A stretch of DNA of 64,000 nucleotides, from positions 1-64,000 of the forward strand of contig JAJPIF010000007.1 in NCBI GenBank assembly GCA_021324885.1, written 5' to 3'. How positions within the stretch are numbered: the stretch's first letter is position 1; every line of letters begins with the position of its first letter. A model generated the notes under the pieces. The model made no database searches, was not told the origin of the DNA, and was given only the letters and a program-made list of their open reading frames with translations. Shown in pieces: positions 1 through 64,000 of the stretch. Made by a program: the position numbers and the translations under genes. This stretch comes from Pseudomonadota bacterium. Lineage in GTDB: Bacteria; Desulfobacterota; Binatia; Binatales; Binataceae.

Positions 1-2
1 CG

Positions 3-485
3 GGTGATCTTTATATTGCCGATCTCACCCAGGCGACCTTCAACAGCGTAAACCAGACCTGGACTGACGCCGCCAGCCAGGTGCAATCGTTCCCGGAATT
101 TTCCAGCCTTAACGCCGGCACCTGCGGAATCGCGGTGGCGCCGGGCACTCATCTGGGCGTGGTGACGGGCGAGTTCGGCGGCAATGTGGAGGGCGTCATC
201 CAGCTTCCGGCAACCTCCGGCAGTGGAACGCCGGCGGTCACCGACTGGGTCTCGTTTATGGTTCCCAACGATCCGAGCAATACGCCATGGGCCGAGGGTT
301 TTGATCCCCATACGGTTACGGCATACGTCAGCCCCAACACCGGCAAGGCATATGGAGTGTTGGAAAATGGCTCCAACACGTTCCTGGCGGTGGTCGATCT
401 CCAAGGCTTGCTCTCAGCGCCGCGGACGGGCCACGTGGTTAACACGCCGATTCCGTCCGGCTTGATCACCTTCGTCGCCGAGTGA
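3..485 (+). CDS. C-terminal part of a hypothetical secreted beta-propeller-like protein (5' truncated by window edge)
   Basis: The reading frame is open from the first complete codon at base 3, so the gene begins outside the window and about 160 codons are seen. The visible part is rich in Gly, Thr, Asn and Pro. Segments such as VAPGTHLGVVTGEFGG and YVSPNTGKAYGVL look like blades of a YncE/NHL-type propeller, where short beta strands alternate with turn residues. There is no membrane segment in the visible part. No catalytic motif is recognised and no function is proposed. A strong hairpin about 70 bases downstream probably ends the transcript. The propeller assignment is by pattern only; another secreted beta-rich protein is possible. 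Confidence 0.6.
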   Translation, partial: GDLYIADLTQATFNSVNQTWTDAASQVQSFPEFSSLNAGTCGIAVAPGTHLGVVTGEFGGNVEGVIQLPATSGSGTPAVTDWVSFMVPNDPSNTPWAEGFDPHTVTAYVSPNTGKAYGVLENGSNTFLAVVDLQGLLSAPRTGHVVNTPIPSGLITFVAE

Positions 486-1038
486 GGCACATCCAGTTGA
501 ACAAATCAGTCACGCAATCGGCATAATCCCGAAAGCGCAACTGAAAAAACCGTGGGGCAGGCCGCTTGGGCCTGCCCCATGCTTTTGCCCGCCGCCAGGT
601 AATGCCGGCGGCGTTGCGCTTTTCAAGCCGGGTAAGGTGATACTGGGCTGGCAGGCTGCAAGTAAATTGTATGCCTCCTTTAGGAGGTTCGCTCGGATAT
701 CAGTGACTGCGATTTTCTGGGCCTGAGGCCTCCCCCGGACGGGAGGGGGCCAGCGCGTCTTTCGTGAGAGGCTACCTTGCTCGTTGTTCGCGCAGTGCTG
801 TCGGCGCGCGGTGCCAGCGACAGGCCAACAACGGGCCCAATAAGAAAGCATAGTGCGGCGATCGGGTCGAGGATGGGCGCCAATCTCTCATCGCGGTCAA
901 ACGTTCTTGCGTCCGTAGCTTTTTCCAACACCTTCACGACGCTACCGGTCGTCTCGGGAGCTTACACTTGCCTCCTCGACGCCGTCTGAAGTGCCCTGGT
1001 TATGGCCGGATGGGGCGCCGCCGTGCTATGCGAGGGCC
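486..1038. other. Intergenic region without a supported gene
   Basis: Apart from the hairpin at 551-586 nothing convincing is seen. The short open frames on either strand have no ribosome binding site and no recognisable protein pattern. Confidence 0.5.
551..586. terminator. Strong hairpin, probable bidirectional terminator
   Basis: A 10-bp perfect inverted repeat (554-563 with 569-578, five-base loop) is extended by further pairs at its base. It has an A run on its left (544-549) and a T run on its right (583-586), so it can terminate in both directions. It lies about 70 bases after the stop of the first gene. Confidence 0.7.
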
Positions 1039-1845
1039 ATGGCTCATTTGCGACTGCTCCTTGTCTTCGCAGTCATCGGGGGGCTGGGCTACTTTGCGTA
1101 TCGTGAAGGATGGGTGCGGATTGCGGCTCAAGGCGTTCCGGCCGCACAGCCGACGCTCGGTTTCACGATTCATGAGAGCCGACATCGTCGTCTTGCGCAC
1201 GAAAACCTGGGCCGGGAACTGGCGCGGCAATGGCAGCAGGGCCGGCGCTTCAGACCGAAGTCATCCGCGACGCAACTGGCGGCTATTGCGCACGGTGCAA
1301 ACGCTTTGGAAATTCCGGCCGTTCCTTCGCCCGCCGCAAGCGCTGTCGCACCGGTTCTCCCATTTCCCAAGAGCTTTGAAGGCTGCTGGCAGGCGACGGT
1401 CACAGAGCCGGAGTCATGGACCTTCGGCCGCGGTCCAGTGGTGAAGGGCATATCGCCCTCGACCTACGTGCTCTGCTTTCGTTATTCGGGCAAATCGCCC
1501 GAGGTGACCTTTTCCACGACGGCGCAATATCCGGTGGTCTCGGATTGGGTCGAATCAAACGTCGGCGTGGAAAACGAGCGCACCGACATCCTGTACTCGG
1601 GTGACAATTTCGTGATCCTGCGGACGGCGAGCAGCACGCCCCTGCATATGAAAATCCTGGGAGTGCTGCCCGGTCCGACCGGAATCATCAAGTCGCGCAC
1701 CGATTTTCACTGCACCCATCTTTCCGATGACAAGCTGCTGGTCGAGGCTTCGACGGTGCAGCGCTGCGTCGATGCGCATTCGATCGATTGCGACGGCGAT
1801 GTATGGATCAAGGAGTCGTGGCATACGAAGTTCACCCGGCAATAG
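1039..1845 (+). CDS. Exported or membrane-anchored hypothetical protein
   Basis: The protein has 268 residues if started at the ATG at 1039. An upstream in-frame ATG at 991 would add 16 residues in front of the hydrophobic segment and is less likely. The N-terminus (MAHLRLLLVFAVIGGLGYFAY) is a signal anchor or signal peptide. The rest is soluble and probably periplasmic. A central stretch around residues 120-130 (SFEGCWQATVTEPESW) starts a beta-rich domain with several Cys residues (around FHCTH, VQRCVDAHSIDCDGD) that could form disulphides. No known family is recognised. It stands alone between two regions without genes. Confidence that it is coding rests on length, the signal segment and codon use. 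Confidence 0.6.
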   Translation: MAHLRLLLVFAVIGGLGYFAYREGWVRIAAQGVPAAQPTLGFTIHESRHRRLAHENLGRELARQWQQGRRFRPKSSATQLAAIAHGANALEIPAVPSPAASAVAPVLPFPKSFEGCWQATVTEPESWTFGRGPVVKGISPSTYVLCFRYSGKSPEVTFSTTAQYPVVSDWVESNVGVENERTDILYSGDNFVILRTASSTPLHMKILGVLPGPTGIIKSRTDFHCTHLSDDKLLVEASTVQRCVDAHSIDCDGDVWIKESWHTKFTRQ

Positions 1846-2879
1846 CCGCTCATCCTATGATTGTTGATGCGGTCAAACGAGGCGGCGAGACGATGCTCCC
1901 TGGCATCGCCAACATGAAAATCGACTGAGAGTTGCGCCCCGGTCAATTCATCACGGCACCGACATCGACGTTGATTGACTACCCGGTCATCCCGGCCGAG
2001 CGGTGAAATGCAGTCAAGGAATCCGACTCTTTATGGCGAGTCTTCCTGGCGTACCGGCCGCGTTGACGATAAAGATCGGTCGAAACCCGGAAAGGGCTGA
2101 AGAAAAGCGCCGCGCAGTTCTTTTTTGTTCACAGAAGCGCTTTAACCGACGAGGCCGCGCCGCTTCGCAAATCTCCTCAAACGCTTTCAATTGTCAGGTT
2201 TCGGTTGAAATATATTTCAGCCCCTCGCGAAGTTCTCCGCGAACTCACGTACAAAGTCGCCAAAACATGCACAGTCATGCTGTAAAATCGTGGATAACGC
2301 CGTCATTACTGGGGAAAATATACTTGATCGTCGAAGACAGGTATGTATACTGGCGTTCAGCCATGAAGTTGTTCGATTTATCTTCTTATTGACGAAAGCG
2401 GTGAGAATTACGAGCATTCACGGCTGATCGTGGGTTGTAGCGGCCATCCGGGAAACCTTCAAATGCGTCCGTCTCAGCGGCACCCGATGGCACAAGCAGT
2501 TTTCGTGTTCACCTGAATCGCTTCACGGACGGGCTGGGAGCAAGTTCACAAAGAGCTGAGAAACAGATTTGGCCAGGACTTTGGAAATGTTCCGCGGCCT
2601 TGCAGCGTATCGAGATTGCAAAAACCACGAGGGCTCCGGTGCGGGCGTTGGCGCGCCCGCGCCCGTTTGAATATCGATGCCCGAGCATGGCGGGCACAGT
2701 CGAGGCTGGCCAGGCTGAGTGGCCCGTCGAGCTTGTGGCAGGTCAAGTAAATTGTTCCCGGTCAGAACGGACTTGACCGGGGAGGAATCCATCGGAGGGT
2801 TGGCGCGGACTTGTCAAACGGGCGGCACGGTGCAACGCTTGGCAACTGACCGACAACCAAGCGGAGCAGAGTACTGATT
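1846..2879. other. About 1 kb without a supported gene
   Basis: This stretch is somewhat richer in A and T around 2150-2420 than its surroundings. Open frames here (for example 2003-2392 on the plus strand) have no ribosome binding site and low-complexity, Arg/Ser-rich translations typical of non-coding frames. A sigma-70-like pair (TTGATC at 2324-2329, TATACT at 2346-2351, 16-base spacer) could drive a small RNA or a long leader into the crotonase gene at 2880. Confidence 0.45.
2324..2351 (+). promoter_or_regulatory. Possible sigma-70 promoter
   Basis: TTGATC and TATACT are separated by 16 bases in an AT-richer stretch. The next gene on this strand starts more than 500 bases downstream, so the transcript would have a long leader or be a separate small RNA. 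The assignment is by consensus match only. Confidence 0.25.
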
Positions 2880-3704
2880 ATGGCAAATTACGAAACCGTC
2901 ATTTATGAAACGGTCGAGGGCAAAATTCGCCGCCTGACTCTCAACCGGCCCGAGAAGCTCAACGCGCTGTCCCCCCGGCTGCTCAATGAATTGATGCAGG
3001 TGCTGGACGTTTACGAAGAGGACCCCGAAGCCAGCGTGCTGATTATCCGAGGCGCCGGGCGCGCGTTTTCGGCTGGTTACGACTTGAATGAGCCCGCCGC
3101 GCCCGGCCAGAAGTTCACTATCTCCAACGATCGCATCAATATGCAGCGGTTGGTCACCCGATGGCAGCGGCTGTGGTCGTGCACCAAACCGGTAATCGCG
3201 CAAGTCCATGGGTTCTGCCTGGCCGGAGCGACCGAATTCGTTGGACATTGCGACATCGTGTTCGCCAGCGAGGATGCCGTTTTTGGTCATCCCGCCGGCC
3301 GCAATCTTGGTGTCCTGCCTTCGCTGTCGCTGTGGCCGGTTTTGATGGGTCCGCGCAAGTCCAAGGAGCTGTTCTTTACCGGTGATACGATTTCGGCGGC
3401 GGAAGCGCTGGACTGGCACCTCATTAACCGCGTCTATCCCAGGGAGAAGCTGGAAGAAGAGACGCTGGCTTACGCGCGCCGAGTCGCCCTGGTGTCGGTC
3501 GAGTTGCTGGCGCTGCACAAGGCTGCGGTTAACCGCTACCTGGAAGTGACGGGTTTCCGGGCCGCCGAGCAGTCCTCCGCCGATCTCGACGTGATCGCGC
3601 ATCAGACCGAAGCCGTAAAGGAATTTCTCAAGACGCAGCGCACCAAGGGATTGAAGGCGGCGCTCAGCGAACGCGACCGCCCTTTTGCCAAGAAACAGGC
3701 CTGA
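2880..3704 (+). CDS. Enoyl-CoA hydratase/isomerase (crotonase) family protein
   Basis: The 274-residue length fits the family. Crotonases act on acyl-CoA thioesters, stabilising the enolate in an oxyanion hole. The CoA-binding and first oxyanion segment is seen at residues 56-71 (IRGAGRAFSAGYDLNE), and the second at 109-125 (VHGFCLAGATEFVGHCD). Glu119 matches the first catalytic Glu of hydratases. The second catalytic Glu, normally in an FGxPE motif, is replaced by Ala139 in FGHPAGRN, so simple hydration may not be the reaction. The gene starts a plus-strand group with a VOC protein and an amidohydrolase, and a CoA-transferase converges on the group. This suggests degradation of a CoA-activated substrate. 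The exact reaction is unknown. Confidence 0.9.
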   Translation: MANYETVIYETVEGKIRRLTLNRPEKLNALSPRLLNELMQVLDVYEEDPEASVLIIRGAGRAFSAGYDLNEPAAPGQKFTISNDRINMQRLVTRWQRLWSCTKPVIAQVHGFCLAGATEFVGHCDIVFASEDAVFGHPAGRNLGVLPSLSLWPVLMGPRKSKELFFTGDTISAAEALDWHLINRVYPREKLEEETLAYARRVALVSVELLALHKAAVNRYLEVTGFRAAEQSSADLDVIAHQTEAVKEFLKTQRTKGLKAALSERDRPFAKKQA

Positions 3705-3714
3705 TTCCAGGTTT

Positions 3715-3748
3715 GGCCGGCGCCTGCTGTCCTGCCGTGGCGCCGGCC
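3715..3748. repeat. Perfect 10-bp inverted repeat between two genes
   Basis: GGCCGGCGCC at 3715-3724 pairs with 3739-3748 across a 14-base loop. There is no T run. It sits between the crotonase stop and the VOC start and could lower readthrough or stabilise the 3' end of the message. Confidence 0.4.
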
Positions 3749-3772
3749 TCCGTGTCGGCGTTCTGAGGGAAG

Positions 3773-4228
3773 ATGACTCCTATGTTGGGACCGTTCTCGC
3801 ATGCCTGCATCCAGGTTTCTGACGTTGATGCCGCGCTGCGCTTTTACCGCGACCTTCTGGGCTTCAAAGTCTCACTCGATCGTGTCGAAACGCTGGAGAA
3901 CGACAAGGGCGAGGTGATGTTCACGCGGCGGGTCGCCTATCTGCGATGGGACGACAGCCCGAGTTTCATCTCGATCGCGCGCCGCAACGGTCCGCTTCCC
4001 ACCAATCAGCCGCTTAAGAACGGTGACAACGGCCTGACCCATATCTCGTTCTGGGTGGATAATATCGACGAGCGCTACCGGCAACTGACCGCGCAAGGAG
4101 TCAAAACGCTGGGCGGAATCGTCGAGCAGGACGGCCTGTTTTACGGGCTGCCCAAGGAGCGCAGGATCCGCACTTTCCTGTTCACCGACCCTGACGGTAC
4201 CGTCCTGCAATTCGATCAGCTGTACTAA
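3773..4228 (+). CDS. VOC family protein (glyoxalase/dioxygenase fold)
   Basis: The 151-residue protein has two beta-alpha-beta-beta-beta modules. It opens with FSHACIQVSDVDAALRFYRD, with the first metal-ligand His in SHACIQV, and it ends with FLFTDPDGTVLQFDQ, which carries the usual last metal-ligand Glu position replaced by Gln. Members of this superfamily are metal-dependent epimerases, dioxygenases, lyases or methylmalonyl-CoA epimerases. A GAGGGA ribosome binding site lies just upstream. It is 68 bases after the crotonase gene and probably co-transcribed. The Gln at the last ligand position makes the metal site non-standard. No specific substrate can be assigned. Confidence 0.85.
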   Translation: MTPMLGPFSHACIQVSDVDAALRFYRDLLGFKVSLDRVETLENDKGEVMFTRRVAYLRWDDSPSFISIARRNGPLPTNQPLKNGDNGLTHISFWVDNIDERYRQLTAQGVKTLGGIVEQDGLFYGLPKERRIRTFLFTDPDGTVLQFDQLY

Positions 4229-4255
4229 GCCCGTTTGGTTTGGCACCTTGAGCGC

Positions 4256-4284
4256 TTGACTGGTTGCGAGTATCGGTCTAGCTT
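4256..4284 (+). promoter_or_regulatory. Probable sigma-70 promoter of the amidohydrolase gene
   Basis: TTGACT (4256-4261) and TAGCTT (4279-4284) are spaced by exactly 17 bases. They stand 74 bases ahead of the amidohydrolase ATG and just after the VOC stop. Confidence 0.5.
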
Positions 4285-4358
4285 CCTTCCTGAACGATTG
4301 TTCCGACTTCGGGCCAGCCGACAGCGGGCGGCATTATTCCAAATCTGGAGAAGCAGCG

Positions 4359-5570
4359 ATGGAGAACGGCAAGCGCAGTGAACTGGTGATCGACGCCGAC
4401 GGCCACATTATTGAACCGCCCGATCTGTGGGAGCGCTATCTCGAACCCAATTACCGCGCCCGCGCCATCCGCATCCGAAAGGACGCGGACGGATGGGAAT
4501 ATCTCGAAGTGGATGGCAAACCCGCGCAATGCACGCCCAAGGGAACTTTGGGCCGTCTCAGCAGCATGGGCCGCCAAGTGCAGGAGATGAAGCGGCTGCG
4601 TGAGGAATGGGTCAAGGGAGGGCGCAAGGGACCGCCCCCGTTCATTAGGGCGACGCCCGAGGAGACTTATCTTGAAGGCGCCGGTTACGGAACGATGGAC
4701 CCCAAAGAGCGGCTCAAGAAGATGGATGAGGAGGGGCTGACCAAGTCGGTGCTGTTTCCCACGCTGGGACTGAACTGGGAAGCCGAGACCAAGGACGCCG
4801 ACTACGCCAATGCATGCTGCCGCGCGTACAACCGTTGGATCGCCGATTTCTGCCGCGATTCTGGCGGACGGCTGGTCCCTGCGGCACACATCTCGCTGGG
4901 CAATCCGGCACTGGCCGCGGCCGAACTGGAGCGTGCGGTGAAAGATGGATGCAAAATCGCGTTCATCTCGCCCTACACGATCACCCGCAAGCCCCATGGT
5001 CATCCGGACCACGACATCGTGTTCGCGACGGCTCAGGATTTGGGCGTACCGCTCGCGGTGCATCCGAATTTCGAGCCGAAAGAATTCACCATCCACACGC
5101 GGTTCGAGCCGATGCGCGGCGGGGCCGGAATCTGGTACGGCGACATGTTCACGAATCAGGGCTCGATCATGGCATTCGCGACTATGTTCGTGTTTGGCGT
5201 GTGGGACAAGTTCCCGCGCCTGAAGTTTGTGATCCTTGAGTCGGGTTCGGGATGGATCGGATGGTGGCTCAACCGCGCCGACGCGCTGTTCAAGGAGACA
5301 TTGATCGGCGGCGGCCTGCCGTTGGCGGAATGCCCGTCGTATTATTTCAACCGCCAATGTTTCATCTCGGGCGACCCGGACGAGACCGTGCTGCGCTACA
5401 TTATCGATTACGTCGGCACCGACAAGTTTTTCTGGGCCAGTGATTTTCCGCATGCCGACCATCCGGTGAATTACATGGAGGAAATATTCGAGTTGGTCGA
5501 AAAGATGTCGCCGGCAGGCCGCCGCGGCATTTTGGGCGAAAACGTCGCCCGCGCACTGGATTTGAACTGA
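4359..5570 (+). CDS. Amidohydrolase-2 family metal-dependent hydrolase/decarboxylase
   Basis: The 403-residue TIM-barrel protein belongs to the family of ACMSD, gamma-resorcylate decarboxylase and related enzymes. Visible family features are VIDADGHIIEPPDLW near the start (first metal site), AVHPNFEP in mid-protein (His ligand), LESGSGWIGWWLNRAD, and ASDFPHADHP near the end (Asp that activates water or metal). Many such proteins in uncultured high-GC bacteria are uncharacterised and lie in aromatic or terpenoid degradation clusters. GGAGAAG precedes the ATG by about 7 bases. A second, distant paralogue is at 52464. Decarboxylation or C-C hydrolysis of a ring-cleavage product is the family expectation; the substrate is unknown. 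Confidence 0.88.
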   Translation: MENGKRSELVIDADGHIIEPPDLWERYLEPNYRARAIRIRKDADGWEYLEVDGKPAQCTPKGTLGRLSSMGRQVQEMKRLREEWVKGGRKGPPPFIRATPEETYLEGAGYGTMDPKERLKKMDEEGLTKSVLFPTLGLNWEAETKDADYANACCRAYNRWIADFCRDSGGRLVPAAHISLGNPALAAAELERAVKDGCKIAFISPYTITRKPHGHPDHDIVFATAQDLGVPLAVHPNFEPKEFTIHTRFEPMRGGAGIWYGDMFTNQGSIMAFATMFVFGVWDKFPRLKFVILESGSGWIGWWLNRADALFKETLIGGGLPLAECPSYYFNRQCFISGDPDETVLRYIIDYVGTDKFFWASDFPHADHPVNYMEEIFELVEKMSPAGRRGILGENVARALDLN

Positions 5571-5588
5571 CGCGAGTTATTTCAATTG

Positions 5589-5630
5589 GCCCGCTGCGAT
5601 AGCGACCTCAGGGGCGCGCAGCCAGCGGGC
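5589..5630. repeat. 8-bp inverted repeat at a convergent gene junction
   Basis: GCCCGCTG at 5589-5596 pairs with 5623-5630 across 26 bases, between the convergent amidohydrolase and CoA-transferase genes. There is no T run. It may help terminate both transcripts, but this is weak. Confidence 0.3.
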
Positions 5631-5635
5631 AACTC

Positions 5636-6808
5636 CTATTTGATAACGGCGGCCGCCCGCAGCTCTTCGATCTCGGAGCGTTCGATGCCGCATTCGCGCA
5701 GGATTTCGTCGGTGTGCTCGCCCAGGCGCGGCGGCATCCGCCGCATCTGCATCGGAGTTTCGGAGAAGCGCGCGGAGCAGCGGTTGGTGCGCACCTTGCC
5801 GACGCCGGGATAGTCGTACATGAAAAAGATTTGGTTCGCGATCACGTCGGCGTCTTCGAACAGCGATTCGTAGGTGTGTACCGGAGCGCAGGGTACGTCC
5901 TGCGCGCGCAGCGCCGCCAGAATTTCGGCGCTCTCCTTCTCCTGGTACAACTGGGCGCTGTTGCGCAGGATGGCCCGCACCCGTTCCATCCGCGTAAGGC
6001 TCTCATCCCACCATTCAGGATGGCCCAGCGCCAGCGCGATGCCGCGATATTGCTCATCGGTGAACGGGCCGACCGAAATATAGCCGTCGCGGGTTTTGAA
6101 CGGCTCGACGGTGACGCTGCGGGGCATCTGATCCTTGAATTCCTCAGGGGGCTGCAGCACGTGGGGAAAGCCGGTGTCGTTGAAGTTGAACGCGATCAGC
6201 GCCTCCAGCATCGGCACGCGGACGTACTGGCCGAAGCCGCGGCTGCGCGCCGCGTGAAGGGCGCTGACGATGCACAAGGCGGCCGTCATCCCCGTGATCT
6301 TGTCCGCCATCGCCATCTGCACGCCCATCGGACGGCCGATGCGCGCGCCCTGCAAATGGGTCAGCCCGGAGTAGCCCTGGATCAACGGATCATAGGCGGG
6401 CGCATTGGCGTTGGGACCGTCGGGTCCGAAGCCGGAAATGGAGCAGTACACAATCCTGGGATTGATGCGGCGGATGTCGGCATAGCCGACGCCCAGGCGA
6501 TCGGCCACCCCTGGGCGATTGTTTTCGATCAGAGCGTCGGCCTTGGCAGCCAGGCGGCGCACCAGGTCCCGTCCGCCGTCCTTGCGCAGGTCGATGATGA
6601 TGCTGCGCTTGTTGCGGTTGAAGGACAGGAATCCCGCGGACATGCCGTTTTTCTGGGGACGACTGAAAGTGCGCATCGTGTCACCTTCGGGCGACTCGAT
6701 CTTGATGATGTCGGCGCCCAAGTCGCCCAGCAGCATCGTGCAAAACGGCCCGGAAATCACCGAGCTGAGGTCCAGGATGCGAAAACCTGCCAATGGTCCG
6801 TCGGTCAT
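5636..6808 (-). CDS. CaiB/BaiF family III CoA-transferase
   Basis: The 390-residue protein transfers CoA between an acyl-CoA donor and a carboxylic acid. The family start is clear (MTDGPLAGFRILDLSSVISG, then GDLGADIIKIE). The catalytic Asp that forms the mixed anhydride is Asp169 in MAMADKITG, the same number as in formyl-CoA transferase. The C-terminal ARLGEHTDEIL-type motif is present as PPRLGEHTDEIL. It faces the amidohydrolase and converges with it. It presumably activates a carboxylic acid for the neighbouring crotonase. It is one of four family III CoA-transferases in this window; this one and those at 47650 and 55408 keep the Asp, and the one at 54199 does not. Confidence 0.92.
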   Translation of the reverse strand: MTDGPLAGFRILDLSSVISGPFCTMLLGDLGADIIKIESPEGDTMRTFSRPQKNGMSAGFLSFNRNKRSIIIDLRKDGGRDLVRRLAAKADALIENNRPGVADRLGVGYADIRRINPRIVYCSISGFGPDGPNANAPAYDPLIQGYSGLTHLQGARIGRPMGVQMAMADKITGMTAALCIVSALHAARSRGFGQYVRVPMLEALIAFNFNDTGFPHVLQPPEEFKDQMPRSVTVEPFKTRDGYISVGPFTDEQYRGIALALGHPEWWDESLTRMERVRAILRNSAQLYQEKESAEILAALRAQDVPCAPVHTYESLFEDADVIANQIFFMYDYPGVGKVRTNRCSARFSETPMQMRRMPPRLGEHTDEILRECGIERSEIEELRAAAVIK

Positions 6809-6916
6809 TTCCTGCCCTTCCTCTGTGCGTCCAATGGATGGGGCTTAGAAGTAACATGCGCGGATTGAGCATGCGAGCGTTGCCTTGAAATAACGCGCGC
6901 GCCGGGCTAAACGATC

Positions 6917-6946
6917 TGGCTTCAGGCAGCCATCCCTGTGTACAAT
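6917..6946 (+). promoter_or_regulatory. Possible tRNA-Leu promoter
   Basis: A good -10 element TACAAT is at 6941-6946, 27 bases before the tRNA 5' end. The -35 region (around 6917-6922, TGGCTT) is weak. The placement suits a tRNA promoter with a short leader. Confidence 0.4.
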
Positions 6947-6973
6947 CAGGTGCGGCAGCGCCATGCTGCGCAC

Positions 6974-7059
6974 GCGAGAGTGGCGGAATGGCAGACGCGC
7001 AAGGCTCAGGACCTTGTGAGGGCAACCTCGTGGGGGTTCAAGTCCCCCCTCTCGCACCA
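6974..7059 (+). tRNA. tRNA-Leu (anticodon CAG), CCA encoded
   Basis: The cloverleaf can be drawn fully. The acceptor stem GCGAGAG (6974-6980) pairs with CTCTCGC (7049-7055). The anticodon stem CAAGG/CCTTG encloses the loop CTCAGGA with anticodon CAG. A long class II variable arm (GAGG, GCAA, CCTC) follows, as expected for leucine. The T stem is GGGGG/CCCCC with TTCAAGT. The discriminator base is A and the CCA end (7057-7059) is encoded. Confidence 0.98.
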
Positions 7060-7415
7060 GTCAATCGGAGCGGCGGTTGCGGCACCAGCCGCTTCATCGC
7101 GTTAAAAGATCGCTCGGAGTTTTGACGATCGACGGGAACTTCCGCTGCCCGCGCGCCAGGTCGAAGCCGCAAGCTCCTGAGCTGCTCTTCAAAGGAGCCG
7201 CGATCGCGGAATGTCTCGTACGCTCACCCTTCGCACCGCGCCTGAGGCGATCTTCGGCGCTCTTCGAGGCGGTCCCGCCATAACCGCCGCTCGATCGCAG
7301 AGGAGGGCTGTTGGAACCTTCGTGGCGTTGGTTGAATCCCGCGCGTTCGTGCCAATATGATCTCCGATAAAATGCCGCGGGCGCGGCCAATCTTCCACTA
7401 ACGGGCTGACACTAC
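7060..7415. other. Intergenic region between tRNA-Leu and valS
   Basis: This is about 350 bases with no convincing gene on either strand. No T-box leader (specifier stem, T-box sequence and terminator) was recognised ahead of valS. Confidence 0.4.
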
Positions 7416-10085
7416 TTGGAATTGAGCAAGACATTCGATCCTAAAATTGCCGAGCGCTGGTACGAGTGCTGGGTGGAGAGGGGCTATTTCACCGCCGATC
7501 CGAAGCGACCGGGTCCGGTCTTTTCGATCGTGATTCCGCCGCCCAACGTGACCGGCCAATTGCATCTGGGGCACGCGCTTAACGTGACGCTGCAGGACAT
7601 CATCGTGCGTACCCGCCGGATGCAGGGCTACAACACGCTGTGGGTTCCCGGCACCGATCACGCGGGCATCGCCACGCAGAACGTGGTCGAGCGCGAGATC
7701 GGCAAAGAGGGCACCAACCGCCATCAGATGGGACGTGAAGCCTTCGAGCGGCGCGTCTGGCAATGGCGCGAGACCTACGGCGGCCGCATTCTCAACCAGT
7801 TGCGCCGACTTGGCGCCTCGTGCGACTGGACGCGCGAACGTTTCACCCTGGATGAGGGACTGTCGCGCGCCGTGATCGAAGTCTTCGTCCGGCTTCATGA
7901 GCAAGGACTGATTTACCGCGAGCGCACGCTGATCAACTGGTGCCCGCGATGCGAAACGGCGCTTTCGGACCTCGAAGTGTCGCACAAGGAGGCGGACGGC
8001 CATCTTTATTATATCCGCTATCCACTGGAGGATGGTTCGGGCGCCATAACCGTCGCTACCACGCGACCCGAGACGATGCTGGGCGATACCGCGGTTGCCG
8101 TCAATCCGAACGACCGGCGCTACCAGGATTTGATTGGGAAGAACGTGCACTTGCCGCTGATCGGGCGCGCGATCCCGATCATCAGCGACGCTTCGGTGGA
8201 CAGCTCCTTCGGCACCGGCGCGGTGAAAATCACGCCGGCGCACGATTTCAACGACTTCGCGATCGGCAAGGCTCACGGCCTGGAGGAGATCGCCGTGATG
8301 GACGGGCGCGGCCGCATGAATGCCGCATCCGGGCCGTATGCGGGGATGGATCGGGAGGAATGCCGCAAGGCGGTATTGCGCGATCTCCAGGCGCAGGGAT
8401 TGTTGGACCAGGTGCAGCCGCATCGCCATGCCCTGGCAGTGTGCTCGCGCTGCGACACCGTGCTCGAGCCGATGCTTTCGACGCAGTGGTTCGTGCGCAT
8501 CAAATCGCTGGCGGACAAGGCGATCGCGGCGGTGCGCGACGGCCGTACCACTTTCCATCCGAAATTCTGGGAAAACACTTATTTCAATTGGATGGAGAAC
8601 GTGCACGACTGGTGTATCTCGCGCCAGTTATGGTGGGGCCATCGCATTCCCGCCTACCATTGTCCGCAATGCGGCAACACCATGGTCGCGCGGCGCCCGC
8701 CCGCCGCCTGCAACCGCTGCGCGTCGATCCACCTGCGGCAGGAAGAGGACGTACTCGACACCTGGTTCAGTTCGGGGTTGTGGCCGTTCTCGACCCTGGG
8801 ATGGCCCGATGACACGCCCGACCTGCGCCGCTACTACCCGACCTCGCTGCTGGTGACCGGCTTTGACATTATCTTTTTCTGGGTCGCGCGGATGATGATG
8901 CTGGGGCTGGAGTTCACCGGTCAGGTGCCATTTCGCGACGTTTATATCACGCCGCTGGTGCGCGACCAGTTCGGCAAGAAGATGACCAAGTCGCGCGGCA
9001 ACGTGGTCGATCCGCTGGAGATCATGGAAACCTACGGCACCGACGCGGTGCGCTTTACGCTGGCGCAGCTCGCGGTGCAGGGACGCGACCTGATCCTGAG
9101 CAACGATCGGCTGGCGGCGTCGCGCGCGTTCGCCAACAAGATCTGGAACGCCGCGCGTTTCGTGATGATGAATGTCGAGGGGGCGCCCCAACCGATCGCG
9201 CCCGTGGCCACCAAAAAACTGGGCCTGGCCGAGCGCTGGATTCTGAGCCGTCTGCGCAATGCCACCGCGGAAATCACCGCCGCGATCGACGCGTACGAGT
9301 TCAACGCCGCCGCCGCCCGGCTGTACCATTTCATCTGGCACGAGTTCTGTGACTGGTACATCGAGTTATCCAAGGAACCGCTGCGCCGTGGCGGGGAGGC
9401 TCAGCACGCGGCCCGGTTCGTGCTGGTCCACGGCTTCGACCAGCTGCTGCGCCTGCTCCATCCGTTCATGCCGTTTATCTCCGAGGAATTATGGCAGCCG
9501 CTGCGGAGCTTTATCGCGGAGCGCAATCTGAGCGCGCACCTGCCGGTAGCCGGCTTTCCGAAAGCCGCACAGGACGATCCATTATCCGAGGCCGAAAGCG
9601 CGGCGATGGCGCATTGCCTGGAGGCCACCGAGACCATCAACAGCCTGCGCGCATTGGTCGGGGTTCATCCGGGTCAGCGGGTCTCAGCGTTTCTAAAACC
9701 CCTGAGCCAGGCCGAAGCGTTTGCCCGCGAGTTCGAAGGCTGGAAGAGCTATGCCGAGGTGATGGCCAAGGCGGAAATCGCGATCGTAATCAACGAAGAC
9801 CCTCAATTGCGCCGAGGCAAGGTTCCTTCGACGCTCTCCTGGGGCGAGGTGCTGATAGAGCCGCCCGCCGGCTTTGATGTAGAAAAAACTCGCGCCGCCC
9901 TCCGTAAGAAGCTGGTCGAATCGCGCGGCCATTTGCAAAAGCACCAGCAGCGGCTGGCCAACGCGGAGTTCCTGCAAAAGGCGTCGGCGGACACCCGCGC
10001 CGAGATGGAGGAGCGCACGCAGGAACTCAGCGGTCAGGTCGGCCTGCTCGAAAAGCAACTGGGCCAGCTGGGCGAGACCGCCTAG
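7416..10085 (+). CDS. valS: Valine--tRNA ligase
   Basis: The 889-residue class I synthetase charges tRNA-Val. The HIGH signature is HLGH at residues 50-53 after PPPNVTGQ, and KMSKS is KMTKS at 522-526. A CPQC...CNRC zinc ribbon is inserted before the second half of the catalytic domain, and the editing domain lies between them. The C-terminus (about 820-889) is the Val-specific coiled coil. The start must be a TTG: an in-frame TGA at 7407-7409 leaves only TTG at 7416 or 7422. The alignment expects MELSKTFDPK, so 7416 is used. It heads the co-directional run valS-nadC-birA. No clear Shine-Dalgarno is seen. Confidence 0.97.
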   Translation: MELSKTFDPKIAERWYECWVERGYFTADPKRPGPVFSIVIPPPNVTGQLHLGHALNVTLQDIIVRTRRMQGYNTLWVPGTDHAGIATQNVVEREIGKEGTNRHQMGREAFERRVWQWRETYGGRILNQLRRLGASCDWTRERFTLDEGLSRAVIEVFVRLHEQGLIYRERTLINWCPRCETALSDLEVSHKEADGHLYYIRYPLEDGSGAITVATTRPETMLGDTAVAVNPNDRRYQDLIGKNVHLPLIGRAIPIISDASVDSSFGTGAVKITPAHDFNDFAIGKAHGLEEIAVMDGRGRMNAASGPYAGMDREECRKAVLRDLQAQGLLDQVQPHRHALAVCSRCDTVLEPMLSTQWFVRIKSLADKAIAAVRDGRTTFHPKFWENTYFNWMENVHDWCISRQLWWGHRIPAYHCPQCGNTMVARRPPAACNRCASIHLRQEEDVLDTWFSSGLWPFSTLGWPDDTPDLRRYYPTSLLVTGFDIIFFWVARMMMLGLEFTGQVPFRDVYITPLVRDQFGKKMTKSRGNVVDPLEIMETYGTDAVRFTLAQLAVQGRDLILSNDRLAASRAFANKIWNAARFVMMNVEGAPQPIAPVATKKLGLAERWILSRLRNATAEITAAIDAYEFNAAAARLYHFIWHEFCDWYIELSKEPLRRGGEAQHAARFVLVHGFDQLLRLLHPFMPFISEELWQPLRSFIAERNLSAHLPVAGFPKAAQDDPLSEAESAAMAHCLEATETINSLRALVGVHPGQRVSAFLKPLSQAEAFAREFEGWKSYAEVMAKAEIAIVINEDPQLRRGKVPSTLSWGEVLIEPPAGFDVEKTRAALRKKLVESRGHLQKHQQRLANAEFLQKASADTRAEMEERTQELSGQVGLLEKQLGQLGETA

Positions 10086-10096
10086 CTCGACGCGCG

Positions 10097-10945
10097 ATGG
10101 ATCTCGCTCTGCAACCCGGTGTTGACGACCTGATTTCCCGCGCGCTGGCCGAGGACGTCGGTCTGGGCGACGTGACAACCGCGGCCACGGTAAAGCCCGA
10201 CGCGCGCGGTCGGGCGCGCATCAGCGTCAAGGAGGACGAGATGGTTTTTTGCGGAGGGCCGCTGATTGCGCCGATCCTGGAGCGATGTGGCGCGCAGGCG
10301 CGGGTCGCAAAGCTGGCGGCCGAGGGCGCATCGCTGCGGCGCGGCGCGATCGCGGTTGAAATCGAGGGCTTGCTGGCGGGGCTGTTGATCGGCGAACGGA
10401 CCGTGCTCAACTTCCTGCAACTGATGTCCGGCATCGCGACCAAAACCGCCCAGTTCGTGCGCGCTGTCGCGGGAACCAAAGCGCGCATCGTGGATACTCG
10501 CAAGACCCATCCTGGACTGCGCGCGATCGAGAAATACGCCGTGCGCGTGGGCGGCGGCTTCAACCATCGCTTCGCCCTGGATAGCGGCGTGCTGATCAAA
10601 GACAACCACATCGCCGCTGCCGGTTCGGTGGAGGCCGCCATCAGGCTGGCGCGGCGGGCGGCGCCCCACACGCTGAAAATCGAAGTCGAGTGCGAGAACC
10701 TGGTCCAGCTTGAACAAGCAATTGCGGCGGGAGCGGAGGTGGTGCTGCTCGACAATATGAGCGTTGACGACGTGCGCCGCGCGTGTCAAATCGCGGCTGG
10801 ACGAGTGCAGCTTGAAGTCTCGGGAAATGTCAGCCTGGCCACCGTGAGTGAAATCGCGCGCACCGGAGTTGATCTGATTTCGGTCGGCGAATTGACCCAT
10901 TCGGTGCGCGCCGCCGACTTGAGTATGCGGATCGAAGCGTTTTGA
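10097..10945 (+). CDS. nadC: Nicotinate-nucleotide diphosphorylase (carboxylating)
   Basis: This enzyme makes nicotinate mononucleotide from quinolinate and PRPP in de novo NAD synthesis. The 282-residue length is standard. Diagnostic segments are LNFLQLMSGIAT, VDTRKTHPGLR with the PRPP/quinolinate-binding Arg and Lys, KYAVRVGGGFNHR, and IKDNHI. The C-terminal barrel end DLISVGELTHS is also present. It follows valS by 11 bases and precedes birA by 9, so the three are probably one operon. No nadA or nadB is in the window. Confidence 0.97.
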   Translation: MDLALQPGVDDLISRALAEDVGLGDVTTAATVKPDARGRARISVKEDEMVFCGGPLIAPILERCGAQARVAKLAAEGASLRRGAIAVEIEGLLAGLLIGERTVLNFLQLMSGIATKTAQFVRAVAGTKARIVDTRKTHPGLRAIEKYAVRVGGGFNHRFALDSGVLIKDNHIAAAGSVEAAIRLARRAAPHTLKIEVECENLVQLEQAIAAGAEVVLLDNMSVDDVRRACQIAAGRVQLEVSGNVSLATVSEIARTGVDLISVGELTHSVRAADLSMRIEAF

Positions 10946-10954
10946 GGTGGAGTT

Positions 10955-11743
10955 GTGAACGAAAATCCATATCGCGCGATCGAACACGGCGGACCAGGAA
11001 CGGTTGGCTGGCGGATTCATTACTATGCTGAAGTCGGATCGACGCAGCAGATTGCTGAAACCCTGGCCCTCGACGGCGCCGCGCACGGTTCGGTCGTGAT
11101 TGCCGAATCGCAGGCCGCAGGACATGGACGGTTGGGCCGCCAATGGTTTTCGCCCGCCGGCGTCAATCTGTATGCCTCGGTAATCCTGCGCCCGGCCATA
11201 GCTGCCGTCGATGTTCCCGTGCTAAGCCTGGCGGCGGGCGTCGCGCTGGCTGAAGCAGTCGAGACTCTGGCGCCCGGACTTGCGGGCTTGAAGTGGCCGA
11301 ACGATTTGTGGATTCGCGGCAAAAAGGCGGGCGGGATGATCGCGCAACTGCTGGGCGGCAGTACCCTGTGCGTTGTGTTGGGAATCGGCGTCAATCTCAA
11401 CCTGGAAGCAAATCAGGTGCCGCCAGACCTGCGCGCTATCGCCACCTCGATTTTGATTGAAACCGGTAAACCCGTCGACCGGGTGAAGTTTGCCGCCACT
11501 TTTTTTGCCCGGCTGGACGAGCGCATCCGCCAGGTGCAACAGACAGGTTTTGCTCCCATCGCTCCGGTGTGGGACCGCTACTCGATCCTGAAAGGGAAGC
11601 AGGTCACGGTATTCGACGGTCAGACCCGGCACAGCGGAACGGTCCAGGGGATCGATCGCAGCGGCGCGCTGCTGCTGGTTGAAGACGGCGAAACGCGGCG
11701 CGTCGTGGCCGGTGACGTTACGATCGAGAAGTTCGAGCGCTAG
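10955..11743 (+). CDS. birA: Biotin--[acetyl-CoA-carboxylase] ligase
   Basis: The 262-residue enzyme activates biotin to biotinyl-AMP and attaches it to the carboxyl carrier protein. The biotin/ATP loop is GHGRLGRQWFSP, followed by KWPNDLW and KKAGGMIAQL. The C-terminal SH3-like domain ends in GDVTIEKF. There is no N-terminal winged helix, so it is a class I (non-repressor) ligase. It starts with GTG, with GGTGGAG a few bases upstream, 9 bases after nadC. Confidence 0.95.
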   Translation: MNENPYRAIEHGGPGTVGWRIHYYAEVGSTQQIAETLALDGAAHGSVVIAESQAAGHGRLGRQWFSPAGVNLYASVILRPAIAAVDVPVLSLAAGVALAEAVETLAPGLAGLKWPNDLWIRGKKAGGMIAQLLGGSTLCVVLGIGVNLNLEANQVPPDLRAIATSILIETGKPVDRVKFAATFFARLDERIRQVQQTGFAPIAPVWDRYSILKGKQVTVFDGQTRHSGTVQGIDRSGALLLVEDGETRRVVAGDVTIEKFER

Positions 11744-11846
11744 ACAGGCGTGTTTTAGTTCGCCGCTATCTCGAAAGTACGCTGCTCTGGCGCAGCGGCT
11801 TCTGCTGTAGTATCGACCTCATTACAATGAACTTGAGGTGAACTTT

Positions 11847-13943
11847 ATGGCTGTCGCCGATATCGAGCGCTTGAGAACCATCGCGTTGGTTGGGCAGGGT
11901 GGGACGGGCAAGACCCAGTTGGCCGACGCGCTTTTGTACACCGCCGGAGCTATCACGCGGCTGGGCCGTCCCGACGACGGTACTGCGGTGATGGACTTCG
12001 AGCCCGAGGAGCTGGCGCGCCACGAATCGATCAGCTCCGGGTTCCATCATCTGGAATGGAAGCGCAATTCGGTTATCGTGGCTGACACGCCCGGATATGC
12101 CGCGTTTTTGCCCGACGCCTTCAGCACCATGTGGGCTGTCGATGGTCTGGTGCTGGTGGTCAGTCCGTCCGCCGATCTCAAGGTCGAAACCGAAAAGATA
12201 TGGGAGATGGCGCAGCAGGCCGATCTTCCCGCCGTCGCTTTTGTCTCCCGGCTGGATCGCGAGAACACCAAATTGGAAAACGCGCTGACCGATCTGGCAG
12301 GGCTGGGCGCCAAACCGGCGCCGCTGACCCTGCCCATCGGCACCGACAATAATCTGGCCGGCGTGATCGACGTGCTTAACATGAAAGCCGTCCGCTATGC
12401 CGACACCAGCGGTAAGGCGAAAGAGGAGGAGCTCAGTGGCGATCTTCTGAAGATGGCCGAAGAGGCGCGGACCAAGCTGTGCGAGGCGGTCGCGGAGTCG
12501 GACGACGGGCTGCTGGAGAAGTACCTTGAAGAAGGCAAGCTGGAGAACGAGGAACTTCGCGCCGCGCTGCGCAAAGCGGTGCTGGAGCGCAAGCTGACCC
12601 CCGTCCTGTGCGGTTCGGGCGCGCGGAATATCGGCGTCGGCCCGCTGCTGGACGCAATCCTGGAACTGCTGCCCTCACCAGGGGACAAACCGGCGCGCAA
12701 GGGCCATAACCCCGCCACCGGCGAAGAGGTGGAGCGTGCGCCGGACCCGTCGGCGCCCTTTTCCGCGCTGGTGTTCAAGACCGTGGTCGATCCGTTCGCC
12801 GGCAAGCTTTCGATCTTCCGCGTGGTTTCGGGCAAAGCGGTGAGCGACAGCGCGGTACTCAATGCTACGCGCCAGACCAGAGAGCGGTTCGGCCAACTGT
12901 TGCGGCTGGAGGGCAAAAAGCAGGCGCCCCTGGACAGCGCCTTGCCGGGCGAAATCGTCGCCGTTGCCAAGTTAAAGGACACCGCCACCGGCGACACATT
13001 ATGCGATGAGAAGGCACCGATTATTCTGCCGCCGCCGCCCAAAGCGAACCCGGTAATCTCCTTCGCGATTCGGCCCAAGAGCAAGGGCGACGAGGAAAAG
13101 GCCAGCCAGGCGCTGGCGCGGATGATCGAAGAAGATCCTTCGCTGGACATGCATCGCGACCCGCAAACCCACGACATCATTCTGTCCGGCACCGGCCAAC
13201 TGCATATCGAGGTCACGGTCGAACGGCTCAAACGAAAATATAATGTAGAGGTTGAACTTCAGGCGCCCAAGGTGCCGTACAAGGAAACCATCAAGGGCAA
13301 GGCGGAAGCGCAGGGTAAGTACAAGCGCCAGTCGGGCGGTCGCGGCCAATACGGGGATTGCTGGCTGCGCGTTGAACCGCTTCCACGCGGGAGCGGCTTC
13401 GAATTCGTGGACGCGGTGGTCGGCGGTTCGGTTCCACGCCAATTCATCCCCTCGGTGGAAAAGGGTGTACGCAACACTCTGCCTGAGGGTTTTGTCGCCG
13501 GCTACCCGCTGGTCGACCTTAAAGTAACGCTTTATGATGGGTCCTCTCACCCGGTGGATTCCTCGGATATGTCGTTCCAGATCGCGGCTTCGATGGGTCT
13601 GAAGGCGGCGGTGGAAAAGGCGCGGCCGGTGATACTGGAACCGATCATGTCGATCGAGGTTTCGTGCCCGGATGAATGTATGGGTGACGTGATCGGCGAT
13701 CTGAACTCGCGCCGCGGCAAGGTCCTGGGCGTGGATCGCAAAGGCAACGGCCAGCTGATCAAGGCGCTGGTGCCAATGAGCGAAATTTTGAAGTATGCAC
13801 CCGATCTGCGCTCGATCACTTCGGGGAGGGGTTCATTCGAGTCGCAGTTCTCGCACTACGAGGAAGTTCCGGCGCATATCGCGGAGAGGATCATAAAAGA
13901 AGCCAAGGAGGCGAAGGAAGCCGCCCGGAGCGCACATGCCTGA
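11847..13943 (+). CDS. Elongation factor G-like GTPase (EF-G2 type)
   Basis: The 698-residue translational GTPase has all five EF-G domains, including SGGRGQYGDCW in domain IV and SITSGRGSFE near the end. It differs from a housekeeping EF-G. Domain I is shortened and starts TIALVGQGGTGKT (P-loop residues 16-23). Switch II reads DTPGY with Tyr84 in place of the catalytic His of DTPGH. The NKxD base-recognition motif reads SRLD. The same Tyr substitution is known in mycobacterial EF-G2. A second role on the ribosome with weak or no GTP hydrolysis is therefore likely. The ATG at 11847 has GAGGTG 6 bases upstream; an in-frame GTG at 11838 is part of that site and is not preferred. Confidence 0.88.
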   Translation: MAVADIERLRTIALVGQGGTGKTQLADALLYTAGAITRLGRPDDGTAVMDFEPEELARHESISSGFHHLEWKRNSVIVADTPGYAAFLPDAFSTMWAVDGLVLVVSPSADLKVETEKIWEMAQQADLPAVAFVSRLDRENTKLENALTDLAGLGAKPAPLTLPIGTDNNLAGVIDVLNMKAVRYADTSGKAKEEELSGDLLKMAEEARTKLCEAVAESDDGLLEKYLEEGKLENEELRAALRKAVLERKLTPVLCGSGARNIGVGPLLDAILELLPSPGDKPARKGHNPATGEEVERAPDPSAPFSALVFKTVVDPFAGKLSIFRVVSGKAVSDSAVLNATRQTRERFGQLLRLEGKKQAPLDSALPGEIVAVAKLKDTATGDTLCDEKAPIILPPPPKANPVISFAIRPKSKGDEEKASQALARMIEEDPSLDMHRDPQTHDIILSGTGQLHIEVTVERLKRKYNVEVELQAPKVPYKETIKGKAEAQGKYKRQSGGRGQYGDCWLRVEPLPRGSGFEFVDAVVGGSVPRQFIPSVEKGVRNTLPEGFVAGYPLVDLKVTLYDGSSHPVDSSDMSFQIAASMGLKAAVEKARPVILEPIMSIEVSCPDECMGDVIGDLNSRRGKVLGVDRKGNGQLIKALVPMSEILKYAPDLRSITSGRGSFESQFSHYEEVPAHIAERIIKEAKEAKEAARSAHA

Positions 13944-13984
13944 CGCGGTCCGGGATTATTGCGCACGATCAAGGTTTAAGCTCG

Positions 13985-14200
13985 ATGCTCGCGCTGTTAG
14001 GCAAATGGCTGCTCGTCACGGGGTTGCTGATGGCGGTAGTGGGGATAATGTTATGGGGGCTGGGCAGCCTCGGATGGTTCGGGCACCTGCCGGGGGATAT
14101 CTACTATCGCCGCGGCAATGTGACGTTCTATTTTCCGCTGGCAACCTGTATTCTGCTCAGCATCATCGTTTCGCTGGTGCTCATGCTTTTGAGGCGCTGA
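13985..14200 (+). CDS. DUF2905 small membrane protein
   Basis: The 71-residue protein has two membrane helices, about residues 3-27 and 47-68. The family core GHLPGDIYYRRGNVTFYFP lies between them. DUF2905 proteins are small, widely conserved and of unknown function, and they often lie among translation or envelope genes. It is 41 bases after the EF-G-like gene, and its TGA is followed immediately by the TTG of the kinase gene, which suggests translational coupling. Confidence 0.9.
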   Translation: MLALLGKWLLVTGLLMAVVGIMLWGLGSLGWFGHLPGDIYYRRGNVTFYFPLATCILLSIIVSLVLMLLRR

Positions 14201-16468
14201 TTGACGGGAGCGTCGCCCCCGATTAATTCAGTTTCCAACGGCGGGCTCCGAGGCGGCATGCTGGACGAAGACCCCGAACTTCAGCGTTTGTCTGAAAAAC
14301 GCCGCCGCCGCGAATTGATCGCGGTGGCCGTCGCGGGCTCGCTGCTGGCAATCTTCACGCTCGGCCAGATCACGCTGCCGCCGCTGACCCGGCACACCTC
14401 GCTGCTGTCCAATCTGGCGGTCATCCTGCTCTTCGACCTCAGCTTCCTGCTGCTCGGATTGCTGCTGTTCCTGGTCGGACGCAACATCGCCAAGGTTTTT
14501 TTTGAGCGCCGCCGGGGCCTTATCGGGTCCAAGCTTCAGGCGCGTTTGGTGATCGGCTTTATCGCCGTCGCGCTGCTGCCCAGCGCTTTTCTGCTCTATG
14601 TGTCGGAATCGTTCCTGCATTCCGACGTCGATAGCTGGTTCAATCCTGAATACAAAAAGGTCCTCGACGAGTCGCTGGATATTGCCAAGAGCTACTACCT
14701 GGATTCAGCTAACGACGCTCTGCATTTCGCGCGCGTGCTGGCCGAAAATATCGCCGCCAATGATCTTTTGCTACCGCAGCGCCGGGGCGAGCTGAAGAAA
14801 TTCCTCGAGCACAAGCAGCAGGAGTACAACCTGGGAACGATCGAGGTGTTCTCAGCCGACCGCCGGCTGCTGGTGCTGGTGTTGAGTCCCCAGATTCCCA
14901 CCGGCATCGGGGTTTCGCCCCATTCCGGCCTGCTGGTCGCTACGCTGGCCGGACATGCGACCAGCCGGACTGATTCCTTTGGCCGCTCCGACGTGATTCG
15001 CGGGACCGCGCCGATCTTCGTTTCGCCCGAATCCGACAAGGTGCTGGGCGCGGTTGTGGTCGACTATTTCGTGCCGCGCAGTCTCGCCAAACGCGCTGCC
15101 AGAGTTTCCGAAAGCTTCGAGGAATACGTTCAGTTACGCGCGTTGAAGCAGCCGATCATGCGCAATTATCTGCTCGCGCTCGTCATGATCGGTCTGGTGG
15201 TGGTGTTGTTGGCAAGCTGGTTTGGAATCTTTCTGGCCCGCGGTATCACCGGTCCGATCAAGCTTCTGGCCGAAGGTACCCACGCCATCGCAGCCGGCGA
15301 CCTGACGCATGAAATACCTGCCGTGCGCGACGACGAAATCGGTCATCTGGTGGCCTCCTTTAACCAGATGACTGCCGACCTGCGGGCTTCCAATACAGAG
15401 CTGGAGCGCCGCCGCCGCTATACCGAGACGCTGTTGCGCAACGTTTCGGCCGGAGTCGTGGCGCTGGACCGCGCCGGCCGTATCACGACCATCAATCCGT
15501 GCGCCGAACGCCTGTTGTCGCTCAGTGCAGCCGACGTTATCGGACGCCATTATGCGGTGGCGTTTCCAACCCCGCTGGCGTTGGAAATGGCGCGGCTGTT
15601 CGATAACGGCCTGGCCGCCGAGGGCGAGACCCGCTCGGTGACCCTCGATGAACGCCGCGCCAGCGAGTTGATGGTTACGGCCAGCCCGTTGAGCGAAGAG
15701 GGACGAAATCAGTTGGGCACCGTCTTATTTTTCGAGGATGTCAGTCAAATCGCCAAAATCGAACGGATGGAGGCGTGGCGCGAAGTCGCCCGGCGCATCG
15801 CCCATGAGATCAAGAATCCGCTCACCCCGATTCAGCTTTCGGCCGAGCGCATCCGGCGCCATTGCGCGGGCAACTCAGACCTGATCGACGAATGTACGCG
15901 TACAATTGTCAGCGAAGTCGAGGATTTGAAACACCTGGTGGATGAGTTTTCCACTTTTGCCCGCATGCCGCATCTCAACCCGGTCCCCGGCGACTTGAAC
16001 AGCCTGGCGGAGGAGACCGTGGCGATTTTCCGCGGGGCGAACCGCGATATCGAGTTCCGCACCGAATTGGACTCGGCGCTGCCCTGGATCCCCATCGATC
16101 GCGAGGCGCTCAAACGCGCCTTGGTCAACCTGCTGGAGAACGCGGTGGACGCACTCAGGGGCGAAAACCACGATGGCGCCGGTCCGCCGCGAATCGAGGT
16201 GCGTACGCATCTGGATCGAACCACCGGTGTCGTGACATTGGAAGTGTCGGACAACGGGCCGGGAATCGATCCTGCCCTTAAGACGCGGATTTTCGAGCCC
16301 TACTTCTCGACCAAGCAGCACGGTACTGGACTTGGTCTGGCGATCGTTTCGACCATCGTCTCCGACCATCACGGCTTCGTCCGGGTGCGGGATAACGAAC
16401 CGCGCGGAAGTAGATTCGTGCTGGAATTTCCTGTAAAAGATCAACAATTTTCTCGAATTCTTAACTGA
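14201..16468 (+). CDS. NtrY-like membrane sensor histidine kinase
   Basis: The protein has up to 755 residues. Three N-terminal membrane helices (about 39-58, 70-93, 116-134) are followed by a periplasmic sensing region (135-323), a fourth helix (324-347), HAMP (348-400), PAS (405-515), a dimerisation domain with the phospho-acceptor His535 in the NtrY-type box RRIAHEIKNPLTPIQLSAER, and an ATPase domain with VNLLENAVDAL, DNGPGID and GTGLGLA. All kinase motifs are intact. TTG at 14201 directly follows the previous stop and has GAGG six bases ahead. ATG at 14258 also has a good site, so the first 19 residues are uncertain. The gene is 30 bases upstream of the receiver-LpxC fusion, its likely partner. 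The signal is unknown. Confidence 0.93.
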   Translation: MTGASPPINSVSNGGLRGGMLDEDPELQRLSEKRRRRELIAVAVAGSLLAIFTLGQITLPPLTRHTSLLSNLAVILLFDLSFLLLGLLLFLVGRNIAKVFFERRRGLIGSKLQARLVIGFIAVALLPSAFLLYVSESFLHSDVDSWFNPEYKKVLDESLDIAKSYYLDSANDALHFARVLAENIAANDLLLPQRRGELKKFLEHKQQEYNLGTIEVFSADRRLLVLVLSPQIPTGIGVSPHSGLLVATLAGHATSRTDSFGRSDVIRGTAPIFVSPESDKVLGAVVVDYFVPRSLAKRAARVSESFEEYVQLRALKQPIMRNYLLALVMIGLVVVLLASWFGIFLARGITGPIKLLAEGTHAIAAGDLTHEIPAVRDDEIGHLVASFNQMTADLRASNTELERRRRYTETLLRNVSAGVVALDRAGRITTINPCAERLLSLSAADVIGRHYAVAFPTPLALEMARLFDNGLAAEGETRSVTLDERRASELMVTASPLSEEGRNQLGTVLFFEDVSQIAKIERMEAWREVARRIAHEIKNPLTPIQLSAERIRRHCAGNSDLIDECTRTIVSEVEDLKHLVDEFSTFARMPHLNPVPGDLNSLAEETVAIFRGANRDIEFRTELDSALPWIPIDREALKRALVNLLENAVDALRGENHDGAGPPRIEVRTHLDRTTGVVTLEVSDNGPGIDPALKTRIFEPYFSTKQHGTGLGLAIVSTIVSDHHGFVRVRDNEPRGSRFVLEFPVKDQQFSRILN

Positions 16469-16498
16469 AGGTCCGGAGGAGCAGCCGGCTTTTTTCTG

Positions 16499-17788
16499 AT
16501 GCATATTGAGGGCTGGAACGTGGGAGAAACCGTATTGGTGGTGGATGATGAAGAGCGCATTCGGTCCTCGCTCAAAGGTATTCTAAGCGACGAAGGTTTC
16601 AGGGTTCTCGACACCGGCCGCGCCAAAGCGGTGATGGATATCGTTGCCCGGGAGCGGCCGCGGTTGGTACTGCTCGACGTCTGGATGCCCGACATCGACG
16701 GGATCGAGCTGCTGCGTCGCATCAAGGAGACCGCGCCCCAAACCGAGGTCATCATGATCTCGGGCCACGGCAACATCAACAGCGCCGTCACCGCGACTAA
16801 ACTGGGTGCGGTCGATTTTATCGAAAAGCCCTTTTCGGTTGACGGTCTGCTCGGATCGATCGGGCGGGCGCTGCTTCCCGACACCGCCGGAACGCATCCC
16901 GATCATGGCGGGGTTAAGGTGGGAGCCGAACCGCAGATCGGCGGGTCCGCGGTCTGCAAGACCGTAGCGCAACGCACGATCAAGAAGTCGGTCGTGATTG
17001 GCGGTCAAGGGCTCCATACCGGGCTTAAGACCGGGGTGATTCTGCAACCGGCGAAACCGGGTTCGGGCATTTCCTTCACTCCGCTTTCAGGCGATGTAGC
17101 CGTGCCGGCGAGGGTGGAAAACGTAACCGATACCGGTTACAACACCACGCTGGCCAACGGCGCTTACATGGTCCGCACCGTCGAGCACCTGATGTCGGCC
17201 CTGCACGGTTTGGGAATCACCAATTTGCTGGTCAAAACCCAGGGCGAAGTGCCTGCGCTTGACGGATCGGCGCTGGAGTTCTGCCGCGCCCTGACCGACG
17301 CCGGCGTGCAGCAGCAGGCCGCGCGCATCCAGCCGCTTCGGGTCACCCGTCCGATCGTGGTTGGCAAGGAAAGGGATGGCGCCGAGTACATCCGGGCCGA
17401 ACCGGCGGATCGCCTGGTCGTCGATTACACCCTGATCTACCCGCCCCCGATTGGCGTTCAACGCGTTCATTTTGAGCTGCACAAGCCGGAGGACTACGTC
17501 GCGGAAATTGCTCCCGCGCGCACTTTCGGATTCCTCAAGGAGATGCGCAAGCTGTCCGAGATGGGGCTGGCTAACGGCGGCCGGCTGGACAACGTGATCC
17601 TGGTAGATGACGAAAAAGTGGTAAACACCAGGCTGCGCTTCGCTGACGAATTCGCGCGACACAAAATTCTCGATCTGCTGGGCGACCTTTATCTGACAGG
17701 TCGTCCGGTGATCGGCCACATTATCGCGTCCAAGACCGGCCATTCGGATAACCTTGCGCTGGTCAGGCGCCTGCTTCAGGCGGTCTGA
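16499..17788 (+). CDS. lpxC: Response-regulator receiver domain fused to UDP-3-O-acyl-GlcNAc deacetylase (LpxC)
   Basis: The protein has 429 residues in two parts. Residues 10-126 are a complete receiver domain: acidic pair Asp16/Asp17, phospho-acceptor Asp60 in LLDVWMPDIDG, Ser88 in MISGHG, and Lys110 in IEKPF. A linker of about 30 residues follows. Residues from about 155 to 429 are LpxC, the zinc deacetylase that commits UDP-acyl-GlcNAc to lipid A. Its catalytic residues are all present: Glu229-His230 in TVEHL, Thr342 in ARTFGF, His388, Lys389 and Asp392 in RHKILD, and His415 in KTGHS. LpxC alone is normally about 300 residues. GTG at 16520 (residue 8) has GAGGG seven bases ahead and may be the true start. 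The gene follows an NtrY-like kinase by 30 bases. NtrX normally carries an AAA+ and Fis output; here LpxC takes that place. Direct phospho-control of LpxC is an inference. Confidence 0.95.
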   Translation: MHIEGWNVGETVLVVDDEERIRSSLKGILSDEGFRVLDTGRAKAVMDIVARERPRLVLLDVWMPDIDGIELLRRIKETAPQTEVIMISGHGNINSAVTATKLGAVDFIEKPFSVDGLLGSIGRALLPDTAGTHPDHGGVKVGAEPQIGGSAVCKTVAQRTIKKSVVIGGQGLHTGLKTGVILQPAKPGSGISFTPLSGDVAVPARVENVTDTGYNTTLANGAYMVRTVEHLMSALHGLGITNLLVKTQGEVPALDGSALEFCRALTDAGVQQQAARIQPLRVTRPIVVGKERDGAEYIRAEPADRLVVDYTLIYPPPIGVQRVHFELHKPEDYVAEIAPARTFGFLKEMRKLSEMGLANGGRLDNVILVDDEKVVNTRLRFADEFARHKILDLLGDLYLTGRPVIGHIIASKTGHSDNLALVRRLLQAV

Positions 17789-17835
17789 AAGTGACGTACG
17801 GCGCTGTTCCAGCCATTGGCTGATTCAGGCCCATC

Positions 17836-18567
17836 ATGGAGTTAAGCGGCAAGGTTGCGCTCGTCACCGGCGCGGCCCGCCGTGTCGGCGAATCAATTGC
17901 GCTGGCCCTGGCTGCGCGCGGCGCCGTAATCGGGGTCCATTACCGGACTTCAGCGCAGCAAGCGCGGCAGACGGTGGCGGAAATCGAGGCGAAAGGCGGT
18001 ACGGCGCAGGCATTTCATGCCGATTTGCAACAGGTTGGCGAGATCGAGGCGATGATTAGCGAGGTGGCGGCGGCGTTCGGACGACTGGACGTGCTGGTCA
18101 ATTCGGCATCGGTCTTTTATCGCACCCCGTTTGAAAACGTGACCGAGCGCGACTGGGATACATTTCTCGACACCAATCTGAAGGCGCCATTTTTTGCCGC
18201 CAAATTCGCGGCACCGCTCATGCGGCGCCAGGGCGCGGGCAAAATCGTCAACATCGGTGATTCTGCCGGAGTCAAACCCTACAACAACTATCTGCCCTAT
18301 AGCGTTTCCAAGTGCGGTCTCATTGGGCTTACCGAGGCTCTCGCCAAAACGCTGGCACCGGAGATCCAGGTCAACTGCCTGGCGATCGGCCCGGTGCTTG
18401 CGCCGCCACAATATACGCCCGCGCAAATCGACGGATTGGTGAGAAGCACCCTCAACAAGCGGCTGGGCACGCCTGAAGAGGTCGCGCGAGCCGTCGTGTT
18501 TTTGTGCGAGACGGATTTTGCCACCGGCGCCACGATAGTGATCGACGGGGGACGCCTGATCGCGTAG
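17836..18567 (+). CDS. Pteridine-reductase-like SDR oxidoreductase
   Basis: The 243-residue Rossmann enzyme binds NADP(H). The nucleotide motif is TGAARRVGESIA, as in PTR1/FolM pteridine reductases, followed by VHYRTS, where the Arg favours NADPH. The active site has YSVSK, and thirteen residues before its Tyr stands Asp (NIGDSAG) instead of the usual SDR Ser. That matches the Asp-Tyr-Lys triad of PTR1. The C-terminus ends in a conserved IVIDGGR segment. It follows lpxC by 47 bases and precedes queC by 12, so it probably belongs to the operon. A reduced pterin or dihydrofolate substrate is plausible but unproven. A clear paralogue lies at 37626. Confidence 0.85.
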   Translation: MELSGKVALVTGAARRVGESIALALAARGAVIGVHYRTSAQQARQTVAEIEAKGGTAQAFHADLQQVGEIEAMISEVAAAFGRLDVLVNSASVFYRTPFENVTERDWDTFLDTNLKAPFFAAKFAAPLMRRQGAGKIVNIGDSAGVKPYNNYLPYSVSKCGLIGLTEALAKTLAPEIQVNCLAIGPVLAPPQYTPAQIDGLVRSTLNKRLGTPEEVARAVVFLCETDFATGATIVIDGGRLIA

Positions 18568-18579
18568 GCCGATTTCCAC

Positions 18580-19290
18580 ATGCACCGTCCCGATTCGCAT
18601 AAGGTCAGCTTCAGGATGGCCGATTACCGCATCCGGCCCGCGCCCGGACGCGTCGCCGTGCTGGCCAGCGGAGGTCTGGACAGCTCCGTGATGCTGGCTA
18701 CGATCGCGCGGAAATGCCCGGAGGTCTTCCCCGTTTACATCCGCACCGGGTTGATCTGGGAGAAGGACGAAATCGCGGTTCTGCGCCGTTTCATCAGGGC
18801 GATCGGAATCAGGTCAATTAAGCCGCTTAGTATCCTGAAAGTGCCGATGGACGACGTGGCGGCGGATCACTGGAGCATGACGGGCAAAAAAATCCCCGGT
18901 TACAACGCCGCCCTGTCCTCCAATTACATCCCGGGGCGCAACCTGACTTTGCTGTCGAAGGCGGCGGTGTTTTGTGCGCGCAATCGGATCGGCGAGGTTG
19001 CGCTGGCGTTGCTGGAGGCCAATCCGTTTCCCGACGCGCGCCCCGAATTCTTCGCGGCGTTGTCCAACGCAGTAAATCTCGGTGTCGGACTGAGGCTGAA
19101 GATCTCGACTCCGTGGGTAGGCAAGAGCAAGGCCGAAGTGATCGCTCTGGGCCGCGGCCTGCCGCTCCAATTATCAGTCTCCTGCATCAAACCGCGCGGC
19201 AATCTCCATTGCGGCCAATGCACCAAGTGCGCAGAACGGGTCGAAGGCTTCCGTGCCGCCGGCATCAAGGACCCAACGCGCTACCGGTAG
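18580..19290 (+). CDS. queC: 7-cyano-7-deazaguanine synthase (QueC) family protein
   Basis: QueC converts 7-carboxy-7-deazaguanine to preQ0 with ATP and ammonia, for queuosine or DNA deazaguanine modification. The 236-residue protein has the PP-loop SGGLDSS at residues 30-36, YIPGRNL at 116-122, and a C-terminal zinc site Cys202, Cys211, Cys214, Cys217 followed by AGIKDPTRY, all typical. Some central sequence (VPMDDVAADHWSMTG) is divergent from housekeeping QueC. No queD, queE or queF is in the window, so the rest of the pathway lies elsewhere or this is a QueC-like enzyme with another acid substrate. The start may be ATG 18580 or ATG 18616. Confidence 0.88.
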   Translation: MHRPDSHKVSFRMADYRIRPAPGRVAVLASGGLDSSVMLATIARKCPEVFPVYIRTGLIWEKDEIAVLRRFIRAIGIRSIKPLSILKVPMDDVAADHWSMTGKKIPGYNAALSSNYIPGRNLTLLSKAAVFCARNRIGEVALALLEANPFPDARPEFFAALSNAVNLGVGLRLKISTPWVGKSKAEVIALGRGLPLQLSVSCIKPRGNLHCGQCTKCAERVEGFRAAGIKDPTRYR

Positions 19291-19447
19291 GACAGACCCT
19301 TGTTTGGTCCGCCGTGATGGTCGTGTGGGGGTAAGCCGCGCTGCCCGTCGGGTAGGTGGCCGCCGCAGACTCGCGCATTCCTGCGATTGCGCCACCTTTA
19401 TAATTTCCGCCCGTCTCCGGCGCGGTTATGGCTCGAAATGTACCAGG

Positions 19448-19491
19448 CAGTTTCCCCTCTCCCGCAACAAAATGTCGGAGAGGGGAAACTG
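19448..19491. repeat. Perfect 15-bp inverted repeat at a convergent junction
   Basis: The arm at 19448-19462 (starts CAGTTTCCCC) is perfectly complementary to 19477-19491 across a 14-base loop. It lies between the convergent queC and aldehyde dehydrogenase genes, and just before the dehydrogenase stop. There is no T run on either side, so a factor-independent terminator is not certain. It could be a dispersed intergenic repeat. Confidence 0.55.
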
Positions 19492-19503
19492 GAAGAGTCT
19501 CGA

Positions 19504-21000
19504 CTACCTGATTCTCACGCACACTGACTTGGTCTCGGTGTAGTTCTCCAGCACCTCGTGGCCCATCTCACGGCCCCATCCCGATTGCTTGTAGCCGCCG
19601 AACGGCAGCGCGGCGTCGAAGACGTTGTAACAGTTGATCCAGACTGTGCCCGCGCGCAGCTTTTCCGCCATGCTGTGGGCCTTGCCGATGTCGCGCGTCC
19701 AGACCCCGGCGGCCAGGCCATAGATAGTCTGATTGGCGGCGGCTTCGACCTCGTTCGGATCGCTGAACGGAATCGCCGCGACCACCGGCCCGAAGATTTC
19801 CTCCTGGTAGACTTTCATGTCTGGTTTGACATCGGTGAGAACGGTCGGCGCGACGAAATAGCCACGGTCTCCAACCCGCCCGCCGCCAATCACGGCTTTG
19901 GCACCCTCCTGGCGGCCCGATTGGAGATAGCCGCAGACGCGATCGAGTTGCTCGGTGGAAACCAGCGGACCCATCTGGGTGCTCAGATCCATCCCGGGGC
20001 CCAGCTTGATTTGCTTGCCCTGTTCGGCGACGCCCTGGACCACTTGGTCGAACACGTCCTTTTCCACGTACAGGCGCGAGCCGGCGCAGCAGCACTGGCC
20101 GTGGTTAAAGAAGATAGCGTTGGCGGCGCCGGGAATCGCGGTTTCGAGATCAGCGTCCTTGAAGACAACGTTGGGCGACTTGCCGCCCAATTCCAACGAT
20201 ACCTTCTTGAGATTGCCCGCGGCGGCCTGCACGATCAGTTTGCCCACCTCGGTCGAACCGGTGAAGGCGATCTTGTCCACCGCGGGATGAGCCGCCAACG
20301 CCGCGCCGGCAGTCTCGCCAAATCCGGTTACGACATTGACGACGCCGGCCGGGAAGCCGGCTTCCTGGATCAATTCCGCCAGACGCAGCGCCGAAAGCGG
20401 GGTCTGCTCGGCAACCTTCAGCACCACGGTACATCCTACCGCCAGTGCCGGCCCCAGTTTCCATGCCGCCATCAGCAGTGGAAAATTCCAGGGAATAATC
20501 TGTCCGGCAACTCCCACCGGTTCACGCAGGGTATAGGCAAAATAACCGCCCCCCGGTATCGACAGTGGTATCGTGTTGCCTTCGATCTTGGTGGCCCAAC
20601 CGGCCATGTAGCGGAACAGGTCCGCCGCAAGCGGCACGTCGGCCACGCGTGCTACGGCTACGGGCTTGCCGTTGTCGAGCGATTCGATCTGCGCGAACTC
20701 GTCGGCGTGGCGTTCGATCAGCTCCGAAATTTTCCACAGAAGCTGACCGCGCTGCGAAGGCGTGAACTTACGCCAGCTTCCTTCAAAGGCCCGGCGCGCC
20801 GCGCTCACCGCGCGATCAATGTCTTCCTTGTCGCCTTCGGGAACCTGCGCGAGGACCTCGCCGGTGGCCGGATTGTAGCTGGCAAAGGTTTTACCCGAAG
20901 CCGCATCGACCATCTTGCCGTCGATCAGCATCTTGTGCCGGCGGCTGATAAATCCCCTTACACTTGGAAGCGTTTCCACCAGTGTGCTGTTCTCTTCCAT
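19504..21000 (-). CDS. Aldehyde dehydrogenase family protein
   Basis: The 498-residue NAD(P)-dependent enzyme oxidises an aldehyde to an acid. Conserved parts are IIPWNFPLLMAAWK with the catalytic Asn, FTGSTEVGK of the Rossmann region, LELGGKSPN with the general-base Glu, the nucleophile region GQCCCAGSR, and EEIFGPVVA. The start is set at 21000, where AGGAGA stands seven bases ahead of an ATG; an upstream in-frame start at 21087 would add 29 atypical residues. The MlrC-like gene lies 94 bases upstream on the same strand. Its closest family look is a broad-range or betaine/retinal-type aldehyde dehydrogenase; the substrate is not readable. Confidence 0.95.
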   Translation of the reverse strand: MEENSTLVETLPSVRGFISRRHKMLIDGKMVDAASGKTFASYNPATGEVLAQVPEGDKEDIDRAVSAARRAFEGSWRKFTPSQRGQLLWKISELIERHADEFAQIESLDNGKPVAVARVADVPLAADLFRYMAGWATKIEGNTIPLSIPGGGYFAYTLREPVGVAGQIIPWNFPLLMAAWKLGPALAVGCTVVLKVAEQTPLSALRLAELIQEAGFPAGVVNVVTGFGETAGAALAAHPAVDKIAFTGSTEVGKLIVQAAAGNLKKVSLELGGKSPNVVFKDADLETAIPGAANAIFFNHGQCCCAGSRLYVEKDVFDQVVQGVAEQGKQIKLGPGMDLSTQMGPLVSTEQLDRVCGYLQSGRQEGAKAVIGGGRVGDRGYFVAPTVLTDVKPDMKVYQEEIFGPVVAAIPFSDPNEVEAAANQTIYGLAAGVWTRDIGKAHSMAEKLRAGTVWINCYNVFDAALPFGGYKQSGWGREMGHEVLENYTETKSVCVRIR

Positions 21001-21094
21001 CAGATTTTCTCCTTGCCCGGCTGCTTGATCCAATATTATCCCCGGGGCCGTGCAGCGCAAAATGCGTTTGCCGCCCCGTTGGTTCACACGGCGA

Positions 21095-22561
21095 TCAGAT
21101 GTCGTCGAGCGGGAAGACCGGGCGGCGGATGCGTGAGAACGGCAGCCGGCTCAGGACCTGGGTCGCCAGTCCGGGTGCGTCCACATCAATGAAGGTCCGG
21201 CCGATTCCGGCCAGTCCGGCGCGATGCTGCAATTCGGCCTTGCACACCAGGATTTTGCGCGCAGTCGGTTCGATCCCGAGGCTGCGGAAGTGATTGGCCT
21301 CGAAGACCAGGGCCTGGCGCGAGGTGAGGATCACCTCGACGCCGCCGCAATCAACTACGACGGTGGGTCCGCGATGGTAATTGCCGGCGTTGAATTTCGT
21401 GGCCGCAGTGAAAAAACCGTCATGAATGACACGCACACGCCCGCTGATCGGTACCGGCGCACCGTGGAATTTGTCAACCTTGCCGCCTACGGTCAGCTTG
21501 ACCCAATTGCCGACTCCGGCTCGGATTGCCTCCTCTACTGCCCCCGGATCGGCAATATTGCCGATCACGGCGCTGCGCGCATCCTGCCTGAGCAGTTCGG
21601 CCAGGATCGCGGTCCCGTCGCCCGGGGTGCCGGCCCCGCCACTGTCCGCAACGTCGCCCAGCACGACCGGATGCTCGTCGGTCGCGATCGCCTCGCGCAC
21701 CGCATCCTCCACCGGCATCAGGTCGGCATGGAACTGATGGCGCCGGCGCCAGCACGCGTCCTTGATTTCCTCCGCAATTTCGACTGCCAACCCCGGCTCG
21801 CCGTTGGTGGTGGCAACCACGCTGATGCCGGTTTCGGGCCGCTCGGAAATGAAGAATCCGCCCAGCAGCGAGACGTCGAGCACGCGCGCGTCGTTAGCCG
21901 CCCGCGTACGCGCCAGGCGCATGAGATGATCCATCGGCCATCCCGGTGCGATGTACAGTTTCTGCAGCGGAGGCACCAGCGCCGGTTGCGCCCAGGCTGA
22001 CACCGGTTTGAGCGATCCGTCGAACATTCCGGCCATCACTTGCGCTGCGCGATATCCGATTGGCCCGAAATCATAATGGGGATTGGTTTTAACGCCAATC
22101 AGCATGCTGGCCTGCCGCACCATCAGTGGCGTGACATTGGCGTGCCCGTCCAGTGACGCGATGATCGCCGTGTTGTCGCCCACCACCTCGCGCATCGCGC
22201 CCAGCAGGTCGCCTTCGCAGTCCTCGGTGCTGTCGGCGACGGCAGTTCCATGGAGCTGAAGGAAAATGCCGTCCAGCGGCCCGGTTTTGCGCAGCGTATC
22301 GACGAAGAGTTGCTTTGCCCACTGGTAAGCGTCCTCGCGCACCGTGCCGTAAAGGCCGGCGAACACGAAATGCAGAGGAACCAGGTCCCATCCGCTTTGA
22401 CGCGCGCCGCGCACGAAGCCGGCGATCGCACCGTCGCCGTCGCCAAGCCGTTTCAGCATCTCGGGACCGGAAAGCGTCGCGCGCTGAAAACGTTCCAGCG
22501 GGATGCGCTGGGTTGCGAAGGTGTTTGCCGAGACCAGAAATCCGCCAACTCCAACACGCAT
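21095..22561 (-). CDS. M81 family metallopeptidase (MlrC-like)
   Basis: The 488-residue protein matches the microcystinase C family, zinc enzymes first known for cleaving the linearised microcystin tetrapeptide. It is also widespread where no microcystin is degraded. Family signatures are SANTF near the start, FLQLHGTAVADS, ASLDGHANVTPLMV, KTNPHYDF, and the C-terminal domain DVADSGGAGTPGDGTAIL. The His of LDGHAN and the Asp and His residues of NPHYD are the expected metal ligands. It begins the minus-strand pair with the aldehyde dehydrogenase. In environmental bacteria most members are uncharacterised amidohydrolase-like enzymes; microcystin degradation is not implied. Confidence 0.88.
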   Translation of the reverse strand: MRVGVGGFLVSANTFATQRIPLERFQRATLSGPEMLKRLGDGDGAIAGFVRGARQSGWDLVPLHFVFAGLYGTVREDAYQWAKQLFVDTLRKTGPLDGIFLQLHGTAVADSTEDCEGDLLGAMREVVGDNTAIIASLDGHANVTPLMVRQASMLIGVKTNPHYDFGPIGYRAAQVMAGMFDGSLKPVSAWAQPALVPPLQKLYIAPGWPMDHLMRLARTRAANDARVLDVSLLGGFFISERPETGISVVATTNGEPGLAVEIAEEIKDACWRRRHQFHADLMPVEDAVREAIATDEHPVVLGDVADSGGAGTPGDGTAILAELLRQDARSAVIGNIADPGAVEEAIRAGVGNWVKLTVGGKVDKFHGAPVPISGRVRVIHDGFFTAATKFNAGNYHRGPTVVVDCGGVEVILTSRQALVFEANHFRSLGIEPTARKILVCKAELQHRAGLAGIGRTFIDVDAPGLATQVLSRLPFSRIRRPVFPLDDI

Positions 22562-22766
22562 CTTCGATCCTCCGTGGAACGTCGGTGAGAGGTTACGTTT
22601 ACAACGAATCGGGCCTCGATTTCAAAACGGTCCGGGTCGAAAACGCTGGCCAGGCAAACGTCGCCGATGCAATACGATCACCCGTCGGCCTCCGGCGTCT
22701 GACGCGAATTGCTCCTGGCGTAACCATGCTTCGGGTTTGCAATTGCGGCGCCTCTTTGAATCAGGG

Positions 22767-23666
22767 TCACCGGCGTTTGAGCGCTTCGAGTTCGTCCAGC
22801 GTGCGCGGCCAGTCCTTGTGCATCAAGCGGGAAAGCGCGCGATCGGCGAGCAGGCGGCCGCCGGTCTGGCATCGCGCGCAGTAATTGGTCTCGTTGGCGG
22901 CGTAACGGATGCGCTGCACCTTCGCGCCGCAGCGCGGACATGGCTGGCCATAACGTCCATGCACCGCCATCCCGGTACGCAGCGCAGTAACTCCCTCGGG
23001 AAATTCGCCGCCCGCTTGCTCGCGCAAGCGCTCAGTCCATTCGATCAGCGCGTCGCGGACGGCGGTGTACAACCGCTGCATCTCCCCGGCGGTGAGCTTC
23101 TGCGTCATCGCGACCGGAGAGAGCTGCGCGCGAAATAATATTTCGTCGGAATACGCATTGCCGATTCCACTTATTATTCGCGGATCGGTCAGCGCGCGCT
23201 TCAGAGTATGGTTTGATGCACGAAGGGCGGCGTCAAATTCGGCCAAATCGCATTGCAGCGGTTCGATTCCCCCGGCGTCGAGCGATTGCAATCCCTGCTC
23301 GCCCTCGACCAAATAAAGAGCGGCGCGCCGCTGCGTACCGGCTTCGGTCAGCCATAACCATCCGCTTTCAAACTCCAGCGCCGCGAGCAGGTTGCGGCCG
23401 CCCGGTTTCGGCTTCGATTCCTGCCAATGCAGCCGTCCCGCGATCTTGAGGTGCATCACCAGCCACAGTCCGCCTTCCAGGCCGATCGCGATCTGCTTGC
23501 CGACCCGCCTGACGCCGTGCACCGTTTTGCCATGCGCCGCGGACAATGGCGGAGTGGTGGAGCGCAACAAAAATGGACTCCTGACCGACACCGACTTCAG
23601 CTTGAATCCGACGACGCGCCTGCGCAGCGCCTCGATATAAACGGTGACATCAGGCAGTTCCGGCAT
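22767..23666 (-). CDS. Fpg/Nei family DNA glycosylase
   Basis: The 299-residue protein removes oxidised bases and nicks the abasic strand. The start at 23666 gives MPELPDV, exposing Pro2 as the Schiff-base nucleophile with Glu3 beside it; an upstream start would bury this residue and cannot be functional. The helix-two-turn-helix contains ISGIGNAYSDE. A zinc finger follows, CPRC...CARC. Lys in GVRRVGKQIA matches the beta-hairpin Lys that contacts the lesion. The YIEALRRRVVG start resembles a separate Fpg-like subgroup rather than E. coli MutM. It is divergently placed from the EVE protein gene with about 80 bases between them. Confidence 0.93.
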   Translation of the reverse strand: MPELPDVTVYIEALRRRVVGFKLKSVSVRSPFLLRSTTPPLSAAHGKTVHGVRRVGKQIAIGLEGGLWLVMHLKIAGRLHWQESKPKPGGRNLLAALEFESGWLWLTEAGTQRRAALYLVEGEQGLQSLDAGGIEPLQCDLAEFDAALRASNHTLKRALTDPRIISGIGNAYSDEILFRAQLSPVAMTQKLTAGEMQRLYTAVRDALIEWTERLREQAGGEFPEGVTALRTGMAVHGRYGQPCPRCGAKVQRIRYAANETNYCARCQTGGRLLADRALSRLMHKDWPRTLDELEALKRR

Positions 23667-23745
23667 CCGTTTCCCAAAGTCCAATGGCCTGCAGCAAATT
23701 ATGCTACATCTAACTAAAATACCCGCCGAAGGGATGGAATTGTGT

Positions 23746-24156
23746 ATGAGCTGGTTTCTCGCCAAAACCGACCCGGACACCTACTCGATCGATGATCTGG
23801 AACGTGAGCAGCGCACGGTGTGGGACGGCGTGACCAATGCGCAGGCGGTGCGCGCGATCCGCGAGATGCGCGAGGGCGACCGAATCTTTATCTACCACAG
23901 CGGCGGTGTATCAGCGATCGTCGGGATGGCGGTGGTGAAGTCCAATCCGCGCGATGATCCGAAAAATCCGAAATCCGCCGTGGTCGATGTGGAATTCGCC
24001 GGGCGCCTGGACCCTCCGCTGACGCTTGCGGAAATCAAGCAAGCCAAAAAGTTTGACGATTGGGCGCTGGTGCGCCAGGGCCGCCTTTCAACCATGAGAG
24101 TGCCGGAAAAGTTCGTCGCCTGGATGCGCGATCGCTATCCGGGTGCCCGGATTTGA
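23746..24156 (+). CDS. EVE domain-containing protein
   Basis: The 136-residue protein is a single EVE (PUA-like) domain. The segments WFLAKTDPDTYSIDDL, WDGVTNAQA, GDRIFIYHSGG and the C-terminal MRVPEKFVAWM are typical. EVE domains bind modified bases in DNA or RNA; in bacteria many stand alone as here. The start at 23746 is chosen because homologues begin at MSWFL-like sequences; ATG 23734 is four codons upstream. It is divergent from a DNA glycosylase gene, which would suit a role in recognising altered bases, but that link is inference. Confidence 0.9.
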   Translation: MSWFLAKTDPDTYSIDDLEREQRTVWDGVTNAQAVRAIREMREGDRIFIYHSGGVSAIVGMAVVKSNPRDDPKNPKSAVVDVEFAGRLDPPLTLAEIKQAKKFDDWALVRQGRLSTMRVPEKFVAWMRDRYPGARI

Positions 24157-24287
24157 AAATGAGAAAAGGCGAAAAGTACCCGAAAATCAGCAGCGTAAAC
24201 CCACGACCCGACGAACCGAGCCACAAGCGGTGTCAGGATGAATGCTTTCCGTCCGGGCAACGAATCCCTTTTCCCACCTCCGTTTTC

Positions 24288-25046
24288 TCATTTCTCAACC
24301 GGGACCGGCGCCGGGACGTAGACGCTGGTACAGGGCGGACCGGGCGCGAAATAATGTTCAATGCGTCCGTTTGCACTGAGAAAAATCAGGCTGGATTCGC
24401 GCGTGCCGTAATCACCCATGTGCAGGCACAGCGAATTGGGCCGGCCGGTGCGCGGATCGAGCTGCGTTGAGTGATCGGAAAGCAAAGCAGCCAGGCGCTG
24501 GCGCATCTGTATCGGATTGTCCGCGGCACGGGGCTGGGCGGCCAACGCGGCAAACCGGTCGAAGGAACGGCTGATGCGCGGGCATTCGAAATCATCCACA
24601 TCCAAATTGGTCAGCAGATGGGTGCCCGGCGCCAGCATAGTGGCGTCTATCCGTCCCTGGCGGTTGTGCGCGACGGCCGCCTCCTGGCGCGAAGCGAGCA
24701 GCAGATTGAAGGGATTGTAGCGCTCGGGATCCTGCGCGACGACAAAACGCAGCGCCTCGTCCACGCTGCGATGCCTGAGGGCGTCGAGGCATAGCAGTCC
24801 GCGGGAGCGGCGCTCCGGATCGGGCAGGGTGTCGGAGCGGCGATTAAGCAGCCCTGCGATGATGCCGTATTCATTTATGGCCAGCCAGGTGCCGCCCGCT
24901 TTGAGATCTTTTCCTCCGACTACGCGCGGCCGCTCGCACAGGAGCACGGGAGGGGCCGCTGGACGGGTCAGATATTCGTCGCGATTGGCGGCCACCACGA
25001 CCGGAAATTCGGGAAAGACTCGCAGGTAAAGCGCCAGCGTACACAT
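24288..25046 (-). CDS. NRDE family protein (TANGO2-like)
   Basis: The 252-residue protein begins MCTLALYL and has the defining AANRDE motif at about residues 19-24, followed by GGKDLKAGGTWLAIN and GIIAGLLNR. This is the bacterial counterpart of eukaryotic TANGO2, proposed to act in heme or acyl-CoA/lipid handling; the Cys2 is an N-terminal-nucleophile candidate. It converges with the EVE gene and is divergent from the FAD oxidoreductase at 25171. The biochemical function in bacteria is not established. Confidence 0.9.
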   Translation of the reverse strand: MCTLALYLRVFPEFPVVVAANRDEYLTRPAAPPVLLCERPRVVGGKDLKAGGTWLAINEYGIIAGLLNRRSDTLPDPERRSRGLLCLDALRHRSVDEALRFVVAQDPERYNPFNLLLASRQEAAVAHNRQGRIDATMLAPGTHLLTNLDVDDFECPRISRSFDRFAALAAQPRAADNPIQMRQRLAALLSDHSTQLDPRTGRPNSLCLHMGDYGTRESSLIFLSANGRIEHYFAPGPPCTSVYVPAPVPVEK

Positions 25047-25170
25047 CGTTCACGTCTCGGTCCCGGCGGCGGGACGATTTCATGTTAAGTTGGCAGCACC
25101 GGGGCGAGGTAGCAAGGGGAGCGTGGATAGAATACCGGCACATTGCGGCAGCATTTGATAAAATAGCTGG

Positions 25171-26400
25171 ATGGAAAGCACGTCTGAGAATGTCCGTTAC
25201 GACGTCGCGATCATCGGCGCCGGGATCGTGGGCAGCGCGCTGACGATGGCGCTGGGAGAGCGTGGATTGCGCACCGTTGCGCTCGATATCGACCTGGCGG
25301 GACGGCTGGGCTCCAGCGAGCGCAATGCCGGCGGTGTGCGGGCAACCTGGTGGCAGCCGGTCAACATCGTGTTGTGCCGCGCCTCGATTGAATACTACGC
25401 GAAAGTTGCTGCCGAGGTCGGGTTTCGGCAAAAAGGCTACCTGTGGCTGTACGACCAGCAGACCTGGCCTGGCGCTCTGGCCCATCTGGACCTCCAGCGC
25501 GAGTTGGGTCACCCGATTGACGAGCTGACGCCGGAGCAGGTCACACAGCGGGTGCCGGAAATTGATCGGCTCGACGGTATCGCCGGAGCGACGTTTGCGC
25601 CGCGCGACGGCCTGATCAATCCCAATCTGCTCAAGCAGCATTACCGCGATCGCTCGCGGGCAATGGGAGCGACCTATATCGACCGGGTCTTCATCGATGC
25701 GATCGAACCACAATCCGACGAGGTCGTGTTGAACTGCTGGCAGGCCGACGAGAGCCTGCCTGAGGACGGGCTGATGCGCCTGATGTCACAGGATGCGCGT
25801 CAGACGGAGCCTGAACTGGGCCGCATTTTCAACCTGCGCGCTGACCGGGCCGCGATCTGCTGCGGTGCGTGGTCGCCCAACATAATCCGGTTGCTTGGTA
25901 TCGAAACGCCCACTGAGGCGGTGCGGCGTCAGGTCTGCCTGGTGGACAGCCGCGTCACGGATCTGTCCGCCTACGGCATGATCGTTGATACGTCGGGACT
26001 GTATTTCCATAACGAGGGGCCGCACATTCTGGCCGGCTATTCTCCTCCGCAAGAGCCGCCGGGCTATTGCTTCAAGTATGACGGCGAGCAGTTCTTCCTC
26101 AATGAGATCTGGCCCCGTTTGTACGCGCGGATGAGCTGTATGGAGCGCTTGCGACACGTTACGGGATGGGCCGGGCTGTACGCCGTCAGTCCCGACCGCA
26201 GCGCAATCATGGGACGGCTCGGACCCCGTTTGTTCGAGGCGCATTCGTTCAGCGGACGGGGCGTGATGCAATCCTACGGCGCCGGGCAGGCCTTGGCCGA
26301 TTTGATCGCAAGGGGCAGTTATGGAAGGCTGAAGGCGGATGATTTGGCCCGCGAGCGCTTTACCAGCGGCAGGTTGGTGACCGAGGAACTGCACATCTGA
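25171..26400 (+). CDS. FAD-dependent oxidoreductase (D-amino-acid oxidase/DadA-like fold)
   Basis: The 409-residue flavoprotein starts with a dinucleotide fold VAIIGAGIVGSALTMALGERG and an acidic end DIDLAG that binds the FAD ribose. RNAGGVRATWW follows as in sarcosine and glycerol-3-phosphate oxidase relatives. A C-terminal segment GRLGPRLFEAHSFSGRGVM plus YGAGQALADLI closes the FAD site. A probable amine or hydroxy acid is oxidised, with electrons to oxygen or a carrier. It appears to be a single-gene unit, followed by a 170-base gap before moxR. The substrate is unknown. Confidence 0.88.
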   Translation: MESTSENVRYDVAIIGAGIVGSALTMALGERGLRTVALDIDLAGRLGSSERNAGGVRATWWQPVNIVLCRASIEYYAKVAAEVGFRQKGYLWLYDQQTWPGALAHLDLQRELGHPIDELTPEQVTQRVPEIDRLDGIAGATFAPRDGLINPNLLKQHYRDRSRAMGATYIDRVFIDAIEPQSDEVVLNCWQADESLPEDGLMRLMSQDARQTEPELGRIFNLRADRAAICCGAWSPNIIRLLGIETPTEAVRRQVCLVDSRVTDLSAYGMIVDTSGLYFHNEGPHILAGYSPPQEPPGYCFKYDGEQFFLNEIWPRLYARMSCMERLRHVTGWAGLYAVSPDRSAIMGRLGPRLFEAHSFSGRGVMQSYGAGQALADLIARGSYGRLKADDLARERFTSGRLVTEELHI

Positions 26401-26574
26401 CTCGGTGGACCGGGCGCGGTCAGGGTTGATCGGGGCAAGCCGGACGGTCGATCACGCCGGGGCGGCCTGCTGGCTTCGATTCGCTGCACAAGGTATTGAA
26501 AAGAGGGGAAAATAGCTAAGGGTAGCCCGGTTGCCCGACCCCAAAAGAGGTAGGCGGGAAAACCAGGAGGGTAG

Positions 26575-27543
26575 ATGTTCTCTAATATCGAGGACGTAAT
26601 CGAGCAGTTCGCCAAATTCAACTACATTGCCAGCCGTCGTATCGCAACGGTCATTTATCTCGCCAATGCATTGAAAAAGCCGGTGTTGGTAGAAGGTCCG
26701 GCAGGAGTGGGCAAAACCGATCTGGGCAAAGTACTGGCCGAAGCCGTCGGCCATCCCCTGATCCGCCTTCAATGTTACGAGGGCCTGGACGAAAGCAAGG
26801 CGCTTTACGAGTGGGAGTATGCCAAGCAACTGCTGTACACGCAGATTCTCAAGGATAAGATTGGCGAGGTGCTGCACGGCGCACGCGGGCTGGCGCAAGC
26901 CGTCGATCGCATTGCCAAAGAGGACGAAGTCTTCTTTTCGGACAAGTTCATCCTGCCACGGCCGCTGTTGCGCGCGATCCGCAGCGAACAGCCGTGTGTG
27001 CTCTTGATTGACGAGATCGACAAGGCCGACGCCGAGTTTGAAGCCTTTCTGCTGGAACTGTTGTCCGATTTCCAGGTCACGGTTCCAGAATTGGGAACGC
27101 TCAAGGCCAAACATCTGCCGCTGGTTATTCTCACCTCCAACAACGCGCGCGAGATGTCCGACGCGCTCAAGCGCCGCTGCCTGCACCTGTACATCGACTT
27201 TCCCGACAAGGAGCAGGAACTCAAAATCATCAAGACCAAGATTCCCGACGTCAGCGACAAGTTGGCTGAGCAGGTGGTCAACGTGATTCAATCCCTGCGC
27301 AAGCTCGATCTCAAAAAGACGCCCGGCATCAGCGAGAGCCTGGACTGGGTCAAGGCCCTGACGCTGCTCAACGTCAAGACGCTGGACGAAGCTTTGGTCA
27401 ATGAGACCCTGGACACCATCGTCAAGTACGAGGGCGACGTGCGCAAGGCGCAGGAAGAATTGAAGGATTATCTGGAAAAGAGCCGGGCGCGCCGCGGCGG
27501 CACGGTTACTCCGGGCAGCAGCGACAAGGATTTCCTGAACTAG
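26575..27543 (+). CDS. MoxR family AAA+ ATPase
   Basis: The 322-residue chaperone-like ATPase has Walker A GPAGVGKTDLGK (about residues 41-52), Walker B VLLIDEIDKAD, sensor 1 LTSNNAREMSD and arginine finger region LKRRCLHLYIDFPD. MoxR ATPases act with von Willebrand A partners to insert metals or remodel protein complexes. The partner gene follows after 33 bases. AGGAGGG precedes the ATG by 3 bases. Confidence 0.93.
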   Translation: MFSNIEDVIEQFAKFNYIASRRIATVIYLANALKKPVLVEGPAGVGKTDLGKVLAEAVGHPLIRLQCYEGLDESKALYEWEYAKQLLYTQILKDKIGEVLHGARGLAQAVDRIAKEDEVFFSDKFILPRPLLRAIRSEQPCVLLIDEIDKADAEFEAFLLELLSDFQVTVPELGTLKAKHLPLVILTSNNAREMSDALKRRCLHLYIDFPDKEQELKIIKTKIPDVSDKLAEQVVNVIQSLRKLDLKKTPGISESLDWVKALTLLNVKTLDEALVNETLDTIVKYEGDVRKAQEELKDYLEKSRARRGGTVTPGSSDKDFLN

Positions 27544-27576
27544 CCCCGCCTGAGACGGCGGCGCGGAGCAAGCCCC

Positions 27577-28983
27577 ATGGAAGAGAAACTGGTCGAGTTC
27601 GCCAATTTACTGCGCCAGAACGGACTGCGAGTTTCGGTCGCCGAGGTGCTGGACGCGTTTGCCGCCAGCGATCTGGCGGGCTTGGGTGAGCGCGACATCT
27701 TCCGCTCCGCCTTGCGCGCCACGATGGTCAAGCGGGCCAGCGAGGTGCCGATTTTCGACGAACTGTTCGACCTGTATTTTTCCGGCTTGGGCGAAATCAT
27801 CAAGCAGGCGGGGCAGGGCGTTCAGGACGCGCTTTCCATGTCCGACGAGGAATTTCAGCAGTTCCTCGAGCAGATGGAAGAGATGCTCAAGCAGCAGGGC
27901 AAGGAACTTTCCGAACTGGCCAAGGCTTTGCTCAGCAACAACAACGGGCAGTTGGAAAAGATGCTGCGCGAGGCCGCGCGCAATGCCCGTCTGGGCAATA
28001 TCGAGCGCACCATCGAGGAAAGCTACTTCGCCCGCGCGCTGGCCCGCGAACTGGGGCTGGATCGCCTGGAGCGCGAGCTTGAGGAATTCCGCCAGCAGCT
28101 CGACCATTCCCAACAGGGAGCGCGCGCGCGGATGGAGGAATACCTGCAGCGCCGGCTGCAGGCTTTGCAGGACATCATCCGGCGCTACGTGCGGGTGGAG
28201 CGGGAAAAACGCGACCTCAAGACGCGCGAAAGCGATCGCCTGCAGCAGCTCAGCGAAAAGAGTTTCCTGTATCTGACGCCGCAGGAAATCGAAAAGATGA
28301 ACGAGGCGATCGCGCGGCTGGCGCAGCGGCTGAAAAACATCATCTCAGTGCGCAAACGCCTGGCCAAGAAAGGCCGCTTTGATATCAAAAAGACCCTGCG
28401 CACCAATTTGGTCTATGGCGGCGTCCCCTTCAAGCTGAAGTTTGACCGGCGCAAGAAGGAAAAACCCCAGGTGGTGATCCTGTGCGACGTGTCGGATTCG
28501 GTGCGCAACGTATCGCGCTTCATGCTGCAGTTCGTCTATTCGCTCCAGGACCTCTATTCCAAGGTGCGCAGTTTTATCTTCGTGGCGGAGATTGGCGAGA
28601 TTACCGAACATTTCCGCACCAATGACATTAAGGACGCCCTGGATATTGCGCTGCGCGGCGACCTGATCAATGTTTATGCCCACTCCAACTTCGGTTACGC
28701 CTTTCGCAGCTTTACCCAGGACCACATCGGCGCGATCAACAAAAAGACCACGGTGATCGTTCTGGGAGACGGGCGCAACAATTACAACCTGCCGCACGAC
28801 TGGTGCCTGCGCGAGATCCGCAGCCGCGCCAAGCAGCTTATCTGGCTCAACCCGGAAAGCAAAAATACCTGGAATTTCGGCGACAGCGAGATGGAGCGTT
28901 ACGGCGCCCACTGCGACATGGTCGAGGAATGCCGCAATCTCAATCAGCTTTATCACGTAATCGATCGGCTTGTCCCGCGCTGA
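27577..28983 (+). CDS. VWA domain protein, CoxE-like partner of MoxR
   Basis: The 468-residue protein has a long, charged helical N-terminal part (about 1-290) and a C-terminal VWA domain with the MIDAS start CDVSDSV. It then has FIFVAEIGEITEHF and VIVLGDGRNN. The arrangement matches CoxE/YehP-type proteins that pair with MoxR. In aerobic CO-dehydrogenase operons CoxD and CoxE help mature the metal centre; no CO-dehydrogenase gene is in this window, so the client here is unknown. It is probably co-transcribed with moxR. Confidence 0.9.
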   Translation: MEEKLVEFANLLRQNGLRVSVAEVLDAFAASDLAGLGERDIFRSALRATMVKRASEVPIFDELFDLYFSGLGEIIKQAGQGVQDALSMSDEEFQQFLEQMEEMLKQQGKELSELAKALLSNNNGQLEKMLREAARNARLGNIERTIEESYFARALARELGLDRLERELEEFRQQLDHSQQGARARMEEYLQRRLQALQDIIRRYVRVEREKRDLKTRESDRLQQLSEKSFLYLTPQEIEKMNEAIARLAQRLKNIISVRKRLAKKGRFDIKKTLRTNLVYGGVPFKLKFDRRKKEKPQVVILCDVSDSVRNVSRFMLQFVYSLQDLYSKVRSFIFVAEIGEITEHFRTNDIKDALDIALRGDLINVYAHSNFGYAFRSFTQDHIGAINKKTTVIVLGDGRNNYNLPHDWCLREIRSRAKQLIWLNPESKNTWNFGDSEMERYGAHCDMVEECRNLNQLYHVIDRLVPR

Positions 28984-29003
28984 CGGATTGGTGCTTGGCT
29001 TGG

Positions 29004-29033
29004 TTGACGCTCGGCACTTTTTTGGTCCACAAT
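29004..29033 (+). promoter_or_regulatory. Probable sigma-70 promoter of the bifunctional nuclease gene
   Basis: TTGACG (29004-29009) and CACAAT (29028-29033) are spaced by 18 bases, 65 bases ahead of the ATG at 29099. Confidence 0.45.
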
Positions 29034-29098
29034 GACGATAGAAAGTCTGAATCGATGGTTCTGACGGGATGACGTAGGAGAGACCTCGCGGAAAGCCA

Positions 29099-29629
29099 AT
29101 GGCCGGTCATAGAGAAGATTTCATTTTAATGACGGTCGGCGCGTTGACGCTCGATCCGAGCACCAAGACGCCGATCGTGGTGCTTAAAGACCCGGATAAC
29201 AAGCTTAATCTGCCAATCTGGATCGGGTTGCTCGAAGCAGCCTCGATGGCGACCGAACTGGAAGGCATCAAACCCCAACGGCCGATGACCCACGACCTGC
29301 TGCGCAACATCCTTGGCGAACTCGGTGGCACAGTCGAAGCCGTGGAAGTCACTGAATTGCGCGACAATACCTACTTCGCCCATATCCAGGTCAAGACCCG
29401 CGAGGGTCGGACCGTCCAAATCGACTCGCGGCCGAGCGACGCTATTTCCCTGGCCTTGCGCACCAAATCGCCGATCTACGTGGCCAAGAAGGTGCTGGAA
29501 GTTTCAAGCGAGCTGCAGCAGTCGGCCGAGGCGGATTCCAAAGAGCAGAACCTGGCGGGTGTCTCGCGCGACAAATGGGCCGAAATCCTTGAGAAGATGT
29601 CGCCCGAGGACTTCAAGTACAAGATGTAG
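29099..29629 (+). CDS. Bifunctional nuclease (BFN/DUF151) family protein
   Basis: The 176-residue protein has the DUF151 core: MTVGALTLDPSTKTPIVVLKD, LPIWIGLLEAASMA, RPMTHDLL and IDSRPSDAISLALR. Members are reported to cut DNA and RNA in plants and Thermotoga. In bacteria the family is often found near metabolic or stress genes without known role. The C-terminal acidic tail (about 145-176) is variable. GGAAAG precedes the ATG. A strong terminator ends the gene 24 bases after its stop. Confidence 0.92.
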   Translation: MAGHREDFILMTVGALTLDPSTKTPIVVLKDPDNKLNLPIWIGLLEAASMATELEGIKPQRPMTHDLLRNILGELGGTVEAVEVTELRDNTYFAHIQVKTREGRTVQIDSRPSDAISLALRTKSPIYVAKKVLEVSSELQQSAEADSKEQNLAGVSRDKWAEILEKMSPEDFKYKM

Positions 29630-29652
29630 CCGGCTGCCGCCGGGCGTGATTA

Positions 29653-29689
29653 CGGCTGCCTCGCCGCGCGGCAGGCAGCCGCTTTTTTT
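29653..29689 (+). terminator. Rho-independent terminator abutting the next start codon
   Basis: CGGCTGCCT (29653-29661) pairs with 29673-29681 across an 11-base GC-rich loop. It is followed by C and seven T (29683-29689). It ends the bifunctional nuclease transcript. The next ATG begins at 29690, the very next base. Confidence 0.85.
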
Positions 29690-30394
29690 ATGGCTACTAC
29701 TCATCGTTCGAAATTAAAACGCAAAGATCTCAAACAGCCCGACGAGTTCATGACCGTCGCCTACTCGGTCGAGGAATTCGTTCAGCAGCATCTCAACAAG
29801 GTGATCCTCGGCGCCCTGATGGTGCTTCTGGCTGGCGCTGTTTTCTTCCTCATTTACCAGCACGTCAACGCCGCCAAGCGGGCAGCGGCCGAGCAGTTTT
29901 ACGAAGGCTTTTCTGCGCTTAATTCAAAGGATTACCAGCGTGCTGAGATGAAGTTCGATGCCCTCATCGCGGACCATCCTTCAAGCGCGGCGGCCGGATT
30001 GGCCCGCTTTTATCGCGCGATCGCCTACTTCGATTCCGGGAATTTGACCAAAGCGCGCGAGGCGCTCCAAGACTATACGCGCGGCCATGTGCCGGCGTCA
30101 TTGCGCGAGCTGGCGCTGATGGATTTGGGGATCGTCGATGAGCAGATGCACGATTACGCCGCAGCCATCGGCGCCTACAGGCAGGCGGCCGAGCTCAAGG
30201 GCCCGGAAAGCAACAACGCGCGAATCGCAATCGCGCGGGTTCTGCAACTGCAGGGCAAGCGCGAGGCGGCGATCAAGGCCTACCAGGATTTCCTCTCTAC
30301 CGACCCCTACGCTCCGCAAAGAGAAACCGTGATCGAAGCGCTGGCCAACCTCGGCGTGAGCGCGCCCGGGAGCGCATCGACCAGCACCCCTTGA
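29690..30394 (+). CDS. YfgM-like TPR membrane protein
   Basis: The 234-residue protein has a conserved N-terminal RKDLKQPDEF segment, one membrane helix at about residues 38-59 (VILGALMVLLAGAVFFLIY), and a periplasmic TPR region with pairs of helices (AAAEQFYEGFSALNSKDYQRA and following). This is the arrangement of TPR_21/YfgM proteins that assist at the Sec translocon or in outer-membrane protein folding. The KDLKQPDEF segment is conserved in deltaproteobacterial relatives as I recall them, so the ATG at 29690 is preferred over ATG 29750. No ribosome binding site can fit because a terminator stem occupies that place, which is odd. Confidence 0.85.
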   Translation: MATTHRSKLKRKDLKQPDEFMTVAYSVEEFVQQHLNKVILGALMVLLAGAVFFLIYQHVNAAKRAAAEQFYEGFSALNSKDYQRAEMKFDALIADHPSSAAAGLARFYRAIAYFDSGNLTKAREALQDYTRGHVPASLRELALMDLGIVDEQMHDYAAAIGAYRQAAELKGPESNNARIAIARVLQLQGKREAAIKAYQDFLSTDPYAPQRETVIEALANLGVSAPGSASTSTP

Positions 30395-30492
30395 CGATCA
30401 GCCATAATCTTTCGCACCCGTTCGTTTTATTCCACGTGCGCCTCACTTAATTGTCTTGACAATTTCGCGGCGGTCGTGCGCTATTCGCCTTG

Positions 30493-31818
30493 ATGAAACC
30501 GCGTGAACGTCAGGCCTGGATGATCGTGATCAGTCTTTTTCTGATCATGGTGGTGATCAACGGATCCGGCTACGGCGCCCAGGGGGTGTTCTTCACCCCG
30601 TTGCTCAAACAGTTCGGATGGAGCCGAGCGAAGGTCTCGCTGCTGCAGTCGACGATGGGCCTGACGATGGGAATCGCGATGCCGATTGCGGGATGGCTGA
30701 TCGATCGCGTCGAGGCCCGGCTTGTAATGCTGGCGGGAGCGCTGCTGTCCGGCGCAGCTTTCGTCGCGGCCAGCCAGGCCCATTCGTTTGCTCCGATGCT
30801 CGCGGCTTACATCGCCTTCGGTTTCGGGATGGGCGCCTCGACCACATTGCCGGCCGCGTTCGTCGTTTCCAACTGGTTTGATGACCAGCGCGGACTCGCG
30901 CTGGGTGTAGCGATGGCCGGCGCTTCGTTTGGCGGCACCGTGATGACGCTGGTGGCGGGTTACGCGCTTGCCTGGGGCGGATGGCGCGTCGGCTATCTCG
31001 CCATGGCCGTGCCAATTTTTCTCCTGGTCGCTCCGCTGATTCTGTTGGTGGTAAAGGGACGCCCGCCACAGCATCCGCACTCGGCGGGCGGTTCAACCGA
31101 TCAGGTGACCAGTGGCGCTCAGACCCACGGACCGGAACAGGCAGCGGAGCTTGCCGGTTTTGAACTAAACGAGGCCCTGCGCAGCCGTTCCTTCTGGTTG
31201 ATCTCCTTCAGCTTCTTCGTTTTTGCGTTTTCTGCAACAGGTGCCGTCGTTCATTTGATCCCGTTTCTTATCGGCCGGGGCTTTGCTCCGACGCGAGCGG
31301 CGGTGGCGATGAGTGTGCTGCTCGCCGTCGGCGCGGCAGGAAAGCCGGTCTTCGGATGGTTTGCCGACCGTTTCAGTATCCGTCTTGGCCTGTTCGTGGT
31401 GTTCGCCGGACTGGCGGCCGGTTATGTGATGATGCTTCGGGTGGTGGACCTGCGCACGCTAATGATCGCTCTGGCAGTGCTGAGCCCGGTGTGGGGCGCA
31501 GCGTTGGCGTTGCTGCCGGTCCTGCTGGCGGACGCCTGCGGCCTGCGGCGCTACGGCTCGATCTCCGGCATCCTGGGCATCTTCTCGACCCTTGGTACGG
31601 CCGGTGGCCCGGTGGTCGCCGGCGCCGTGTTTGACGCGACTCACAGTTACACGCCGGCATTCGAACTGTATATAGTGCTGTTGGCGCTATGTGCGCTGAT
31701 GCCCTTCGCCTGCCCCTCCTATTCCCGAATTCAAGCGGCCGCCAAGGCCGGTGGCGCAACTCCGGTTGCCGCCGGCGGTGCTGGAGCCGGACCTGACACG
31801 CAAGTAAGGTTGGGATAA
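30493..31818 (+). CDS. Major facilitator superfamily transporter
   Basis: The 441-residue protein has twelve predicted membrane segments in two halves, with a charged loop of about 45 residues in the middle (around 190-230). MFS features are PLLKQFGWSRAKVSLLQS in the first loop and GWLIDRVEARLVMLAGALL. It resembles the oxalate:formate antiporter/monocarboxylate (OFA/MCT) type. The substrate is probably a carboxylate. An in-frame TTG immediately precedes the ATG at 30493. No ribosome binding site is visible. A TTGACA element is 32 bases upstream, so a leaderless or nearly leaderless message is possible. Confidence 0.9.
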   Translation: MKPRERQAWMIVISLFLIMVVINGSGYGAQGVFFTPLLKQFGWSRAKVSLLQSTMGLTMGIAMPIAGWLIDRVEARLVMLAGALLSGAAFVAASQAHSFAPMLAAYIAFGFGMGASTTLPAAFVVSNWFDDQRGLALGVAMAGASFGGTVMTLVAGYALAWGGWRVGYLAMAVPIFLLVAPLILLVVKGRPPQHPHSAGGSTDQVTSGAQTHGPEQAAELAGFELNEALRSRSFWLISFSFFVFAFSATGAVVHLIPFLIGRGFAPTRAAVAMSVLLAVGAAGKPVFGWFADRFSIRLGLFVVFAGLAAGYVMMLRVVDLRTLMIALAVLSPVWGAALALLPVLLADACGLRRYGSISGILGIFSTLGTAGGPVVAGAVFDATHSYTPAFELYIVLLALCALMPFACPSYSRIQAAAKAGGATPVAAGGAGAGPDTQVRLG

Positions 31819-31863
31819 CCGCGAATCCCGCCGGACCCGGAGCTTTTTCGGCACAAATCGCCG

Positions 31864-32967
31864 CTACCAGGGTTCATGGACTTCATAGCCCAAGGCTTGC
31901 GCAACGGCAGGATGGACCACGTGACCGTTGTATACGTTGAGGCCATGCCGTAGAGCGGGCTTGGCCTGGCAGGCTTTTTCGACTCCGTGGTCGGCAAGAT
32001 CCAGCGCGTATGACAGGGTGGCGTTGGTGAGCGCGTAGGTCGAAGTGTGGGGCACCGCGGCCGGCATGTTGGTGACGCAGTAATGGACCACGTGGCCTTC
32101 GACGTAAATCGGATCCTCGTGCGTCGTAGGGCGCGAGGTTTCCGAGACGCCGCCTTGATCGATTGAAAGATCGACGATAGCGGCGCCGCGCTTCATCCGC
32201 GCTACCATCTTGCGCGTCACCAGGCGTGGAGTGCGCGCACCGGGAAGCAGGACCGCGCCAATCACAAGGTCCGCCTGTCCGATCTCTTCTTCCACCGCCG
32301 CATGGTTGGACATCAGCGTGTTGACGTGACCGCCGAGGATGTCATGCAGGTAGCGCATGCGGACGGCGCTGATATCCATCACCGTCACCTCGGCGCCGGT
32401 CCCTACCGCGATTTGACAGGCGTTGGCGCCCGCGATGCCCGCGCCGAGAATCAGGATCCGCGCGGGGCGTACTCCGGAGGCGCCGCTGAGCAGGATTCCA
32501 CGTCCGCCGTTTTGTGCCTGCAGGCACCATGCTCCCGCCTGCACCGCCAGTCTGCCGGCCACCTCGCTCATGGGCGCCAGCAGCGGCAAGCTCCCGTCCT
32601 CGATTTGCACCGTTTCGTAGCCCAGCGCGGCGACGCGGCGGCGAATCAATTGCCGCGCCAGTTCAGGCTCTGCCGCGAGATGCAGGTAGGTGAAGACGAT
32701 CAGGCCGGGGCGCAGGAAGCGGAATTCGGAGCGCTGCGGTTCCTTGACCTTGAGTATCATCTCCGACTTGCTCCAGGTGGCCGCCGCGCTGGGCATAATC
32801 CTGGCTCCGGCGGCACGATAGGCGCTGTCCTCGAAGCCGCTGCCCAAGCCGGCGCCCCGCTCAACCAGAACGAGGTGTCCATGGCGCCGCAGCGCCCCGG
32901 CACCCGCCGGGGTCATCGCTACGCGATTTTCGTCAGTCTTGATTTCACGCGGGATTCCGACAATCAT
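31864..32967 (-). CDS. ald: Alanine dehydrogenase
   Basis: The 367-residue enzyme converts L-alanine to pyruvate and ammonia with NAD. The start at 32967 gives [20 protein letters not shown], the classic start, with the pyruvate-binding Arg. LKVKEPQ carries the substrate Lys and FTYLHLA the catalytic His. The NAD fold is [15 protein letters not shown] with VMDIS. An upstream start at 33018 would add 17 residues and is not supported. It is divergent from gcvH with about 300 bases between. Both act in Ala/Gly metabolism; a shared regulator is possible but not seen. Confidence 0.96.
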
Positions 32968-33276
32968 CTCGTTTTCAACATCTGGCTGTGGCGCGCTGCG
33001 CACGAGCCGGGCCCGCAATTCGACCGAGATCGTCTTGAGGCACTTTCGACATCATTGGCAAGCGGCTAAGTTCATTACTTGAAAAAGGACTGCTTCTTCT
33101 GGGTAGCGCGATCGCTTTTATGAGCGGGAGTGTCACGAAGCTAAACCTTGACAATTTCTCTCAGGCTGCGCTTGATCGGCGTGGATCATCTGAATGCCGT
33201 GCGCTCTGAGAACGGTGTAAAGCCAACAGAGGCAGAAGGACAGGATGCAAACGCGCCGGGCATGTCGGAGGAGGTT
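32968..33276. other. Divergent intergenic region between ald and gcvH
   Basis: A possible promoter for gcvH is the pair TTGACA (33148-33153) and CTTGAT (33171-33176) with 17 bases between. No glycine riboswitch pattern was recognised. An open frame upstream of gcvH (33148-33276) is in phase with it but is probably leader. Confidence 0.4.
33148..33176 (+). promoter_or_regulatory. Possible gcvH promoter
   Basis: A perfect TTGACA box is followed after 17 bases by CTTGAT, about 100 bases ahead of the gcvH start. The -10 match is weak. Confidence 0.35.
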
Positions 33277-33666
33277 ATGGAGATCCCTGCGGGACTGAGA
33301 TACTCGAAGGAACATGAGTGGGTGGCAACCGAAGAGGAGGTTGCCACCATCGGCATCACAGACTACGCGCAGGAGCAGTTGGGCGAAATCGTCTATGTGG
33401 AACTGCCCGCCGTGGGTGACAAGATCAGCAAAGACGACGCGTTCGGCGTGGTGGAATCGGTCAAGGCTGTCTCCGACATCTACGCGCCGGTCAGCGGTAC
33501 GGTTGTGGAAGTGAACCAGGAACTGCCTGAAAGTCCCGAGATGATCAACGAAGATCCCTACGGAGACGGCTGGCTGATTAAAGTGAAGGTCAGCGACGCG
33601 TCGGAAATCGAAGACCTGCTCGACCATGAGGAGTACGAGGAATTGGTCGCCGCCGAAAAGGAATAG
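33277..33666 (+). CDS. gcvH: Glycine cleavage system H protein
   Basis: The 129-residue lipoyl carrier shuttles the aminomethyl group of glycine between the P and T proteins. The fold starts [10 protein letters not shown] and the lipoylated Lys is in [14 protein letters not shown]. The C-terminal region [13 protein letters not shown] is typical. ATG 33277 has GGAGGAGG directly upstream; ATG 33262 would add five residues. No gcvP or gcvT is in the window, so the rest of the system is elsewhere or the protein serves another lipoylation role. Confidence 0.96.
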
Positions 33667-33676
33667 CATCGAGCGG

Positions 33677-35044
33677 CTAGATGCCCGCATCCGCCATCGA
33701 CTCGCCGCTGGCTGGCTCGGCTCTGATGACTGACACCTGGAAATGGGCAGCATTGGGCGGCGGATTGATGAACATCACGAAAAACGGTGACGAGTCGCCA
33801 CTTTTGAGCGCAAAGTTTTTCGGCGGCGCCAGTTTTTGGAAGAACTGAAGCTCGTGCGGCGTCATCTGGCTGACGATTTTGGGTGAGACCAAATCACCGC
33901 AAAAAGCCGACTGGGTTACGACCGGATGCTGCTGGTTATCGACCAGACTCACGCCAACTTCTATCGTATGCAACGGTTCAGCGCCGCGGTTCTCGGCCCG
34001 CCCACTGACGATCAGGGCGCGACGATTACCGTCCAGCAACCGGTATTCGGCGTGGACCTCGCTCAATGCGACGACGTTCTGGCTCGGCTGGACGGGCGTG
34101 AACTCAGCCCCGATCAGGGGCAGCTGATGCAACAGTTCGCGGCTGATTGAAGGTGAAAGGCCGAGAAGAAACGTGACACCGACGAAGAAAAACCCGATCA
34201 GCACGAACACTCCCAGGAAAAAACCGCTGTTGTGCCTGCGCTCGTGCTCGGCAGCTTCGGCCGCCACCGCGGCTCGATCGATACGGCGGCTGCCTTGCGC
34301 GATTGCACTGCGGCGCGGCTGATAGCGGATGGTCGCCTCCGGAGGCGGCGGCGTTGACGCCGGTTCAGATTCCGGATCGCCCACATGCCATCTTTCGTAT
34401 GGGTCTTCGGGTTCAGCGGCTTCCACAGCATCTCCCAGTTCGTGCTGCTCCGCCTGATCGTCGGCGAAGTCGAAACTCAGATTCTCGGGGGTGCGGGGTT
34501 CTTCCTCGCCAAATGAACGCGCCAGCGGATTGTCGGCTTCAGGTTGTGCCGCCGCCACGGCCGTGGTTGGCGGCGCCGAAGGGGTTGCCGCTTTGGCAGG
34601 CGCTATGGGTGCGGCTGCCGCCGACCCGTCTGCAGGCCGGGCCGGGCGGCGAACGTCGGCGAACAAGTTGGCTACCTCAGGATCGCGTATCGGTTCGGCT
34701 CGAACGGGCGGCGAGGGCCGAAGATCTTCTGATGATCCGGTGCGCCGCGCACCGGCTTTCACGGGAGGCTGCGCCGAAGCGCCGGAGTTGGAAGTCTGAC
34801 TATTGGAATTCTGAGGTGCAACCGGTGGTACGGACGCAGGGGCGGGGGGAGTCGATGGCGCCGTCCGTGCTGACGGCGCAGGACGCGGCTGTGGTGCAGC
34901 AGCAGCTTTTCGGGCCGCTCGCGGCTCAGCGCTGAAGACATGGCCGCATCGCGAACACTTGAAAGTCGGGCTATCCTGAGCGGGAAGAACGCTTTCGTCG
35001 ATTCGATAACGGGTTTGACAACTGGGACATTGAACTTCGATCAT
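33677..35044 (-). CDS. MJ0042 zinc-ribbon / DUF3426 membrane protein
   Basis: The 455-residue protein starts with a zinc ribbon CPSC...CSRC (about residues 5-32) of the MJ0042 type. A long Pro/Ala-rich and acidic low-complexity region follows, then one membrane helix (about 281-302, GVFVLIGFFFVGVTFLLGL) and a C-terminal DUF3426 beta-rich domain (GRAENRGAEPLHTIEVGVSL). Such proteins are common in deltaproteobacteria and relatives, with unknown function, possibly cell-envelope regulation. ATG 35044 has GAGGTGG seven bases ahead. It is divergent from the glycosyltransferase at 35137. Confidence 0.88.
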   Translation of the reverse strand: MIEVQCPSCQTRYRIDESVLPAQDSPTFKCSRCGHVFSAEPRAARKAAAAPQPRPAPSARTAPSTPPAPASVPPVAPQNSNSQTSNSGASAQPPVKAGARRTGSSEDLRPSPPVRAEPIRDPEVANLFADVRRPARPADGSAAAAPIAPAKAATPSAPPTTAVAAAQPEADNPLARSFGEEEPRTPENLSFDFADDQAEQHELGDAVEAAEPEDPYERWHVGDPESEPASTPPPPEATIRYQPRRSAIAQGSRRIDRAAVAAEAAEHERRHNSGFFLGVFVLIGFFFVGVTFLLGLSPSISRELLHQLPLIGAEFTPVQPSQNVVALSEVHAEYRLLDGNRRALIVSGRAENRGAEPLHTIEVGVSLVDNQQHPVVTQSAFCGDLVSPKIVSQMTPHELQFFQKLAPPKNFALKSGDSSPFFVMFINPPPNAAHFQVSVIRAEPASGESMADAGI

Positions 35045-35136
35045 CACCTCGCCACCTCGCCGCAATGCCAGATTTTATAGCATATTGGACATGAGTTTTG
35101 CACCTTTGTTCTTCTCCAGGAGCAGCCGCTGACCCC

Positions 35137-36273
35137 ATGCGGATCGCGATGCTGGTCAGGCGTTTCGATCCGGCTGGCGGTGGAACCGAACGCGATTTCG
35201 CCGCCGCGGCGCGCTGTCTTGCGCAGGGCGGACATGAGGTGCGAATCTATGCCGCTCGCACGCGCGCGCAATCCTGGCACGGGATGCCGGTCCGCGCGCT
35301 GCCGATAGCATTATTTCCCCGCAGCCTTGAGGTCATCGGTTTTGGCCTGCTGGCGTCCCGCTTTGCGCGCCGGGACGGCGCGGAACTGACCCTCAGCTTC
35401 GGCCGGACCACCGATACCGATTTGATCCGGTGCGAAGGTGGGGCGCATGCGGCTTTTCTGGAGGCGGCGCGTCAATGGGAGAGCGCGGCGGCGTCGGCGG
35501 CGCGCGCGATCAGCCCCTATCATGCCGCTCAATGCCGCATCGAAGCGCGAGGCTTCACTTCGCGCAGGCTGCGGATGGTGCTGGCGATTTCCCGCCTGGT
35601 CGCGCACGACCTTCAAAAACGCTTCGCGCTTGCGCCTGCCAGACTGGAGACGCTCTACAACGGCATCGATCGCGAGCGGCTGAAGAATGTAAATCCGCGC
35701 GCGCGCGAAGACATCAGGCGGTGCTTCGGAATCGGCAGCTCAAGCCCGGTAGTGCTGTTCATTGGCAACGGCTTCGCGCGCAAGGGCCTTGGCAAGCTGC
35801 TCGAGGCCTGGCCGATGTCGGCCAAAAACGGTCATCTGATGGTGGTGGGGGAAGACCGCGCGCTGGAGCAATATCAAAGGATGGCCCAGCGGCTTGGAAT
35901 TGGAGATCGCGTGCGCTTTTTGGGCCGGCGCAGCGAAGTCGCGGACCTGCTGGCAGCCGCCGACGCAGTTGCGCTGCCGTCGCTGTTCGAAGCCTTCGGC
36001 AACGTCGTGCTCGAAGCAATGGCTGCCGGTTTGCCGGTATTGACCAGCGCCCGATGCGGCGCGGCGGAAGTATTGCCGGCGCAATGGCGCGAGTTTGTCG
36101 TGCAGGACCCGATGAATCCGTCCGAGATCGCCCGGCGCCTGGACTCGATGCTCGGCGCGTCCCGCGAGGCTGGCCTTATTGGACCTGCTGCGGCCGCCCA
36201 ATTCACCTGGGAGCGTTACGGAAATCGCCTGCTCGAATTGGTCGGGCAAAGCGCCAGTTCCAACCCCGATTAA
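35137..36273 (+). CDS. Glycosyltransferase family 4 protein
   Basis: The 378-residue GT-B enzyme transfers a sugar from a nucleotide donor. The N-terminal Rossmann domain has RFDPAGGGTERDF, close to the lipopolysaccharide core glucosyltransferase RfaG. The C-terminal donor domain has VLFIGNGFARKGL, RVRFLGRRSEV and the family catalytic segment LPSLFEAFGNVVLEAMAAGLP with the EX7E Glu pair. It shares its stop with the start of the next gene (TAATG), so translation is coupled. Together the pair probably builds a surface polysaccharide or lipid-linked glycan. Confidence 0.92.
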   Translation: MRIAMLVRRFDPAGGGTERDFAAAARCLAQGGHEVRIYAARTRAQSWHGMPVRALPIALFPRSLEVIGFGLLASRFARRDGAELTLSFGRTTDTDLIRCEGGAHAAFLEAARQWESAAASAARAISPYHAAQCRIEARGFTSRRLRMVLAISRLVAHDLQKRFALAPARLETLYNGIDRERLKNVNPRAREDIRRCFGIGSSSPVVLFIGNGFARKGLGKLLEAWPMSAKNGHLMVVGEDRALEQYQRMAQRLGIGDRVRFLGRRSEVADLLAAADAVALPSLFEAFGNVVLEAMAAGLPVLTSARCGAAEVLPAQWREFVVQDPMNPSEIARRLDSMLGASREAGLIGPAAAAQFTWERYGNRLLELVGQSASSNPD

Positions 36274-37562
36274 TGAGCGCAATCAGCGATCGCATTGATT
36301 CGATGGGTTTGCTTGAGGTCGCCCGGCATGGTGCGACGAGGCTCGTGCTTGCCGCGGCCCTGGTCTTTTACTTCCTCTACCACATCACGCGCTTTCAGCC
36401 GGCCCGGCTCGAGTTCCTGGTTCCCAACGTCGATACGTCGATCCTGTTCAGTCTTGCCCGGCAGATTTATCGTCGGGGCGACTACCTTGCCCGTTGGCAG
36501 GCCGGCAATTTTAGCATGGTTTTTCCATATCCGCCGCCGGCGGTGCTGATCTTCAATTTCCTGGGATCTGGCGGCGAGCGGGTTTTCATCGCGGTATGGA
36601 GCGCGTTGATGGTAGGCGGACTGCTCGTGACGTTGCGTGCGAGTGTCGCGGCTGAGAATGATGAAATCCAATCCGCATGGCTAGCCATCGGACTTCTCTC
36701 GTTGCTGTTTTCGGATTCCGCTGTTTCATGGGATCTGCGCTCGGGCAACAGCAATCTGGTGTATCTGGGTTTAGTCCTTTGCGCCTATAGCTTGCTCGGG
36801 CGGCGTCCATCGATCGCGGGGGCGCTGGTGGGCCTGAGTGTTTCGCTTAAGCTGTACAGCGCACTGCTGATCTTGTGGCTGCTGATCAAAGGTCCGAAAA
36901 AAGCGCTTTACGGCGCAGTGATTACGCTCCTGCTGCTCTGGTTAATCTTGCCGTGGATGCTCTTCGCGAGGGCGGGCGCGATTAGATTGTATAGCGGATG
37001 GCGCGAGCAGTTGCGGATCGTCAGCGGCCTTTGGATATATCCTCAAATGGCCGCGCAACGTTATGCCCCGCCGCTGGTCACCCTGAGACGCGCCGTCGCG
37101 GTCATTACCGGCGCCGGAGCTGACGCGGCTATCACCCGATTTCTCCTGGCCGGCTGCTGGATAATCTGGATCGGCGCGCTTGTTTGGTATGGTGCGCGCG
37201 TGATGCGTTACCCGGATCTCACGCCCCTCCCCTCAAGAGCCGCGCTTGCGGATTGGACAATCCTGATGCTCGCTCCGTTGCCGTTCAGTCCGTGGCTCGA
37301 GCCCTATCATGCCGTACCGGTCCTGCCGGGGACGATTCTGTGCCTGGCGATGGCCCTGGATTGGCGGGAAGGAAGCCGCAAACGAGCCGCCGCTGCCGCG
37401 GCATTGCTGGGGCTGCTGGTAATCCACGCACTCCACGTTCGGTTTGATGTCCGCGGCCTCGGGGTACTTGCGCAGTTCCTGATACTCGTGATCGTATTTG
37501 GCCTGCTGCGGCCATCGCTGGCGCGCCCGCCGGTTTGGGATGGGCACCGCGGCGCCGCCTGA
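36273..37562 (+). CDS. GT87-like (DUF2029) membrane glycosyltransferase
   Basis: The 429-residue integral membrane protein has about ten helices. A periplasmic first loop has PNVDTSILFSLARQIYRRGDYLA, with the acidic residue expected for a GT-C polyprenol-phosphate-sugar transferase. A central SWDLRSGNSNLVYLGLVLCAY segment is typical of the GT87/DUF2029 family (mannosyl- or arabinosyltransferases using polyprenyl-phosphate donors). The start ATG overlaps the stop of the GT4 gene by one base. The reading frame stays open far upstream into the GT4 gene, but that part is not coding. Confidence 0.85.
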   Translation: MSAISDRIDSMGLLEVARHGATRLVLAAALVFYFLYHITRFQPARLEFLVPNVDTSILFSLARQIYRRGDYLARWQAGNFSMVFPYPPPAVLIFNFLGSGGERVFIAVWSALMVGGLLVTLRASVAAENDEIQSAWLAIGLLSLLFSDSAVSWDLRSGNSNLVYLGLVLCAYSLLGRRPSIAGALVGLSVSLKLYSALLILWLLIKGPKKALYGAVITLLLLWLILPWMLFARAGAIRLYSGWREQLRIVSGLWIYPQMAAQRYAPPLVTLRRAVAVITGAGADAAITRFLLAGCWIIWIGALVWYGARVMRYPDLTPLPSRAALADWTILMLAPLPFSPWLEPYHAVPVLPGTILCLAMALDWREGSRKRAAAAAALLGLLVIHALHVRFDVRGLGVLAQFLILVIVFGLLRPSLARPPVWDGHRGAA

Positions 37563-37625
37563 TATTATGGAACCGGGCAAGGCGCAGCACTTAATCGGGC
37601 AGGTACGACGGAACCGGAGGCAGGG

Positions 37626-38354
37626 TTGGATCCCAAGGGAAAAGTAGCGTTGATCAATGGTGGCGCCCGCATCGGCCACACCGTCGCCCTGACGCTGGCG
37701 GCCCGCGGATGCGCACTGGCGCTTACTTATCGAAACTCGCTGGCCGCCGCGGAATCTACCGCTGCCGCGGCGCGCGCCACCGGCGTGGATGTATTGATTA
37801 TTCGCGCCGACGCGGCGGCGCCGGCGCAAGTCGCGGCGGCGGTTAATCAAACCGTAAACGCTCTGGGGCGCCTTGATATTCTGCTTAACCTCTCCGGCAA
37901 CTACGAACGAGCGCCTGAGCCGACCGAGGCGGATTGGACGGCGGCGATGGATTCCAACGTCAAGAGCGCATTTTTGTTTGCCATCGCCGCGGCCCCTTTC
38001 ATGAAAGGGCAGGGCGGGCGAATCGTCAATTTCAGCGACTGGCTGCCAGTGAGCGGACGTCCTCATTACCGCAACTATGTTCCTTACTACACCGCGAAAG
38101 CGGGGGTGGTCGGATTGACGCAAAGTCTCGCGCTGGAACTGGCCCCGGATATATTGGTCAACGCGATCGCGCCCGGACCGGTCCTCGCGCCTCCGGATCT
38201 AAGCCCGGAGGAAAACGAAGAAGTTGTCAATGCCACCCCGCTGGCCCGATGGGGCGGAGCCGAGGAAATTGCCAAAGCGGTGATGTTCCTGGTTGAGACG
38301 GATTTCGTCACTGGGGAATGCATAAGAGTTGACGGCGGCCGCCATCTGCTATAA
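37626..38354 (+). CDS. Pteridine-reductase-like SDR oxidoreductase (paralogue)
   Basis: The 242-residue Rossmann enzyme is clearly related to the SDR at 17836. It shares the order KVALINGGARIG, LTYRNS, NLSGNYERAPE, YYTAK and a C-terminal VDGGR. The active-site strand has Asp (NFSDWLP) instead of Ser. The nucleotide motif is unusual: NGGARIG lacks the first Thr of TGxxxGxG and is shorter by one residue than its paralogue. It starts with TTG, with GGAGG five bases ahead, so that start is well supported. Substrate unknown; a small ketone or pterin is possible. It stands 63 bases after the GT87-like gene. Confidence 0.85.
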   Translation: MDPKGKVALINGGARIGHTVALTLAARGCALALTYRNSLAAAESTAAAARATGVDVLIIRADAAAPAQVAAAVNQTVNALGRLDILLNLSGNYERAPEPTEADWTAAMDSNVKSAFLFAIAAAPFMKGQGGRIVNFSDWLPVSGRPHYRNYVPYYTAKAGVVGLTQSLALELAPDILVNAIAPGPVLAPPDLSPEENEEVVNATPLARWGGAEEIAKAVMFLVETDFVTGECIRVDGGRHLL

Positions 38355-38664
38355 CGGGGGCTACGAATTGCGGCGGCAATTCCAGCTCAATCGAAGCTCC
38401 GAAACTCAAAGCGACGCTACCGGTTTTGCAGGCTCTTTAAAAAAAAAGCATCTATCGCAGGGCCATGCGCCGCTTAAACCACGTTGTGTGTGCCCTTTGG
38501 AGACACTCGGTGGTTTTCCGGGCTCTCCCTGAATTCCACTGTTCGCGCCGAACCAGGGTTTTCAGCGCGTCCAAACTAATCGATATGGCCCGCGTATTGC
38601 GTATCTGGTTCGTATCTTTAATGCGCCCTCGCTCCCGCGTGAGCTGGTGGGCAGGAGATGTGTT
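38355..38664. other. Intergenic region upstream of the SQR-like gene
   Basis: About 310 bases without a supported gene. A 7-bp hairpin (GAATTGC 38364-38370 with 38375-38381) lies 10 bases after the SDR stop and may stabilise its message; there is no T run directly after it. A run of nine A is near 38438-38450. Confidence 0.4.
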
Positions 38665-39924
38665 ATGAGCGGACGAGCCAGAGTTGTCGTGCTGGGCGGC
38701 GGGTTTGGCGGACTGGAAGCGATCTTTTACCTGCGCCACAAACTTGGAGATGCGGTCGATTTGACCCTGATTTCTGAGCGCGACTATTTTCTGTTCAGAC
38801 CCAACACCATTTATATCCCCTTCGGCCAGGATCCCGAGCGCTTCAAGTTGCCGCTGAAACGCGCTGTCCAGCTTAAAAAAATCGATTTCGTCAACTCGCG
38901 CGTGATCGGCGTCGAACCCGAGGGACACAAAGTCCATCTTGCCGGTCAGGAACTTTCCTATGATTACCTCGTGCTGGCGACCGGCGCCGATATGCGTCCG
39001 GGCGAGATCCCCGGACTGGCGGAGCACGCGGTTACGGTGTGGACGCCGGAGGACATGCTGAGTCTGCGCCACGCCTTCGCCCGAATGGTCGAAAACGCCA
39101 GAAGTGGTAAACGGCAGCGGCTGGTTTTCCTGATCCCACCAAACAATCGATGCTCCGGACCGCTTTACGAAATCGTGCTTATGACTGACACCTGGCTTCG
39201 GCGCCAGGGTCTGCGCGAGCCAATCGATATTACCTGGAGCACTTATGAAGGGGCTTACCTCCAGGTATTTGGCCCGCGTCTGAACACGGTTGTCGCCGAG
39301 GAGTTCGAGCAACGCGGTATCCATGGTTGCAAAGGCTTCGTGGTTACCGGTGTCGAGCCCGGAGTCGTGCACTACCAGAACAAGGAAAAACGCGAGTTCG
39401 ACCTGCTCGTTTCCTTCCCGCCCTACATAGCGAAAGAAACTTATGGCTCCCTGCCGGCCGATGATCGTGGCTTCGTGCACGTCGAGCCGGATAGCCGCCG
39501 CGTAAAGGGCCACGATCGTATTTTTGCCGTCGGCGACACGGCCGATTTTCCGATCAAGCAGGCCTTTCTTGCGCTGCTGCAGGGAGATGCGGCAGGGGAA
39601 CATATCGGAGCCGCGATTCGCGCGCGGAAGCCCGAGCTGAATTTCGAGCCGATGAGTATGTGCGTGATGGAAGAACTCAATCGCGCGACTTTCGCCCAGG
39701 TTCCCCTCAAGTATACGGGAGACCCGCTAAAGCCGGTGGACGTGGCCAGCGAAGACATTGAACATTACAAAGTCGGCATCTCACCGCTGTGGCGGCTGGG
39801 AAAGAAAGTCCTCGGCATCTATGCGCCGTGGCGTTTTGGCCATGGAGAGCCGTTTCATGCCGGTTTCGCCTGGGAGGCGATGGATTTTGGGCTGAAGGTG
39901 ATGTCGAAGCTGATGGCAAGCTGA
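38665..39924 (+). CDS. SQR/NDH-2-like FAD-dependent oxidoreductase
   Basis: The 419-residue two-dinucleotide-fold flavoprotein resembles sulfide:quinone oxidoreductase and type II NADH dehydrogenase. It begins RVVVLGGGFGGLEAIFYLRH, continues LISERDYFLFRP, YDYLVLATGAD, and closes the FAD site with DRIFAVGDTADFPIKQAF. A Cys in NNRCSGPLYE matches the position of one SQR redox Cys, and a further Cys is in GIHGCKGF. The C-terminal amphipathic region could dock to the membrane. AGGAG lies seven bases ahead of the ATG. Sulfide or quinone use is inferred only. Confidence 0.85.
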   Translation: MSGRARVVVLGGGFGGLEAIFYLRHKLGDAVDLTLISERDYFLFRPNTIYIPFGQDPERFKLPLKRAVQLKKIDFVNSRVIGVEPEGHKVHLAGQELSYDYLVLATGADMRPGEIPGLAEHAVTVWTPEDMLSLRHAFARMVENARSGKRQRLVFLIPPNNRCSGPLYEIVLMTDTWLRRQGLREPIDITWSTYEGAYLQVFGPRLNTVVAEEFEQRGIHGCKGFVVTGVEPGVVHYQNKEKREFDLLVSFPPYIAKETYGSLPADDRGFVHVEPDSRRVKGHDRIFAVGDTADFPIKQAFLALLQGDAAGEHIGAAIRARKPELNFEPMSMCVMEELNRATFAQVPLKYTGDPLKPVDVASEDIEHYKVGISPLWRLGKKVLGIYAPWRFGHGEPFHAGFAWEAMDFGLKVMSKLMAS

Positions 39925-39925
39925 G

Positions 39926-40633
39926 CTAGTCGCGGTGCTGGCGCACCAGTTCGGCCCAGCGGCCGAACACGGGTTTGGCGATCGACGAGGCGGCTTCGAT
40001 ATAGGCCCCTGCCTCCATAACGCAATGCTCGGGCTGGATGCCGGCGGTGCGAAGACGAGATTCGAATGCGCCGACACAGGCCTCGACCATCTCGGCTTTC
40101 ATTTCGAGATGGAAGAGCAGGCCATAGGCGGTGGCGCCGTACCGGAAGGCCTGGCATTGAGTTTTAGCGGACCTTGCCAGCGAGACCGCACCCGACGGTA
40201 AATCGAAAACATCCCCGTGCCATACGCAGGTCACGAATTGTTCCGGCACGTCACGGAACAAGCGATCATCGTGAGCCGCGCTTTCCAGGTTAATCGGTAA
40301 CCAGCCGATTTCCGGTTGCGCGGCAGCATAGACGTTAGCTCCCAGCGCGGACGCCAAAAGCTGGCTGCCCAGGCAAATTCCGAGAATCGGTTTGCCCATC
40401 GCCAGCACCCGTTTGATTATTTCCGTTTCTGTTTTGAGGAAAGGATAAAGATCGAATCGATAGACGCTGAAGGGACCTCCGAGTATTACCAGACCGTCTA
40501 CCGCGCGCAGGTCAGGGCGCTCGCCGTCCTTTATCGAAACATGCTTCCATTGGATCTGAGCGCTTTCCAAGGCGTCGCCCAATGCGCCTAATGTTTCGCA
40601 TTTATAATGCTGGAGTGCGATCACCCGTTTCAT
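39926..40633 (-). CDS. Class I glutamine amidotransferase domain protein
   Basis: The 235-residue stand-alone GATase1 protein has the nucleophile Cys87 in GICLGSQ and the His175/Glu177 pair in FHLE, so the triad is intact. The N-terminus has LVILGGPFSVY, typical of the GMP-synthase-like stand-alone group. Such proteins deliver ammonia or cut gamma-glutamyl bonds; the partner is unknown. It converges with the SQR-like gene, with one base between stops. Upstream on the same strand is a broken methyltransferase and a thiamine-binding gene. Confidence 0.9.
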   Translation of the reverse strand: MKRVIALQHYKCETLGALGDALESAQIQWKHVSIKDGERPDLRAVDGLVILGGPFSVYRFDLYPFLKTETEIIKRVLAMGKPILGICLGSQLLASALGANVYAAAQPEIGWLPINLESAAHDDRLFRDVPEQFVTCVWHGDVFDLPSGAVSLARSAKTQCQAFRYGATAYGLLFHLEMKAEMVEACVGAFESRLRTAGIQPEHCVMEAGAYIEAASSIAKPVFGRWAELVRQHRD

Positions 40634-40797
40634 ACACGAACTTTACCCCGGCTGAGCAGACACGCCAAAATCATGCCCGTGTCGGGTAAATGGTCGTCCT
40701 GCCGAACGGCGAGCATCGCGGGTGACCGATCCAGACCCGTCACTTTGAGACCCTGACCGTCAGCGTACCATTGCTCATAGCGCGCGGCGGCGCGATC
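40633..40797 (-). pseudogene. Probable remnant of a class I SAM methyltransferase
   Basis: The minus-strand translation contains SDRAAARYEQWYADGQ followed directly by GLKVTGLDRSPAMLAVR and then DDHLPD. The first block looks like the usual N-terminal DRxAxRYDxWY of UbiE-like methyltransferases, and the second like their strand-2 acidic SAM-binding motif. The 35-40 residues that should lie between them (including the Gly-rich SAM loop) are missing, and the rest of the domain is absent. This fits an internal deletion followed by decay. It lies just downstream of the thiamine-binding gene. It could be chance similarity, since only about 45 residues are involved. Confidence 0.45.
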
Positions 40798-40823
40798 AGA
40801 AATCCGCCAACTCCAAAGTCCAA

Positions 40824-41075
40824 TCAGATCGGGCAGGCGTTGGAAACCGTGATCGTCATCACCACCTGTCCTACGTTGGCGGCGTGAACGAACGCCTCCT
40901 GCAGCGATGCAAATACGGCGTCGGCCGGACCTGTGACCTGTGTGCTCATCGGACCGACCTGGACCTGCAGTCCGTGCGCCGTCAACGCATCCGTGACCAT
41001 TGCGATGGCTGGCGACAGGTGCTCCTGCCTGAGCGGATACAGACTGATTTGTGCACTGATTGTTGGCTGGTCCAT
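40824..41075 (-). CDS. Thiamine-binding (YkoF/MTH1187-like) small protein
   Basis: The 83-residue ferredoxin-like protein has the family start SAQISLYPLRQEHLSPAI, the middle VGPMSTQVTGPADAVFASL and the end VVMTITVSNACP. YkoF-type domains bind thiamine or its pyrimidine part; single-domain forms usually assemble as tetramers. GGGGAGG stands eight bases ahead of the ATG. No TPP riboswitch pattern was recognised upstream. A methyltransferase-like remnant follows it on the same strand. Confidence 0.88.
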   Translation of the reverse strand: MDQPTISAQISLYPLRQEHLSPAIAMVTDALTAHGLQVQVGPMSTQVTGPADAVFASLQEAFVHAANVGQVVMTITVSNACPI

Positions 41076-41275
41076 TCAATGGTCCTCCCCAACGTAAAAA
41101 ACGTTTCGGCTCGGCGACTTCTGTAGCCAATTGAAACAGTCAAGCTGTAACCTTTGGATACGAACGATGTGCGCCGTCACCAAACCGCGCACCTGGGTGT
41201 CGCGGTTCCACGTTGGCCTGTGGGTTGCAATTTGCTCGCCAGTTATCAATCGTAGTGAACAAGGACGGGTCCGCC

Positions 41276-41515
41276 ATGTCTGTGGAACGCTGGATTCGAT
41301 TAATTGCCGGCACCTTCATTATCGTGAGTGTGGCGCTGAGTTATTTCCAAAGCCGGATGTGGTTATGGTTCACGCTCTTCGTGGGCGTCAATCTCTTCCA
41401 ATCGTCGCTGACCGGCTGGTGCCTGATGGAAAACATACTGCGTAAATTGGGGGTGGGAAGAGGAAAGCCGGTGCACTTGTCTCCTTCTGGAGGGCCGGCT
41501 TGCGGATGCTCTTGA
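41276..41515 (+). CDS. DUF2892 (YgaP-type) small membrane protein
   Basis: The 79-residue protein starts MSVERWIRLIAGTFIIVSVAL and has two membrane helices (about 7-25 and 27-47) with a conserved TGWCLMENILRKLG end. DUF2892 is found alone or attached to rhodanese domains (YgaP). AAGGA lies ten bases ahead of the ATG. It lies just upstream of tolC, close enough for co-transcription. The C-terminal PACGCS Cys pair may bind metal. Its role in the efflux operon is unknown. Confidence 0.85.
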   Translation: MSVERWIRLIAGTFIIVSVALSYFQSRMWLWFTLFVGVNLFQSSLTGWCLMENILRKLGVGRGKPVHLSPSGGPACGCS

Positions 41516-41547
41516 AACCTCCGGATGCTCGTGAAAATGGCAGGGCG

Positions 41548-42912
41548 ATGGCGCGGGGTATTGTGGCACTTTTTTTAGTTGTTGTCTGTGGTGGTTCCGC
41601 CACCGCCGGGCAGCAATCGACGGAGCCCGAGCGGATTTCGCTCAGCCAGGCGATCGCGATTGCCCTGCGTGACAATCGCTCCCTCAAAGCCGCCGGCTAT
41701 GGCAGTCAGGCCGCTCAGGACGACGCCGCCACGGCGCGCGGCGACCTGCTGCCGCGGCTGGACGCGCTGGAAAACTTTTCCTACACCAATAATCCCGTCA
41801 TGGTGTTTTCGGACCTGCTGTTGCAACAGGATTTCACGCAGAGCGACTTCGCGCTCAATAGTCTCAATCACCCCGGATTTTTTTCCAATTTTCAAACCCA
41901 GATGCGGCTGTCGTATCCGCTGTTCGCCGGCGGCAGAATCATGGCCGCTTACCGCGCCGCGGGCCTGGCCGCCGACGCTGAGCGCTGGCAACAGATCCAG
42001 ACCCGTCAGCACGTCGAGTTTGCGGTTATCCGATCGTATTACGGCGCGGTTCTCGCCGAACAGCGTCTTGCGGTGGTGGATCGCGCGATCGACGCCGCAC
42101 GGGCGCATCTCAAGCGCGCCCAGGATTTGTTCGAGCGCGGGATGGCGGTTAATTCCGACGTCCTGCGCACCAAGGTTCTCCTCGGTGGTTTTGAGCAGCA
42201 GCGTTTCCGGGCCCAAAGCGGCCTTGAAATCGCGCGCTCCACTTTTACCCATGCCTTGGGTGACGAAGACCGGCGGCTTGCTCCGATGAACAATCCTGCG
42301 GGAGCGGGAGAGGTCGTCTGGTCGCCGGATTCATTTCAACTGCTGGTAAAGAATGCACTGGCACATCGGCCCGAAATCAAAATCGCCGAAGACAATATCA
42401 AGCGCGCGCGCGAGGCGGTCACCATCGCGCGCGCCGACTACCTGCCGACGGTCGAAATAGCTGGCGTGTACGAGAACGATTCCGAGCATCTGACGCGCGC
42501 GGGCAACAACGGTGCGTTGCTGGTGACCGGGCAGATGAACCTGTTTAACGGATTTGCAACGCGCGCCAAGGTCGATGCCGCGCAGGCGCGGCTGTCGCGG
42601 GCGCAAGTGCTCGAGCAGGACTTGCGCCATTCCATCGCCCTGGAAGTGGAAACCGCTTACCGCAGTCTTCAGGCTGCCCGCCGCGGCCTGGAGGTGGCGC
42701 GCCGCGACCTCGCCTACGCACAGCGCGCACTGGCTATCCTCGAGGACCGCTATGGTTCGGGACTGGCCACCAATGTCTCGGTGCTGGACGCGCAAACCGC
42801 GCGTGCACAGACAGATATGCGGTTGGCGGCGTCCCGCATCGAGGTCGCGGTTGATGCGGCCGCGCTCGATCTCGCCACCGGAAGCGAGCCGCGGTCCTTA
42901 TCGGAGCGCTAA
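41548..42912 (+). CDS. TolC family outer membrane efflux protein
   Basis: The 454-residue protein is the outer-membrane channel of a tripartite efflux system. The ATG at 41548 gives a good signal peptide (MARGIVALFLVVVCGGSATAG). TTG 41500 or ATG 41506 are in frame upstream, with GGAGGG nearby, but they would put about 15 extra residues in front. Two long coiled-coil repeats follow, each opening with ISLSQAIAIALRDN-type and SFQLLVKNALAHRPE-type segments. It is followed by the adaptor after 4 bases and then the RND pump. Confidence 0.93.
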   Translation: MARGIVALFLVVVCGGSATAGQQSTEPERISLSQAIAIALRDNRSLKAAGYGSQAAQDDAATARGDLLPRLDALENFSYTNNPVMVFSDLLLQQDFTQSDFALNSLNHPGFFSNFQTQMRLSYPLFAGGRIMAAYRAAGLAADAERWQQIQTRQHVEFAVIRSYYGAVLAEQRLAVVDRAIDAARAHLKRAQDLFERGMAVNSDVLRTKVLLGGFEQQRFRAQSGLEIARSTFTHALGDEDRRLAPMNNPAGAGEVVWSPDSFQLLVKNALAHRPEIKIAEDNIKRAREAVTIARADYLPTVEIAGVYENDSEHLTRAGNNGALLVTGQMNLFNGFATRAKVDAAQARLSRAQVLEQDLRHSIALEVETAYRSLQAARRGLEVARRDLAYAQRALAILEDRYGSGLATNVSVLDAQTARAQTDMRLAASRIEVAVDAAALDLATGSEPRSLSER

Positions 42913-42916
42913 TCGC

Positions 42917-44008
42917 GTGGACCGCGAAGAAGACCATCACCCGCGCCCCAAATGGATCCTGGTCATGGCCGCCGCGGCTGGCGTGGTGCTGTTGTGGCTG
43001 GCGCTGCGAATTTCGGGCGGGGGAAAGATCGAGCCAGGACTGCTTCAACCAACGGTTGACCACCTGTCCAATGGGTCGTTGGGCGAGGTGCGGATCCAAA
43101 CTGTAGCGCTGCGCTATGAGTTGATTGGTTCGATCCAGTCGCGCGTGCCGATCGTCGCGGCGAGCCGGATAGCCGCGCGCGTGATCAAAGTCGACGTCCA
43201 CGCCGGCGATCATGTCCGCCGGGATCAGGTGATCGTCAGGCTTGATGCTTCGGACCTCAACGCTCAGATCGCGCAGGCGCAAGGTGAACTGGCCGCAGCC
43301 CAGGCCGAGTTCGTGCGCGCCAGCGCTGATGAAAAGCGCTTCTCCGCTCTCTTTGCGCGTGGTTCGGTGACCGCCCGCGAACGCGATAACGCGCAAGCGG
43401 CGTATCGCAGCGCCGCGGGGCGAGTTGCTCAGGCCCGGGCGGCGGTAGCCGCCGCCCGGGCCGAATCGGAGTACGCGACTGTGCGCGCGCCCGTGACCGG
43501 CGTGGTCGTCGAACGGATGGTCGAGCCCGGCGACATGGCAATGCCGGGTAAACCGCTGGTGCGCCTGTACGATGAGAACGCGCTGCGAGTCGAGTTGGTG
43601 GTTCCGGAGGAGCTTGCCCGCAACGTGCAGGTGGGCTCGATTCTGGACGTGCAGGCCGGCGCGGACCACAGGACTTACCGAACCCAGGTCAGCGAGGTGG
43701 TTCCTGCCGCCGATCCTTCAAGCCGTAGTTTTCTGATTCGCGCTCCCTTGCCCAGCGGACACTATTTGCAGCCTGGAATGTTCGCGCGGGCAGCGCTTAC
43801 GGTAGGCAGCCAGTCGGCGCTTACCGTTCCGCGCGCCGCCATCAGAACGATTGGCCAACTCCAGACTGTGCGGGTGCTCTCCGGAAATCAGATCCAGACC
43901 CGCATGATTTCGCTTGGGCGTAGTTTCGGTGATCGCATCGAGGTGCTGGCCGGAGTAAGCGCGGGCGAGCGCGTGATAATCGACGGCCAGCCAAGCGGTG
44001 AACGATGA
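42917..44008 (+). CDS. RND efflux periplasmic adaptor (HlyD/MFP family)
   Basis: The 363-residue protein has an N-terminal membrane anchor (about 13-31), a lipoyl/barrel half (IAARVIKVDVHAGDHVRRDQVIVRLD), a coiled-coil hairpin rich in Ala and Arg (about 115-195), and the second half (YATVRAPVTGVVVERMVEPGDMAMPGKPLVRL). It starts with GTG at 42917, four bases after the tolC stop, with GGAGC upstream. The reading frame extends far upstream inside tolC but is not coding there. Its TGA overlaps the pump ATG. Confidence 0.92.
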   Translation: MDREEDHHPRPKWILVMAAAAGVVLLWLALRISGGGKIEPGLLQPTVDHLSNGSLGEVRIQTVALRYELIGSIQSRVPIVAASRIAARVIKVDVHAGDHVRRDQVIVRLDASDLNAQIAQAQGELAAAQAEFVRASADEKRFSALFARGSVTARERDNAQAAYRSAAGRVAQARAAVAAARAESEYATVRAPVTGVVVERMVEPGDMAMPGKPLVRLYDENALRVELVVPEELARNVQVGSILDVQAGADHRTYRTQVSEVVPAADPSSRSFLIRAPLPSGHYLQPGMFARAALTVGSQSALTVPRAAIRTIGQLQTVRVLSGNQIQTRMISLGRSFGDRIEVLAGVSAGERVIIDGQPSGER

Positions 44009-47000
44009 GCGAACCCACAGACAACGGCCCGCCACATCTGGGATTTACGGCGCGAATCGTCGATCTGTTCCTGGGCTCCAACCTGTCTCTCTTGTTGTTG
44101 CTGGCCTCGCTTGCCGCCGGCGCCGTAGCATTGCTGATCACGCCGCGCGAGGAGGATCCGCAAATCTCGGTGCCGATGGCCGACATCATCGTCCAGATGC
44201 CGGGCGCGAGCGCCGCAGAAGTCGAAAACCTCGTCACGATCAATCTGGAAAAGCGCCTGTGGGAGATCGAAGGCGTCAAGCATCTTTATTCCGTCTCGCG
44301 TCCCGGGATGGCGATGGTCACGGTGCGCTTCCGCGTCGGCTACGACAGTATCAAGGCGCTGGTCCAGATTTACAACAAGCTCGAATCTAATCGCGACGCG
44401 GTGCCGCCTGGCGTGAGCGGATGGATTGTGAAGCCTGTAGGCATCGACGACGTGCCCATCGTCACCTTCACGTTATGGAGCAAGACCGAGGATGATGCCG
44501 CCTTGCGCAGGATCGGCGATGAGATCCTGCATCGGATGCAGGCGGTTGCCGACACCGGCCGCTCCTTCGTCGTGGGCGGGCGTCCCCGCCAAATCCGGGT
44601 GGTGCTCGACGCCGATCGGCTGGCCGGTCATGGTCTTGCGCCATTGGAAGTGGCGCAAGCGCTGCGCGGCGCCGACACCAATCTCCGCGCCGGCAGCTTC
44701 GCGCGCGGCAATCGTCAATACGTCGTGGACAGCGGTCCATTCCTGACCAGCGCGGCCGAAGTCGCCAGCGTGGTCGTGGCGGTGCACAACCAAAAGCCGA
44801 TTTATCTGCGCGATGTGGCCCGGGTGATCGACGGCCCGGCCGAGCCCGTGTCCTACACCACGATCGGATTCGGGCCGGCGCGCCGGCGTTTGATCGGTGC
44901 GCCGGGCCAACTGAAGCTTGATACCGTGGGCGAACGCGGACGCCTGTATCCCGCGGTTACGATCGCGTTCGCCAAGCGCAAAGGCACCAATGCGGTTTCC
45001 GTAGCCGAAGGACTGATCGCCAAAGTCGAAGCGCTCAGAGGCGTCGCGATTCCCTCCGATGTCGAAGTGCTGGTCACGCGCAATTACGGCGAGACCGCCA
45101 ATGAAAAAGTAAATGAGCTGGTGCGGGAGCTGCTGATCGCGGTTTTGATAATCGTGGTGCTGCTGGCCTTTTCCCTGGGTGTGCGGGAAGCCTTTATCGT
45201 TGCGATCGCCGTTCCTATTACATTGGCGATCACGCTGCTCGGCAATCTGATCGCGGGCTACACCATCAACCGCGTCACGCTGTTTGCGCTGATCCTGTCG
45301 CTGGGATTGCTGGTGGACGATCCCATCGTCGATGTCGAGAATATCCATCGCCATTTCCGACTCGGGGACCATCCGCCGCGCGAGGCCACGCTGATCGCGG
45401 TCGATGAGGTGCGCCCGCCCACGATTCTGGCCACCTTCACCGTGATCGCGTCCTTCATCCCGATGCTGTTCGTGACCGGGATGATGGGTCCGTACATGCG
45501 GCCGATGCCCTTCAATGTGCCGCTGGCGATGCTCATGTCGTTGATTGTCGCCTTCACAATCACGCCGTGGGCCGCCTATCGCATCCTTCGCTCCGAGTAC
45601 CAGCCCGGAGGTGACAAGCCTGCGCAAGGCGAAGCCGCGGCAATCCGGCGCTGGTACACCGGGATTCTCCGTCCGCTGCTCGAGAGCCGCACGCGCGCAA
45701 CTATCTTCCTGCTTGGCATGGGCGCGGCGCTGATCGGTTCGATACTGCTGGTAGTATTCGGCCTGGTGCCGGTCAAAATGCTCCCGTTCGACAACAAGAA
45801 CGAATTGCAAATCGTGATCGACATGCCCGAGGGTACACCGCTGGAATCGACGGACGCGGTGGTGCGCGATTTTGACGAATTACTCAGCCGCGTGCCGGAA
45901 ATCGCCGCCTTCGAGTCCTACAGCGGAACAGCTTCGCCGTTCGACTTCAACGGCATGGTCCGACATTACTATATGCGCAGCGCGCCATGGCAGGCCGATA
46001 TCCGGATCAATCTGGCGCCCAAGGCCGCGCGCGCCCAATCCTCGCATGAGATTGCCCTGCGCATTCGCCCACCGATCGACCAGATCGCGCGCAAGCACGG
46101 CGCCAAGGTCAAGATCGTCGAGATGCCGCCCGGTCCTCCAGTGCTTGAAACGATCGTGGCGGAGATTTACGGGCCCCCCGAAGCCGAATATGGACAGTTA
46201 ATCGCCTATGGCCGCGAATTGCGCCAGGTGTTCGATCGGACGGCGGGCCTGGTCGATACCGACGATTTCGCAGTCGCCCGCCAGCCGCGTCTCCAGTTTG
46301 TTCTCGATCGCGAAAAGGCGGCGCTTCATGGCGTAAATACCGCTGACGCCGCACAGGTTGTAGCATTGATGCTCGGCGGCAGCGCCGTCGACACCGTGCA
46401 TACCCAGACCGAGCGCGACCCACTGTTGATCGAGTTGCGCATGAGTCGGGCCGCGCGCTCCAATCCGATCGCGTTGACCTCGATCAAGGTGCGCAGTTCC
46501 GGCGGCGATCTGATCCCGTTGGGCGAGCTTGGCGAAATGCGCAAATCCGTCGAAGAACAGCCGATCTACCGCAAAGACCTGCGCCAGGTGGCGATGGTGA
46601 TGGCGGATACGGCCGGCATCAGTCCGGTCAATGAAGTCCTGTGGCTGCAGAAGCATACCGCCAGGCTGCTGCCGGCCGGTTACGCGATCGATTGGAGTGG
46701 GGAGGGCGAATGGAACATCACGGTCACGGTTTTTCGCGACCTTGGAATCGCCTTCGGCGCAGCGCTGTTTTTCATCTATGTGCTGCTGGTCGGCCAGACC
46801 GAGTCACTGGCGATGCCGCTGATCATCATGGCCGCGATACCGTTGACTCTGATCGGAATCATGCCGGGATTTTTTCTGCTTAACCTGCTCACCAACCGGC
46901 CAGTGGCGGGTTTTCCCGATCCGACCTTCTTTACGGCGACCGCCATGATCGGAATGATCGCGCTGGCCGGAATCGTCGTGCGCAACTCGATAATCCTGAT

Positions 47001-47274
47001 CGACTTCATCCATCGCAGCCTGGCGCGGGGGATGAGCCTCGAAGATGCCATCCTGGAAGCTGGAGCGATCCGGCTGCGACCAATCGCGCTGACCGCGGGC
47101 GCGGCGATGCTGGGTTCGGCGGTGATTACGCTCGATCCGATCTTTTCCGGCCTGGCCTGGGCGTTTATCTTCGGAATCTTCGCCTCGACCGCCTTCACCT
47201 TAATCGTGGTGCCGCTGATTTATTACCTGGTATACAGAAATCAAGCTGCCACAGCCGGAACCCCGAACCGCTGA
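44005..47274 (+). CDS. RND (AcrB-like) efflux permease
   Basis: The 1089-residue inner-membrane pump has twelve helices and two large periplasmic loops. The proton-relay pair is present in helix 4 (SLGLLVDDPIVDVENI), and SIILIDFIHRSL is present in the second half. The family signatures GTPLESTDAVV and MGPYMRPMPFNVPLAML are seen. It overlaps the adaptor gene by four bases (ATGA). The end LVYRNQ is close to the last helix. Multidrug, solvent or metal export cannot be told apart from sequence alone; a heavy-metal CusA-type Met triad was not recognised. Confidence 0.95.
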   Translation: MSEPTDNGPPHLGFTARIVDLFLGSNLSLLLLLASLAAGAVALLITPREEDPQISVPMADIIVQMPGASAAEVENLVTINLEKRLWEIEGVKHLYSVSRPGMAMVTVRFRVGYDSIKALVQIYNKLESNRDAVPPGVSGWIVKPVGIDDVPIVTFTLWSKTEDDAALRRIGDEILHRMQAVADTGRSFVVGGRPRQIRVVLDADRLAGHGLAPLEVAQALRGADTNLRAGSFARGNRQYVVDSGPFLTSAAEVASVVVAVHNQKPIYLRDVARVIDGPAEPVSYTTIGFGPARRRLIGAPGQLKLDTVGERGRLYPAVTIAFAKRKGTNAVSVAEGLIAKVEALRGVAIPSDVEVLVTRNYGETANEKVNELVRELLIAVLIIVVLLAFSLGVREAFIVAIAVPITLAITLLGNLIAGYTINRVTLFALILSLGLLVDDPIVDVENIHRHFRLGDHPPREATLIAVDEVRPPTILATFTVIASFIPMLFVTGMMGPYMRPMPFNVPLAMLMSLIVAFTITPWAAYRILRSEYQPGGDKPAQGEAAAIRRWYTGILRPLLESRTRATIFLLGMGAALIGSILLVVFGLVPVKMLPFDNKNELQIVIDMPEGTPLESTDAVVRDFDELLSRVPEIAAFESYSGTASPFDFNGMVRHYYMRSAPWQADIRINLAPKAARAQSSHEIALRIRPPIDQIARKHGAKVKIVEMPPGPPVLETIVAEIYGPPEAEYGQLIAYGRELRQVFDRTAGLVDTDDFAVARQPRLQFVLDREKAALHGVNTADAAQVVALMLGGSAVDTVHTQTERDPLLIELRMSRAARSNPIALTSIKVRSSGGDLIPLGELGEMRKSVEEQPIYRKDLRQVAMVMADTAGISPVNEVLWLQKHTARLLPAGYAIDWSGEGEWNITVTVFRDLGIAFGAALFFIYVLLVGQTESLAMPLIIMAAIPLTLIGIMPGFFLLNLLTNRPVAGFPDPTFFTATAMIGMIALAGIVVRNSIILIDFIHRSLARGMSLEDAILEAGAIRLRPIALTAGAAMLGSAVITLDPIFSGLAWAFIFGIFASTAFTLIVVPLIYYLVYRNQAATAGTPNR

Positions 47275-47649
47275 CGTTGCCCAGGTTCACGATCGCTGTT
47301 TTCGGCCGCCGGTTCCTGTTAAACAAGGGCGGCGGACGTAAAAATGGAATTCCAGCCGGGGAGTGGGGCGGTCGTTGCGGAGCGCCGCCGCAGGTCGGAT
47401 GGGATTGTGTCGAATTTGCGGGGAATCAGGCAGTGAAAGATCGAAAGCCCGACGGCAAGCAAAAAACAAAAGCTCACCAGACAACCCCGGTCTTTACGGA
47501 CTATGTACTGCCGATTGATTTCGAAGATGCCCTGGTGGTGGCAATCGCCAACGTCATACTCAAACCAAAAAGGAAATGGGGACGTCATGACGCGCCGCGG
47601 CGCAAATGAAGCTGGCGCATGAAGCAACTCTCGCTCGATTGCGTTTGGT
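47275..47649. other. Intergenic region after the efflux operon
   Basis: About 375 bases between the pump stop and the convergent CoA-transferase stop. Only a weak small frame (47433-47609) is possible here. No clear terminator hairpin was seen. Confidence 0.4.
47433..47609 (+). CDS. Possible small hypothetical protein
   Basis: A GTG start with CAGG and a GCGGGG stretch upstream would give 58 residues. Both ends are Lys/Arg-rich and the centre is hydrophobic (YVLPIDFEDALVVAIANVIL). Nothing is recognised. Codon use is less biased than in neighbouring genes. It may be non-coding. Confidence 0.2.
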   Translation: MKDRKPDGKQKTKAHQTTPVFTDYVLPIDFEDALVVAIANVILKPKRKWGRHDAPRRK

Positions 47650-48909
47650 TCACGCCGGCTTCGGTTTGGGCTGCGTTTTAGGTTCGTCAACTGGCCGTTC
47701 CAATAAAACGCCTGCCTGTCTGAGCTGCGCGATCTGTTGGTCGGAGTAGCCGAGGAATTCCCGCAGCACCTCGGCGTTGTGCTGGCCCAGCAGCGGCGCT
47801 GGGGCATCCAATGGCTCCGCTGCCGCCGAGAAGCGAATCGGGAATCCCGGCACATCGACCTCGCCCAAAACAGGATCTTTGGCCTTGCGCACCGTGCCGC
47901 GCTCGCGCAGATGCGGATGCGCGACCGCCTCGGAGGTGTTAAGGACCGGCGCCACCGGCACCCGATTTTGCTGGAGCAGGCGCAACGCCTCTTCTTCGGG
48001 TGTTGCATCGAGCCAATCCTGCACCAGTTTAATCACGCGCTCCCGATTGCGCACCCTGACTGCATTGGTGGCGAAATCGGGATGCCGCGCCAGCTCTGGC
48101 TTATTCATCGCGGTGCACAACTGGCGCCACATTTTGTCCATCGGAACCAGGATGCACAGCCAGTGCTTTTCGCCTTTGAACAGTCCCTGCGGGCACAACG
48201 CGCGATCGTGCCGGCCCAGACGCTTGGGGATGAACTTGCCGCCGTAAAGCGCCTGACGCACCACCGCCTGATCCTGGGTGTAGAAATATGAATCGAGCAG
48301 CGACGCCTCGACATACTGGCCTATTCCGGTCTGTGCGCGATGGAACAGCGCGCATCCGATAGCGGCCAGCGCGGTCATCCCGGTCAGATAATCGCCGATG
48401 GCGACGCCGGGCAGGGTCGGGGAGCCGTCGGGTTCTCCACCCAGAACGTCCAGCACGCCGGCGTACGCGGCACCGAGATAGTCATAGCCGGGCTGATTTG
48501 ACAGCGGCCCGCTCTGGCCGAACGCGGAGATCGAACACATGATGATGCGCGGGTTGATCTGGCGCACCGATTCGTAATCCAGACCCATGCGGGCCATCAC
48601 GCCGGGAGCGAAATTTTCCACCAGGACGTCGAACTTCGGCAGCATCTCGCGCACGATCCGCGCGGCCTCGGGGTGGCGGAAATTCATGCACAGGCTCTTC
48701 TTGCCGCGGTTGAGCCTGACGAACGCCGTGCCGCGGTTTCTGGCCTGGATGAAAAATCGATAGCGGTCGCCGGTGGGACCAAGCTCGACCTTGATCACTT
48801 CCGCGCCCATCTCCGCCAGTAAGCTGGTGGCCGAAGGACCGGCGATGACCTGGGTCATATCCAGGACCTTGATTCCAGCAAGGATTCCATTCGCTGCGCC
48901 CGCAGCCAT
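47650..48909 (-). CDS. CaiB/BaiF family III CoA-transferase
   Basis: The 419-residue protein starts GILAGIKVLDMTQVIAGPSA and continues EMGAEVIKVE. The catalytic Asp is present as Asp173 in VAIGDYLTG. The C-terminal PLLGQHNAEVLREFLGYSD is standard. The ATG at 48909 has a strong AAAGGAGG site five bases ahead; the frame is open further upstream but not needed. It is divergent from a SnoaL-like gene. It is one of three CoA-transferases in the 47.6-58.6 kb catabolic island. The acid it activates is unknown. Confidence 0.93.
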   Translation of the reverse strand: MAAGAANGILAGIKVLDMTQVIAGPSATSLLAEMGAEVIKVELGPTGDRYRFFIQARNRGTAFVRLNRGKKSLCMNFRHPEAARIVREMLPKFDVLVENFAPGVMARMGLDYESVRQINPRIIMCSISAFGQSGPLSNQPGYDYLGAAYAGVLDVLGGEPDGSPTLPGVAIGDYLTGMTALAAIGCALFHRAQTGIGQYVEASLLDSYFYTQDQAVVRQALYGGKFIPKRLGRHDRALCPQGLFKGEKHWLCILVPMDKMWRQLCTAMNKPELARHPDFATNAVRVRNRERVIKLVQDWLDATPEEEALRLLQQNRVPVAPVLNTSEAVAHPHLRERGTVRKAKDPVLGEVDVPGFPIRFSAAAEPLDAPAPLLGQHNAEVLREFLGYSDQQIAQLRQAGVLLERPVDEPKTQPKPKPA

Positions 48910-49010
48910 ATGCGCCTCCTTTCGTAACGCCATCGTGGATGCACGTTGTCGAACTATCGGATGCCCCGGGACCTGACGCAAGGCTGGGTTTGATCTTTCA
49001 CTTTTGACTA

Positions 49011-49029
49011 CGGCGTATTATAAACGCCG
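49011..49029. promoter_or_regulatory. Operator-like palindrome in a divergent promoter region
   Basis: CGGCGT (49011-49016) is complementary to ACGCCG (49024-49029) around an AT-only centre that overlaps a -10-like TATTAT (49016-49021). It lies between the divergent CoA-transferase and SnoaL-like genes, 58 bases before the latter's ATG. The place and symmetry suggest a repressor-binding site. No cognate regulator is encoded nearby. Confidence 0.35.
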
Positions 49030-49086
49030 AAAAAAGGCGGCCAACCTGCGCATCCTTCGCAGGCAAGACGCGCCGGGAGCAGCTCA

Positions 49087-49545
49087 ATGACCGAGCAGCA
49101 GAAAATTCAATTGCTGATGGATCGCGCCGAAATCAGCGAGGTTATTTACAACTATGCGACCGGCGTGGACCAGAAGGACGAAAAGCTCTTCCGCTCGATT
49201 TGGGCGGACGAGATTACCGTGGACGGCGTGGGTGGGAGTTTCGGTGAAAGCCGGCCGGCCACGCTCAGCGCCGACAAATGGGCCAGCATCGTCATCCGCC
49301 GCATCTCAAAATTCGCCGTGACGCAGCATACGCTGACCAATCCGAAAATCGAGGTGGACGGCGATAAAGCCAAATGCGTCGTTTACATGCAGGCCCGCCA
49401 TTTCATCCAGGGATGGAAGCCCGGCGATTCCATTTACGATATGGGCGGCTACTACACTCACAACCTGATTCGCACGGCGCAGGGATGGCGAATCAAGAGC
49501 TACTGCCTGCACGTGCTCTGGCATATCAACCCGCCCGCCGCCTGA
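49087..49545 (+). CDS. SnoaL/NTF2-like protein
   Basis: The 152-residue cone-shaped alpha+beta barrel protein has a start typical of the SnoaL_4 group: DRAEISEVIYNYATGVDQKDEKLFRSIWAD. The second strand region VTQHTLTNPKIEVDG and a final LIRTAQGWRIKSYCLHVLW follow. The family includes dehydratases, isomerases (ketosteroid isomerase, scytalone dehydratase) and non-enzymatic binders. The Tyr and Asp of NYATGVDQKD are candidate active-site residues. It starts the plus-strand side of the island, divergent from a CoA-transferase. Confidence 0.85.
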   Translation: MTEQQKIQLLMDRAEISEVIYNYATGVDQKDEKLFRSIWADEITVDGVGGSFGESRPATLSADKWASIVIRRISKFAVTQHTLTNPKIEVDGDKAKCVVYMQARHFIQGWKPGDSIYDMGGYYTHNLIRTAQGWRIKSYCLHVLWHINPPAA

Positions 49546-49631
49546 GCGTTTGCAGTTTGAAGAGCGGGCTCGGGACGAAAGCCGCGGCTGTTTTTATGCG
49601 GCGACCGCGGTATCAACGCGGCGGTTCCCGA

Positions 49632-50882
49632 TCAAGCCTGCTTGCGTTCCTTGGCGGGGTCGTAGGCGAAATGCTTGATGTTCTCCCCGCCCGCCGCAAA
49701 TGCGTAATCCTTGTAAGATTCGGGCACCGGCGCCTCGACGCGCCGCTTCATCCCGGCCTCAATTATGGGCTCCAGCCGCTCGTTTTTATCGCGGCAATGC
49801 TTTTCGTCGCGTTCCTTGAACTCCGGGATGATGGTTTTGCCGAACAGTTCGAGCGATTCGCAAATGTCCTCATGCTTGAGTTTGCCCGCCTGCGCGATGA
49901 AATTGATTTGATCGACTCCGGCCGCTTCGTAATCGAGCAGGACCTTGCGGATTTCATCCGGCGTGCCGACGCAACTGGGCGCGCCGCTGTCGCCGCCGAC
50001 AATCCTGATCAATTCGGGGAACGGCGTGTTGCGAAACGCGGTCCACAAGTCGGTCTGCGCGGGACGGTGAAAACCGTCGACATAGTAATGCCTGAAGCAG
50101 TAGCCGAAGAACGTGCCGTTCTCGGCGCTCAGCTTGCGCGCGGTGGCGCCGTCGTGATGGCACATAAAGCCGGACAGGAAGCCGACGTTGGGATTGATCG
50201 CGTAACCAATCGGGGTGCAGGTTTCCAGCGTCGCATAGTAGTCGCGCGTCCATTTCTGCGCGTCGCTGGCGGAGAGGAAGCCGAAGGTCAGCGCGCCGAT
50301 TCCCATCCGGGCGGCCATCACAATCGTTTCCTGGCGCGAGCAGGCGACCCACAGCGGCGGATGCGGCTTTTGGATCGGCTTGGGAATGACATTGCGCGGC
50401 GGAAACTGGATGTACTTGCCTTCATGCCCACGAAACGGCTCTTCCACCATCATGCGGCAGATCACGCCGAGCGCCTCGTGCCACATCGCGCGCTTCTCGG
50501 CGCGCGAGACTTGGAAGGCATCGAGTTCCGAAAAGCTGGAGGACTCGCCGCTGCCGAACTCGGCGCGGCCGCGGCTCAGCAGGTCCAGCGCCGCGACGCG
50601 TTCGGCGACGCGCGCCGGATGATTGATCGGCGGCGGCAGCAGGGTGACCCCCGAGCCCAGCCGCATCCGTTTCGTGCGCTGGCTGGCGGCGGCCAAAAAA
50701 CTCTCCGAGGCGGATGAGTGAGAGTATTCCTCCAGAAAGTGGTGCTCGACCTGCCATAGGAAATCGAATCCGACCCGATCTGCAACTTCCAGTTGCTCCA
50801 GCCCGTTGTGCCACGAATTCAGTTCCGATTCGGGGTTCCAGGGCTTGGGCGTCTGCAGTTCCATCAGAAGTCCGAATTTCAT
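49632..50882 (-). CDS. LLM class flavin-dependent oxidoreductase
   Basis: The 416-residue luciferase-like TIM-barrel enzyme uses reduced flavin and oxygen, or F420. It starts MKFGLLMELQTP, then WQVEHHFLEEYSHSSASESF, RLGSGVTLLPPPINHPARVAE and PHPPLWVACSRQETI. These are shared by bacterial luciferase alpha-like proteins. EHHF in place of EHH.. is standard for the group. It lies between the SnoaL gene and the thiolase-like gene, on the other strand, and is probably part of the same pathway. Flavin monooxygenation of an acyl-CoA or terpenoid is plausible. Confidence 0.9.
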   Translation of the reverse strand: MKFGLLMELQTPKPWNPESELNSWHNGLEQLEVADRVGFDFLWQVEHHFLEEYSHSSASESFLAAASQRTKRMRLGSGVTLLPPPINHPARVAERVAALDLLSRGRAEFGSGESSSFSELDAFQVSRAEKRAMWHEALGVICRMMVEEPFRGHEGKYIQFPPRNVIPKPIQKPHPPLWVACSRQETIVMAARMGIGALTFGFLSASDAQKWTRDYYATLETCTPIGYAINPNVGFLSGFMCHHDGATARKLSAENGTFFGYCFRHYYVDGFHRPAQTDLWTAFRNTPFPELIRIVGGDSGAPSCVGTPDEIRKVLLDYEAAGVDQINFIAQAGKLKHEDICESLELFGKTIIPEFKERDEKHCRDKNERLEPIIEAGMKRRVEAPVPESYKDYAFAAGGENIKHFAYDPAKERKQA

Positions 50883-51094
50883 TGTCCCGCCTCCTAATCG
50901 ATAGCCGGCGCATCGCCGCTTCGATAATGGAACAGCCGGTCCGCTTTAACAAGCATCGCGAAATCGCAGCCGGTCCCGGACTGGTGTGCGGTTTTGCGCA
51001 AATACATCCTGTGCTAAACCGGCGATATGGAGCCGCGTAGGTGCTGCCCTCTGTCTCGCGTGACAGAAGTGCTTCGTGTTGCAGGAGTCAAGCA

Positions 51095-52333
51095 ATGAGT
51101 TTTAAAGGAAAATGCGCGATCGCCGGATTGGGCATGACCCCGATGGGCCAGGTTTACGACTTCGACGGGATGGGCTTCGCGATCGAAGCGGTCCGGCTGG
51201 CGCTGGAAGACGCGGGGCTCAAGCCCGCAGACCTTGACGGACTGCTGGTGCAGCCGGGGGTCGCATGGCGCGAATCAGCCGGTGGGCTAAGTTGGATGGC
51301 GAATACCGAAATGCAGGAACTGATGGGCCTGCGCGATCTGCGCCTGATCGCGACGATGAATCTGGGCGGCGCGACCGCCGGCGCGATGGTCGCGTACGCC
51401 GCGCAATCCATCGCCAACGGCATGGCCAATGCGGTCGCCTGCGTGTTCGCCGACAATCCGCTCAAGCCGCCACAACCCGGGGGCAAGGGCAGCGCTGGAG
51501 CCGCCTACGGCCAGGCCTTCGGAATCAACGGCAGCTACGGCATGTTCGGCGCCGTCGCCAGCTATGGGATGGTCGCCAGGCGCCACATGGAACTGTACGG
51601 CACGAAGCCCGAACATTTCGGCGCCGTCGCGGTTGCGCAGCGCAAATGGGCCAACATGAACCCGATCGCTTTCTTCCGCGATCGGCCGTTGACGATGGAG
51701 GATTACCTCAACTCGCGATGGATCTGCGAGCCCTTCCGCCTGCTGGACTGTTGTCTGGTCTCCAATGGCGGCATCTGCGTGATCGTGACCTCGGCGGAAC
51801 GCGCGCGCGATTTGCGCAAACCGCCCGTCTATATCCTCGGCGCCGGCCAGGGCCATCCGGGCGGCGACCCCGTCGATCGCCTGTCTTGCGGTGCGCCATT
51901 GGCGAAGGAAGTGGCGTTTAAGATGGCCGGGATCGAACTGAAAGATATCGATCTTGTGCAATTGTATGACTGCTATACCTTCACGGTTATCGTTACGCTG
52001 GAGGATTATGGGTTCTGCCCAAAGGGCGAGGGCGGTCCGTTTGTCGCCGACGGCCATATCGGTCCGGGCGGATCGCTTCCGGTTAACACCGGCGGCGGCG
52101 AGCTGAGCGCATACTACCTGTGGGGCATGACGCCGCTGTCCGAAGCCGTCATCCAGATGCGCGGCGAGGCGGGAGAGCGGCAGGTTAAAAAGCGCGATAT
52201 CTGCCTGGTGTCGGGAAACGGAGGCCATCTGACCACCCATTCCACGCTGATCCTGGGAAGGCGCCCCGGACGCGTGACAAGACGCAAACCGGCAGCGGCA
52301 AAGGTCGACCCGATCCCGCAGGCGTCGAACTGA
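51095..52333 (+). CDS. Thiolase-like protein lacking the nucleophilic Cys (Ltp2/SCP2-like)
   Basis: The 412-residue protein has the thiolase fold and the SCP2/Ltp2-type C-terminal half (LYDCYTFTVIVTLEDYGF, GPGGSLPVNTGGGELSAYYLWGM). At the place of the usual nucleophile the sequence is MNLGGATAGAM, with Gly91-Gly92 and no Cys. In the steroid side-chain aldolase Ltp2 the Cys is likewise absent and Tyr residues act as catalysts; a Tyr is present here in YDCY. Ltp2-type enzymes need a DUF35 OB-fold partner, and none is in this window. AGGAGT lies seven bases ahead of ATG 51095. A retro-aldol C-C cleavage is one possible reaction; a non-enzymatic or partner-dependent role is another. Confidence 0.85.
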   Translation: MSFKGKCAIAGLGMTPMGQVYDFDGMGFAIEAVRLALEDAGLKPADLDGLLVQPGVAWRESAGGLSWMANTEMQELMGLRDLRLIATMNLGGATAGAMVAYAAQSIANGMANAVACVFADNPLKPPQPGGKGSAGAAYGQAFGINGSYGMFGAVASYGMVARRHMELYGTKPEHFGAVAVAQRKWANMNPIAFFRDRPLTMEDYLNSRWICEPFRLLDCCLVSNGGICVIVTSAERARDLRKPPVYILGAGQGHPGGDPVDRLSCGAPLAKEVAFKMAGIELKDIDLVQLYDCYTFTVIVTLEDYGFCPKGEGGPFVADGHIGPGGSLPVNTGGGELSAYYLWGMTPLSEAVIQMRGEAGERQVKKRDICLVSGNGGHLTTHSTLILGRRPGRVTRRKPAAAKVDPIPQASN

Positions 52334-52463
52334 CTTATTGAAGATGGAAACGGGCGTGGCTTTTGCGCTATTTATCGAAAATGAACGGCGTATTCCGGCT
52401 GGTTGTGGAATGGTTGGCGGCGCTTAAATTTTCGACGAAAGTCGACTCTCAAAGGAGATGACG

Positions 52464-53579
52464 ATGAGGCAATACAATCTGGTTTCCGCAGACGACCACG
52501 TGCAGGAGCCGGGAGACACCTGGACCAAGCGCGTTCCCACCAAGCTGCGCGACCGTGCTCCCCGCATCGAGCGCGGTCCCGACGGTGACGCCTGGGTGAT
52601 CGACGGCAAACGCGGCCGCAGCATGGGGATGGAAGTCCAGGGCGGCAAGAAGTTCGAAGACTACAAGCAGTCGGGCGAGACCTACGAAACCATACGCAAG
52701 GGCGCCTGGGATCCCTACGAACGGCTGAAGGATATGGATCTTGACGGCGTTGACGCCGAGGTGATCTATCCCAACCTGGGCATCGGGCCGCTGTTTCTGC
52801 TCGACGACCTGGAATTGCAGTTCGCCTGCCTGCGCGCCTACAACGATTTCCTTTCCGAATGGTGCAGTACGGACCCCAGCCGTCTGATCGGCATCGGTCT
52901 GGTGCCGACCGATGACGTCAAGGTCGGGATTGATGAGCTGAAACGAATCGCCAAATTGCCCGGCTTGCGTGGAGCCCTGCTGCCGACCTATCCGCGCGGC
53001 GAGCCGCTCAACAGCGACGTTTACGATCCGTTGTGGGCGACTGCGCAGGACCTTGGAATTCCGATGCATATCCATCTGCGCACCGGTGACCGGCGTACCG
53101 AAGGGCTGTTCCAGAGCTCCGGGCATCTGCGGGGCGCGGTTGACGCCCTGCTCAATGTCGCATCGCTGGCTAACTACGAAGCGCTGTCGAAGGTTATCTT
53201 CGGCGGAGTGCTCGAGAATTTTCCGAAACTGAAATTCGTCTCGGTGGAGGGAAACATCGGCTGGCTGGGATATTTTCTGGAGAAATCGGATCGCACCTAC
53301 AAGCGCCATCGCCACCATACCGGCCTCCAGCTTCCCAATCCGCCCAGCTTCTACTTCCATCGCCAGGTGCTGGCGACTTTCATTGAAGACAAGGTCGGTG
53401 TGATGATCCGCAACGTCATCGGCGTTGACAACCTGATGTGGTCGGCGGATTATCCGCACACCGACACCACGTTCCCCAATTCGCGCCAGTACATCGAGGA
53501 CCATTTCGCCGGTGTTCCGGCCGAGGAGCGCCACAAGATCGTGGCCGGCAATGCGGTCAAGTTGTACGGGCTTGCGTGA
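52464..53579 (+). CDS. Amidohydrolase-2 family metal-dependent hydrolase/decarboxylase
   Basis: The 371-residue barrel enzyme is a distant paralogue of that at 4359. It starts NLVSADDHVQEPGDTW, has IPMHIHLRTGDR (His ligand), VEGNIGWLGYFLEKSDR, and MWSADYPHTDTTFPNS (terminal Asp). The ATG at 52464 has AAAGGAG six bases ahead, while ATG 52458 abuts that site and is not preferred. It follows the thiolase-like gene by 130 bases and precedes a convergent SnoaL-like gene with a hairpin terminator between. Substrate unknown; water-dependent C-C cleavage or decarboxylation is the family expectation. Confidence 0.88.
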   Translation: MRQYNLVSADDHVQEPGDTWTKRVPTKLRDRAPRIERGPDGDAWVIDGKRGRSMGMEVQGGKKFEDYKQSGETYETIRKGAWDPYERLKDMDLDGVDAEVIYPNLGIGPLFLLDDLELQFACLRAYNDFLSEWCSTDPSRLIGIGLVPTDDVKVGIDELKRIAKLPGLRGALLPTYPRGEPLNSDVYDPLWATAQDLGIPMHIHLRTGDRRTEGLFQSSGHLRGAVDALLNVASLANYEALSKVIFGGVLENFPKLKFVSVEGNIGWLGYFLEKSDRTYKRHRHHTGLQLPNPPSFYFHRQVLATFIEDKVGVMIRNVIGVDNLMWSADYPHTDTTFPNSRQYIEDHFAGVPAEERHKIVAGNAVKLYGLA

Positions 53580-53593
53580 TCGAGGACTGCGTT

Positions 53594-53629
53594 AAAAATC
53601 GGCGGGGCCTCTTCTTGGCGGCCCCGCCG
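53594..53629 (-). terminator. Rho-independent terminator of the SnoaL-like gene
   Basis: CGGCGGGGCC (53600-53609) pairs with 53620-53629 across a 10-base loop. On the minus strand it is followed by a T run (53598-53594). It lies between the convergent amidohydrolase and SnoaL-like genes, and the hairpin can also stop the plus-strand transcript. Confidence 0.75.
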
Positions 53630-53686
53630 CATTACCCGCCTGCCTGCACGCCGGCCCGCGAGCGGCCTTTCCGACACGGGATGCAC

Positions 53687-54079
53687 TTAAGCGAACAGTC
53701 GGCTCACCAGCTCGGTATCGAGGTAGGCGATGACCTCGCGCACGCGTCCATCCGCCATCCGCAGCATCCAGCAGTAGCGCTGATCGTAGGCGAGACCGTT
53801 CTTGCCGGTTGCATGGCTCTCGAACTGCACGGCTACTTTGTCCCCTTCAGCAATTATGTCGTGCAGCACGATTTTGAGCTCGGTCGCCAGATGCTCCGAC
53901 ATTGACTTCAAGACGTTTCTGAAATCCTTTTTGCTGGTGTACGTGCCGGATATCGGCGTGCGCCCGGTCACGGTCCAGTTCACGTCGTCGGCGACGAGGG
54001 CGAAGAATGGACGGCCATCGCCCCGGCTCCACGCCTCAAAGGCGTCGCGGATGGCTTTCTTGTTCTCTGCCGCGCCCAT
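53687..54079 (-). CDS. SnoaL/NTF2-like protein
   Basis: The 130-residue protein starts AAENKKAIRDAFEAWSRGDGRPFFALVADDVNWTVTG, a classic SnoaL-like opening, and ends with YLDTELVSRLF. The ATG at 54079 has GGAGGAA about ten bases ahead; upstream ATGs at 54097 and 54148 are in frame but poorer. Trp in DDVNWTVTG and Asp/His residues line the expected pocket. It is divergent from a CoA-transferase gene. It is the second NTF2-like protein in the island and belongs to a different subgroup from that at 49087. Confidence 0.85.
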   Translation of the reverse strand: MGAAENKKAIRDAFEAWSRGDGRPFFALVADDVNWTVTGRTPISGTYTSKKDFRNVLKSMSEHLATELKIVLHDIIAEGDKVAVQFESHATGKNGLAYDQRYCWMLRMADGRVREVIAYLDTELVSRLFA

Positions 54080-54198
54080 TGGCCGGATTCCTCCCATCGG
54101 ATCTTCCGTGCGAATCATACCGCAAGCATCCGTTAGCTCGAAGTTCAAGACTTGCCGCGTACGTCCGCGGACATGGTAGGCTGGTCGCGAGGTTGCTC

Positions 54199-55407
54199 AT
54201 GGCGGACGCATTATCGCGGCTCAAGGTGATCGAGATCGGCGAGTTGGTTTCGGCGCCATACGCGGCCAAGCTGATGGCCGATTTGGGCGCCGAAGTGATC
54301 AAGCTGGAACGGCCGGGCGCGGGCGATGCCGCGCGCAGGCGCGGGCCGTTTCCCGCAGCAACTCCGCATCCGGACAAGAGCGGGCTGTTTTTGTATCTCA
54401 ACGCCAACAAGTATGGCGTCACGCTTGATATCGCGCAGCCCGAAGGCTTCGAGCTGCTCGAAGCGCTGGCCGAGCAGGCCGACGTGCTGATCCATAATTT
54501 ATGGCCACCCGATATGGATCGCGTTGGCCTCAGCTACGATCGATTGGCGCGGCGCAACCCCCGCCTGGTGATGACCTCGATTACGCCGTTTGGAAGCAGC
54601 GGACCACATCGAAACTGGCGCGCCGAGGAATTAACCGTCTGGTCTTCGGGCGGAGTATGCGTGCTGAACGGCGGCGGACCAAATCATCCGGAGCTCCCGC
54701 CGCTGAAGGTCTTTGGCAGCCCGGCCGGTTTTCAGGCCGGCGCGCATGCGGCGGTGGCGACAATGGGCGCGGTGTTCGCGCGGCTGCGCAGCGGCAAGGG
54801 CCAGCACGTCGATGTATCGGGTCAGGAAACGCTGGTGTCGCAGAACGAAATGGTTTACGAGTACTGGCCCTACATGAAAGTGATCGCCACCCGGCTGGGA
54901 CGCAAACCGCTGCAGCCTTTGGAGGCGATGCAATGCAAGGACGGCTGGATCTTCATCTGCTGCGTCGAGGAGCATCAATGGCGCAATTTCGTCTCCCTGA
55001 TGGGGAATCCGCAATGGGCGTACGAGGAGATTTTTGCCGATCGCCTCAAGCGCGGAGAGAACTGGGAAGCGCTTGAAATATTTTTACGCGAATGGGTCGG
55101 CGAGCAGACCGTGCTCGACCTCTATCGCAAGGCGCAGGAGCGGCGCATCCCGTTCGCGCCGGTTTCGACGATGGGCGATCTGCTGGCCTCCGAGCATCTG
55201 AGGTCGCGCGGCTTTTTCGTCGAAATCGAGCATCCGGTGGCCGGCACATGCAAGTACCCCGGAGCGCCCATCAAATACGGCGCAACACCCTGGCGGATTC
55301 GCATGCCCGCTCCCACTCTCGGACAGCATAATGAGGAAATCCTGGGCGGGCGGCTGGGAGTTCGGCCCGATCGGATGGCACAGCTCAAAAGCAAAGGAGT
55401 GATCTGA
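54199..55407 (+). CDS. CaiB/BaiF-family CoA-transferase homologue without the catalytic Asp
   Basis: The 402-residue protein has the family III fold: LKVIEIGELVSAPYAAKLMADLGAEVIKLE, then NPRLVMTSITPFGSSGP, and PTLGQHNEEILGG at the end. At the position of the catalytic Asp the sequence is GSPAGFQAG, with Gly177. GAGGTT precedes the ATG at 54199. Its TGA is followed immediately by the ATG of a second homologue that does carry the Asp. In benzylsuccinate CoA-transferase two family III proteins form a heteromer, so these two probably form one enzyme. This subunit would then be structural or regulatory. Confidence 0.9.
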   Translation: MADALSRLKVIEIGELVSAPYAAKLMADLGAEVIKLERPGAGDAARRRGPFPAATPHPDKSGLFLYLNANKYGVTLDIAQPEGFELLEALAEQADVLIHNLWPPDMDRVGLSYDRLARRNPRLVMTSITPFGSSGPHRNWRAEELTVWSSGGVCVLNGGGPNHPELPPLKVFGSPAGFQAGAHAAVATMGAVFARLRSGKGQHVDVSGQETLVSQNEMVYEYWPYMKVIATRLGRKPLQPLEAMQCKDGWIFICCVEEHQWRNFVSLMGNPQWAYEEIFADRLKRGENWEALEIFLREWVGEQTVLDLYRKAQERRIPFAPVSTMGDLLASEHLRSRGFFVEIEHPVAGTCKYPGAPIKYGATPWRIRMPAPTLGQHNEEILGGRLGVRPDRMAQLKSKGVI

Positions 55408-56655
55408 ATGGCTGATGGGCCGCTTTCAGGCGTTCGAATCGCGGACTTCACCTGGGTGTGGGCGGGGCCGTACTGCACGTTGCAATTGGCGCACATGGGC
55501 GCCGACGTCATCCGGATCGAAACGGCAACACGCCCATGCGTCACGCGGATGCTGCCGCCGTGGCCCGAGGGCAAACCAGCCGGGTTGGACAGCTCCGGCT
55601 ACTACAATCAGTACAATCAGGGCAAGCGCTCGCTCGCCCTGAACTTCAGCAAGCCCGGCGCTCTGGACCTCGCGAAACGGCTGGTCGCGAAAAGCGACGT
55701 CGTGGCCAACAACTTCGCGCATGGCGTGATGGACCGCCTTGGGCTCGGGTATGAGGAACTGAAAAAAATCAAGCCCGACATAATCATGATTTCTCTTTCG
55801 GGCTATGGCGATACGGGTCCGTACAAGGATTATGTGGCTTACGGTCCGGCGCAGGTCCCGCTGTGCGGGCTTTCCGCCCTGACCGGCTATATCGGCGGGC
55901 CCCCGATGCATGCCGGGTACAGCTACGCCGACCCCAATGCGGGAGTGCACGGAGCGTTCGCAATCCTGGCCGCGCTGTACCATCGCGAGCTCACCGGCGA
56001 AGGGCAATACATGGACATGAGCCAGTGGGAATGCGCGATGGCGGTGCTGCCTGAAGGCATCATGGAATACACGATGAACGGGCGCGAGCCGCAACGAATC
56101 GGCAACCGCGACCCGTACATGGCACCCCACGGCATCTTCCGCTGCATGGACAGGGCCGAAAAGGTGATGGGCGTTACGGTCGACCAGTTCGTCGCGATCG
56201 CGGTATCGGACGACGCGGCATGGCGGCGATTGGCGGCGGCAATCGGCAGGCCCGGACTCGGAAATGATCCGAAATTCGCCACGCTGGCGGCGCGCAAGGC
56301 CAACGAGGATGAACTCGAATCGATTATCGAAGCCTGGTCGGTGAATCAGCGCGCGCCTGAAGTTGCGCGGATCTTACAGGAAGCGGGGGTTGCGGCATTC
56401 GTCGTCGCCGACAACAAGTACCTATCCGAAGAAGATGAGCATCTCAAAGCGCGCGACTATTTCGTAAACCTGCCCCATCCGGTAGTCGGCGTGAAGCAGC
56501 ATTGCGGCATCCCGTGGAAAATGAGCGCAACGCCGGTCAAGGTCCGCTGCGCCGCGCCAACTCTCGGCCAGCATACGAACGAGGTCCTGTCCGAAGTGCT
56601 GGGCCTGAGTGAAGCTGAAATCGCAACCCTGCGCGCGTCAGGCGCGCTGGAATAA
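55408..56655 (+). CDS. CaiB/BaiF family III CoA-transferase (Asp-containing partner)
   Basis: The 415-residue protein starts GVRIADFTWVWAGPYCTLQLAHMGADVIRIE. The catalytic Asp175 is in GYSYADPNAG. PTLGQHTNEVLSEVLGLS closes the protein. It begins at the base after the stop of the Asp-less homologue (TGAATG), so translation of the two is coupled. An insertion after GADVIRIE (about 40-65, with MLPPWPEGKPAG) distinguishes it from the CoA-transferases at 5636 and 47650. It probably activates a large hydrophobic acid; that is inference from the neighbourhood. Confidence 0.93.
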   Translation: MADGPLSGVRIADFTWVWAGPYCTLQLAHMGADVIRIETATRPCVTRMLPPWPEGKPAGLDSSGYYNQYNQGKRSLALNFSKPGALDLAKRLVAKSDVVANNFAHGVMDRLGLGYEELKKIKPDIIMISLSGYGDTGPYKDYVAYGPAQVPLCGLSALTGYIGGPPMHAGYSYADPNAGVHGAFAILAALYHRELTGEGQYMDMSQWECAMAVLPEGIMEYTMNGREPQRIGNRDPYMAPHGIFRCMDRAEKVMGVTVDQFVAIAVSDDAAWRRLAAAIGRPGLGNDPKFATLAARKANEDELESIIEAWSVNQRAPEVARILQEAGVAAFVVADNKYLSEEDEHLKARDYFVNLPHPVVGVKQHCGIPWKMSATPVKVRCAAPTLGQHTNEVLSEVLGLSEAEIATLRASGALE

Positions 56656-56704
56656 AGAAGTTCCTGCAGCGTCGGTCTGCATGCCAGCGTCTCCTTTCTG
56701 CCAT

Positions 56705-57460
56705 CTACATAAACGGCAATGAGCCGCCGCGGGCGTGCAGAGTCTGGCCGGTCAGCGCGTGATGCGGACTGGTGGCGGCGTACACGATCACGTCGGCCAC
56801 CTCCGACGGCCACAGCGGGCGGCCAAATGGATTGTCCTGGATGCCCATTTCGAAGTCCTTGTCGCTGGGCGGGTTCTCCGAGCCCATCGCCGTATGGACC
56901 CACCCGGGAGCGACGGCGGTGACAACAATTTCCGGCGCCGCCTCCAGCGCGAGCACGCGCGTGAACGCGATCAGACCGGCCTTGGCCGCCGCGTACAGCG
57001 CCGCTCCTTTGTAGGGTTTCACCGCGGCTCCCGACGCGATATTCACGATCCGCCCGTACTTCTGATCCTTCATCGGCTTGAGCACTGCTTGCGAGCAAAG
57101 CATCGCGCCCAGCAGATTGACGTTGATCACTTTATGGAAAGTCTCTTCGGTAAAATCCGCGATTGGCTGACCAACCGGAATCGCGGCGTTGTTGATCAGC
57201 ACGTCGACGCGGCCCAATTCGTTCAGCACGCGCCCAATCATGCTTTGCACGTCGGCGCGTCTGGAAATATCGGCCTTGATGTAGAGCGTGCGCCGTGCGG
57301 TTTGCTTCGCGATGGTCTCGGCGGCGTCGCGGCCCCAATCCTCACGCAAATCCACGACCGCGACGTCCAAGCCCTTCTGCGCCAATTGTAGAGCCGTCTG
57401 CCGTCCCATTCCCCACGGCCGTCCGGCTCCGGTGACAATCGCCACCCGCGTTTCGCTCAT
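56705..57460 (-). CDS. SDR family oxidoreductase
   Basis: The 251-residue Rossmann enzyme has VTGAGRPWGMGRQTAL, an NAD motif with a longer loop than TGxxxGxG, then VVDLRED (Asp, favouring NAD), NNAA, the catalytic Ser in NIASGAAV, and YAAAK with Tyr and Lys. The segment after TGWxG is VAPGWVHTAM. The end GQTLHARGGSLPFM is close to 3-ketoacyl-ACP reductases and hydroxyacyl-CoA dehydrogenases. It has GGGAGAA ahead of the ATG. The VOC gene lies upstream on the same strand, so these two are probably co-transcribed. It converges with the CoA-transferase pair. Confidence 0.92.
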   Translation of the reverse strand: MSETRVAIVTGAGRPWGMGRQTALQLAQKGLDVAVVDLREDWGRDAAETIAKQTARRTLYIKADISRRADVQSMIGRVLNELGRVDVLINNAAIPVGQPIADFTEETFHKVINVNLLGAMLCSQAVLKPMKDQKYGRIVNIASGAAVKPYKGAALYAAAKAGLIAFTRVLALEAAPEIVVTAVAPGWVHTAMGSENPPSDKDFEMGIQDNPFGRPLWPSEVADVIVYAATSPHHALTGQTLHARGGSLPFM

Positions 57461-57499
57461 TGATTTTCTCCCGAATAAATTTTCTTTGCTTTGAATACA

Positions 57500-57958
57500 T
57501 CAGCCCGGCAGGCGCATCAGTTCGATCCTGACGCCGTCGGGATCCGTGCAGTAAACAAAATCGCTGCTGCTGCCGTCCGGGTTGTCGAATTTCGATCGCG
57601 TATGCTCCAGAACCTTGCCGCCCAGCTCGCGGATGCGCGCCGCGACCGCGTCCACGTCGGCGACGCGCACCGACAGGTGCGTCAGACCAAGCTGGTTCAT
57701 CGGGCGGCGTTCGGCGGGACCGCGGAATCCGGGCGAGTCGAAATGCAGAAGCTCCAGCCGCACTCCATCGCGCGCAATGAACTTCGATTGAAGCACGATG
57801 TTCCCCTCGACCTCCATCAGTTTGCCGAACTCGGTCCCGACCGTGTAGGACTCCACCGGCTCGAATCCCAGGCCCTGGCAATAAAAGCGCAGCGACCGGT
57901 CCACGTCTGACACGCAGATACCGACATGTGAAAACGTCAGCGAAGGCGATGCTGCCAT
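57500..57958 (-). CDS. VOC family protein
   Basis: The 152-residue protein starts LTFSHVGICVSDVDRSLRFY, with the first metal His, and has GLTHLSVRVADVDAVAARI at the start of its second module and CTDPDGVRIELMRLPG at its end, with the last metal Glu present. Unlike the VOC protein at 3773, the ligand set here looks complete. ATG 57958 has GGAG six bases ahead; the frame is open much further upstream but that is not supported. It is 39 bases ahead of the SDR gene on the same strand. Glyoxalase-, epimerase- or dioxygenase-type chemistry is possible. Confidence 0.88.
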   Translation of the reverse strand: MAASPSLTFSHVGICVSDVDRSLRFYCQGLGFEPVESYTVGTEFGKLMEVEGNIVLQSKFIARDGVRLELLHFDSPGFRGPAERRPMNQLGLTHLSVRVADVDAVAARIRELGGKVLEHTRSKFDNPDGSSSDFVYCTDPDGVRIELMRLPG

Positions 57959-58148
57959 AGTCCACTCCATTGCGAAAGCAGTGAGTTCTACCGGGCAACA
58001 TCGCACGAAACGAGGCGGCGCAAAAGCGGCGGTCAGCCATGTCGATCCGGATTGATCGCGCATTGGCGGCGCGAAAGAATGCCGCGGGCGGAACGCGGCG
58101 ATAACGACCGCCGCCATCGTGGACAGATGGGGGAAAAGAGGAAAGCCA

Positions 58149-58634
58149 ATGACCGAAATCGAAACCATCGGCCTGGGGATTCATTGGGAGGACCTGCCGG
58201 TTGGCCGCAAATTCAAAACCGTTGGCCGCACGATTACCGAAGCCGACCTGGCCAATTTCGTCTCCTGCACGGGGATGCTCGAAGTGCTTTTCACCAACAC
58301 CGAATTTCTGAGGACCGAATCCGCAATCAAGGGGCGCGTGGTTCCCGCCGCCCTGGCCTATTCGTTCGCCGAAGGTTTGCTGGTGCAGGCCGCCATGCAA
58401 AGCGTGGGACTCGCCTTCCTCAGCATGGAACTGGACGTCAAAGCGCCAACCTTTGTCGGCGACACCATCCACGTCCAGTGCGAGGTGATTGAATCGCAGG
58501 AAAGCAAGCGCCGCCCCGGTGTCGGCCTGGTCCGCACGCGCAATCAGGTAATCAAGCAGGATGGCACCGTGGTGATCGTCTACACCCCGCTGAGGATGGT
58601 AAAGGGACGCCAATACAAGGCCGCCCCGCAGTAA
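58149..58634 (+). CDS. MaoC/FAS1-like hot-dog protein without the hydratase dyad
   Basis: The 161-residue protein has a single hot-dog domain: WEDLPVGRKFKTVGRTITEADLANFV, then KGRVVPAALAYSFAEGL and KAPTFVGDTIHVQCEVI. In true R-hydratases the helix-end motif GDxNPLH holds the catalytic Asp and His. Here it reads GMLEVLF, so both are lost. It may be a non-catalytic half of a heteromer, as in some steroid-degrading MaoC pairs, or may bind CoA esters. GAGGAAAG precedes the ATG at 58149. It is divergent from the VOC gene. Confidence 0.85.
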   Translation: MTEIETIGLGIHWEDLPVGRKFKTVGRTITEADLANFVSCTGMLEVLFTNTEFLRTESAIKGRVVPAALAYSFAEGLLVQAAMQSVGLAFLSMELDVKAPTFVGDTIHVQCEVIESQESKRRPGVGLVRTRNQVIKQDGTVVIVYTPLRMVKGRQYKAAPQ

Positions 58635-58728
58635 CGGCAGCCCTCTGGCCGCCCGACCTCAGGCACTGACGAGGTCTCTTCCCCGTGGGCACCCGATCGC
58701 GCTCATTGCCCGTCGTGACCGCGCCAAT

Positions 58729-62655
<3,927 letters not shown>

Positions 62656-62931
62656 CGATCCCTCGCGTACCAACAATCCGATCGTGAGAGCCGGGAGAAG
62701 GCAGCAGCGCACCGGGCAATTGAAAACTCTGCGCTGGTGGTGCGAGCTGAAGCGGGCGCCCCCCTAAGCCGTTAACCAAAAATGCTCGCAATAACTATTT
62801 TTTTTCCCGAAAAAGCGCCTCTGAGCAACATAGCCCAAGACTGGGTGGCGTGATCAAAGTTCCCTGGTTGCCCAAAGCATCGCACCAGAGGCTTGCATGC
62901 CGCCAACGCAATTTGAGAAAGAATTGACCCG

Positions 62932-64000
62932 ATGGGCACGGAAGGATTACGGGTGGCGTTCGACGTCGGCGGCACGTTTACTGACGTGGTGATCGCGGCC
63001 GAAAACGGTGAAATTCTTACTTATAAAATTCTCGCACTGCCCGGCACTATCGGGGCGGATGTGGACCGCTGCATTGATGACGCCTTGAAGCGTACGGGCG
63101 GCCGCCAGGTCGATCGGATGGTCCATGCCACAACCGTCGCTTCCAACACGGTGCTGGAAGGCAAAGGTGCAATCACCGGTTTGATCTGCACACGTGGTTT
63201 CCGAGACCTGATCGAAATCCGCGGACTCCAACGGCCTGCGATTTACGACATTTTCTGGGATCGCATCCCGCCCCTGGTGCCGCGTCGACGTCGCTTTGAA
63301 GTGACCGAGCGGATGCTGGCTGATGGCGCTGTTCGCATCCCGCTGGACGAGTCAGAGGTGCGCCAGGCCGCGCACCGACTGCGCGAGCAGGGAGCCGAGG
63401 CGGTTGCGATCTGTTTCCTCCATTCCTATGTCAATCCGGAACACGAGCGGCGCGCGATGGCAGCGGTGCGCGAGATCCTGCCCGACGTCAGCGCCTGCTC
63501 ATCGGCGGAAGTGCTGCCTGAAATCCGCGAGTACCCGCGAGCGTCCACCACGGTGCTCAACGCCTACCTGATGGGCGCCGTCAATGGATATTTGGGCAAA
63601 GTCGAGCGCGAGCTCAGCCACTACGGCCGGGAAATTCTGATTATGCAGTCCAACGGCGGCATCATGACGGCGGACCACGCGCGCCGTTTCCCGGTTCGCA
63701 TGATCGAGTCAGGACCCGCCGCCGGAGTTTTGGCGGCCGCCAGCCTTGCGCGCGAAGCCAGCCTGCCCAAGGTCGTCGCCTTCGATATGGGCGGCACCAC
63801 CGTGAAGGCCTGCCTGATTGAAAATGGCGAAGCGGCGCAGACCAACGAGGGCGAGGTCGGCGGCGGTATCAATACCTCGGGGCATTTGATGAAGGGCGCC
63901 GGCTACGCGCTGCGGACTCCGGCCTACGACATCGTCGAAATCGGGGCCGGCGGCGGCAGTATTGCCCGGGTCGAGGAAGGCTTGCTGATGCGGGTGGGTC
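62932..64000 (+). CDS. Hydantoinase A/oxoprolinase family protein (3' truncated by window edge)
   Basis: About 356 codons are visible and the frame is still open at the window end. It begins MGTEGLRVAFDVGGTFTDVV, the actin-like nucleotide fold start of HyuA/5-oxoprolinase A. HATTVASNTVLEGKGA, QSNGGI, ESGPAAGVLAAASLA and DMGGTTVKACLI follow in order, as expected. These proteins hydrolyse cyclic amides or carboxylate ketones (acetone, acetophenone carboxylase beta-type) together with a HyuB partner. The partner, if any, lies beyond the window. Which of the possible reactions applies cannot be told. Confidence 0.93.
   Translation, partial: MGTEGLRVAFDVGGTFTDVVIAAENGEILTYKILALPGTIGADVDRCIDDALKRTGGRQVDRMVHATTVASNTVLEGKGAITGLICTRGFRDLIEIRGLQRPAIYDIFWDRIPPLVPRRRRFEVTERMLADGAVRIPLDESEVRQAAHRLREQGAEAVAICFLHSYVNPEHERRAMAAVREILPDVSACSSAEVLPEIREYPRASTTVLNAYLMGAVNGYLGKVERELSHYGREILIMQSNGGIMTADHARRFPVRMIESGPAAGVLAAASLAREASLPKVVAFDMGGTTVKACLIENGEAAQTNEGEVGGGINTSGHLMKGAGYALRTPAYDIVEIGAGGGSIARVEEGLLMRVG

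Follow-up and report, generated by a model that had tools for sequence, protein, structure and literature searches.

NtrYX is a two-component system in which NtrY is the kinase and NtrX a sigma-54-type regulator. Response regulators may also carry enzymes as outputs, as in CheB and the GGDEF, EAL, HD-GYP and PP2C regulators, whose outputs act on signalling. LpxC (UDP-3-O-acyl-N-acetylglucosamine deacetylase) commits the cell to lipid A synthesis and is targeted by antibiotics, which gives practical interest to the ways in which it is naturally controlled; to our knowledge, little is understood of how diderms outside the Enterobacteria keep LPS and phospholipid in balance. Controlled LpxC proteolysis is the best known mechanism of LPS balance (PMC12444477), and a reference title in PMC3333781 states that the C-terminal tail of LpxC is needed by FtsH in E. 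coli. PMC12444477 and PMC7240162 report that NtrYX reduces lpxC mRNA levels in Rhodobacter and Caulobacter. PMC3333781 gives the lpxC gene as the single target of the response regulator DVU2934 in Desulfovibrio vulgaris, and places lpxC of S. fumaroxidans directly upstream of the operon orthologous to that of DVU2934.

Here, we analysed a window (the whole stretch of DNA under study, 64,000 nucleotides) from a member of the class Binatia, in which an NtrY-type kinase gene is followed by a gene that joins a receiver to LpxC. The kinase resembles NtrY in its NtrY_N, HAMP, PAS, HisKA and HATPase_c domains and the receiver carries NtrX-like motifs, whereas the output is a deacetylase; Pfam found two domains only in the window fusion, with no AAA+ or DNA-binding domain. 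The fusion shares with LpxC the full Pfam profile, the catalytic residues and the structural matches, while fused forms differ in having an N-terminal receiver, in mostly lacking the C-terminal tail and in forming a separate clade. As in the CheB, GGDEF, EAL, HD-GYP and PP2C regulators, receiver and enzyme lie in one chain, but the enzyme in this case catalyses the committed step of an envelope pathway. DVU2934 likewise ties a response regulator to lpxC, although there the transcription factor and LpxC are separate proteins, and the LpxC-FabZ bifunctional proteins (NCBIfam PRK13188) join LpxC to a second part that is, in contrast, C-terminal, with no receiver. We found no description of a receiver-LpxC protein among the papers listed in literature searches, and earlier mention in output-domain reviews is possible.

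The receiver-LpxC gene and the kinase upstream

The features of the locus are as follows.

14201..16468, + strand: NtrY-type sensor histidine kinase, predicted membrane protein, 755 aa (Pfam)
16499..17788, + strand: receiver-LpxC fusion gene, 429 aa (Pfam two-domain match; sole LpxC of the genome)
16532..16852, + strand: receiver domain, residues 12-118, with D16/D17 acid pair, D60 acceptor, S88 and K110, and the NtrX-like motifs DVWMP and SGHG (Pfam, alignment)
16874..16963, + strand: linker, residues 126-155, unconserved (8.6% mean identity; pLDDT <50 at 129-149)
16970..17776, + strand: LpxC deacetylase domain with E229, H230, T342, H388, K389, D392 and H415 (Pfam, residue comparison)

The fusion is encoded in one frame (16499-17788) without internal stops. 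Pfam matched Response_reg (PF00072) at residues 12-118 (104.5 bits, E 4.4e-30) and LpxC (PF03331) at residues 158-426 (290 bits, E 2.4e-86, cut-off 27), the latter over positions 1-267 of the 268 in the profile, and the LpxC part scored above the curated threshold of TIGR00325 (248.8 bits against 187.25). We take H230, H388 and D392 to be the LpxC zinc ligands and E229, T342, K389 and H415 to be the catalytic residues, and the domain is a predicted deacetylase of UDP-3-O-acyl-GlcNAc. It stops 3 residues before the protein end, leaving no C-terminal tail. On the receiver side, the best NCBIfam match was NtrX (124 bits, residues 11-164), below the cut-off of 600. Close homologues start nearer the first strand, so translation may in fact begin at the GTG at 16520; both domains are intact either way. 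In one predicted monomer model, the receiver has alternating strands and helices and linker residues 129-149 are predicted to be disordered (pLDDT under 50), and the best 50 Foldseek matches listed for the model were all LpxC entries, with solved LpxCs as the best structural matches. The genome (4.53 Mb, 96% complete) gave exactly one LpxC match, the fusion itself, and on this ground a separate second LpxC as the real enzyme was rejected.

The preliminary description had reported a receiver in frame with LpxC, with the phosphorylation and catalytic residues listed above, and an intact NtrY-type kinase 30 bases upstream. Both observations held: the open reading frame, Pfam and the residue check agree for the fusion, and the kinase, separated from it by an intergenic gap of 30 bp, matched NtrY_N (42-186; 28.5 bits, above the cut-off of 23.2), HAMP (344-395), PAS (409-514), HisKA (526-589) and HATPase_c (633-746). 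NtrY_N and HAMP suggest that the kinase is a membrane protein, and it probably has a periplasmic sensor. Its best NCBIfam equivalog was AtoS (274 bits, under the cut-off of 646), with no NtrY model among the best 25 of its 87 NCBIfam matches; among the matches listed, it is the only full-length NtrY-like match in its own genome.

An NtrX elsewhere in this genome as the partner of NtrY was rejected, as no candidate scores like NtrX. The genome has 23 Sigma54_activat matches, 20 of them strong. The receivers of its sigma-54 regulators scored 35-73 bits, against at least 93 for complete fused receivers and at least 95 for six NtrX, and their AAA+ domains scored at most 273 bits, against at least 318 in four other NtrX with a complete AAA+. 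Among the 16 receiver matches of the genome that were compared, W stands two residues after the acceptor Asp in two (the same gene twice), and an SGH or TGH motif was found in none.

Distribution and pairing with NtrY

Across the class Binatia, at least 133 of 148 genomes (the window's own included) were matched through both domains. Of the other 15, seven are cut by contig ends and eight have no LpxC-strength match among the matches listed, including three with a completeness of 92-99%. The same junction occurs in the single-contig class genomes G400, G401 and G496. A scan of genome contigs yielded at least 80 loci, and receiver-LpxC fusions also occur in some relatives beyond the class, with a continuous fusion in at least two of 99 Acidobacteriota; the Acidobacteriota search also gave a frame of 488 codons in G613. 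A second, stand-alone lpxC is present in three genomes: on a 3.1-kb contig in G510 of the class (L229), adjoining ntrY in G208 (L279), and near ntrY in G252, the last judged by positions among the matches listed. The class-wide search indicated a single stop within the matched region in each of G438, G449 and G485. The loci of G438 (L301) and G449 (L079) proved unbroken through both domains, and the assembled fusion of G485 (L302) has its stop inside the LpxC part. A stop between the two domains in related genomes, which the preliminary description had named as evidence against the fusion, was not found in these three loci, and the order receiver + LpxC is class-wide as well as present outside the class.

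The pairing with NtrY takes the form of gene adjacency within the class, and in most testable loci outside it the two genes lie apart. An NtrY gene lies directly upstream of the fusion in all 45 class loci fetched with upstream sequence, comprising 39 of 40, four of four further and two of two more (L301 and L302). The 40th class locus, L096, has just 60 bases upstream, L140 has just 154, and L222-L224 and L227 begin at contig ends. Of the two-domain loci outside the class, 29 could be tested and just 2 have the kinase next to the fusion; it is adjacent in 5 of 11 three-domain loci (described below). The pair therefore need not be an operon, and the partnership outside the class rests on co-occurrence, which the comparison supported: at least 35 of the 37 other genomes in which fusion and kinase lie apart still encode an NtrY-like kinase. 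Of the 36 NtrY-like matches listed (the window's own included), 29 span nearly the whole protein, and 19 of 20 unlinked NtrY-like genes have no adjoining NtrX-type regulator. No strong NtrY was found among the matches listed for G239 and G393 (68% and 75% complete), and G285 carries the fusion plus a separate ntrY-ntrX pair (L265).

Probable origin from NtrX

We identified three-domain relatives with a receiver, a sigma-54 AAA+ domain and LpxC, detected by Pfam in six and in the split locus L111 and by phmmer in all 11. GAFTGA and the Walker B DE are both gone in 11 of 11 of these NtrX-LpxC proteins, and a Fis-like remnant is present in three-domain proteins. The separate genes lie in the order lpxC-ntrY-ntrX at five loci (L145, L151, L190, L211 and L214) and at all 16 Acidobacteriota loci that were fetched. 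Among 105 LpxC sequences placed in a tree, the 47 fused sequences (of 82 available) formed one clade with SH-aLRT 100, against 58 stand-alone sequences, of which 30 are from the same phylum (25 of 75 and 33 further in all); a second tree with a different stand-alone set (40 of 75) gave the same single fused clade. The apparent duplicate L142 of G114/L114 was left out of trees and counts. In the receiver tree, which included 36 of 72 two-domain receivers, fused receivers grouped with NtrX weakly (SH-aLRT 82). Motifs of the forms D(I/V/L)W(M/L)P and SGHG/TGHG are shared by the receiver of the window protein and the six stand-alone NtrX compared.

From these comparisons, the most likely source of the fusion is a neighbourhood of the genes lpxC-ntrY-ntrX. 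In the order of events that we infer, NtrX would have fused to LpxC within this neighbourhood, the sigma-54 contact motif and Fis domain of NtrX-LpxC would then have decayed, and loss of the AAA+ domain would have left receiver and LpxC. The series from neighbouring genes through decaying NtrX-LpxC to receiver-LpxC lets one follow how transcriptional control may have given way to post-translational control, and suggests that the link between NtrYX and LpxC is old. Judged by sequence, the case is wider than the preliminary description held: it is class-wide, with its NtrX origin visible. Conservation, synteny and evolutionary intermediates lend strong support to the anatomy, to the pairing and to the idea, also proposed there, that LpxC serves as the output of an NtrY-type system.

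Proposed output of the fused receiver

We propose, with a probability of roughly 0.66, that the fusion is an enzyme-output response regulator. The NtrY-type kinase would sense an envelope or redox signal and phosphorylate Asp60 of the receiver, the phosphorylated receiver would alter what its attached LpxC, the cell's sole one, puts out, and lipid A flux would thereby be set post-translationally. Lipid A production may accordingly answer to envelope signals directly, not through gene expression. An essential-looking biosynthetic enzyme, present once in the window's genome, is joined to a receiver and kept so across the class. The case is directly testable, as it involves a single protein with one predicted phospho-site and one kinase, and the enzyme assay is established.

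That the frame is two genes joined by an assembly or sequencing error has a negligible chance of being right. Many of the sources are probably metagenome assemblies, and L111 has its receiver in a separate frame; however, the same junction recurs in at least 133 of 148 class genomes, those on single contigs included, and chance or artefact is rejected on that ground. It is also highly improbable that neighbours fused neutrally, leaving the receiver as an NtrX passenger with no regulation of LpxC. Decay of the AAA+ and Fis parts shows that drift does follow fusion, but the phospho-site is intact: none of the 82 complete fused receivers lacks D16, D17 or D60 (the partial receiver of L115 in G083 being excluded), K110 is present in 83 of 83, and residue 88 is S in 75, T in 6 and C in 2 of 83 fused proteins. 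E229, H230, H388, K389, D392 and H415 are likewise invariant (83 of 83), with T in 81 and S in 2 at position 342. Over 39 diverse fusions, mean identity to the window protein is 57.3% for the receiver, 54.2% for LpxC and 8.6% for the linker; the receiver is as conserved as LpxC, down to about 40-50% identity, and the linker is not.

The intact phospho-site also bears on whether the receiver is a docking module that brings LpxC to NtrY at the membrane, or tunes NtrY as a phosphate sink, while catalysis is little affected. The linker is unconserved and modelled as disordered, which suggests no rigid coupling, and NtrY is a predicted membrane protein. We nevertheless consider such a role distinctly unlikely, since a complete phosphorylation site would be superfluous for mere docking, and kinase and fusion genes are unlinked in many lineages. 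Control of LpxC abundance, in which phosphorylation would gate recognition by FtsH or another protease in place of the enterobacterial C-terminal degron, is possible but doubtful. FtsH is encoded twice in the genome, and an E. coli LapB query gave a weak match (E 1.4e-4, 24% identity), a distant LapB being able to escape one query; however, no degron or adaptor was identifiable in this analysis. In fused LpxCs, the chain runs on for a median of 6 residues past the LpxC match (n=80; 12 or fewer in 74 of them). The corresponding length is 30 in E. coli, with medians of 30 in named stand-alone LpxCs (n=76) and 34.5 in 30 stand-alone LpxCs of the phylum (range 10-38), but short tails also occur in some stand-alone LpxCs (5 of the 76 named have at most 12). 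Extensions of more than 100 residues are found in 8 of these 76 receiver-less proteins, all C-terminal and 152-192 aa long, as candidate FabZ parts.

The fusion locus and the lipid A genes of its genome

The preliminary description reported a receiver in frame with LpxC directly behind an NtrY-type kinase, and the gene structure confirmed this (ORF and Pfam analysis):

14201-16468, + strand, NtrY-type histidine kinase, 755 aa
16499-17788, + strand, receiver-LpxC fusion, 429 aa, single unbroken frame

The two genes are separated by 30 bp. The kinase carries NtrY_N, HAMP, PAS, HisKA and HATPase_c domains and the fusion carries Response_reg (residues 12-118) and LpxC (residues 158-426), all above the curated Pfam cut-offs. 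The fusion scored 248.8 bits against the LpxC equivalog of NCBIfam (cut-off 187.25), while NtrX was the top NCBIfam match on the receiver side, far below its whole-protein cut-off, as expected because the AAA+ and Fis domains are missing. In the predicted structure (mean pLDDT 91.8, pTM 0.84) the linker 129-149 is disordered, and the top structural matches were solved LpxCs. The flanking genes look ordinary, with an elongation factor G-like GTPase upstream and an SDR reductase and a QueC-family protein downstream. Elsewhere in the window, a 1327-aa open frame (58729-62712, -) weakly matched the kinase core (39 bits) and is perhaps a large hybrid kinase.

Unlike NtrX, the fusion lacks the AAA+ and DNA-binding domains and therefore was not classed as NtrX; with LpxC and the receiver both recognized by sequence, it is a putative enzyme-output response regulator with LpxC as the output. 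No description of a receiver-LpxC protein was found in the literature searched. In the excerpts of a 2025 review on the regulation of lipid A, NtrYX figures solely as a transcriptional regulator of LpxC; nowhere does the review's text use the words "receiver", "fusion" or "response regulator" (PMC12444477). Such a pairing of domains may well appear in public domain databases.

A whole-genome search (4,533,256 bases, 96% complete) identified the fusion as the one LpxC of its genome. Two LpxA homologues (G000:C27:120331-121092 and G000:C13:155128-155883, respectively 44% and 43% identical to the E. coli protein) are present, which suggests that the cell produces lipid A, apparently by way of the fusion. 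There were also two strong FtsH matches, and E. coli LapB as the query gave a weak match alone (E 1.4e-4).

Distribution and conservation of the fusion

The spread of the fusion and its co-occurrence with NtrY, both raised in the preliminary description, were mapped using the fusion as the query against 148 class Binatia genomes, its own included. One match covered both domains in at least 133 of them. Seven gave a partial match, and all seven loci, when fetched, were truncated by a contig end; eight gave nothing stronger than 9e-22 (receiver level) among the matches listed. Completeness is <90% in five of these eight and 92-99% in G442, G444 and G482, where the fusion may truly be absent. The kinase lies directly upstream in 39/40 class loci (L062-L101), the 40th having 60 bases of upstream sequence, and also in L225, L226, L228, L230, L301 and L302, that is, in 45/45 class loci with testable upstream sequence. 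A stop was flagged inside the match in 3 of the 133 genomes; two loci proved unbroken on fetching, and the third (G485; L302 677-2062, -), with NtrY upstream, has its stop within the LpxC part rather than between the domains and is either a sequence error or a dying gene. Class genome G510 carries, besides the fusion, a stand-alone LpxC located on a contig of 3.1 kb (L229 1535-2494, +; G510:C171), possibly contamination.

In a sample of 395 genomes of the phylum, at least 49 had a continuous fusion match (16 belonging to the class), and one further match, in G217, was broken off by a contig end. In at least 41/395, the open frame that holds LpxC is longer, at 448-820 codons, and 20 loci (L102-L121) were fetched from 19 of these genomes; receiver and LpxC share one frame in 18 of the 19, the receiver of L115 being incomplete, and the remaining one is L111, whose receiver has a frame of its own. 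The 30 best-scoring loci of an LpxC search (L002-L031) were all stand-alone, their frames being 286-357 codons long. Beyond the phylum, the fusion was found in a Thermoanaerobaculales (L143) and a Terriglobia genome (L147), and a Nitrospinaceae genome (L144) has it in a longer protein. At least 2/99 Acidobacteriota genomes have a continuous fusion; in one of them, G529, it may be a late arrival, because a stand-alone lpxC near an NtrY homologue is also present.

Some genomes showed other arrangements. G208 has two LpxCs, one stand-alone beside ntrY (L279, C122) and a divergent receiver-LpxC fusion elsewhere (L140, C9), and G252 looks alike from its match positions. G393 (75% complete, no strong NtrY among the matches listed) has two receiver-LpxC fusions (L119, L120). 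Eight genomes of one family (f46) of the same phylum (G076, G109, G138, G165, G190, G213, G235, G256), 99-100% complete, had no LpxC among the matches listed, while genus g52 of this family has LpxC (G040, G297); the eight are a candidate lineage lacking lipid A in a diderm phylum.

The phosphorylation and catalytic residues noted in the preliminary description were surveyed in 83 fused proteins, of which 80 came from the window and fetched loci and the other three from L143, L144 and L147. D16, D17 and D60 were kept in 82/82 complete receivers and K110 in 83/83; E229, H230, H388, K389, D392 and H415 were kept in 83/83, and position 342 was T in 81 and S in 2. Across 39 diverse fusions, mean identity to the window protein was 57.3% for the receiver, 54.2% for LpxC and 8.6% for the linker. 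A mere passenger receiver is unlikely, since the receiver is kept as well as LpxC, in identity as in its phospho-site residues. This pattern indicates that both halves are under selection.

Probable origin from an lpxC-ntrY-ntrX neighbourhood

Three arrangements probably represent successive stages. The first, a stand-alone lpxC, then ntrY, then NtrX with its AAA+ domain, all on the same strand, was found in L145 (Thermoanaerobaculia), L151 (Rokuibacteriota; NtrX truncated by the contig end) and L190, L211 and L214 (titled Deltaproteobacteria). In L158, ntrY follows lpxC, and no NtrX was found within the next 2.1 kb. In at least 16/99 Acidobacteriota genomes, lpxC is followed on its own strand, at a distance of 2.3-3.2 kb, by an NtrX-like receiver, and all 16 loci, when fetched (L285-L300), showed the order lpxC, ntrY, ntrX on one strand.

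The second comprises three-domain proteins of ~700-760 aa that join a receiver and a sigma-54-type AAA+ domain to LpxC. Pfam identified Response_reg, Sigma54_activat, AAA_lid_14 and LpxC in each of six, and the last three in L111, whose gene (5818-8061, -) lies in two successive frames (receiver, 117 codons; AAA+-LpxC, 630 codons) and is either split or a sequence error. An NtrX AAA+ query (phmmer) detected this domain in 11/11 (L102-L111, L144). The Walker A stretch GxxG(T/A)GKE remains in all 11, while GAFTGA and the Walker B DE were found in none, compared with 4/5 and 5/5 stand-alone NtrX proteins, respectively. A Fis helix-turn-helix remnant was seen by eye in 7/11 (L102-L107, L111) and not in L108-L110 or L144; Pfam found no Fis domain in the seven proteins scanned. 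The third is receiver and LpxC alone, as in the window protein.

When 105 LpxCs were placed in a tree, the 47 fused sequences formed one clade (SH-aLRT 100) versus 58 stand-alone ones (including L229, L279, the E. coli enzyme and 30 from this phylum), and two- and three-domain forms were intermixed inside it. This fits a single fusion followed by AAA+ losses, the order of events not being fixed by this quick tree. The fused receivers clustered with NtrX receivers, apart from 16 sigma-54 regulator rows of the window's genome (modest support, 82), and D(I/V/L)W(M/L)P and SGHG or TGHG motifs occur in both fused and NtrX receivers.

Partner kinase and predicted mode of action

Among the matches listed for the window's genome, the fusion's neighbour is the one full-length NtrY; the next covers residues 329-746 at 27% identity. 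Outside the class, the kinase is adjacent in 2/29 testable two-domain loci (L123, L124), and it is adjacent in 5/11 three-domain loci. Genomes in which the two genes are apart generally still encode an NtrY-like kinase, which was found in at least 36/38 genomes checked, the window's included (E 1.3e-81 or better), 29 matches spanning nearly the whole protein and seven beginning at residue 124-306; the two genomes without a strong NtrY among the matches listed are 68% and 75% complete. No NtrX-type regulator lies beside the unlinked kinase in 19/20 neighbourhoods fetched, L265 being the exception, so in genomes with the fusion NtrY often appears to have lost its classical companion from the vicinity. 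Among the 19, a weak receiver match lies on the opposite strand in L269, 2.5 kb from the kinase, and a hybrid kinase lies close to the NtrY-like kinase in L271.

Most likely, NtrY would sense a signal and phosphorylate Asp60 of the receiver, which would then alter the output of the attached LpxC through allostery, dimerisation or stability. The preliminary proposal of LpxC in the output position of an NtrY-type system was right in direction and too narrow in scope, the arrangement being class-wide and extending beyond; phosphotransfer and its effect on LpxC are predicted. According to the passages available, loss of NtrYX in Rhodobacter sphaeroides raises lpxC mRNA 8.8-fold and also LPS, apparently indirectly, and NtrYX lowers lpxC transcription in Caulobacter as well (PMC12444477, PMC7240162). 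A guess drawn from this analogy is that phosphorylation might decrease the output of LpxC.

The usual route of LpxC control may be replaced in the fusions, because most fused LpxCs have no C-terminal tail, which FtsH requires in E. coli according to a reference title in PMC3333781. The median number of residues after the LpxC match was 6 in fused proteins (n=80) versus 30 in stand-alone ones (n=76), with 34.5 in 30 stand-alone LpxCs of the phylum and 30 in E. coli.
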